NCBI GenBank assembly: GCA_021325515.1
Contig: JAJPHC010000027.1
Location: 1 to 39,787, forward strand
DNA length: 39,787 bases
Direction of reading: 5' to 3'
Source: Acidobacteriota bacterium
Lineage (GTDB): Bacteria > Acidobacteriota > Thermoanaerobaculia > Gp7-AA8
Shown: in pieces, positions 1 through 39,787 of the stretch
How positions within the stretch are numbered: the first letter of the stretch is position 1
How the letters are laid out: the number at the start of each line of letters is the position of its first letter
Made by a program: the position numbers and the translations under genes
The notes under the pieces: generated by a model
What the model saw: only the letters and a program-made list of their open reading frames with translations
What the model was told of the DNA's origin: nothing
Databases searched by the model: none

Positions 1-353
1 ACGCAGAACGCAGAACGCAGAATTGAGAATTGAGAATTGATGTGGCGCTTCGCGCGTCGCTCTTTCTAAATTCTTCATTCTGCGTTCTGCGTTCTGCATT
101 TCGCTTTCCAAAGCACCGAAAAAATCACGCAACCGCCCCACCACACGAGCTTCCCGCTCCCGCTGTGCAACCGAAGCAACTTGTGCTCGAGCTACCAAAA
201 GCAGAACGCAGAACGCAGAACGCAGAATTGAGAATTGAGAATTGATGTGGCGCTTCGCGCGTCGCTCTTTCTAAATTCTTCATTCTGCGTTCTGCCTTCT
301 GCATTTCGCTTTTCAAAGCACCGACAAAAATCACACAACCGCCCCACCACACG
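1..353. repeat. Tandem copies of a heptad-repeat palindromic element
   Basis: Two copies of an approximately 150 bp element (about 1-147 and 202-353, offset 205-206 bp) lie just downstream of the treS-mak stop codon. Each begins with back-to-back heptamers: CAGAACG at 4 and 11, CAGAATT at 18, GAGAATT at 25 and 32. Each continues through a GC-rich centre and ends with inverted heptamers (TTCTGCG at 78 and 85, TTCTGCA at 92), so the two ends can pair. The second copy has one extra heptamer at 202. The copies differ by a few substitutions and one indel. The left copy may extend beyond the window. I see no convincing gene here; the short ORFs only translate the repeats. Confidence 0.85.
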
Positions 354-363
354 GTCATAGCCT

Positions 364-3300
364 TCACCCCAGTAGCTGCAATACGCCTGTCAGCGGGATC
401 TTCAGCCATTGCGGGCGGTTATTGAGCTCGTAGGCGATCTCGTAGAGCGCTTTCTCCAACAGATACGCGTCCAGCAGAAGGTGCAGCTCCTCGTTAGATG
501 ACGGCAGGTGCGCTGCGCCTCCGGTTGCCGCCAGGTACGCGCGCAGGAACGCCTGGCTCGTGCTCTGATACCAGAACGCCGCCGCGGCATCGAGCAGCGC
601 CTCATCCTCGGTGCGAATGACCACGCCGGGCGCCTGGCCGTACACGACCGCATAAGGCGCATAGTGGAGCGAGCGCAGCATGCCGGCGACATCCCGCAAC
701 GCGCTGCGCTTGATGCGCCGCTCGCTCAATGGCCGCGCCGGCTCCCCTTCGAAGTCGATGATGACGAAATCGTTGCCCGTATGGAGCACCTGCCCGAGGT
801 GGTAGTCGCCGTGGGTGCGCAGACGCTGGCCCGTAATGCGGCCCTCGATGAGTGCGCGGAATCGCGCCTGCAGCTCCGCCTCGCGCGCCAGCAACATCTG
901 CGTGTCGGGATGGTCCTTCGCACGGCGCCGCAGCAACTGCATCGTCTGCACCGCCTGCGTCCGCATCGACTGATAGATCGAACGTTGATAGTGCGGCGTA
1001 AAGGGCTCCGGCGCGAACGCCGGGATATCGGGGCGGGAGGCGAGCGCGAGATGCATCTCCGCGGTCCGCCGGGCGAGCAGCTCGACATCCGCGATGTAGC
1101 CGTCGAGAAGTGCTTGCGCGGCCGCCTCATTGGGCCGCCGCATCGCTTCCACCGCCGAGGCATCGCTCAGCACGCGATCGAAGAAGCGCCCGATCGCATC
1201 GAGCGTGTACGTCCACGCATCGCCCGAGTTCGGCGTATAGCTCTGCAGAATCGCAGCGGTCATGCCGTCGAGCTCCAGCGATCCCGCGATCCGCGGCGTG
1301 TGCGTGAACGACGTCTCCTCATTGAGGAAGCGCGTGACCTCCAGATCCGTATTGATCCCCGGCTCCATCCTGCGGATCAGCTTCATGAACAGCCGCTGCC
1401 CGTACACGATCGCCGTGTTGCTCTGCTCGGCCTTGAGGACCTGTCCCTCGAGCGGCTCGTTGCCGCGCAATGCGCGAAGCTCGCGCGTGACCGAGGCCGT
1501 GAGCGGGCCGGTCTTGCGCTTGCGCGCGATCGCGTCGAGAAGCGCCGCGGCAAACGCGGGACTGGCCAGCGGCTCGTACAGAAGCTGGCCGTCGCTCAGA
1601 CGCGCGATGAATGTCGACGGCTTCTTCTCGCTCTCGTCGGAACGGCGCACCTGCGTCAGCGCAAGCGGCAGGAGATACGTCTCCGGCTCGCCATCGGTGT
1701 ACTCGATGTCGACAATCGCGAGATGTCCCGCCTCTTTCGGCAGAGCGACGGAGTCGCGCACCGCAGTCGTGTTGATCGTCTTCGCCTTGCCGCCGAACCA
1801 GCGGCGCGTCCGGATGTAACCCCCAACTGCGCGTTGCAGCGCGTCGCGATTGCGGTCCGCGAAGACCTCTTCCCACGTTTTCGCCGCAATGAGCGGCAGT
1901 TCCACTGCGCCGCTGATCTCGCCGGAACTGCTGCGCTCGAGCTGAAACCAGTAGAACGCGAACGGCCCGAGATTGAGGAAATAGGGCCGCTCGCCGATTT
2001 CGGGGAAGCGGGTCCGGCCCGACAACTCCACCGGCACCATGCCGCGAAACTGCGAAAGATCGAGCTCGAAGCACTGCACGATGCGCGAGAGATTCGCCAC
2101 CACGAGCAGCGTCTCATCCTCATACCGCCGGATGAAAGCGAGAATCTTGCGATTCTCGGGATGGAGAAACTCCATCGTGCCGCGGCCGAACGCCTTGTAT
2201 CGCTTGCGCGTCGCCAGCAGGCGCTTCATCCACCACAACAATGAATACTGGCTGTTCTGCTGCGCTTCGACGTTGACCTGCTCATAGTGATATTGCGGGT
2301 CGATGATCACCGGCAGAAACAGCTGCTGCGGATTCGCGCGCGAAAATCCGGCATTGCGGTCGGCGCTCCACTGCATCGGCGTGCGCACGCCATTCCGGTC
2401 GCCGAGATAGATGTTGTCCCCCATCCCGATCTCGTCGCCGTAATAGATGATCGGCGTACCGGGAAACGAGAACAGCAGTCCGTTCATCAGATGAATGCGG
2501 CCGCGGTGATTGCCCATCAGCGGCGCGAGCCGCCGGCGGATGCCGAGATTGATGCGGGCGTTCGACTCCCGCGCATACGTGCGCCACATGTAATCGCGGT
2601 CTTCCTCCGTGACCATCTCCAGCGTCAGCTCGTCGTGATTGCGGAGGAACAGCGCCCACTGGCAGGCGTCGGGGATCGGCGGCGTCTGCGCCATGATGTC
2701 GACGATCGGGAAGCGGTCTTCCATCGCCAGCGACATGTACATGCGCGGCATGACCGGGAAGTGGAACGCCATATGGCACTCGTCGCCGTCGCCGAAATAC
2801 GGCAGCGTGTCTTCCGGCCACTGATTCGCCTCGGCCAGCAGCATCTTGCCCGGATACTTTGCGTCGAGGTGCGCGCGCAGCTTCCGGAGATAGACATGCG
2901 TCTCCGCGAGGTTCTCGCACGTCGTTCCTTCACGCTCATAGAGATAAGGAATCGCATCGAGGCGGAACGCGTCGACGCCCAGATCCATCCAGAACTCGAG
3001 CACCTTGAAGAGCGCGTCGTGCACGGCGGGATTGTCGAAATTCAAATCCGGCTGATGCGAGAAGAAGCGGTGCCAGTAATACGACTTCGCCTCGGGGTCC
3101 CACGCCCAGTTCGACGTTTCGAAGTCCTTGAAGATGATGCGCGCATCCTTGTACTTGTCCGGCGTGTCGCTCCAGACGTAGAAGTCGCGCCACGGGCTGC
3201 CCGGCTTTGCACGCCGCGACTTCTGAAACCACGCGTGCTGATCGCTGGTGTGATTGACGACGAGCTCGGTGACGACGCGGATGCCGCGGCGGTGCGCCTC

Positions 3301-3561
3301 CTTCATGAAATTGCGGAAGTCGGCCAGCGTGCCGTAGCTGGGATTGACGGCCGTGTAATTGGCGATGTCATAACCGTCATCGCGCAGTGGAGACGGATAG
3401 AAGGGCAGGAGCCAGAGGATATTGACGCCGAGATCCTGCAGATAATCGAGCTTGCGGGTCAGACCCTGAAAGTCGCCGATGCCGTCGTTGTTACTGTCGA
3501 AGAACGCACGCACGTGCGTCTGATAGATGATCCCGTCCTTGTACCAGAGGTCGTCGCTCAC
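364..3561 (-). CDS. treS: Trehalose synthase / maltokinase fusion protein
   Basis: A bifunctional cytoplasmic enzyme of the GlgE pathway. The N-terminal GH13 domain interconverts trehalose and maltose, and the C-terminal domain phosphorylates maltose to maltose 1-phosphate with ATP. Residues 1 to about 545 carry the TreS barrel, opening WYKDGIIYQTHVRAF. The GH13 catalytic residues are visible: nucleophile D202 in FRLDAIPYL, acid/base E244 in LLAEANQWPED, and D310 in LRNHDELTLEM. A maltokinase N-cap-like segment (RRWFGGKAK) follows near residue 590. The kinase motifs HGDYHLGQVL (about 917) and IDFEGEPARP (about 935) are intact. At 1065 residues it has the usual length for TreS-Mak fusions. It lies 126 bp downstream of glgE on the same strand, supplying that enzyme's substrate. 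Start ATG at 3559-3561. Confidence 0.95.
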   Translation of the reverse strand: MSDDLWYKDGIIYQTHVRAFFDSNNDGIGDFQGLTRKLDYLQDLGVNILWLLPFYPSPLRDDGYDIANYTAVNPSYGTLADFRNFMKEAHRRGIRVVTELVVNHTSDQHAWFQKSRRAKPGSPWRDFYVWSDTPDKYKDARIIFKDFETSNWAWDPEAKSYYWHRFFSHQPDLNFDNPAVHDALFKVLEFWMDLGVDAFRLDAIPYLYEREGTTCENLAETHVYLRKLRAHLDAKYPGKMLLAEANQWPEDTLPYFGDGDECHMAFHFPVMPRMYMSLAMEDRFPIVDIMAQTPPIPDACQWALFLRNHDELTLEMVTEEDRDYMWRTYARESNARINLGIRRRLAPLMGNHRGRIHLMNGLLFSFPGTPIIYYGDEIGMGDNIYLGDRNGVRTPMQWSADRNAGFSRANPQQLFLPVIIDPQYHYEQVNVEAQQNSQYSLLWWMKRLLATRKRYKAFGRGTMEFLHPENRKILAFIRRYEDETLLVVANLSRIVQCFELDLSQFRGMVPVELSGRTRFPEIGERPYFLNLGPFAFYWFQLERSSSGEISGAVELPLIAAKTWEEVFADRNRDALQRAVGGYIRTRRWFGGKAKTINTTAVRDSVALPKEAGHLAIVDIEYTDGEPETYLLPLALTQVRRSDESEKKPSTFIARLSDGQLLYEPLASPAFAAALLDAIARKRKTGPLTASVTRELRALRGNEPLEGQVLKAEQSNTAIVYGQRLFMKLIRRMEPGINTDLEVTRFLNEETSFTHTPRIAGSLELDGMTAAILQSYTPNSGDAWTYTLDAIGRFFDRVLSDASAVEAMRRPNEAAAQALLDGYIADVELLARRTAEMHLALASRPDIPAFAPEPFTPHYQRSIYQSMRTQAVQTMQLLRRRAKDHPDTQMLLAREAELQARFRALIEGRITGQRLRTHGDYHLGQVLHTGNDFVIIDFEGEPARPLSERRIKRSALRDVAGMLRSLHYAPYAVVYGQAPGVVIRTEDEALLDAAAAFWYQSTSQAFLRAYLAATGGAAHLPSSNEELHLLLDAYLLEKALYEIAYELNNRPQWLKIPLTGVLQLLG

Positions 3562-3619
3562 AGCCGCCTCCGGAGTGGCGAGAAAGAGCGAGAAGCGAGC
3601 TCAATGAACCACAATCTCA

Positions 3620-3661
3620 ATTCTTCATTCTGAATTCTGAAATCTGAATTCTGAATTTCGC
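3620..3661. repeat. Heptad repeat between glgE and treS
   Basis: Four contiguous heptamers (ATTCTGA at 3627, 3634 and 3648; AATCTGA at 3641) sit between AATTCTTC and ATTTCGCTT. The same two flanks surround the TTCTGCG heptamers near 70-105 and 275-310, so this is a variant of the element at 1-353. It occupies the 126 bp gap between glgE and treS-mak. Confidence 0.8.
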
Positions 3662-3687
3662 TTCTGACTCTCAATCTCAAAGCAACC

Positions 3688-5652
3688 TCACAGGTAATAC
3701 TCAAAGTCCCTCTCGCTCCGCACCTTGCGGCGGATGCGAAAGATGTGCGCCGGCACGGCGTGCGGATTCAATTGCACGAAATTCCTCGGGCCGTGCCACG
3801 TATAGCGCGCGCCGCTCATCAGTTCGTGTACCTGGAACGGGCGGCCCGTATCGAGCTGCAGCGATGGCAGGTCGAGCGTGACCCAGCCGGCCTGCGTATT
3901 GTGGGGATCGGTATTGACGACCGTAAGGACGACATTGTCGCCGCTCGTCTTGCTGTAGCAGAGGATCTGCTCGTTATCGCATTCGTGAAAGCGCAGCGTC
4001 GCGTTCTGCTGCAATGCGGGATTCTCGCGCCGGATGCGATTGACGAGCGCAATCAGCGGAGTGAGGTCCTCTTCCGTCTCGCCCCACTGCTTCGCTTCGT
4101 ATTTCTCGGAGTCGAGGTACTCCTCACTCCCCGCCTCGCGCGGCTGGTCGACCATCCGCTCATACGCCGGTCCATAGATCCCGTAATTCGCGGAAAGCGT
4201 CGCGGCGAGGATCAGCCGATTCACGAACGCGCCCCGCCCGCCGAACTGCAGATATTCCGTCAGGATGTCCGGCGTATTCGGCCAGGCATTCGGCCGGAAG
4301 AAATCGCTCACCGGCGGCTTCGTGATCTCCTGGAAATACTCCCGCAGCTCATAAGGCGTATTGCGCCACGCGAAGTACGTGTACGACTGTGTGAATCCTG
4401 CCTTGGCCAGCCAGTACATGATCTTCGGCCTCGTGAACGCCTCGGCCAGAAAAATGAGATCGGGATGCTTTCGCTTCAACTCGGCGATGCACCACTGCCA
4501 GAACGGCAGCGGCTTCGTATGCGGATTGTCGACGCGGAACACGCGGACTCCGCGCGCGATCCAGAACTCGAAGACGCTGCGCAGTTCCTCCCACAATGGC
4601 CGCCACGCGGCTGATTCGAAGAAGAAGGGATAGATGTCCTGATACTTCTTCGGCGGGTTCTCGGCGTATTGAATCGTCCCGTCGGGACGGCGGAGAAACC
4701 AGTCGGGATATTCGGTCACATACGGATGATCGGGCGAGGCCTGGAACGCGATGTCCATCGCGACTTCGATTCCATGCTTCTGCGCGGCATCGAGCAGCGA
4801 CGCGAAGTCCTCCATTGTGCCGAGGTCCGGGTGAATGCTCTTGTGGCCGCCTTCTTCGCCGCCGATCGCCCACGGGCTGCCGGGATCGTCCGCGGCGGCG
4901 ATGACGGAATTGTTGCGGCCCTTGCGGAACGTCGTGCCGATCGGATGAATCGGCGGGAGATAGAGGATGTCGAAGCCCATCTTCGCGATGCGCGGCAGTT
5001 GGCGCTCGACATCGCGCAGCGTTCCGAATGAGCGCGGGAAGAGCTCGTACCAGGTGCTGTATGCGGCCTTGCGGCGATCGACTTCGATTGCATGCTCGCA
5101 CGCGTAACGCGTGGCAAGGGTGCGGTCCGCGTTGCGCCACATCAGCGCGAGGAGATCCTCACTCCACACTTCCTCGATCTTCTCCTCGAGCTCCGCATCG
5201 CTCTCGAGGAGCTGCACGAACGTGCCGAGGCGGCGGCGATCGCGTGCGTTGGCCCGCGCCGCGGCGTCGCGGATCATCTGCAGGCCGATCGCGAGCTGGA
5301 CGTCGAGGCCGCTCTGCTGCGCATCGACGCGCTTGCGCAGATCGCGATGCCAGGTCAGGAAGTGATCGATCCAGCCTTCGAACGTGAAGTAGTAGAAGCC
5401 GGGACGATCGACCGTGATCTCGCAGCGCCACCGGTCATTGAAGCGCGGCTGGAGACGTACCTCGCGCCACTTCTTCTCTGACTGATGCCGGTGCAGCGCG
5501 ACTGCGCTGATGACATCGTGGCCGTCGGCGAAGATGTCCGCCTCCAGAAACACGACGTCCCCTTCGGCGCGCTTTGCGGGAAAGCGGCCGTCATCCACGC
5601 GGGGAGAGACACCTTCGATCACGACACGGCGGCGACCGTCAAACGACTCCAT
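3688..5652 (-). CDS. glgE: Alpha-1,4-glucan:maltose-1-phosphate maltosyltransferase
   Basis: GlgE, a GH13_3 enzyme that transfers maltosyl units from maltose 1-phosphate to the non-reducing end of alpha-1,4-glucan. Length 654 residues, normal for the family. An N-terminal beta domain (about 1-100, with GFYYFTFEGWIDHF) is followed by a helical segment and the barrel. Diagnostic segments include YELFPRSFG (203-210), LPPIHPIG (232-239), TFRKGRNN, nucleophile D375 in VFRVDNPHTKPLPFW, and acid/base E404 in FLAEAFTRP. The gene is followed on the same strand by treS-mak, so trehalose can be converted to glucan by two adjacent genes. No branching enzyme is present in the window. ATG at 5650-5652; I see no strong Shine-Dalgarno sequence. 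Confidence 0.95.
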   Translation of the reverse strand: MESFDGRRRVVIEGVSPRVDDGRFPAKRAEGDVVFLEADIFADGHDVISAVALHRHQSEKKWREVRLQPRFNDRWRCEITVDRPGFYYFTFEGWIDHFLTWHRDLRKRVDAQQSGLDVQLAIGLQMIRDAAARANARDRRRLGTFVQLLESDAELEEKIEEVWSEDLLALMWRNADRTLATRYACEHAIEVDRRKAAYSTWYELFPRSFGTLRDVERQLPRIAKMGFDILYLPPIHPIGTTFRKGRNNSVIAAADDPGSPWAIGGEEGGHKSIHPDLGTMEDFASLLDAAQKHGIEVAMDIAFQASPDHPYVTEYPDWFLRRPDGTIQYAENPPKKYQDIYPFFFESAAWRPLWEELRSVFEFWIARGVRVFRVDNPHTKPLPFWQWCIAELKRKHPDLIFLAEAFTRPKIMYWLAKAGFTQSYTYFAWRNTPYELREYFQEITKPPVSDFFRPNAWPNTPDILTEYLQFGGRGAFVNRLILAATLSANYGIYGPAYERMVDQPREAGSEEYLDSEKYEAKQWGETEEDLTPLIALVNRIRRENPALQQNATLRFHECDNEQILCYSKTSGDNVVLTVVNTDPHNTQAGWVTLDLPSLQLDTGRPFQVHELMSGARYTWHGPRNFVQLNPHAVPAHIFRIRRKVRSERDFEYYL

Positions 5653-5738
5653 GACTCAGCGGATGGAGTGTGCGAGTCGCGTGCCTTCGGAGAGCCGTCT
5701 GGAAGAATTTTCGCGGGAAGCGGCGCAGGCACCGCCAC

Positions 5739-7436
5739 TCAGCTTGCGCCGGCCGGCGTCCATTCCGGAATCCGCCGCCGCACATCGTCGGCGAGCAGCC
5801 GCGCATTCCGCTCGTTCCCGGCGTCGCTCCACGCCTCGGCGAGCGCCATCTCGGCCGTGAACGGATCGTGCAGCGCGTTCGCTCTGCGCATCGCTGCGCG
5901 GTCGCCGAGCACGGCCTGCAGCGCCAGCACATGAACGTCGCCCGGTGCGGCGGCTGCTGCAACGGCGAGTTGGGGACGGGGATCGCGGCGCAGATGCAGC
6001 GCGGCGCGCGCGCGATACCAGGCCACAGAAGGCACCGCGCTCGCCTCGCGCAGCGGCTGATAGCCCGCGCGCTGCAGAGCGTCGAACAGCGCATCGGCCG
6101 CCGCCCAGTCACCGTGCCGGCCGAGCTCGCGCGCACGATCGAAAGCCATCGCCTCGTCATCGTGCAGCAGCCCCCAGGTGTAGAGATCCTCGCGCTGTGC
6201 GGGACCGTCGACGGAGAGCAGCGTCGCGATGATGACAATGCCGGCGATCATCAGCGCAGCTTCCAGCCGCGAAGTCCGCAATACCGAAACGAGCTCCGAC
6301 ACGCCGATGGCCGCGGCGACCGCCAGCGCCGGAATCACCGCCTCGCGCTGCCGTCCGGAGACGAAAAAGAGGACGAGTACCGTCATCGATGCCGCGGCGA
6401 AGAGCAGCGGGATGGTGGCTTCGCGGCGCCTGCGCAGCAGCGCCACGCCGGCCAGCGCCGCCATGAGCGGGAACGGAATCCAGACGGGCCAGCGCTCCAG
6501 CGCGCGCGACTTGCGCGCCATCGTGCTCAGATCCCAGCGGTCATACGCGTGAAACGCGAAGAGGAGCTTGCGCGCCGCAATCCGCGCTGCGTTTTCCGGA
6601 TACTCGCGCATGAACGCGACCGCCTTCGCAGTCCACCATGCATTCGACTCGCGATGCGTCAGCGTGCGTCCTGCCGCCCGCGAAGCCACGATGCGATACG
6701 CGACGTGCACGTAGTCAGGCTGCTGCACCGCCCCCTCGATCTCCTTCACGATGCGCGGCTGCACACCGGCGTAACCTTCGCTGGAGGGATTCATCCCTTC
6801 GTAAAAGGCGCAGCCGGGATCCATCAGCGACGCGTCGCCGGTGATGATGAAGTTGCCGGTGATGGCGAGCATCACCGGCAGCGAGACGGCGATCGCGAAC
6901 GCGGCGGCATCGCGCAACTCGCGGCGGAGCAGCAGCCACGCACCGATTGCCGCAGCGACGAGAAGTGCGACCGGACGGCCCGTTGCGGCCAGCCCGAGCA
7001 GCGCGCCGCCGGCAAACCATCGCTCGCGCGCCAGAGCCACCAGCGCAAAGGAATCCAGCAGCACGATCAGAATCTCCGGCTCGAGGTCCGTCGCGCAGAC
7101 GAGCGTGGCGCGGCTGCCGAGGATGAAGATCGCCGCGGCGAATGCCGCAGTCCGTCCACCGAGACGGCCGGCAGCCATCGCCGCCGCAAGCGCCGCGATG
7201 CTCACGCCGATGATCTGCATCGTTCGGATCGCATGCGGCCCAACGCCGCGCAGCAGCACCATGAGCCAGAGATAGGCGGGACTGACTTCCGCCAGACGCT
7301 CGCGCGGAAGCGTGCGCGCGATCACGAGGTATTTCTCGAAGAATCCCTGATCGGGCAGATGATCCACGAGTGCAACGCGCAGCCAGGTGAGCCCGGCCAG
7401 TGCCAGCAGCGCAAGGAAGAGCGATCTGCGGCTCAA
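5739..7436 (-). CDS. Putative GT-C fold membrane glycosyltransferase (GT39/PMT-like)
   Basis: A 565-residue polytopic membrane protein. The N-terminal two thirds contain about eight to ten hydrophobic segments. The pattern, with a lumenal loop after the first helix, SPAYLWLMVLL, and a GLAATGRPVALLVAA helix, recalls PMT/ArnT-type GT-C enzymes that use polyprenyl-phosphate sugars. After about residue 390 it becomes a soluble alanine- and arginine-rich helical tail that could form TPR-like repeats. Donor and acceptor cannot be read from sequence, and I cannot point to a certain catalytic acidic pair. The start is TTG (7434-7436), overlapping the previous gene's stop by 4 bp, with GGAG about 10 nt upstream. 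That implies translational coupling. Family-level assignment only. Confidence 0.55.
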   Translation of the reverse strand: MSRRSLFLALLALAGLTWLRVALVDHLPDQGFFEKYLVIARTLPRERLAEVSPAYLWLMVLLRGVGPHAIRTMQIIGVSIAALAAAMAAGRLGGRTAAFAAAIFILGSRATLVCATDLEPEILIVLLDSFALVALARERWFAGGALLGLAATGRPVALLVAAAIGAWLLLRRELRDAAAFAIAVSLPVMLAITGNFIITGDASLMDPGCAFYEGMNPSSEGYAGVQPRIVKEIEGAVQQPDYVHVAYRIVASRAAGRTLTHRESNAWWTAKAVAFMREYPENAARIAARKLLFAFHAYDRWDLSTMARKSRALERWPVWIPFPLMAALAGVALLRRRREATIPLLFAAASMTVLVLFFVSGRQREAVIPALAVAAAIGVSELVSVLRTSRLEAALMIAGIVIIATLLSVDGPAQREDLYTWGLLHDDEAMAFDRARELGRHGDWAAADALFDALQRAGYQPLREASAVPSVAWYRARAALHLRRDPRPQLAVAAAAAPGDVHVLALQAVLGDRAAMRRANALHDPFTAEMALAEAWSDAGNERNARLLADDVRRRIPEWTPAGAS

Positions 7437-8473
7437 CCGAGCAGTCTCCGCGTCATCGGTCTCGCGAGAATTCCGAAGACGCTGCCCGCCGGGCCGTGCT
7501 GAAATGCGTGCAGCCTGAGAATCTGCTCCAGCGCGACGCCGCCTGCGCAGAGCAGCGACAGAATCGCGCCGCCGGTCGGCTGCGCCGCGATCGTCCGCAC
7601 CGACGTGAAGACGCCGAGGAGCGAAAAGACGAGGAGCAGCACGGCCACGGGCTTTGAATGCTTCTTGTAGTCGTAGTCGAACCGTTCCGCGAAGCGCGAC
7701 TGTTCGTCCGGCGGGAGCAGCGTCACCAGCGGCTCGCGCAGATGAAAGGCATCGCGCAGTTTCGTGTCCTCATGTTCCTCGCGGATGTAGATCCCATTGC
7801 CTTTCGGCTCTTGTGTCGGGGGCGGCATGCCGCGTTTCCATCCGGCGGCGTAGGCCATGCTGTAGAAGAGAATACCGATCAGCGACCCCGTGGGGCGATG
7901 GTGCATGAAGACACGGACCAGACGGTAACAACTCTCCTGCAGCAGGTACGCCGCCATGACGACGTGCCAGAGAATCATCTCGCCGTTCATGTAGCGATGC
8001 ACGATCGTCAGAATCAGCGCCACGACCACCGCCAGGACGCCGGCGACGGACATCATCGTCATGTTGGGCGCGAACAATCCAAGCTCGCTCGCAAGCTCCT
8101 CCTGAATGGCCGCCGGAAGATGCCCGGCAAGGAATCCGGAGAGCTTCACCGCGATGCGATGTTTCTCGCGGCGGAGTGCAGCGTTGTGTTGGGCGAGCCG
8201 GTGCGCTTCACTCTCTTCGTCGTAGCGGTCGGTGACGCGCATCGCATGCTCGTCGCGCCACGGCTCGAGGACGTACCGCACGCCGCCGCCCTGCTGCGCC
8301 TCCGCGGAGACGACCTCGAAGATCGCCTCTTCCCAGAAGAGCGCGGTGCCGGGATGTTCCGGACTCGTGTTCGTCTTCGCGCTGCGCGTCTGCCACGGCT
8401 TCGGATAGCGCGAGTAGAGAAGGATGCGGCCACCGGCGACCTCGCGCACGCGATCGGAGCCACAGGGTTGCAT
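7433..8473 (-). CDS. Unrecognised multi-pass membrane protein
   Basis: A 346-residue protein I do not recognise. The first 125 residues look soluble and charged (VLEPWRDEHAMRV, then a helical heptad-like stretch EESEAHRLAQHNAALRREK). Hydrophobic helices follow near 140-160, 168-185, 195-212, 275-295 and 303-320. A polar cytoplasmic-type segment with GIYIREEHEDTKLRDAF lies between them. The gene starts with ATG at 8471-8473, right after a short repeat tract, and overlaps the glycosyltransferase-like gene by 4 bp, so the two are probably co-expressed. The arrangement suggests a membrane partner of that gene, but nothing in the sequence proves it. Confidence 0.7.
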   Translation of the reverse strand: MQPCGSDRVREVAGGRILLYSRYPKPWQTRSAKTNTSPEHPGTALFWEEAIFEVVSAEAQQGGGVRYVLEPWRDEHAMRVTDRYDEESEAHRLAQHNAALRREKHRIAVKLSGFLAGHLPAAIQEELASELGLFAPNMTMMSVAGVLAVVVALILTIVHRYMNGEMILWHVVMAAYLLQESCYRLVRVFMHHRPTGSLIGILFYSMAYAAGWKRGMPPPTQEPKGNGIYIREEHEDTKLRDAFHLREPLVTLLPPDEQSRFAERFDYDYKKHSKPVAVLLLVFSLLGVFTSVRTIAAQPTGGAILSLLCAGGVALEQILRLHAFQHGPAGSVFGILARPMTRRLLG

Positions 8474-8482
8474 GGGCGGATT

Positions 8483-8521
8483 GTATGGGACGATGGGACG
8501 GATGGGACCGATGGGACGGAT
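8483..8521. repeat. Short tandem repeat, about 9-bp unit (GATGGGAC)
   Basis: Four to five imperfect copies of GATGGGAC with a G or C spacer follow one another at 8- to 9-bp intervals between the regulator gene ending at 8531 and the membrane protein starting at 8473. It occupies most of the 57 bp gap and may form part of the leader or ribosome-binding region of the downstream gene. Confidence 0.75.
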
Positions 8522-8530
8522 GGGGAGCGA

Positions 8531-8899
8531 CTAGGTTCCGTCGTTCACGCAACGTTTGACTACGCTTAGCAGATCCTGAATGTCGAAGGGTTTGGGGAGC
8601 ACGGCGAACGGCTTCGCCTGCATTCGCTCGCGGATCACTCCCGGTGATGCGGCGCTCGTCACGATGATCTTCTTCAACCAGTCCGGTTCGTTCTGGGCGA
8701 GCGTCTCCAGCATCGCAAAGCCATCGAGATTCGGCATCATCAGATCGAGGATCACGACGTCGAACTCGTGTACGCCGAGCTTCATCACCGCTTCCACGCC
8801 GTCGGCCGCCGTCTGCACGTCGTAGTGCTCGCGCTTGAGCACCATCGTCACCAGCCGGCGGATGGCGGGATCGTCTTCAACGATGAGAATCTGAGTCAC
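8531..8899 (-). CDS. Single-domain response regulator (CheY-like receiver)
   Basis: A 122-residue stand-alone receiver domain with no output domain. The acidic pair at D9/D10 (VEDDPAIRR), phospho-acceptor D52 in VILDLMMPNLDG, T/S at 81-82 and K103 in LPKPFD are all in place, so it should be phosphorylatable. It begins with GTG at 8897-8899. The start overlaps the stop codon of the upstream Mpo1-like gene (GTGA), indicating coupled translation. No histidine kinase lies adjacent; the nearest one in the window is about 15 kb away and carries its own receiver. Confidence 0.9.
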   Translation of the reverse strand: MTQILIVEDDPAIRRLVTMVLKREHYDVQTAADGVEAVMKLGVHEFDVVILDLMMPNLDGFAMLETLAQNEPDWLKKIIVTSAASPGVIRERMQAKPFAVLPKPFDIQDLLSVVKRCVNDGT

Positions 8900-9324
8900 G
8901 CGCGGTGCTTCACGACTGGAATGAAACCGTTGAGAATCCAGAGAGGTCCGACGAGCAGATGAACGAAATTGCGGAAGAACGCCGGGTTCTTGTGCTCGTA
9001 CACCTTATGGCCGATGAACTGAAAGATCCACCCGAGCACGAAGAGCGCGACGTTCACCCACAGCCCGAGGTATGCGCCGAGGAAGTAGAAGGCGGCGGAG
9101 ACGAGGAGCATGAGGATCGCCAGACGCCATTCGATCGTCAGGTAATAGAGCTCCGCCATCACGATGAGAACGATCGCCGCATCCACCGGCCCGAGCTTCA
9201 CATGCACCAGCATGCCGATGAGAGAGAGCATGATCATCGGGATTCCCAGTCGATGGAAAGCCTTATTGCCGGGAGTCTGGTGATAGGCGGCGTAATCATC
9301 GAAGAGGGCGGTAATGGTGGACAT
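8896..9324 (-). CDS. Mpo1-like (DUF962) membrane protein
   Basis: A 142-residue integral membrane protein of the DUF962/Mpo1-like family, whose yeast member takes part in alpha-oxidation of 2-hydroxy fatty acids. The bacterial role is not established. Family features visible are the N-terminal YAAYHQTPGNKAFHRLGIP, four to five hydrophobic helices, and the conserved WIFQFIGHKVYEHKNPAF segment, with histidines likely to bind a metal. I chose ATG at 9322-9324 because family similarity begins there. An in-frame extension to 9480 would translate a palindromic repeat and is not credible. Its stop overlaps the GTG of the regulator gene. Confidence 0.85.
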   Translation of the reverse strand: MSTITALFDDYAAYHQTPGNKAFHRLGIPMIMLSLIGMLVHVKLGPVDAAIVLIVMAELYYLTIEWRLAILMLLVSAAFYFLGAYLGLWVNVALFVLGWIFQFIGHKVYEHKNPAFFRNFVHLLVGPLWILNGFIPVVKHRA

Positions 9325-9338
9325 GGTGAAGAGAAGTC

Positions 9339-9454
9339 TATCCTGAGCGCAGCGAAGGATCAGCCGGGGCGCCTCGAAAATCCGGATTCCCGCGCGCAGG
9401 CCTGAAGAACGCGCAGCGCGGCGCCCCGGCTGATGCTTCGCTGCGCTCAGCATA
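9339..9454. repeat. 35-bp inverted repeat upstream of cstA
   Basis: Left arm 9339-9373 and right arm 9420-9454 are reverse complements with two mismatches, separated by 46 bp. Both contain CTGAGCGCAGCGAAG next to a CAGCCGGGGCGCC block, resembling widespread REP-type dispersed palindromes. The element fills the divergent gap between the Mpo1-like gene and cstA and ends 10 bp before the cstA ATG. It therefore lies where a leader and promoter would be expected. Confidence 0.85.
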
Positions 9455-9464
9455 AACTGACTCC

Positions 9465-11315
<1,851 letters not shown>

Positions 11316-11509
11316 CAGTTAGCCAGCAGCGTCCTCTCAGGGGTGAGGGGCATCTTCCCCTGTTGCTCCACTGACCCGCCCCTGGGTCAACCGACGCTCC
11401 CATGCCCACGAATCGACCCATCAACTGCGGCTAACTCATTGAAAACTCGTCGGCATGCCGCTTGCGATCTCGCGCGCGAGCACCACAACGCGTCTAAGGA
11501 GAGTTTTGC
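11316..11509 (+). other. Gap between cstA and the Asp-box gene, with RBS
   Basis: This 194 bp stretch holds no gene. A strong ribosome-binding site, AAGGAGAG at 11496-11503, lies 6 nt before the ATG at 11510 and fixes the start of the downstream gene. Near 11372-11389 a short GACCC/GGGTC inverted repeat could act in transcription termination after cstA, but it lacks a T-run. A weakly AT-richer patch around 11440-11455 might hold a promoter. Confidence 0.5.
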
Positions 11510-13975
11510 ATGCGGCTTCGTGCCCTCATCGTCCTCGGTCTGTTCGGCGTCTCGTGTAGCCAGGCGCCCCATCCCGGATTCGGCGTTCGCGAATGGCGGG
11601 ACGAGCATCGTCGCGCGAGAGTCGGCAACGCCGGCGACGAGACGCACGAGATCACCAACGCGGCCGAGCAGTTCGCGCAGGCGCGCACTGCACCGGGACT
11701 TGTGCAGCCCGGCGCCTACTCGGCGGCCTTCGCCTCGCTGCAGTCACTCCCGACGTACGGCAAGGAGTCGTGGAAGGAAGTCACGACGCGGCCCTATAAC
11801 TCCGACGATCCCCGCTATCGCGATCCGATGGCTTCGAACTCCAGCGGCGGCGCCGGCAACGTCGCGGGGCGCATCACCGGTCTCGCCGTCGACGGCTCGT
11901 ACATCTACGCAGGCGGCGCCGACGGCGGCGTCTTCCGCTCCAACGATCTCGGGAACAGCTGGACTCCGCTCACCGACGGCATCCCGACGCTCTCCGTCGG
12001 CGATGTCGAGCTCGCGCCGGACGGCGCGCTCTGGCTCGCGACCGGCGAGGGGAACACCGGCGCGACGTCGTACGTCGGCACCGGCGTCTATCGCCTGACG
12101 AATCCGCGCAGCGGCGTCTTCACATCGGGCATGCGCACCGGCGGCAGCGAGCTCGAGTCGACGTTCATCAATCAGATCAAGTTCGACACGGTGGGGAACG
12201 TCTACGCCGCCACGTCGCGCGGCGTCTGGAAACATTCTTCGACGACGAGCAGCGGCGCATGGAAGCAGGTGCTCCTTCCGGTGCCGGGATCGGCGAATCC
12301 GTACGACAACATCTGCAATGACGTCGCGATCGCACCGTTGTCGAACGGAACGCGCGTCATCGCCAACTGCGCCTGGCGGGGCGGAGCGGCCTACAACGGC
12401 TTCTACTTCTCCTACGACGGCGGCAACACGTGGGCGAAGGCGAATCCGACCGGCGGGCTGAATCCGCAGGACATCGGCAACGCCGAATTCGCCTACTCCG
12501 CCGACGGCACGCATCTCTACGCGGTCGTCGAGTCGATCACGAAATACACGAACAACAACAACACCTGCCTCTCCGGCATCTACGACTCGCCGGGCGGCGA
12601 CATCAACGGCCCGTGGAACAAGATCGGCTCGTCCGACAAGCTGGGCGGCACCGACTCGGCGCTGCATGCCGTGAGCGGCAAGGGGTACAGCCCCGGCATC
12701 CAGGCCTGGTACAACAACTCGATCCTCGTCGACCCTAACGATTCGCAGCACCTCTACGTCGGGCTCGAAGAGGTCTACGAAACGCGGAACGCCGGCGGCG
12801 CCTGGACGACTGCGGCGCCCTACTGGAATTACGACTTCCCCTGCTGGTCGATCTTCGACGCGCAGAACACCTGCCCGCTGGCGCCGCACTCCGACCAGCA
12901 CTCGCTCGCGATCTCCAACGGCAAGGTCTACATCGGCAACGACGGCGGCGTCTACGTGCGCAACGTCAGCGACACCGGAAGCGGCGGCTGGTCGAGCCTC
13001 AATGCGAATCTGCGGACGCTGCAGTACTACTCGGTGGGCGTCGGAAAGGTGCCGGGCGGCGTCGCGATCTCCGGCGGCCTGCAGGACAACGGCGGCTCGC
13101 TCCTGCTCCCCGAAGATGCGACCGGCTCCATGGGCTCCCCCTTCGGCGGCGACGGCGGCGACGTGCTCGTCGATCCCGACGACGGCTGCAAGATCCTCGG
13201 CGAGTATGTCGATCTCGATCTCGAAGTGACGACGAACTGCGGACGGTCTAACGGAACGGTGCACTCGATCACCGACGTCGCTCCCGCTGATCCGAATCCG
13301 CGCTTCATCGCCCCCTTCGGCGCCGACGAGACGAACAAGAATCACTGGGTCGCCGGCGGCCAGTTCGTCTGGACGTTCGATCGCGGCTTCGCCATCCAGA
13401 GCGGCAGCGACTGGCTGAAGGCATTCGACACCGGCGCCGGACACTCGATCACGACGATCACTTCGCGCAACGATGTGATCTGGTCCGCATGGTGCGGCCC
13501 CTGCAACAACAGCGGCTTCGCGCGCGGCATCGCCACGAACGCCGGCGGCGCGTGGCATCAGCTCGCGCTCCCCTCCGACGTGCCGAACCGCTACATCTCC
13601 GGCCTCGCCATCAGCCCCGCCGATGCCTCGGGCCGCACGGCCTACGCCGCCTTCAACGGCTTCTCGCGCACCTGGACCGAAGGTCCCGGCGCAGGTATTG
13701 GCCACATCTGGAAGACGACGGATGGCGGCGCGACGTGGAGCAACATCAGCGGCAACTTCCCCGACATTCCTGCCGACGGGATCATCGTGCGCAACGGCAA
13801 GCTGCTCGTCGCTACCGACCTCGGCACGCTCATCTCGACCGATGAAGGCGCGCACTGGTCGCGCCTCGGCAGCGGCGCGCCTTTGACGACCGTGATGAAG
13901 CTGCACCTCGGGCCGGATGGAAAACTCTACGCGGCGACGCACGGCCGCGGCATCTGGTCCATCACCGCTCCCTGA
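11510..13975 (+). CDS. Secreted Asp-box (BNR/sortilin-type) beta-propeller protein
   Basis: An 821-residue exported protein. The N terminus (MRLRALIVLGLFGVSC) is a signal peptide that may end in a lipoprotein-type cysteine at residue 16, although the lipobox is imperfect. The mature part shows Asp-box motifs of the S/T-x-D-x-G-x-x-W type: SNDLGNSW (about 144), SYDGGNTW (about 302), TTDGGATW (about 737), STDEGAHW (about 777) and degenerate versions. This indicates one or two multi-bladed propellers as in sialidase-like, sortilin or GH74 proteins. Many DGG and Asn/Gly loops suggest a secreted, calcium-tolerant fold. I see no assignable catalytic residues, so it could be a binding protein or a glycosidase. 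A strong RBS fixes the start. Confidence 0.8.
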   Translation: MRLRALIVLGLFGVSCSQAPHPGFGVREWRDEHRRARVGNAGDETHEITNAAEQFAQARTAPGLVQPGAYSAAFASLQSLPTYGKESWKEVTTRPYNSDDPRYRDPMASNSSGGAGNVAGRITGLAVDGSYIYAGGADGGVFRSNDLGNSWTPLTDGIPTLSVGDVELAPDGALWLATGEGNTGATSYVGTGVYRLTNPRSGVFTSGMRTGGSELESTFINQIKFDTVGNVYAATSRGVWKHSSTTSSGAWKQVLLPVPGSANPYDNICNDVAIAPLSNGTRVIANCAWRGGAAYNGFYFSYDGGNTWAKANPTGGLNPQDIGNAEFAYSADGTHLYAVVESITKYTNNNNTCLSGIYDSPGGDINGPWNKIGSSDKLGGTDSALHAVSGKGYSPGIQAWYNNSILVDPNDSQHLYVGLEEVYETRNAGGAWTTAAPYWNYDFPCWSIFDAQNTCPLAPHSDQHSLAISNGKVYIGNDGGVYVRNVSDTGSGGWSSLNANLRTLQYYSVGVGKVPGGVAISGGLQDNGGSLLLPEDATGSMGSPFGGDGGDVLVDPDDGCKILGEYVDLDLEVTTNCGRSNGTVHSITDVAPADPNPRFIAPFGADETNKNHWVAGGQFVWTFDRGFAIQSGSDWLKAFDTGAGHSITTITSRNDVIWSAWCGPCNNSGFARGIATNAGGAWHQLALPSDVPNRYISGLAISPADASGRTAYAAFNGFSRTWTEGPGAGIGHIWKTTDGGATWSNISGNFPDIPADGIIVRNGKLLVATDLGTLISTDEGAHWSRLGSGAPLTTVMKLHLGPDGKLYAATHGRGIWSITAP

Positions 13976-13980
13976 GGAGA

Positions 13981-14024
13981 GCGGGCGTCACGCCCGCAGT
14001 CGCCGGGTGCCCTCACCCGGCGAC
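13981..14024. terminator. Two consecutive hairpins between convergent genes
   Basis: Two perfect stem-loops follow the stop at 13975. The first spans 13981-13997 (GCGGGCG, 3-nt loop). The second spans 13999-14024 (10-bp arms GTCGCCGGGT/ACCCGGCGAC, 6-nt loop). They separate the Asp-box gene from the convergent gene ending at 14041. There is no T-run, so they may slow transcription or act with Rho, or they may be a REP-type element. Confidence 0.6.
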
Positions 14025-14040
14025 TCACTCCTCGCGATCG

Positions 14041-14952
14041 TCACGCGGAGACCGCGACGCGCGGAGCGAGAAAAAACATCTGCGCGAGTCCGGCGAAGTA
14101 GACGGCGCACCCGAACACGGCCGGCGCGAGATGAGTCACGCTCGTGTAGCCGATCATCGGATGAACTCCGATGGCCGTGACGAACCCCGCGATCCCGGCG
14201 AAAAGAAGCGCCTGGCGAAGATGCCGCGACGGCGCGCCGTACGCGACGCAGAACAGCATCGCCAGCCCGCACGAGAAGAGTGCGCCGCCGAATCCCGCGC
14301 GATCATGCGCGATGAGCGGCACCAGATGCGCGTTGATGGCGCGGATCTGTTCGCGCGTCATTCCCATGTACTCGAGATCCTGAGGCACGAAGACGCGCGT
14401 CATGCCGACTGTCATGATCGTCAATCCCGCGGCAGCGATGCCGGTCGTCGAGAGAAGAAGGAGAAGGCGTCCCTGCTGCAGCGGGACCTCCGTTTCGCGC
14501 AGCGTTCGCGTGCGCCACAACCCGGCGGCGAAGAGCGGCAGGAGGGCCAGCGTCGACGCCCCGTGCCACGTATCGAGATACCCATAGCCGAGGTAGGCGA
14601 GAAAGCTGAGGAATCCGCAGCCGCCGCTGGCGAGGAGAGCCCACCAGGCCCACGACTGGCGCTGCTGCAACGGAAAGTTAGCCAGCCAGAGATAGATGAT
14701 GCCGGTGGCGATCATCACGCCGCCGAACGAGACGCGGTCATGCACCATGAAGTGGAGGATGCGACAGCCCTGCAGCGAGCAGAGCTGCTCGGCGGACATG
14801 CCGAGGAACGCGACATCCTGCGGAAGGAAGCCGCCGCTGAGCGCCTGAAAGATTGCGAACGCGCCACAACCGCAGAGCGTCAGCGCCACGAGGTTCAACA
14901 ACGGACGGCCGTCGCCGATCAGTGTGGCGAGAAATCCGCGATCGTCGTTCAT
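14041..14952 (-). CDS. Unrecognised membrane protein with two similar halves
   Basis: A 303-residue protein with about eight hydrophobic helices. Function unknown to me. It contains an internal duplication. Residues 43-90 (FLPQDVAFLGMSAEQL, then HDRVSFGG) align with residues 188-235 (FVPQDLEYMGMTREQI, then HDRAGFGG), and the following helices also correspond. The repeated PQD...LGM/YMGM...HDR.xFGG signature is probably a functional motif facing the same side of the membrane twice. I chose the ATG at 14950-14952. An extension to 15012 adds an arginine-rich stretch before a normal start and seems unlikely. It is divergent from the neighbouring frameshifted gene. Confidence 0.75.
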   Translation of the reverse strand: MNDDRGFLATLIGDGRPLLNLVALTLCGCGAFAIFQALSGGFLPQDVAFLGMSAEQLCSLQGCRILHFMVHDRVSFGGVMIATGIIYLWLANFPLQQRQSWAWWALLASGGCGFLSFLAYLGYGYLDTWHGASTLALLPLFAAGLWRTRTLRETEVPLQQGRLLLLLSTTGIAAAGLTIMTVGMTRVFVPQDLEYMGMTREQIRAINAHLVPLIAHDRAGFGGALFSCGLAMLFCVAYGAPSRHLRQALLFAGIAGFVTAIGVHPMIGYTSVTHLAPAVFGCAVYFAGLAQMFFLAPRVAVSA

Positions 14953-15040
14953 GGGGTGCCCCGAAGTACGGGCGATTTTCTCACGACGGGGGAGCGAAGG
15001 TTTTGACTGCATGTAGCCGTCCCTCTAGATTGCAGGACGC

Positions 15041-15546
15041 ATGTTCGCGCTGCTCGTCCTCCTGGCGTCGCATTCCGCTCGTGGAGCGGCTGCACTTTAT
15101 GCAGATCCGGCGCATCGCGAGCTTCGTTTCGTACCAGCGGCGATGATCCAGAGGCATGCGCCGGCAGCGCGCGCGGCACTGGCGCAGATCGCACAGGTCG
15201 AGAATCCGGCGGGGCTGGACTGTCTGCCGCCTCCGCAATTCGACGCATTCGCGCCGATGCCGCCCCGCTTCGCTGACTATCTTCGCGAAGGGCCCGAAGT
15301 CCTCGCCGCAACGGTGACGGAACCAGGCGTCTCTGCACGAGCCCGCAGGACGAGATCCCGCGCAAGGGCGACGAACTTCTCATACACGGTGTGATCGACG
15401 AGGAGAATCCGCAGCACCTCGCAACGTGCAACGATGGCGTCTTTCCCATCAGGGACGGCAGCGTCGTCATCCCCGCTCGCCTGCCGTACGGCGGATTGCA
15501 CATCGCACTCAGCGAACTTCGAGATCAGTTGAGACGCGATCGCTGA
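15041..15546 (+). pseudogene. Frameshifted gene for a small secreted protein
   Basis: Translation from ATG 15041 gives a signal-like N terminus (MFALLVLLASHSARG) and a plausible sequence up to about EVLAATVTEPGV. It then becomes arginine-rich and stops at 15394. Shifting frame by -1 near 15320-15350 restores a natural-looking sequence (EIPRKGDELLIHGVIDEENP, then GSVVIPARLPYGGLHIAL) that runs to TGA at 15544-15546. The best explanation is one gene of about 168 codons broken by an indel, or a base error in the assembly. I do not recognise the family. It ends 36 bp before the argR promoter. Confidence 0.55.
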
Positions 15547-15582
15547 AACCGTGACCGTGCATCCCCAAAACCGGAATACCGC

Positions 15583-15631
15583 TTGACATCCTCCCGTTCA
15601 TGAATAAAAATTCGGACCGATGAATATTCAT
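15583..15631 (+). promoter_or_regulatory. argR promoter with two ARG-box-like operators
   Basis: TTGACA at 15583-15588 is a good -35 element. The A-rich stretch at 15605-15611 lies at -10 spacing. TGAATAAAAATTCG (15601-15614) closely matches the ArgR operator half-site consensus TGAATWWWWATTCA, and a second palindrome TGAATATTCA (15621-15630) lies directly after it. The two sites are about one ARG-box length apart, as in classical paired operators. They cover the -10 region and the argR start codon, so ArgR with arginine should block transcription of its own gene and the following operon. The AT-rich patch stands out from the surrounding GC-rich sequence. Confidence 0.75.
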
Positions 15632-16141
15632 GCACCAGGCGAGGCCGTCCGGCGGCGGGAAGAGATCCTCGGGATCGTCCGGGACAACTCCGTCTCCTCC
15701 CAGGACGAGCTCCTCGGGCTTCTCAAGAAGAGAGGCTACCGGGTCACCCAGCCCACTCTCTCTCGCGACATCCGCGAGCTCGGGCTGGCCAAGACTCCCG
15801 CCGGGTACGTGATTCCTCAGGAGCTCGCGCAGGCAGCAACACCTGTCGCATTCGTCCCGCGCGACCGCCGCGAGTCGCGGCTCGATCACCTGCTCGCATC
15901 CTCGGTGCTCTCCGCGCAGGCCGCCGGCAACCTCGTCGTCCTCCGGACGCCGGTCGCCGCCGCGCAGCCCGTCGCCAGCGCACTCGACGCCGCGCAACTC
16001 GACGGCGTCCTCGGCACCATCGGCGGTGACGACACGATCTTCGTCGCTCTCGCCTCCCCTGACGCCGCGCACGCTCTTGCGCGGCATGTTCAGCACGTCG
16101 CCGGTCTCACACCGGCGTCACGACGACCTAAGCGCGCCTGA
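15620..16141 (+). CDS. argR: Arginine repressor ArgR
   Basis: A 173-residue ArgR/AhrC-type regulator. The N-terminal winged helix (about 11-75) contains SSQDELLGLLKKRGYRVTQ and the recognition segment QPTLSRDIRELGLAK (44-58). The C-terminal domain has the arginine-binding and hexamerisation motif GTIGGDDTIF (132-141). A short basic tail follows. It should bind ARG boxes in the presence of L-arginine. Operator-like sites overlap its own start, and the arg genes follow 50 bp downstream. There is no Shine-Dalgarno sequence before ATG 15620. The start lies about where the promoter would begin transcription, so the mRNA may be leaderless. Confidence 0.95.
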   Translation: MNIHAPGEAVRRREEILGIVRDNSVSSQDELLGLLKKRGYRVTQPTLSRDIRELGLAKTPAGYVIPQELAQAATPVAFVPRDRRESRLDHLLASSVLSAQAAGNLVVLRTPVAAAQPVASALDAAQLDGVLGTIGGDDTIFVALASPDAAHALARHVQHVAGLTPASRRPKRA

Positions 16142-16191
16142 TCCGCGTTCCGCCCCGTCGTCACCCGTTTCCTTTTGAGAGGCAATTCGAA

Positions 16192-17160
16192 ATGACTACT
16201 TCTTCGACATCGATTCGCACTGCGGTTGCCGGCGCCACCGGCTACGCCGGCGCGGAGCTCACCACGATCCTCCGGCGGCATCCGCACGCCGAGGTGGTGG
16301 CGGAGTATTCGTCGGAGAGCTTCTCCGTCGATGCGCTTGCTTCGTCGCACGCCGAAGTCGTCTTCCTCGCCACCCCCAACGAAGTCTCCGCCGAGATCGC
16401 GCCGAAGATCCTCGGCCTCGGCATGAAGGTCGTCGATCTCTCCGGCGCGTTCCGCCTCCGGCAGGCCGGCCTCTATCCGAAGTGGTACGGCTTCGCGCAC
16501 GAGCATCCCGAGCTCCTCGACGAAGCCGCTTACGGTTTGACCGAGTGGTGCAACGGAGAGTTGAAGAAAGCGCGGCTCGTCGCGAATCCCGGCTGCTATC
16601 CGACCTCGATCCTGCTCGCGCTCCGGCCGGTCGCCTTTCTCATCGATCGCGAGCAGCCGGTCATCATCGACGCGAAGAGCGGCGTGAGCGGCGCCGGCAA
16701 GAAGGCCGACGTCTCGTATTCGTTCGCAGAGCTCTTCGGCAACTTCAAGGCCTACGGCGTCGGCAGCCATCGCCATGAGCCGGAGATCCGGCAGGGCCTT
16801 CACCTCGGCGAGAAAGCGACGCTCGTCTTCGTGCCGCATCTTCTGCCGACCGTGCGCGGCATCCTCTCGACGATGCACGTCGGCTTCACGCACTCCGTGA
16901 ACGACGAAGAGATCGCCGAAATGTATGCGAAGGCGTACGCGAACGCGCCGTTCGTGAAGATCCTCGAGCCCGGCCGGTTGCCGGAGCTGAAGGACGTCGT
17001 CAACACGCCGCGCTGCGACATCGGCTGGAGGCTTCTCCAGGGCGGCCGCCGCGCCGTCATCGTCTCGGTCATCGACAACCTGCTGAAAGGGGCAGCGTCC
17101 CAGGCAGTGCAGAACTTCAACCGGATGTACGGCTTCCCGGAGACGGAGGGGCTGCAATGA
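16192..17160 (+). CDS. argC: N-acetyl-gamma-glutamyl-phosphate reductase
   Basis: ArgC, 322 residues, performs the NADPH-dependent reduction of N-acetylglutamyl phosphate to the semialdehyde, the third step of arginine synthesis. An N-terminal Rossmann motif (VAGATGYAGAEL, 12-23) is followed by the catalytic cysteine C135 in ANPGCYPTS, then KSGVSGAGKK and the histidine-bearing GSHRHEPEI. GAGAGG at 16177-16182 is a suitable ribosome-binding site for ATG 16192. Its stop overlaps the argB start (ATGA), so argB is translationally coupled. Confidence 0.96.
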   Translation: MTTSSTSIRTAVAGATGYAGAELTTILRRHPHAEVVAEYSSESFSVDALASSHAEVVFLATPNEVSAEIAPKILGLGMKVVDLSGAFRLRQAGLYPKWYGFAHEHPELLDEAAYGLTEWCNGELKKARLVANPGCYPTSILLALRPVAFLIDREQPVIIDAKSGVSGAGKKADVSYSFAELFGNFKAYGVGSHRHEPEIRQGLHLGEKATLVFVPHLLPTVRGILSTMHVGFTHSVNDEEIAEMYAKAYANAPFVKILEPGRLPELKDVVNTPRCDIGWRLLQGGRRAVIVSVIDNLLKGAASQAVQNFNRMYGFPETEGLQ

Positions 17161-17969
17161 ACGTGATCAAGCTGGGCGGTTCGCTGCTGGATGACGGACA
17201 GACGAGAGCGTCTGTCCTGCACGACATCGTCGCGCGCTGGAACGCGGGCGAGGATCTCGTGCTCGTGCATGGCGGCGGCAAGCACATCGACGCGATGCTG
17301 GCCAGGCTCGGCATCGCGAAGAAGACGCACGCCGGTCTGCGGATCACCGACGACGCGACGCTCGACGTCGTCGTCTCCGTCCTCTGCGGGTTGGTCAACA
17401 AGTTGATCGTTTCCGAACTGACGGCGATGCGGGTCAAGGCCGCCGGGATCTCCGGCGCCGACGCCGCGACGCTCGTCGCCGAGCAGCATCCGCCGATCGA
17501 CGGCGTCGACCTCGGCCACGTCGGCCAGATCGTCTCGTCGAATCCGATGCTCGTGAAGTCGATGCTGATCTACGGGATGCTCCCCGTCGTCTCGTCGATC
17601 GCAGCCTCGCACGACGGCAAGCTGTTCAACGTCAACGCCGACAGCGCCGCCGCCGCACTCGCCGCAGGCCTCGGCGCGCAAACCCTGCAGTTCATCACCG
17701 ACGTCGAGGGTCTGATGGACGCCAGCGGCAACGTGATCGACAACCTCGACGCCGCCGACGCAAACGCCCTCGTACTCGATGGCGTCGTCAAGGGCGGCAT
17801 GCTGCCGAAACTCAACGCAGCGCTCGGCGCGATTGCCGCCGGCGTCGCAAACGTAACGATCGGAAAAACCCTCGTGGAGCGGCAGGCGCCTCGCCTGCCG
17901 GCTCGGTCGACAGGCGAGGCGCCTGTCGCTCCACTGGTTTCTGCCGGAGGCATCCATGCTCCTTCATGA
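17157..17969 (+). CDS. argB: Acetylglutamate kinase, C terminus extended by a REP-like repeat
   Basis: ArgB, 270 residues, phosphorylates N-acetylglutamate with ATP. Motifs are KLGGSLL (5-11), VHGGGKHID, KAAGISGADA, the nucleotide-binding NVNADSAAAALA and ITDVEGLMD, and VKGGMLPKL. The enzyme core ends near GKTL (about residue 239). The last roughly 30 residues (VERQAPRLPARSTGEAPVAPL and onward) are encoded by a palindromic repeat at 17874-17934 and are not family sequence. Because of this extension the gene overlaps argD by 14 bp. Activity is probably retained, since the core is complete. Confidence 0.93.
   Translation: MNVIKLGGSLLDDGQTRASVLHDIVARWNAGEDLVLVHGGGKHIDAMLARLGIAKKTHAGLRITDDATLDVVVSVLCGLVNKLIVSELTAMRVKAAGISGADAATLVAEQHPPIDGVDLGHVGQIVSSNPMLVKSMLIYGMLPVVSSIAASHDGKLFNVNADSAAAALAAGLGAQTLQFITDVEGLMDASGNVIDNLDAADANALVLDGVVKGGMLPKLNAALGAIAAGVANVTIGKTLVERQAPRLPARSTGEAPVAPLVSAGGIHAPS
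17874..17934. repeat. REP-like palindrome inside the 3' end of argB
   Basis: Arms 17874-17897 and 17911-17934 (24 bp each) are reverse complements with one mismatch, around a 13-nt loop. The core CAGGCG/CGCCTG resembles the elements in argD and argH, although here the outer sequence is GTGGAGCG. It is read in frame as the ArgB tail. Confidence 0.85.
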
Positions 17970-19202
17970 CGAATCCCCCGCCGCCGTCGAAGCGCGGGAG
18001 AAGAACTTCATCCTCGGCACCTACAACCGCGCGCAGTTTCATCCGCGCAGCGGCAAAGGCGCGCAGCTCTTCGACGCCGAAGGAAAGGCGTATTGGGATC
18101 TGCTCGGCGGCATCGCCGTGAATGTCCTCGGCCACAAACATCCGCGGCTCGTGAAGACGCTGAAGCAGGAGTCCGACTCGCTGCTGCACGTCTCGAATCT
18201 CTTCTACCATCCGGCGCAGGGCATCCTCGGCGAGCGGCTGGTGCGGGAGTCGGGACTGCGCCGCGCGTTCTTCTGCAACAGCGGCACCGAAGCGAATGAA
18301 GCCGCGCTGAAGTTCGCGAGACTCGTGAATCCGGGAAGAGCCGGCATCGTCGCGCTCGAAGAAAGCTTCCACGGCAGAACGCTCGGATCGCTTTCGATGA
18401 CAGGCCATGAAGCCTACAGAGCGCCATTCGCTCCACTGGTCCCATCCGTCACATTCGTCCCGCCGAATGATGTCGCGTCGCTCGAGAACGCAGTCACCGA
18501 AGAAACCTGCGCGATCTTCCTCGAGTCGGTGATGGGCGAAGGCGGCATCATCCCGCTGAGCGACGAGTTCCTCATCGCCGCGCGGAAGCTCGCCGACAAG
18601 ACCGGCGCAGTGCTCGTGTTCGACGAGATCCAGTGCGGCCTCGGCCGCACCGGCAAGCTCTTCGCGTTTCAGCACACCAGCGTCGTGCCCGACATCGTCA
18701 CACTCGCGAAGCCGCTCGGCGGCGGACTGCCGCTCGGCGCGGTGCTGACGGGCGACGTCGTCGAAGGAGTCGTGAAGCCGGGACATCACGGCACGACGTT
18801 CGGCGGCAATCCGGTCGCATGCCGGCTCGGCATCGCAGTGCTCGACGAATTGAAAGCATCGACGCTGATCCAGCGCGTGAAGACCTACGGCGACTGGTTC
18901 GGCCGGCAGCTCGACGCGCTGAAGGCGAAGGTGCCGGCCATCGTCGAGATTCGCGGGAAGGGAATGATGTGGGGCATCGAGCTCGATCGCCCCGCCGGTC
19001 CCGTCGTCAAGGAGTTGCTCGCGAAGGGCTTCATCGTCGGCAGCGCGCGCGACCGCGTGCTGCGCCTGCTGCCGCCCTACATCGTCCCGAAAAAAGCATT
19101 GACCGAATTCATGGACGCGCTGTGTAGGACAGCCGCCCTCGGCTGTCCCACCACGCAGACAGGCGAGGGCGCCTGTCCTACACCCAACAAGGAGAAAGCA
19201 GC

Positions 19203-19206
<4 letters not shown>
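17956..19206 (+). CDS. argD: Acetylornithine aminotransferase
   Basis: ArgD, 416 residues, a class III PLP-dependent aminotransferase that converts N-acetylglutamate semialdehyde to N-acetylornithine with glutamate. It shows [31 protein letters not shown], the aspartate-bearing [13 protein letters not shown], and the Schiff-base lysine (about residue 252) in [23 protein letters not shown] follows. The final approximately 25 residues (after [10 protein letters not shown]) come from a REP-like repeat and replace the natural end. The stop overlaps the argG GTG start (GTGA). Some ArgD enzymes also act as succinyldiaminopimelate or ornithine aminotransferases. Confidence 0.93.
19122..19183. repeat. 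REP-like palindrome inside the 3' end of argD
   Basis: Arms 19122-19147 and 19158-19183 (26 bp) are reverse complements with two mismatches. Each arm is itself a small hairpin (for example GACAGCC...GGCTGTC), and the outer GTGTAGGACAG is shared with the element in argH. It is translated as the ArgD tail and ends 5 bp before the argG ribosome-binding site. Confidence 0.88.
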
Positions 19207-20413
<1,207 letters not shown>

Positions 20414-20417
<4 letters not shown>

Positions 20418-21619
20418 AGATGTGGGGCGGTCGTTTCGAAGGTGAGCCGTCGAAGCTTCTCCGCGCGCTGAACGATTCGTTCGCGTTCGATCGCGAGCTC
20501 TTTGCCGAAGATGTGCAGGGCTCGATCGCCTGGGCGCACGCGATCGCGGAGTGCGGCGTGCTGACGCCGGACGAGTGCGAGACGATCGTCCAGGCACTAA
20601 AAAGTGTAGGACAGGCGCCCCCGCCTGTCCCGCAGGACACACAGGATTACGAAGATGTTCATTCGTATGTCGAATCGAAGCTGTACGAACTGATCGGACC
20701 GCTCGCCGGCAAGCTGCACACCGGCCGCTCGCGCAACGATCAGGTCGCGACCGATCTGAAGCTCTGGCTCAAACATGCGGCGCAGGAGGCGGTCGCCAAG
20801 ATCGCCTCGCTGCGCGCGACGCTCGAGCGGAAGGCTGCCGCGGAAACCGAGACGAAGATGCCCGGCTACACGCACAGCAAGCAGGCCGAGCCGATCACGT
20901 TCGCGCTCTGGTGCCGGGCGTATGTCGAGATGCTGACGCGCGATCTCTCGCGCTTTCATGACGCGATCGAGCGCGGCGATGAATGCCCGCTCGGCTCCGG
21001 CGCGCTCGCCGGCACGCCGCTGCCCGTCAATCGCGAGAAGCTCGCGAACGTCCTCGGCTTCGCGCGGCCGACGCGCAACTCGCTCGATGCGGTCTCCGAT
21101 CGCGACTTCGCGGCGGAGTATCTCTTCGCCGCGACGATGACGCTGTCGCATCTCTCCCATCTCGCTGAGGATTTGATTTTCTATACGAGCGACGAGGCGG
21201 CGTATGCCGAGCTGCCCGACTCGATGGCGACCGGCTCCTCGCGCATGCCGCAGAAGAAGAATCCCGACGTGCTCGAGCTGGCGCGTGGTCACGCGGGCCG
21301 CGCGATCGGCGAGCTCACCGGATTGCTCTCTGTACTCAAAGGACTGCCGCTCGCCTACGACAAGGATCTGCAGCTCGACAAAGAGCCGCTGTTCCGCATC
21401 CGCGCGGTGCTCGCGCTCGTCGTGCCTGCGATCGGCGAACTGATCTCGGGACTTCGCATCCATCGCGAAAAGATGGCGGAGGCCGCGACGAGCGATCAAC
21501 TCGTAGCGACGAGCTACGCCGATCGCCTCGCCGCGAAAGGCATCCCGTTTCGCGAAGCGCACGAGATCGTCGGCAAGGCGATCAAGGCCGGAACCCTGCA
21601 CGAGCTCGACGTCAAATGA
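20414..21619 (+). CDS. argH: Argininosuccinate lyase, short C terminus and repeat-derived linker
   Basis: ArgH, 401 residues, cleaves argininosuccinate to arginine and fumarate. Family features are [37 protein letters not shown] and the signature [15 protein letters not shown] (about 273-287). Two oddities appear. Residues about 64-76 ([14 protein letters not shown]) are encoded by a REP-like repeat and replace the usual linker before the EDVH segment. The protein also ends at [19 protein letters not shown], roughly 50 residues before the usual C terminus of 455-465-residue enzymes. The catalytic signature is intact. ATG 20414 overlaps the argG stop; a longer in-frame reading from 20144 lies within argG and is spurious. 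Confidence 0.92.
20604..20630. repeat. REP-like element inside argH
   Basis: A half-size palindrome (GTGTAGGACAGGCG, C-rich loop, CGCCTGTCC) almost identical to the arms of the argD element. It lies in frame within the 5' part of argH and encodes a proline-rich linker. Confidence 0.82.
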
Positions 21620-22782
21620 AATTACCCAGAGGATTCCTCGCCTCCGGCGTTCGTGCCGGCATTCGCAAAAAACGACCCGACCTCGGGCTCATCGTGGCGG
21701 TCGACGGTGCGAATGCTGCGGCCGTGTTTACGAAAAACCGCTTTCAGGCGGCGCCGGTCGTGCTGTCGAAGAATGCGCTGAGGCGTAGCGGCGGCCGCGT
21801 GAAGGGCGTCGTTGTGAACGCAGGCTGCGCGAATGCGGTCACCGGCATCGAAGGGATGAACGCCGCGAAGCGCGTGCGCACGCGCGCGGCGGAGCTCCTG
21901 AAGTGCCGCGAGGAGGAAGTGTTTCTCGCCTCGACGGGCGTGATCGGCGTCGTACTGCCGGACAAGAAGATGCGCGACTCGCTGCCGGACGCCGTGACTC
22001 GCCTCTCGTCCGGCGGAATCGAGGCGTTCTCGCATGCGATCCTCACGACGGACGTCGGACCGAAAGTCGCGCAGGCGACGTTCGCGATGGGCGGCAAGCG
22101 CGGGCGCGTGGTCGGCGTCGCGAAAGGCGCGGGGATGATTCATCCCAACATGGCGACGATGCTGTCGTTCGTGATGACCGATGCGGACATCGCGCCGGCG
22201 GCGTTGCAGAAATCGTTGAAGATCGCCGTCGATCAATCGTTCAACTCGATCTCCGTCGATGGCGACACGTCGACGAACGACACGGTGGTGCTGCTCGCAT
22301 CGGGGAAACTCGGCGCGAAAGGTGACCTTGCCGATTTTCAACGCGCGCTCAATGACGTCTGCCGGACGCTCGCCTGGATGATCGTGCGCGATGGCGAAGG
22401 GGCGACGCGCGTGATGGAGCTCGAGGTGCGCGGCGCGAAGAGCGAGCGCGATGCGCAGGCCGCGGCGCACGCCGTGGCGACGTCGCCGCTGGTGAAGACC
22501 GCGCTGCACGGCGGCGATCCGAACTGGGGCCGTATCCTCGCCGCGCTGGGACGGAGCGGCGCGCGCTTTTCAGTGAAGAACGTGTCGTTGAAGGCGGGCC
22601 AGGTGCAACTCGTGGTGAATGGAGAGCCGGCCGCGTATCGCGAAGCCGACGCCGCAAAGGTCTTCGCCCGCGAGCGCGTCCCCATCCTCCTCGACCTCGG
22701 CACCGGCAACGGCCGCGCCGTCGTCCTCTCCAGCGATTTCGGCCACGACTACGTCTCCCTCAACGCCGACTACCGGAGCTAA
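21616..22782 (+). CDS. argJ: Glutamate N-acetyltransferase / amino-acid acetyltransferase
   Basis: ArgJ, 388 residues, transfers acetyl from N-acetylornithine to glutamate, releasing ornithine and recycling the acetyl group. Some members also acetylate glutamate from acetyl-CoA. It is an Ntn-type autoprocessing enzyme, and the cleavage site is visible in HPNMATMLSF, with Thr181 as the expected N-terminal nucleophile of the beta chain. ASTGVIG, SVDGDTSTNDTV, HGGDPNWGRI and the C-terminal NADYRS complete the family pattern. The start overlaps the argH stop (ATGA). The TAA stop (22780-22782) is the first triplet of an 84-bp palindrome. Its presence explains the absence of argE and argA here. Confidence 0.95.
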   Translation: MKLPRGFLASGVRAGIRKKRPDLGLIVAVDGANAAAVFTKNRFQAAPVVLSKNALRRSGGRVKGVVVNAGCANAVTGIEGMNAAKRVRTRAAELLKCREEEVFLASTGVIGVVLPDKKMRDSLPDAVTRLSSGGIEAFSHAILTTDVGPKVAQATFAMGGKRGRVVGVAKGAGMIHPNMATMLSFVMTDADIAPAALQKSLKIAVDQSFNSISVDGDTSTNDTVVLLASGKLGAKGDLADFQRALNDVCRTLAWMIVRDGEGATRVMELEVRGAKSERDAQAAAHAVATSPLVKTALHGGDPNWGRILAALGRSGARFSVKNVSLKAGQVQLVVNGEPAAYREADAAKVFARERVPILLDLGTGNGRAVVLSSDFGHDYVSLNADYRS

Positions 22783-22863
22783 GTTGGTTCTTGGGGGTCA
22801 CACCTGGAAAATCAACTTAACGTTAAGTTGATTTTCCAGGTGTGACCCCCAAGAACCAACTTA
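22780..22863. repeat. 84-bp perfect palindrome (two inverted copies of a dispersed repeat)
   Basis: Arms 22780-22821 and 22822-22863 are exact reverse complements, 42 bp each with no loop. Each arm is a repeat with GTTAAGTTGATTTTCC and GGTGTGACCCCC blocks. A near-identical third copy is at 23573-23616. The palindrome supplies the argJ stop codon and could form a strong hairpin that ends the arginine operon transcript. Confidence 0.95.
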
Positions 22864-22902
22864 ACGCGCGGCGCGTCGTAAGAGGTGGAGGGACGTAATG
22901 AA

Positions 22903-23559
22903 ATGATCGCAAGGCTTGCTGTGGCCGCGATCCTGATCGCCGGCCGGGTGGCTCTTGCGCAGCCCTACCTCGTCGCGGATGGCGACTGTGGAACCGTCAC
23001 GCTTCACGTCAAAGGGAACAGCGCGGATCCGAGCTCGGCGCGGCTCTACCTGCCCAAGCGGCGGTTGCTGGTCACGCCGGTTGTGGATCACGGCGCTCTC
23101 TCGTTCAGCGCAGAAGTCACAGAGAACAGCGGCGTCGTCATGGCCGCGATCGATTTCAAACCGATCATCGCCGGCGATGAAACGCGCACCGAGCACGCAA
23201 AGGCATTCATCTTCTGCGGCGCGGCTCCGAAGGTCGATTGGCAACGCTCGGCCGAGCTCGCCCTCGAGGTCTATCCGCAGGGTTGGAACGGCCCACGGCC
23301 ATCGATGAAGGTAGACGATCCGATGCGGTTCATCGCTGTGGACCAGCCCACGAACCACCTGCTTCGCGGGATTCCGATTCAGTTGTTCGCAACGGGCGGC
23401 GGTCTGATCGCCAACGGCACCCCCGCCGATTTCGGCGTCAACTTCCCATTCCAGAAACCCGGGCGCTACACGGTCGTCGCCACATACCGCCGCCGCGACC
23501 CAGGCAACGACGCACGCTGGCTCGTCGACATCAGCACCTTGACGTTCGATATCAAATGA
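22903..23559 (+). CDS. Small secreted protein, possibly DUF4198-like
   Basis: A 218-residue protein with a clear signal peptide (MIARLAVAAILIAGRVALAQ). The mature part is beta-rich. The order EVYPQGWNG, a G-rich ATGGGLIANGTPADFGVNF stretch and FQKPGRYTVVATYRR resembles DUF4198-type periplasmic beta-sandwich proteins, but the match is by eye and weak. GGAGG at 22888-22892 supports ATG 22903 over an upstream in-frame start at 22885. The gene stands alone between copies of the same 42-44 bp repeat. Confidence 0.65.
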   Translation: MIARLAVAAILIAGRVALAQPYLVADGDCGTVTLHVKGNSADPSSARLYLPKRRLLVTPVVDHGALSFSAEVTENSGVVMAAIDFKPIIAGDETRTEHAKAFIFCGAAPKVDWQRSAELALEVYPQGWNGPRPSMKVDDPMRFIAVDQPTNHLLRGIPIQLFATGGGLIANGTPADFGVNFPFQKPGRYTVVATYRRRDPGNDARWLVDISTLTFDIK

Positions 23560-23572
23560 CCAACGACCCGCC

Positions 23573-23616
23573 GTTAAGTTGATTTTCCAGGTGTGACCCC
23601 CGAAAACCAACTTAAC
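23573..23616. repeat. Third copy of the 42-44 bp repeat
   Basis: A single copy matching the right arm of the 22780-22863 palindrome except for a few bases (CCCGAAAACC instead of CCCAAGAACC). It lies between convergent 3' ends. On the minus strand it is read in frame as the last residues of the histidine kinase (LSWFSGVTPGKST and stop). Confidence 0.95.
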
Positions 23617-26600
23617 CGGTGGAGGCGCTCGACCAGTTTGGCGCCTTGTACCGGCTTGATCAGCACGTCGGTGACCTGCTCCTGCGCAGGATGTGAATCA
23701 TCCGCCGATGCGATCACGATCACGGGGATCGCCGCATCGCGCAGTGCGGCGAACACTTCCCATCCTTCGCCGCCGCGCAACGCGAGATCGAGCACCGCGG
23801 CGGCGGGCGTGATCCGCTGCAGCCGCGCCAGCGCCTCGCGCCCGCTCTGCACACGCATCGGCACGAACGGCGTCGTGTCGAGCGCTGCGCGAATGATCTT
23901 CCACTCCTCCTCATCATCATCGATCACGAGCACCGTCGCCCCGGACGGCATCGCGATGTCGCCCGCCGGCATCACGGTCGTGTAGCGCAGCGGCAGCGTG
24001 ACGTAGAACGTCGAGCCCTCGCCGGGCACGCTCTCCACGCGCACCGAACCTCCGAGCAGCTCGCTGAATCGCCGCACCAGTGAGAGGCCGAGCCCAGTGC
24101 CGACCTGGAGATTGCGAGCGGTGCCGAGCTGTCGAAATTCTTCGAACGCCTTCTCGACATCCGCAGGGTCGATGCCCGGTCCGCGGTCCGTCACCGACAA
24201 CTCGACGGAGCTCTCGATGCGCCGCGCCGCCAGCGTGATCGTCGATCCTTTCGGCGAGAACTTCACCGCGTTCGAAAGCAGATTGAAGAGAATCTGCTTC
24301 AGCTTCCCCGGATCCGTTTCGATCGGCGGGATATCGCTCGCGACCTCCAACTCGATCATCACACTCGCCCGCTGCGAGATCGCGCTCATCACCTGCGTCA
24401 CGCCATTGATCACGTCGGGAAGCGGGAACGTCTCGGGAAACACTTCCATCTTTCCCATCTCGACCTTCGAGAGATCGAGGATGTCGTTGATGATCGCGAG
24501 CAGATGCTGCGACGACGTCCGGACGAGCAGCAGGAAGTTGTGAAACTTCGGATCGATCTTCTCCTCGAGCCGCTGCGCGAGGATGTCGGTGAAGCCGATG
24601 ATCGAGTTCATCGGCGTGCGCAGCTCGTGGCTCATGTTCGCCAGGAACGTGCTCTTGGCGCGGCTCGCCGTCTCGGCCTCGATCCGCAAACGCTCCGCCT
24701 CGATGTGCTGCCGCTCCGCTTCGCGCCGATGTTCTTCCGCCTCGCGCCGCGCGCTCTCCGCGCCGGCGAGCGCCTCTTCGAGACTGCGCGTCCGCTCGGC
24801 GACGAGCTCCGTCAGCCAGCGCTCGCGCGAGCGCATCCGCCAGACGCGCGCGCGATCGAGCAGCCAGATCGCGAAGAGCACGAGAATCGCGAGCGAGATC
24901 CGGAACGTGAGCGTCTGATGGAAGCGTGGCGCGATCGTCAGCGGCAGCACCGCATCGGCATCGCTCCAGACGCCGCTCTCGTTCGCCGCACTGACGCGGA
25001 AGCGATAGCTCCCCGGCGGAACGTTCGTGTAGTACGCAGTGCGGCGGCTGCCGGCATCGACCCATTCCTGATCGAAGCCCTCGAGACGATAGCGGAAGCG
25101 AATGCGCTCCGGCGCGCTGAAGCTGAACGCCGTGTACTGGATCTCGAGATCGTTGCTGCCGGGCGGCAGCTCGAGCGCGCGCGTGGCACTCCATGATCGC
25201 GTTCCCGTACGCAGATGTTCGACGACGACCGGCGGCGGGACGGAGCTCGGCGTCAGGCGCGACGGATCGACCATCGCCAGCCCGCGGATCGTCGCGAACC
25301 AGAGCTTCCCGTCGCTGCTCTTCCAGCCCGCCGGCTGCGTGCCGCCGTTGCACTCCGCGGTGCGAAGTCCGTCGCCCGTTCCATACACCGTCGACTCGAC
25401 GCTCTTGCGCACGCCGCGCGCGACTTCATCCAGCGCGCGCTTGCTCACGCGAAAGATGCCGCGATTCGTTCCCACCCAGAAGTTGCCCGCGCTGTCTTCG
25501 AGCGTCTCCATCAGCGTGTCGTCGTAGAGTCCCTGCCGCGACGTAAAGTGATCGACGCGCCCGTTCTTCAGGCGAAAGAGCCCGACGGCGCCCGATGCAA
25601 ACCAGAGCGTGCCGTCGGGCTCTTCGGTGATCGCGATGATCGGAGCTCGCGCGAGACCCGCGGGCGTGAAGGGCTCGATCGTCTCCCCCTGCGCCATGCG
25701 TGCGAGTCCCTGCCGCGTGCCGATCCACAGCACGCCATCGCGCGCACGATGCAGCGTCAGGATCCCGTTCCCCGGGAGCCCATCCTTCGTCGTGAACAAT
25801 CGAAGCGCACCCTCGGGCTCACGCCGGACGAGTCCTCCTTCCGTTCCGATCCAGAGCGTTCCGGATGCGTCGTCTTCGAACGCGCGCACTTCGCCGTGCG
25901 AGGCGCTGTCGATCGGCACGACTTCGAAGCGATCCCCGCGGGAACGCGACACGCCGCTGTCGGTCCCCACCCAGATCGTGCCGTCGCGCGCTTCGTGCAG
26001 CGAATAGACGATGTCGCTCGCGAGTCCGCTGGCGCGCGTGAAGGTCGGTTGCGCCGGGCCGAGGCGCGTCAGTCCGCGCCCGCCGACCCACATCGCACCC
26101 GCGCGATCCTGCATCACGGTGCGAACGTTGTCGCCGCCGATTCCCTCGCGCACGCCGAACATCGTGAAGGTGCCGTCGCGCAGCCGCGCGATCCCGCCGG
26201 CGCCGCTGCCGATCCAGAGATTCCCTTCGCGATCCTCGAAGAGGGAGCGGATGTCGTTGCTCGCCATGCCGTGCTCCATCGACAGCGTGGTGAATGCGCC
26301 GTTCGTGTAGCGCGCGACGCCGCCATCGCCCGTTCCCACCCAGAGCACTCCGCGCGAATCCTCGAAGAGCGAGCGGACATTGTCGTGCGGCAGACCGTTG
26401 GCGCGCGTGAAGAGCTGCGATTCCATCCCCCGCAGGCGCAACAGTCCGGCCGCGGTGCCTAACCATACGTTGCCGTCGCGCGTTTCGCGGATGGCGAGCA
26501 CGATCTTCGATGGGAGTCGGGGCGGCTCGTACTCTTCGACGCGGCCGCCCTGCATCCGCAGCACGCCGTGGCCATCGGTACCGATCCAGAGCGTGCCGTC

Positions 26601-27128
26601 GTGCGCGAGGGCGAGCGTGCGGAGTTGCTCGTGAGTCCGGTCGATCGCCGTGATCCTGCCGTTCGCGAAGCGCGCGAGGCCGCCGTCGGTCGCGATGTAG
26701 ATCGAGCCATCGCCGCCGTCGGCGAGATCCCAGACGAAATCGCTCGGCAAGCCATCGGCAGTGCCGAACGAAGTGAACGCGCCATCCTTGTAGCGCGCGA
26801 GTCCGCCGCCGACGATGCCGATCCAGAGCGAGCCGTCGGATGTTTCGAGCAGACTCTGAATCCAGTTGTGCCGGATCTCGGGCGTGTTCCGCTTGTCGAA
26901 CAGCGTGAAGCGGACGCCATCGAATCGCACGAGGCCCTCTTCGGTGCCGATCCAGAGATAGCCGTCGCGCGTTTGATGGATGGCGAAGACCGAGTTCTGC
27001 GGCAGCCCCTGATCCGTCTGCCACACGGTGAGCATGTACTGCGTGAGCGCTTTCGATGGATCGAGTGCTAGCGCAGCAGGAGCGAGGAGCACCCCCGCAA
27101 GACAAGCGGCGAGCACGGGCGACCGCAT
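23574..27128 (-). CDS. Hybrid sensor histidine kinase with Reg_prop propeller
   Basis: An 1184-residue membrane sensor. It has a signal peptide (1-21) and a periplasmic two-component propeller of repeated units such as DGYLWIGTEEGLVRFDG, DGSLWIGIVGGGLARY and GVLWVGTGDGGVARY to about residue 620. A Y_Y_Y-type Ig domain (about 670-735), one transmembrane helix (about 743-762) and a charged coiled coil (765-815) follow. The HisKA domain has phospho-acceptor His in MSHELRTPMNSIIGF (about 834). HATPase_c shows NAVKFSPKG, TDRGPGID and GTGLGLSLV, and the receiver carries Asp in AVLDLALRGG (about 1113). The domain order is that of sensors often tied to polysaccharide sensing. No DNA-binding output is present. 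The last 13 residues derive from a dispersed repeat. Confidence 0.93.
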   Translation of the reverse strand: MRSPVLAACLAGVLLAPAALALDPSKALTQYMLTVWQTDQGLPQNSVFAIHQTRDGYLWIGTEEGLVRFDGVRFTLFDKRNTPEIRHNWIQSLLETSDGSLWIGIVGGGLARYKDGAFTSFGTADGLPSDFVWDLADGGDGSIYIATDGGLARFANGRITAIDRTHEQLRTLALAHDGTLWIGTDGHGVLRMQGGRVEEYEPPRLPSKIVLAIRETRDGNVWLGTAAGLLRLRGMESQLFTRANGLPHDNVRSLFEDSRGVLWVGTGDGGVARYTNGAFTTLSMEHGMASNDIRSLFEDREGNLWIGSGAGGIARLRDGTFTMFGVREGIGGDNVRTVMQDRAGAMWVGGRGLTRLGPAQPTFTRASGLASDIVYSLHEARDGTIWVGTDSGVSRSRGDRFEVVPIDSASHGEVRAFEDDASGTLWIGTEGGLVRREPEGALRLFTTKDGLPGNGILTLHRARDGVLWIGTRQGLARMAQGETIEPFTPAGLARAPIIAITEEPDGTLWFASGAVGLFRLKNGRVDHFTSRQGLYDDTLMETLEDSAGNFWVGTNRGIFRVSKRALDEVARGVRKSVESTVYGTGDGLRTAECNGGTQPAGWKSSDGKLWFATIRGLAMVDPSRLTPSSVPPPVVVEHLRTGTRSWSATRALELPPGSNDLEIQYTAFSFSAPERIRFRYRLEGFDQEWVDAGSRRTAYYTNVPPGSYRFRVSAANESGVWSDADAVLPLTIAPRFHQTLTFRISLAILVLFAIWLLDRARVWRMRSRERWLTELVAERTRSLEEALAGAESARREAEEHRREAERQHIEAERLRIEAETASRAKSTFLANMSHELRTPMNSIIGFTDILAQRLEEKIDPKFHNFLLLVRTSSQHLLAIINDILDLSKVEMGKMEVFPETFPLPDVINGVTQVMSAISQRASVMIELEVASDIPPIETDPGKLKQILFNLLSNAVKFSPKGSTITLAARRIESSVELSVTDRGPGIDPADVEKAFEEFRQLGTARNLQVGTGLGLSLVRRFSELLGGSVRVESVPGEGSTFYVTLPLRYTTVMPAGDIAMPSGATVLVIDDDEEEWKIIRAALDTTPFVPMRVQSGREALARLQRITPAAAVLDLALRGGEGWEVFAALRDAAIPVIVIASADDSHPAQEQVTDVLIKPVQGAKLVERLHRLSWFSGVTPGKST

Positions 27129-27557
27129 GGTGGAGTGCTCATGAGTCTAGCAGCGATACTCTCGTCAGAGGATTTGGCGGAGCCGGTGCTCCCGAGCGTC
27201 ACCTGAAGACCCCGAACGCGACGTACATTTCAATGAGGCGCGCAGCCCCGAGTGGGAGTCGTCGAAGTTCGAGTGGGCTCCGCCCGTCGGTGAGGTGACC
27301 CACATGAAAGCTTTCCTGAAGTTTCGCGAGCAGAAAATGCGCGAGCTATTCAAAATGGAGTGAAGCAGGCTCCAATCGCCCCATTGTCACCGCGCTTCCC
27401 ACAAAGATTGAGTGGTCGGCTGATCGTAGACTCACATGCCGGCTGATCGATTCTGATTCCACCCGCTGCCGGCGATCATCGCGAGCGACCCTGGACCCAC
27501 ACCAATCGCGGCCGCCGCCGCCATCCGCGCTCCTCATGAGAAAATCACCCATCACCC
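27129..27557. other. Divergent intergenic region with a possible gene remnant
   Basis: A 429 bp gap between the divergent histidine kinase and Ser/Thr kinase genes, which must contain their promoters. On the plus strand a frame open from 27151 to the stop at 27361-27363 encodes 70 residues ending KAFLKFREQKMRELFKME. Its second half reads like natural protein but has no start codon or full domain, so it may be a decayed gene end. Two 23-bp repeats lie at 27417-27462. I identify no confident -35/-10 pair. Confidence 0.45.
27417..27462. repeat. Two 23-bp repeats with CGGCTGATCG core
   Basis: CGGCTGATCG occurs at 27417 and 27440, exactly 23 bp apart, followed by a less conserved 13 bp. The same core and spacing make up the five-copy array at 36836-36950, in the same orientation. 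The copies end about 95 bp before the Ser/Thr kinase start. Confidence 0.85.
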
Positions 27558-30218
27558 ATGACAATCGCGGTTGGAAAACGCCTCGGTCCCTACGAGGTCA
27601 TCGCGCCTCTCGGCGCGGGGGGCATGGGAGAGGTGTGGCGCGCGCGCGACACGCGGCTCGATCGCAGCGTCGCCATCAAGGTTCTTCCCGCGGAGTTCGC
27701 GCAGAACGCGCAGCTCCGGCTGCGCTTCGAGCGCGAAGCGAAGTCCATCTCGCAGCTCAACCATCCGCACATCTGCACGCTGTATGACGTCGGTTCTCAG
27801 GATGGCCTCGACTACCTCGTCATGGAGATGCTCGACGGCCAGACACTCGGCGACCGGCTGAAAGACGGCGCGCTGCCGCTCGATCAGGTGATCCGCTACG
27901 GCACCGAGATCGCCGAAGCGCTCGATCGCGCGCACAAGGCGGGAATCGTTCATCGCGATCTCAAGCCCGGCAACGTGATGCTGACGAAGTCCGGCGCGAA
28001 GCTGCTCGATTTCGGACTCGCGAAGCCCGCACTCAGCGCCATCAGCGGTCACTCCTTCGTCACGCCTCAGGATGCGACCGAGGCGCGAAGCGGCCGCCCG
28101 CTGACGGAAGAGGGAACGATCGTCGGCACATTCCAGTACATGGCTCCCGAACAGATCGAGGGACGCGACACCGACTCGCGCACCGACATCTTCGCCCTCG
28201 GCGCGCTGCTGTACGAGATGGCGACGGGACGCCGCGCCTTCGACGGCAAGTCGAAAGCGACGCTCATCGCGAGCATTCTCGCAACCGAGCCGCCGCCGAT
28301 CGCGAGCGCGCAGCCCGCGTCGCCGCATGCGCTCGACCGCATCGTCCGCGCCTGCCTCGCCAAGGATCCGGATGAGCGATGGCAGTCGGCGCACGATGTG
28401 GCGATCGAGTTGCGCAGCCTGCGTGATGCGCAGCCGCCGCGCGCAGCAGCGCCGGCGCGGAAGCGCGAGCGATTCGCATGGTTCCTCGCCGCGCTCGCGA
28501 TCGCCGTGGCTGGCATCAGTCTCTGGTTCGGAGCCCAACGAAGCGCTGCCCCACCGGCGATGACGATCGAGAGCGCGCTTCCCATGCCCGAGGGATCGAT
28601 CGTCCGCTGGCCGGCGGTGTCGCCGGACGGCACGAAGGTCGCGTTCGTCGGACTGAGTCAGGACGGCGAGTCGACGCTCTATCTGCGCGAGCTGGCATCA
28701 GGCGAGACCACGAAGCTGGCGTTCAACGATCCGGGCGGGGTGCCGGCGTGGTCGCCCGACAGCCGCGAGCTTCTCATCCGGCAGTCGAACAACATCGTGC
28801 GCTTTTCGCCGGCGTCGGGCGCCACGCAGATCGTCTGTCACGATCCAGCGACGATGGGGTATTCGTGGGGCGCCAACGGCGACGTGCTGATTGCCACGGG
28901 AGACCGCATCGACCGGATCGCGATCAACGGCGGCGCGACCCGCACGGTGGTCCGGCAGGACAGCGCGCACGGAGAGCTGCTCGTCGGATGGCCATCGTTC
29001 CTTCCCGACGGCACACATTTTCTCTATGTCTCCGCACATAAATCGCCGGACGATGCGATCTACATGGCCTGCGTCGCGTCCATAGACGGCCGCGAGCGGA
29101 AGGAGCTCGTCCCGTCGGACACGGACGCCCGTTTCGCGAATGGCGTGCTGCTGTTCGGCCGCAGCGGAAAACTCATGGGGCAGAGGTTCAATCCAAAAAC
29201 GCTCGCGGTGTCCGGCGAGCCGAAGGCCGTCGCGAGCGAGCTCCTTTACGCGTTTACGGGAGGGAGCGCCGGGTTCTCGGTGTCGAACAATGGTCTGCTC
29301 GTCTATCGGCGGGGAGCGTCGATCTCCGCGGCTTCGCGGCTCGCGTGGTTCGACGCCGGCGGGCGCGAGACCGGAACGCTCGCACCCGTGGGACAGTTCT
29401 GGGATCTCTCGCTCTCGAGGGACGGACGCGCGGTGGCGGTCCAGGTGACGGAGCCGCAAAAGCGGCCGCACATCTGGAGCTTCGACGTCGAGCGCGGCGT
29501 CGGGACGATCCTCACTCCGCCGACGGCCGATTCGCCGAACCGCGGCGAAGCGACGCCTGTCTGGTCGCCGGACGGACGCTCGGTCCTCTACGCCAGCGGG
29601 TCCACCGGAATCTTCGAAGTGCGCCGCAAGCCGTTGGACGGCGAGCCGGTCACCGTGCTGCACAACGGACTGCGGAACTACGTGTGCGATGTCACGCGCG
29701 ATGGCCGCACGGCGATCATCGCGACGTCAACGAAGCTCGGAGGCAATCGCTTCTCGATCGGCGCGTTGTCGCTCGACTCGGGAACGCTGACTCCGATCGG
29801 CCCGCCCGATTCGAGCCGCCTCAACGCGAAACTCTCGCCGGATGAGAAGTGGATCGCCTACGTCTCGAACGACACGGGACGGCGCGAGGTCTACGTCTCG
29901 GCGTATCCCGACGCGCGCGGAATGACGCGCGTTTCCGCACACGGCGGCCAGATGCCGTACTGGAGCAGCGATGGAACGAAGCTCTACTACGCGTCAGGCG
30001 ATCTGCGGCACATCCTCGTGGCCGGCATTCGCGCACACGACGGCGTGATCGACGTCGGCGAGCCGCGCACCGTGGCCGGCGTGAACGTGAAACGAAGCGA
30101 GAACACGCAGTTCGTCGTCCTCAACGACGGGCGTATCCTCGTGAATGCGGTCGACGCCGATCCGCTATTGAATCCGCTCACGCTGGTCACGAACTGGATG
30201 ACGCGCGTCACGCCGTGA
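27558..30218 (+). CDS. PknB-type Ser/Thr kinase with PD40/TolB-like propeller
   Basis: An 886-residue membrane-anchored kinase. The N-terminal eukaryotic-like kinase domain (about 11-285) has the glycine loop LGAGGMGEVWRA, Lys41 in VAIKVLP, catalytic Asp134 in HRDLKPGNV, Asp151 in DFGLAK, and APEQ. An insert of about 20 residues (SGHSFVTPQDATEARSG) precedes the activation segment. After a basic linker one transmembrane helix (about 307-327) leads to an extracytoplasmic region of PD40/WD40-like repeats (VSPDGTKVAF, WSPDSRELLI, WSPDGRSVLYAS, LSPDEKWIAYVS). Kinases of this layout are abundant in Acidobacteriota. It probably senses an external ligand. No Shine-Dalgarno sequence precedes ATG 27558. 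Confidence 0.93.
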   Translation: MTIAVGKRLGPYEVIAPLGAGGMGEVWRARDTRLDRSVAIKVLPAEFAQNAQLRLRFEREAKSISQLNHPHICTLYDVGSQDGLDYLVMEMLDGQTLGDRLKDGALPLDQVIRYGTEIAEALDRAHKAGIVHRDLKPGNVMLTKSGAKLLDFGLAKPALSAISGHSFVTPQDATEARSGRPLTEEGTIVGTFQYMAPEQIEGRDTDSRTDIFALGALLYEMATGRRAFDGKSKATLIASILATEPPPIASAQPASPHALDRIVRACLAKDPDERWQSAHDVAIELRSLRDAQPPRAAAPARKRERFAWFLAALAIAVAGISLWFGAQRSAAPPAMTIESALPMPEGSIVRWPAVSPDGTKVAFVGLSQDGESTLYLRELASGETTKLAFNDPGGVPAWSPDSRELLIRQSNNIVRFSPASGATQIVCHDPATMGYSWGANGDVLIATGDRIDRIAINGGATRTVVRQDSAHGELLVGWPSFLPDGTHFLYVSAHKSPDDAIYMACVASIDGRERKELVPSDTDARFANGVLLFGRSGKLMGQRFNPKTLAVSGEPKAVASELLYAFTGGSAGFSVSNNGLLVYRRGASISAASRLAWFDAGGRETGTLAPVGQFWDLSLSRDGRAVAVQVTEPQKRPHIWSFDVERGVGTILTPPTADSPNRGEATPVWSPDGRSVLYASGSTGIFEVRRKPLDGEPVTVLHNGLRNYVCDVTRDGRTAIIATSTKLGGNRFSIGALSLDSGTLTPIGPPDSSRLNAKLSPDEKWIAYVSNDTGRREVYVSAYPDARGMTRVSAHGGQMPYWSSDGTKLYYASGDLRHILVAGIRAHDGVIDVGEPRTVAGVNVKRSENTQFVVLNDGRILVNAVDADPLLNPLTLVTNWMTRVTP

Positions 30219-30311
30219 TCGAATGATCCTTCAGAAAGCCGCGCGGAAACCGTATCCTTACGGGACGTACTTCAGGACTTCAGCCGTGCGAGTCGAGAGT
30301 GAGGAACTGGT

Positions 30312-31469
30312 ATGACGACGGCTCCACCCGGCGCTACCGCGTCGCAAACCATCCTGATCGTCGATGATGATCCGGCGGTCTGCGAAGGTCTCGCCGCGGT
30401 TCTGGAAACGCCGGGCCGCCATCTGATCCTCTGCCGCGATTTCGAATCCGCGGCGCTCATGCTCGAGCTGTTTCTCGTCACGCACGTGTTGAGCGACGTC
30501 AAGTTCACCGGTCCCTTTCGCTTCGAGGGTCTCGACGTCGTCGACTTCGTCAAACGAACGGCCTCCGCGGCGCCGGTGATTCTCATGACCGGCTATGCCT
30601 CCGCGGAGCTGCGCGCCGAAGCGCTGGCGCGCGGAGCCGCGGCTGTGCTGGAGAAGCCGGTATTCGGCGAGGACCTCGAGCGTTTTCTTCCGACGCCGGA
30701 GTCGGAACGCGATGGCGTCGTCACCATCGTTCCAACTCTCGACGACATCGTGACCAGCAACAAGCTCTACGCGCAGTTCCAGCCTCTGGTCTGGATCGAC
30801 AAGCCGATCAACGCCGTCGGCTTCGAGGCACTCACCCGCCTTCGCAGCGACTCACCGTTCGGCAATCCTGAGATGTTGTTCCGCTACGCGGAGGCGAAGT
30901 CGAGAATCGTCGAGCTCGAGCTGGCCGCGGCAGCGGCGTCGATGAAAGCCGGGCGGGACCTGACCGCGATCGGCTTCCTCGGCATCAACATTCATCCATT
31001 CGTCTTCTCGCTCGCCGACCGGATGTGCGACGGAATCCTGGACGCCGCCGCGGATGCAGGGATTTCGCCGGCGCGTCTGGTGCTCGAGATTACGGAGCAG
31101 GGCGCGCTTCCGAGCGCGGAGAAAGTGGAAGCGGTGACCGATGTGCTGCGGTCTCACGGGGTGCGATTCGCATTCGATGACGTCGGAAGCGCCTACTCGC
31201 ATCTGAAGTCGATCGCCGCCGTGCGTCCCTCCTATCTGAAGATCAGCCAGCAGTTCGGCACGGACTGCGAGTCGAACGACGTGCACCGCAAGATCATCGA
31301 AAACGTGCAGAACCTCGCCAACGCGTTTTCCAGCGAAGTCCTGCTGGAAGGAATCGAGACGGCACGCACCGCGACATTCGCGCGCGACTCAGGCATCAAG
31401 CTGGGCCAGGGCTATCTCTACAGCCGCCCCACCGACCCGAAAACGCTGGCCGCGCGCTACGGGGGGTGA
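30312..31469 (+). CDS. Response regulator with EAL phosphodiesterase domain
   Basis: A 385-residue receiver-EAL protein expected to hydrolyse cyclic di-GMP when phosphorylated. The receiver (about 12-125) has the acidic cluster DDD (18-20), Asp62 in LSDVKF, TGYAS and Lys115. The EAL domain (about 140-380) keeps the residues needed for catalysis and metal binding: E172 of EAL, N226 in NIHP, E259 in LEITEQ, D289-D290 in FDDVGSAYSHL, K310, E346 in LLEGIET and Q366 in GQGYLY. It should therefore be active. GAGG just upstream of ATG 30312 is a plausible ribosome-binding site. It follows the Ser/Thr kinase by 93 bp and may be co-transcribed with it. Confidence 0.92.
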   Translation: MTTAPPGATASQTILIVDDDPAVCEGLAAVLETPGRHLILCRDFESAALMLELFLVTHVLSDVKFTGPFRFEGLDVVDFVKRTASAAPVILMTGYASAELRAEALARGAAAVLEKPVFGEDLERFLPTPESERDGVVTIVPTLDDIVTSNKLYAQFQPLVWIDKPINAVGFEALTRLRSDSPFGNPEMLFRYAEAKSRIVELELAAAAASMKAGRDLTAIGFLGINIHPFVFSLADRMCDGILDAAADAGISPARLVLEITEQGALPSAEKVEAVTDVLRSHGVRFAFDDVGSAYSHLKSIAAVRPSYLKISQQFGTDCESNDVHRKIIENVQNLANAFSSEVLLEGIETARTATFARDSGIKLGQGYLYSRPTDPKTLAARYGG

Positions 31470-31472
31470 GGG

Positions 31473-31514
31473 GAACGATGAACGATGAACGATGAACGAT
31501 GAACGATGAACGAA
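31473..31514. repeat. Heptad tandem repeat (GAACGAT)n
   Basis: Five exact GAACGAT units (31473-31507) and a sixth variant GAACGAA follow the EAL gene stop. An inverted CGTTCATCG about 20 bp further on could pair with them. The unit length of seven matches the elements at 1-353 and 3620-3661. The rest of 31470-31638 holds nothing I can support. Confidence 0.85.
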
Positions 31515-31638
31515 GCCCGCAGCGTCCGTTCATCGCTCGAGGCGGCGTGAAACATCGGATCACGCTCGAATCGCGCTCGTAGTCGGAGAGCACTTTCACT
31601 GCCGTGAATTCCTGCAGCAATGCGATCACTTCTTCGCA

Positions 31639-31950
31639 TCAAGCCGCATAGAGACTCGCCCTGGTTTCTTCCACTGATTGGCGGAAGTAGGGATTCCTGA
31701 TCGCGGACGCGACTACCAGATCGACCGGGCATTCGAAGAGCCTTTCGAGCTCTTCGAGCAGTCCGAAGTAGTGGTCCGCGTAGGCACCGGCGGGAAGCGG
31801 TTGAAATTCGACGAGGAAATCCAGATCACTCGATCCGGCGCGAAACGCTCCCGTGGCAGCAGAGCCGAAAACGTCGAGCTGCTGCACATGGTGACGGCGG
31901 CAGAGCTGCTCGAGCTCTGCCCGGTGACGCTCGAGCTCCGGAATCAACAT
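31639..31950 (-). CDS. Minimal nucleotidyltransferase (MntA/NTP_transf_2 type)
   Basis: A 103-residue nucleotidyltransferase of the Pol beta superfamily. The core motif GSAATGAFRAGSSDLDFLVEF places GS at 29-30 and metal ligands at D42 and D44; a third acidic residue is D77 in CPVDLVV. Proteins of this size are usually the antitoxin half of HEPN-MNT pairs, where they AMP-modify a HEPN toxin. I find no HEPN partner (no R-x4-6-H) beside it. The start at 31948-31950 is where family similarity begins. A longer frame to 32055 gives an arginine/serine-rich, unlikely N terminus. It is the last gene of the minus-strand group. Confidence 0.85.
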   Translation of the reverse strand: MLIPELERHRAELEQLCRRHHVQQLDVFGSAATGAFRAGSSDLDFLVEFQPLPAGAYADHYFGLLEELERLFECPVDLVVASAIRNPYFRQSVEETRASLYAA

Positions 31951-32113
31951 CGGTTTCCCCGCCCAGAAGATAGCGTAGTTCGCAGAGGTTGTGGTTCTCG
32001 ATCGTGATGCACGGCAACGAGCAGAAGCCGCCCCCTGGGTGCCCCACGTCGCCACTCGCGCGAAGCGCTTCGATCACCCAATCCTTGAGAATCGGGTCGG
32101 CCACTTCAGTCAC
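31826..32113 (-). CDS. Unrecognised small ORF overlapping the nucleotidyltransferase
   Basis: A 95-codon ORF starting with GTG at 32111-32113. The start overlaps the stop of the preceding small gene (GTGACTGA). The first 55 residues (for example ADPILKDWVIEALRASGDVG and CITIENHNLCELRYLLGGE) look like real protein. The remainder is read out of frame through the nucleotidyltransferase for 125 bp and looks like noise. It may be a real overlapping gene, or a gene whose end was lost or shifted around 31950-31975. Confidence 0.4.
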   Translation of the reverse strand: MTEVADPILKDWVIEALRASGDVGHPGGGFCSLPCITIENHNLCELRYLLGGETDVDSGARASPGRARAALPPSPCAAARRFRLCCHGSVSRRIE

Positions 32114-32309
32114 TCCAATCCGCGAGCAGCTTTCCGATGCGTTTGTCGCCACGCGCGTCACGACCATCCGGCAAGACGAGTCGAACACTTCCAGTTGGCA
32201 GGCCATAGTCGTTCTCGATGCGACGTTCGATTGATGCGACGCGTGCATCGACGCGAGCTGACAGGTATCGACGGGGTTCAGGGCTCTTCTTGATCTTCAA
32301 TTTCGCCAT
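32106..32309 (-). CDS. Unrecognised 67-residue protein
   Basis: A short basic protein (MAKLKIKKSPEPRRYL, then IERRIENDYGLPTGSVRLVLPDGRDARGD). It begins about 100 bp after the hsdR stop. Amino-acid use looks natural, and the gene overlaps the next small ORF by 8 bp, which suggests a coupled unit. The family is unknown. TTGATG and TATGCG with 17-bp spacing upstream could form a weak promoter. Confidence 0.45.
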   Translation of the reverse strand: MAKLKIKKSPEPRRYLSARVDARVASIERRIENDYGLPTGSVRLVLPDGRDARGDKRIGKLLADWSD

Positions 32310-32411
32310 GACTGAAATGGTACACGCATACTTCCGGCCGTATGGATCATCAAATCCATTCGCCGGTAGCGTTTTCAGAAGCCAGACTCTGGTGAGGACG
32401 GCGTTTGTCCG

Positions 32412-35560
<3,149 letters not shown>

Positions 35561-35564
<4 letters not shown>

Positions 35565-36811
35565 CGCGCCTCCCACAAAGCCCGCATCGGCACTGCGTGC
35601 ATGGATTCCCCGAAGCTCGCGCTGATCTCGCCATCATAAAGGACGACACCGCGGACGAACCGCTTCCCCGCGGCGTCCCTGAGTTTCCGCAGCCCTCGGA
35701 AATCATTCTCCGTTACCGTCGCCGAAGCCTTGACTTCGACCCCGGCAAGCTGACCGGCTCCCTGCTCGAGCACGATGTCGACCTCGAACCCGTCACGATC
35801 ACGAAAATGGAAAAAGGAGATCGGAATGGGACGCCAGCTCGCCTGCCGGCGTAGCTCCTGAAGCACGAATGTTTCGAGGAGCGGACCGAGACTCTCGCGA
35901 TCGTGCCGTAGCCGCGCGGTATCCACTCCGAGGAGCGCGCAGGCCACGCCGGTATCTCCCATGTGAAGTTTCGCAGCCTTGACGAGACGGCTCAGGCGAT
36001 TAGTGTGCCACGAAGGAAGAAGGTCGACGAGAAAGACTCTTTCGAGCAGCGTGACGTACTCGTGAATGGTTTGCCTAGTGACCTGAAACGGTCCCGACAA
36101 CTCCTCGAAGTTGACGAGACGCGCCGTGTATCCCGCGGCTACGGCGAGCAGTCGTGGCAGAGCGTCGAGCGCGCGGATGCGGGAGAGCTCGCGGACGTCG
36201 CGCTGCACGTGCGTTTCGACATAATCGCGGTACCAGGCCATACGGCGCGGGGCTGCACGCCGCGCCAGGGCCGCCGGATAACCGCCTGCGACGATGCGCT
36301 GGGCGAGATCCTGTCCGAGCCGTTCGCTCGTTCGTGTTTTGAAAGACCCGTGGAAAAGCGTCTCGAGAAACGCCGAGGGCTTGCGGGCCAGCTCGCACTG
36401 AGAGAGAGGGTGGAGACGAAGAATTCCCATCCGGCCGGCGAGTGAGTCGGCGAACGCCGGCACGAGCAGAACGTTCCCGGAACCGGTGAGGATGAAGCGC
36501 CCCGCGGTGCGGCGGCGGTCGACCTCCGACTTGATCGCCGTAAACAGCGCGGGTACGCGCTGCACTTCGTCTAGGATGATGCGTTGCGGGAGATCGGCCA
36601 CGAAGCCGGCCGGATCGCTTTCAGCAGCCCGGCGCGCCGCATCATCGGCGAAGGAGATCGTCCGATACCCGCGACGCTCTCCGACCAGGCGCGCCAGAGT
36701 GCTCTTGCCGCACTGCCTCGGGCCATGAATCAGAACCACCGGCGTGTCTGAGAGCGCCGCCCGCAAACGGGGAATAAGAAAGCGAGGAAAGAGAGGAAAT
36801 CCGCGCGGCAC
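35561..36811 (-). CDS. AAA ATPase with DUF4143 domain
   Basis: A 416-residue ATP-binding protein of the AAA_14/DUF4143 type. Walker A is GPRQCGKST (30-38), Walker B is IILDEVQ with D81-E82, and sensor-like FILTGSGN follows. A winged-helix segment ([19 protein letters not shown]) precedes a C-terminal DUF4143 region with nuclease-like residues D...E/VEVKAS (FEVDIVL, then [11 protein letters not shown]), a pattern reminiscent of PD-(D/E)xK folds. Its role is unknown, but such proteins are frequent in mobile and defence regions. The start is GTG at 36809-36811, the farthest start codon in the frame. Its stop overlaps the hsdR start, so the two are translationally coupled. Confidence 0.88.
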
Positions 36812-36835
36812 GCGCTCGATGATAACCGCCCTGTC

Positions 36836-36950
36836 CGGCTGATCGCAAGCTGATACCCCGGCTGATCGTAAACTTGTCTGGCGGCTGATCGTAAACTTAT
36901 CAGTCGGCTGATCGTAACCTCGGCAAGCGGCTGATCGTCAACAGCAACGC
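36836..36950. repeat. Five phased 23-bp repeats upstream of the DUF4143 gene
   Basis: CGGCTGATCG begins at 36836, 36859, 36882, 36905 and 36928, an exact 23-bp period. The central copies share a longer core ending GTAAACTT. The array starts about 25 bp upstream of the DUF4143 GTG, in its expected promoter. It could be an operator for a cooperative DNA-binding protein, or the multiple-repeat end of a lost insertion element. Confidence 0.93.
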
Positions 36951-37044
36951 GCAGAGCAGGACCGATCCCAGATCGGCGGCATGGAATCGCCCGAGGGACA
37001 CTGCCGTTAGTTCAAGCCACTGGATTGGGGATTCCCGGTCGGCC

Positions 37045-37074
37045 AAAGGCCTCGGCGGATTCGCCGGGGTCTTT
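37045..37074 (+). terminator. Strong Rho-independent-type hairpin
   Basis: A 13-bp stem (AAAGGCCTCGGCG, loop GATT, CGCCGGGGTCTTT, two G-T pairs) is followed by CGTTTT on the plus strand. Flanking A3/T3 could let it work in both directions. It separates the DUF4276 gene from the 23-bp repeat array, suggesting the DUF4143-hsdR pair has its own promoter. The remainder of the 324 bp gap (36951-37135) shows nothing else I can support. Confidence 0.75.
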
Positions 37075-37135
37075 CGTTTTGCGGAAACACATTCAAGCCC
37101 CAACCTCCACTTTGCCGCTTGGGTGCTAGCGCAGA

Positions 37136-37750
37136 TCATTGGACGGCCTCTAACAGTGCTTCGCGGAAAACTGCGAAGCTGCGTGAGCGATTCGAGACCG
37201 GCACAACGAGCTTTCCAAGGGCACGGGCGACTTCCGTTTTGCTCAGTCCAGACTCAAAGTAGCCGGCCCTCTGCAAGATGCGCTCGAACGCCTCCCAAGT
37301 ACCGCCCTCGATGGCGTCGGGATCGCGATAGCCGGATTTCTCCGGGATAGTCTTGGAGACTTTAGGATAGATCGTACGAACTGCATCCCAATCGCCGAAA
37401 TACCAAGCTTCCAACTCCTCGATCGCAATGCGATTCAAGACCTGCCATTGGGTTGATGTTCCCTGGCGAGTGCGGAGGCCGGCGCCTGCTGCGGCCTCCT
37501 CCATGATCTCCTTGAGACTGTGACAGTCCTGATTATCACGATCGACCACAACCACCACGCGCCAGTTCTCCGGAAGCCAGCTCCGATAGCCCTGCAAACG
37601 CGCAGGCAGGTTTCGAAGGAGATCATCTTTTCCCTGAGACGGATAGACGTTGAATGTAGCGCGGTTTCCGATCAAGCGTGGAAGGAGCTCCCGCAAGAAA
37701 ACTTCCATTGATCGCTCTTCGACCAGGATCTCCAGGTGCGCAGCCCTCAT
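37136..37750 (-). CDS. DUF4276 family TOPRIM-like protein
   Basis: A 204-residue protein resembling DUF4276. Motifs fit a TOPRIM-type metal site: Glu in the first strand ([15 protein letters not shown]11/E12), and D70-x-D72 at the end of a hydrophobic strand ([11 protein letters not shown]). A third acidic group (E111, E112, E114 in [13 protein letters not shown]) follows. This suggests a nuclease or effector role. It overlaps the upstream ATPase gene by 4 bp (ATGA), so the two are probably a functional pair like RloA-RloB or AriA-AriB. The family has no settled function. The assignment to TOPRIM is by motif reading. Confidence 0.75.
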
Positions 37751-38973
37751 GCGGTCGCTCGTCCCCGCGTCGGAGCGCCCTGATTCACCAGTGGATCGCC
37801 GATTCCAAAACGGCCTTCCAACCAGAGATGGCCGAGCGATGCTCCGGCGTCCATGAATTCCTGGACTCCCTGGATATCGGCTGCGCGAACGGCTTGCGTA
37901 TATCCGCTGGGGTCCCTGTACAACACACGAACTTCCTGCGGCCGAAGGGCGTTGACGAAGAAAGGGGAGTGCGTGGTCACGAGCAATTGCCCCCTCTCAG
38001 AAGCCTTGCGGCATTCCTCCGCTAATTCCGGCAGTAGTCTCGGATGAAGGAAGTTCTCCGGCTCTTCGATGCCAATGAATGGCGGTGGATTGGGGTCGTA
38101 AAGAAGCACGAGGTACGCGAGCATTTTCAGAGTTCCATCCGAGGCGAAGCGCGCCAGCACTGGATTCTCGAACGGAGCATCCTTGATCTGCAGCAGGAGT
38201 CTGCCATCCGGCATCGCTTCGGCAAGCACTCGTTCCACGCGAGGCACGCGCTCGCGTAAGACCTGAAAGACTTTTTCCAAACGGTCAGGATGCTGCTCGG
38301 CCAGATACTGGATCACGTTCGCTACGTTGTCGCCGGTCCGGGAAAGGCGCTCCTGCGGACCAGCCTCAGGTTGTCCCCGGGTCTCATCGACGGAAAAGTA
38401 CGACACATACCAGCCAGTGATGAAGTCCCGCAGCACGGCAACGCGGGGATGGTCGGCGAACTGGCCGAGGGCATTGACAGCGATCAGATCGGGGGATTTC
38501 AATGGGATATCGACACGCACATCGTTCGTATCCGGTAGCGCACCGCTCGTGGCACGACCATGACCTTCTTTGTAGTCAAGGAACCGAAACGGCTTGCCGT
38601 GTTTTCCGCGGGTCCATTGCAGCCATTCCTCAGTCACTATCGGCGACCCACGAAGCTCGTCGATGGCCAGATGATAAGTAATGGGTGAAAAGTCAGGCTC
38701 GCGGTACTTGATCTCGATGACCAAAGGCCCCTCTGACCCGCGGGTCTTCAGTTCCTTGGCACGTCCGCGCCGGTCCCAGGCACGGCGAAGGCCCGATTCG
38801 AAACACTCCGACAGAAAGGCGAACACATCGAAGACCGTCGACTTGCCGCTCCCGTTCGGTCCGAGGAGAACGGTGAGGGGCGTTAGGTTCTTGAGTTCGA
38901 CATCCCGGAGAGCCCGGTAGTTCTTGACTCGTAGGTATTCGATGCGTGCGGTCTTTGCTTTCTTTGCGGGCAT
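37747..38973 (-). CDS. ABC-type (AAA_21/OLD-like) ATPase
   Basis: A 408-residue SMC/ABC-like ATPase. Walker [10 protein letters not shown] (38-46), signature-like ASDGTLKML (277-285), Walker B with [13 protein letters not shown] (E303/E304) and the switch histidine in LLVTTHSPF (H335) are all present, so it should hydrolyse ATP. The C-terminal [13 protein letters not shown] is typical of AAA_21 family members. Unlike full-length OLD proteins it has no TOPRIM domain; the adjacent DUF4276 protein supplies a candidate. GGAG 9 nt before ATG 38971-38973 supports the start. It follows hsdS by 25 bp, so the pair is embedded in the restriction operon. Confidence 0.9.
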
Positions 38974-38998
38974 CGCGTTTCACTCCAGCGTTTCGTCC

Positions 38999-39787
<789 letters not shown>

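Follow-up and report, generated by a model that had tools for sequence, protein, structure and literature searches.

The window (the whole 39,787-bp stretch of acidobacterial DNA analysed here) contains an ATPase gene with a tandem repeat array directly upstream of its start (Table 1). The best PADLOC model for the ATPase is PDC-S01 (PDLC04790, E 3.7e-163), and 28/28 aligned homologues match PDC-S01 family models. Judged by these matches, the gene behind the array is assigned to PDC-S01, a candidate single-gene phage defence. In the accessible text of PMC12988326, PDC-S01 joins an ATPase and a PD-(D/E)XK-type domain in one protein and is given as the fourth commonest defence gene across prokaryotes, which makes its mechanism of interest; validation is described there as pending for most candidate systems, including PDC-S01. 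The predicted surroundings are those of a defence island, with hsdR downstream of the ATPase gene and a HEC-01-type pair and hsdS upstream. The hsdR gene is likely translationally coupled to the ATPase gene because its GTG, the likely start codon, shares bases with the ATPase stop (GTGA). An inverted repeat resembling a terminator, with a T-rich stretch after it, was observed by eye on the + strand in the interval from the DUF4276 gene to the array (37046–37079); this repeat was not reported by the scan.

Table 1. Positions of the array, its promoter elements and the surrounding genes in the window.
Feature	Position	Strand	Description
hsdS	38999–39787	-	type I specificity subunit; runs off contig end; context
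HEC-01-type pair	37136–38973	-	DUF4276 (37136–37750) and AAA_21 (37747–38973); upstream context, outside the array unit
Array	36836–36940	-	five cores of 13 bp, TTrCGATCAGCCG in gene sense, spaced at exactly 23 bp; TGACGATCAGCCG is the most distal core
13-bp cores	36928–36940, 36905–36917, 36882–36894, 36859–36871, 36836–36848	-	
-35-like hexamer	36843–36848	-	TTGCGA; inside proximal repeat
-10-like hexamer	36819–36824	-	TATCAT; 18 bp from -35, one repeat period beyond last core
PDC-S01 ATPase	35561–36811	-	416 aa; Pfam AAA_14 (STAND-like) and DUF4143; PADLOC
hsdR	32412–35564	-	type I restriction subunit
Two-copy array	27417–27449		approximately 110 bp 5' of a gene for a Ser/Thr kinase; without adjoining ATPase

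The CGGCTGATCG cores start at 36836, 36859, 36882, 36905 and 36928 and span 36836–36937, and every step is exactly 23 bp. The sequence-only reading had described five such cores at 23-bp steps without drift, and this description is confirmed. In the window, an identical 10-mer recurs at a constant step at most five times in a row, and in 50 dinucleotide-preserving shuffles at most twice. In gene sense, the repeat unit is AA.yTTrCGATCAGCCG followed by approximately six variable bases, and is larger than the 10-mer first noticed. The distance from the array to the ATPase start is 25 bp. A second array on the same contig repeats this core twice at the same spacing, and no further exact core pairs at 23-bp spacing are present elsewhere in the 5.38-Mb genome. 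The two-copy array may be what remains of a PDC-S01 locus that was lost, or it may be a second target. It sits just past the end of a short open frame that ends in MRELFKME and a stop codon. Two other candidate identities were rejected. The genome contains 104 single near-matches to the 13-mer, but the window is CGATC-rich and other arrays are absent, and no claim of a genome-wide regulon is made. A CRISPR-like array does not fit, as the variable part is merely about 10 nt and the promoter sits inside the repeats.

The array overlaps the predicted promoter of the ATPase gene, as the sequence-only reading had presumed. The two hexamers listed in Table 1 are the only sigma-70-type promoter match in 35400–37300, and the -10-like hexamer lies 7 nt before the GTG start codon. 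Among the homologues, TATAAT-like hexamers cluster at exactly 6 nt ahead of the start codon in 9/28, 19/49 and 16/73 members of three identity classes, and counts at other distances are mostly approximately 0–2 in the first two classes and 0–10 in the third; start codons were picked automatically and some may be wrong. The transcription start is probably the start codon, and the mRNA leaderless, because the -10-like hexamer is approximately 6–7 nt from the start codon. The copies closest to the gene are specialised. Base 3 of the core is A (TAcaaT) in 20/22 last copies and in 24/80 other copies (p=2.5e-7), and is G (TTGcaA) in 15/22 penultimate copies and in 17/58 distal copies (p=0.002). Where an array extends to the start codon, its final copy has the sequence TTAcaAT and supplies the -10 box, and the copy before it favours TTGcaA as a -35 box. 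The 22–23-bp period matches the distance from the -35 box to the -10 box. From these patterns, array and sigma-70-type promoter are predicted to be interwoven, with the -35 box in one repeat and the -10 box in the last repeat or one step after it.

Arrays were looked for in other bacteria by motif and by protein. A scan of a genome collection for the exact core pair returns 32 stretches, many of which are coincidences in coding sequence. Arrays are found directly 5' of DUF4143 ATPase genes in Thermoanaerobaculia, Rokubacteria, Betaproteobacteria, Acidobacteria and Streptosporangium. The Streptosporangium array is in the opposite orientation relative to its gene and, therefore, array orientation can flip. 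An exact-pattern scan of viral contigs has no match, and a phylum scan with a strict degenerate pattern has matches in G000 and G013 only; these scans are nearly empty because the motif drifts.

Approximately 150 ATPase homologues were sampled by protein and not by motif, and arrays of any period were sought within 220 bp around the start. A significant upstream array is present in 27/28 homologues with at least 52% identity, which include near-duplicates from one genus (L074, L080 and L082), and all 27 have a period of 23. Control windows from the same loci contain none (0/82). These homologues come from Acidobacteriota, Methylomirabilota and Pseudomonadota. As a group, their self-similarity peaks at a shift of 23 (0.595, z 13). 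Homologues with 44–52% identity peak at a shift of 22 (0.427, z 15.5) and their motif has drifted; those with 38–44% identity peak at 23/22, and the signal below 38% is weak. Below 52% identity, fewer than half of the members have an individually significant array. Copy number is commonly four to six, and some members have two. Copies of PDC-S01 on plasmids and viral contigs also carry arrays. Going by these homologues, the array is a property of a large PDC-S01 clade and not of every DUF4143 gene.

On the IMG/VR viral contigs, PDC-S01 homologues are associated with four copies of TTTCAATTGGTCG at 22 bp (L228) and four copies of ACTTTRGATWATTCC at 23 bp (L250). Similar arrays with unrelated motifs accompany distant DUF4143 ATPases, namely GAAATCTCGGAGT at 22 bp (L089/L090, in G032 and G035) and ATGGCCTCGTG at 21 bp (L068, in G013). 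Because these distant ATPases carry similar arrays with unrelated motifs, the array habit may be older than the clade of the window.

Protein identity and motif similarity are correlated across 46 arrays (Mantel rho 0.72, 0/999; best permutation 0.35). Paralogues within a single genome have unrelated motifs, with similarity at the level of shuffled columns (L014 and L068 in G013; L082 and L089 in G032). The window and L014, which are from different genera, share their motif (0.92). Because paralogue motifs differ and the motifs of the window and L014 agree, the comparison points to the PDC-S01 protein itself, rather than a host regulator, as the candidate reader of the array. A correlation between protein and array would also arise if a gene and its adjoining promoter were inherited together, and the co-variation is support and not proof. 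The same data bear on a reading in which the repeats are sites for another host-encoded activator or repressor and PDC-S01 is not the binder. The array and the predicted promoter clearly overlap, as such a reading would have it. However, PDC-S01 is the only gene common to the same-motif loci in Acidobacteriota, Methylomirabilota and Betaproteobacteria, and a host regulator would be expected to give the opposite of the pattern seen in the one-genome paralogues. We consider a host regulator unlikely.

The domain order of the ATPase is an ATPase domain, a winged helix (approximately residues 210–285) and a C-terminal alpha/beta domain that is DUF4143/PD-(D/E)XK-like. The AlphaFold2 model, built with 37 sequences, has a pLDDT of 92.3. 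The winged-helix helices (215–227, 235–242 and 246–258) and the strands and helices of the C-terminal domain are predicted with high confidence. The Walker A and B residues and E343, D345, E359 and K361 are invariant in 37 diverse sequences. The latter four are the residues expected of PD-(D/E)XK enzymes, and the C-terminal domain is predicted to be nuclease-like. A PDB search by sequence with the ATPase gives P-loop matches only. In the fold search, residues 1–295 (the ATPase domain and winged helix) best match the archaeal STAND/AAA ATPases PABY2304 (2qen; Z 16.0, rmsd 4.3 A) and SSO1545 (2fna; Z 15.6, rmsd 4.0 A), with approximately 17% identity. The PD-(D/E)XK-like C-terminus is outside the matched part, and no PDB entry was matched to it by the fold search. 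Lower-scoring matches of the ATPase domain and winged helix include NLR/CED-4 and Avs5.

The winged helix is a candidate for the part of the protein that determines specificity. When similarity of the ATPase domain is controlled for, winged-helix similarity is associated with motif similarity among 25 close arrays (partial 0.30, 0/499) and hardly so among all 45 arrays (partial 0.14, 34/499). Only for the close set does this association suggest that the winged helix sets specificity. DNA binding is not universal among STAND winged helices, and the homologous winged helix of NLR-type STAND proteins is generally not known to read DNA.

The array is probably the promoter-operator of PDC-S01, and PDC-S01 most likely binds it and represses itself, with the coupled hsdR co-regulated. 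PDC-S01 would recognise its own array through the winged-helix domain, with each repeat taking up one protomer or dimer and several of these lying next to one another. The bound protein would cover both promoter boxes and hold its own leaderless transcription low. When PDC-S01 is depleted or its nucleotide state changes, for example during phage infection, the promoter would open and PDC-S01 would be expressed, here together with hsdR.

The number and phasing of the repeats also bear on a reading in which the array is a loading platform on which STAND/AAA nuclease protomers assemble, with release or activation of the oligomer forming part of the defence. The sites are unusually many, their phasing is exact and without drift, and the protein resembles oligomerising STAND ATPases, including helical Avs5 assemblies. 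However, the promoter already accounts for the two proximal copies, and copy number varies down to the two-copy members. A loading platform seems improbable. Similarly doubtful is a model in which the private, co-evolving arrays are a resting place of the defence complex, such that stripping or outcompeting the protein would derepress the gene and free the nuclease.

The sequence-only reading had offered a cooperative operator for restriction before an ATPase-hsdR unit as one explanation. An operator before this unit is supported in essence, with the array overlapping the ATPase promoter and the start of hsdR inside the ATPase stop. The assignment to restriction is not supported, as the array follows PDC-S01 through loci without hsdR. 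With the hsdR of the window as tblastn query, hsdR-like sequence is present in just three of the fetched homologue loci, and a close hsdR lies directly behind the ATPase only in L200. This locus, from another phylum, contains PDC-S01 with a 23-bp array and has the same GTGA overlap as the window. Its hsdR, the reading of which is split into two tblastn pieces, is 79% identical to that of the window over the main aligned stretch. This shared coupling is what favours a reading in which the array evolved primarily to control hsdR, with the ATPase as passenger, but arrays are equally conserved at PDC-S01 loci without hsdR, and we regard it as very unlikely. Because it travels with PDC-S01 through such loci, the array is better assigned to the PDC-S01 ATPase than to restriction. 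The arrangement suggests that translational coupling can bring a type I restriction gene under the control of a defence gene inserted before it.

The other explanation offered by the sequence-only reading was a leftover IS21-family end. IS21-family ends carry multiple short repeats, and the array is like them in having several short repeats at regular spacing. PDC-S01 genes are also clearly mobile, being found on plasmids and viral contigs. The array is unlike these ends in that its place, at the start codon of a single gene family, is conserved and in having neither istA/istB nor an opposite end. IstA-type genes do not adjoin it. The genome has a single IstA (NF033546), which is on contig C13 and not on this contig (C29) and has no core in its surroundings; G013 has none. 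The core is absent as an array from seven IstA loci (L047–L051, L054 and L055). In the loci checked, the array is single and always 5' of the ATPase, and within 6 kb or the fetched sequence of 14 ATPase genes there is no array in the opposite orientation, only scattered single near-matches. The missing istA/istB, the missing opposite end and the array-free IstA loci refute an IS21 end, and a leftover end of this or another transposon is extremely improbable.

Multi-site autoregulatory or iteron-type promoters are known from Rep iterons, ParR-parC and many toxin-antitoxin and phage repressor operators. The array is like these in that tandem direct repeats with a constant step overlap the promoter from which the presumed binder is expressed. 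It is unlike iteron-type operators in that this presumed binder is a STAND-like ATPase carrying a winged helix and a nuclease-like domain, in that the period equals the -35/-10 spacing and the repeats thereby supply both boxes, and in that the mRNA looks leaderless. No description of such arrays was found in the literature outside subscription sources, and the accessible text of PMC12988326 and PMC13356809 describes no regulatory array for PDC-S01. Relative to PDC-S01 as described in that text, the array is a new element. It provides a predicted DNA target for each PDC-S01 family member that can be read from sequence, and offers a phage-free reporter for PDC-S01. What PDC-S01 binds, which of its domains reads DNA and what relieves repression become accessible questions.

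Some arrays with a similar core and 23-bp spacing have no recognised ATPase adjoining (L018, reverse complement 4012–4070; L032, reverse complement 4713–4800; L036, 4522–4575). In L018, a Fic gene is 260 bp downstream of the array. In L042, a four-copy array of the window type (approximately 3900–4000) abuts a Fic gene (3074–3850) that is truncated at its 5' end, as if recombination or an assembly join had replaced the ATPase exactly at the array. Because the Fic gene is truncated at the array in L042, the arrays without ATPase in these four loci look like relics or assembly joins.

Heptanucleotide tandem repeats are numerous in the window at 1–305, 3615–3657 and 31473–31513, some of them at the contig end. 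Their units are ACGCAGA, AGAATTG, ATTCTGC, TCTGAAT and GAACGAT, the last present in 5.9 copies.
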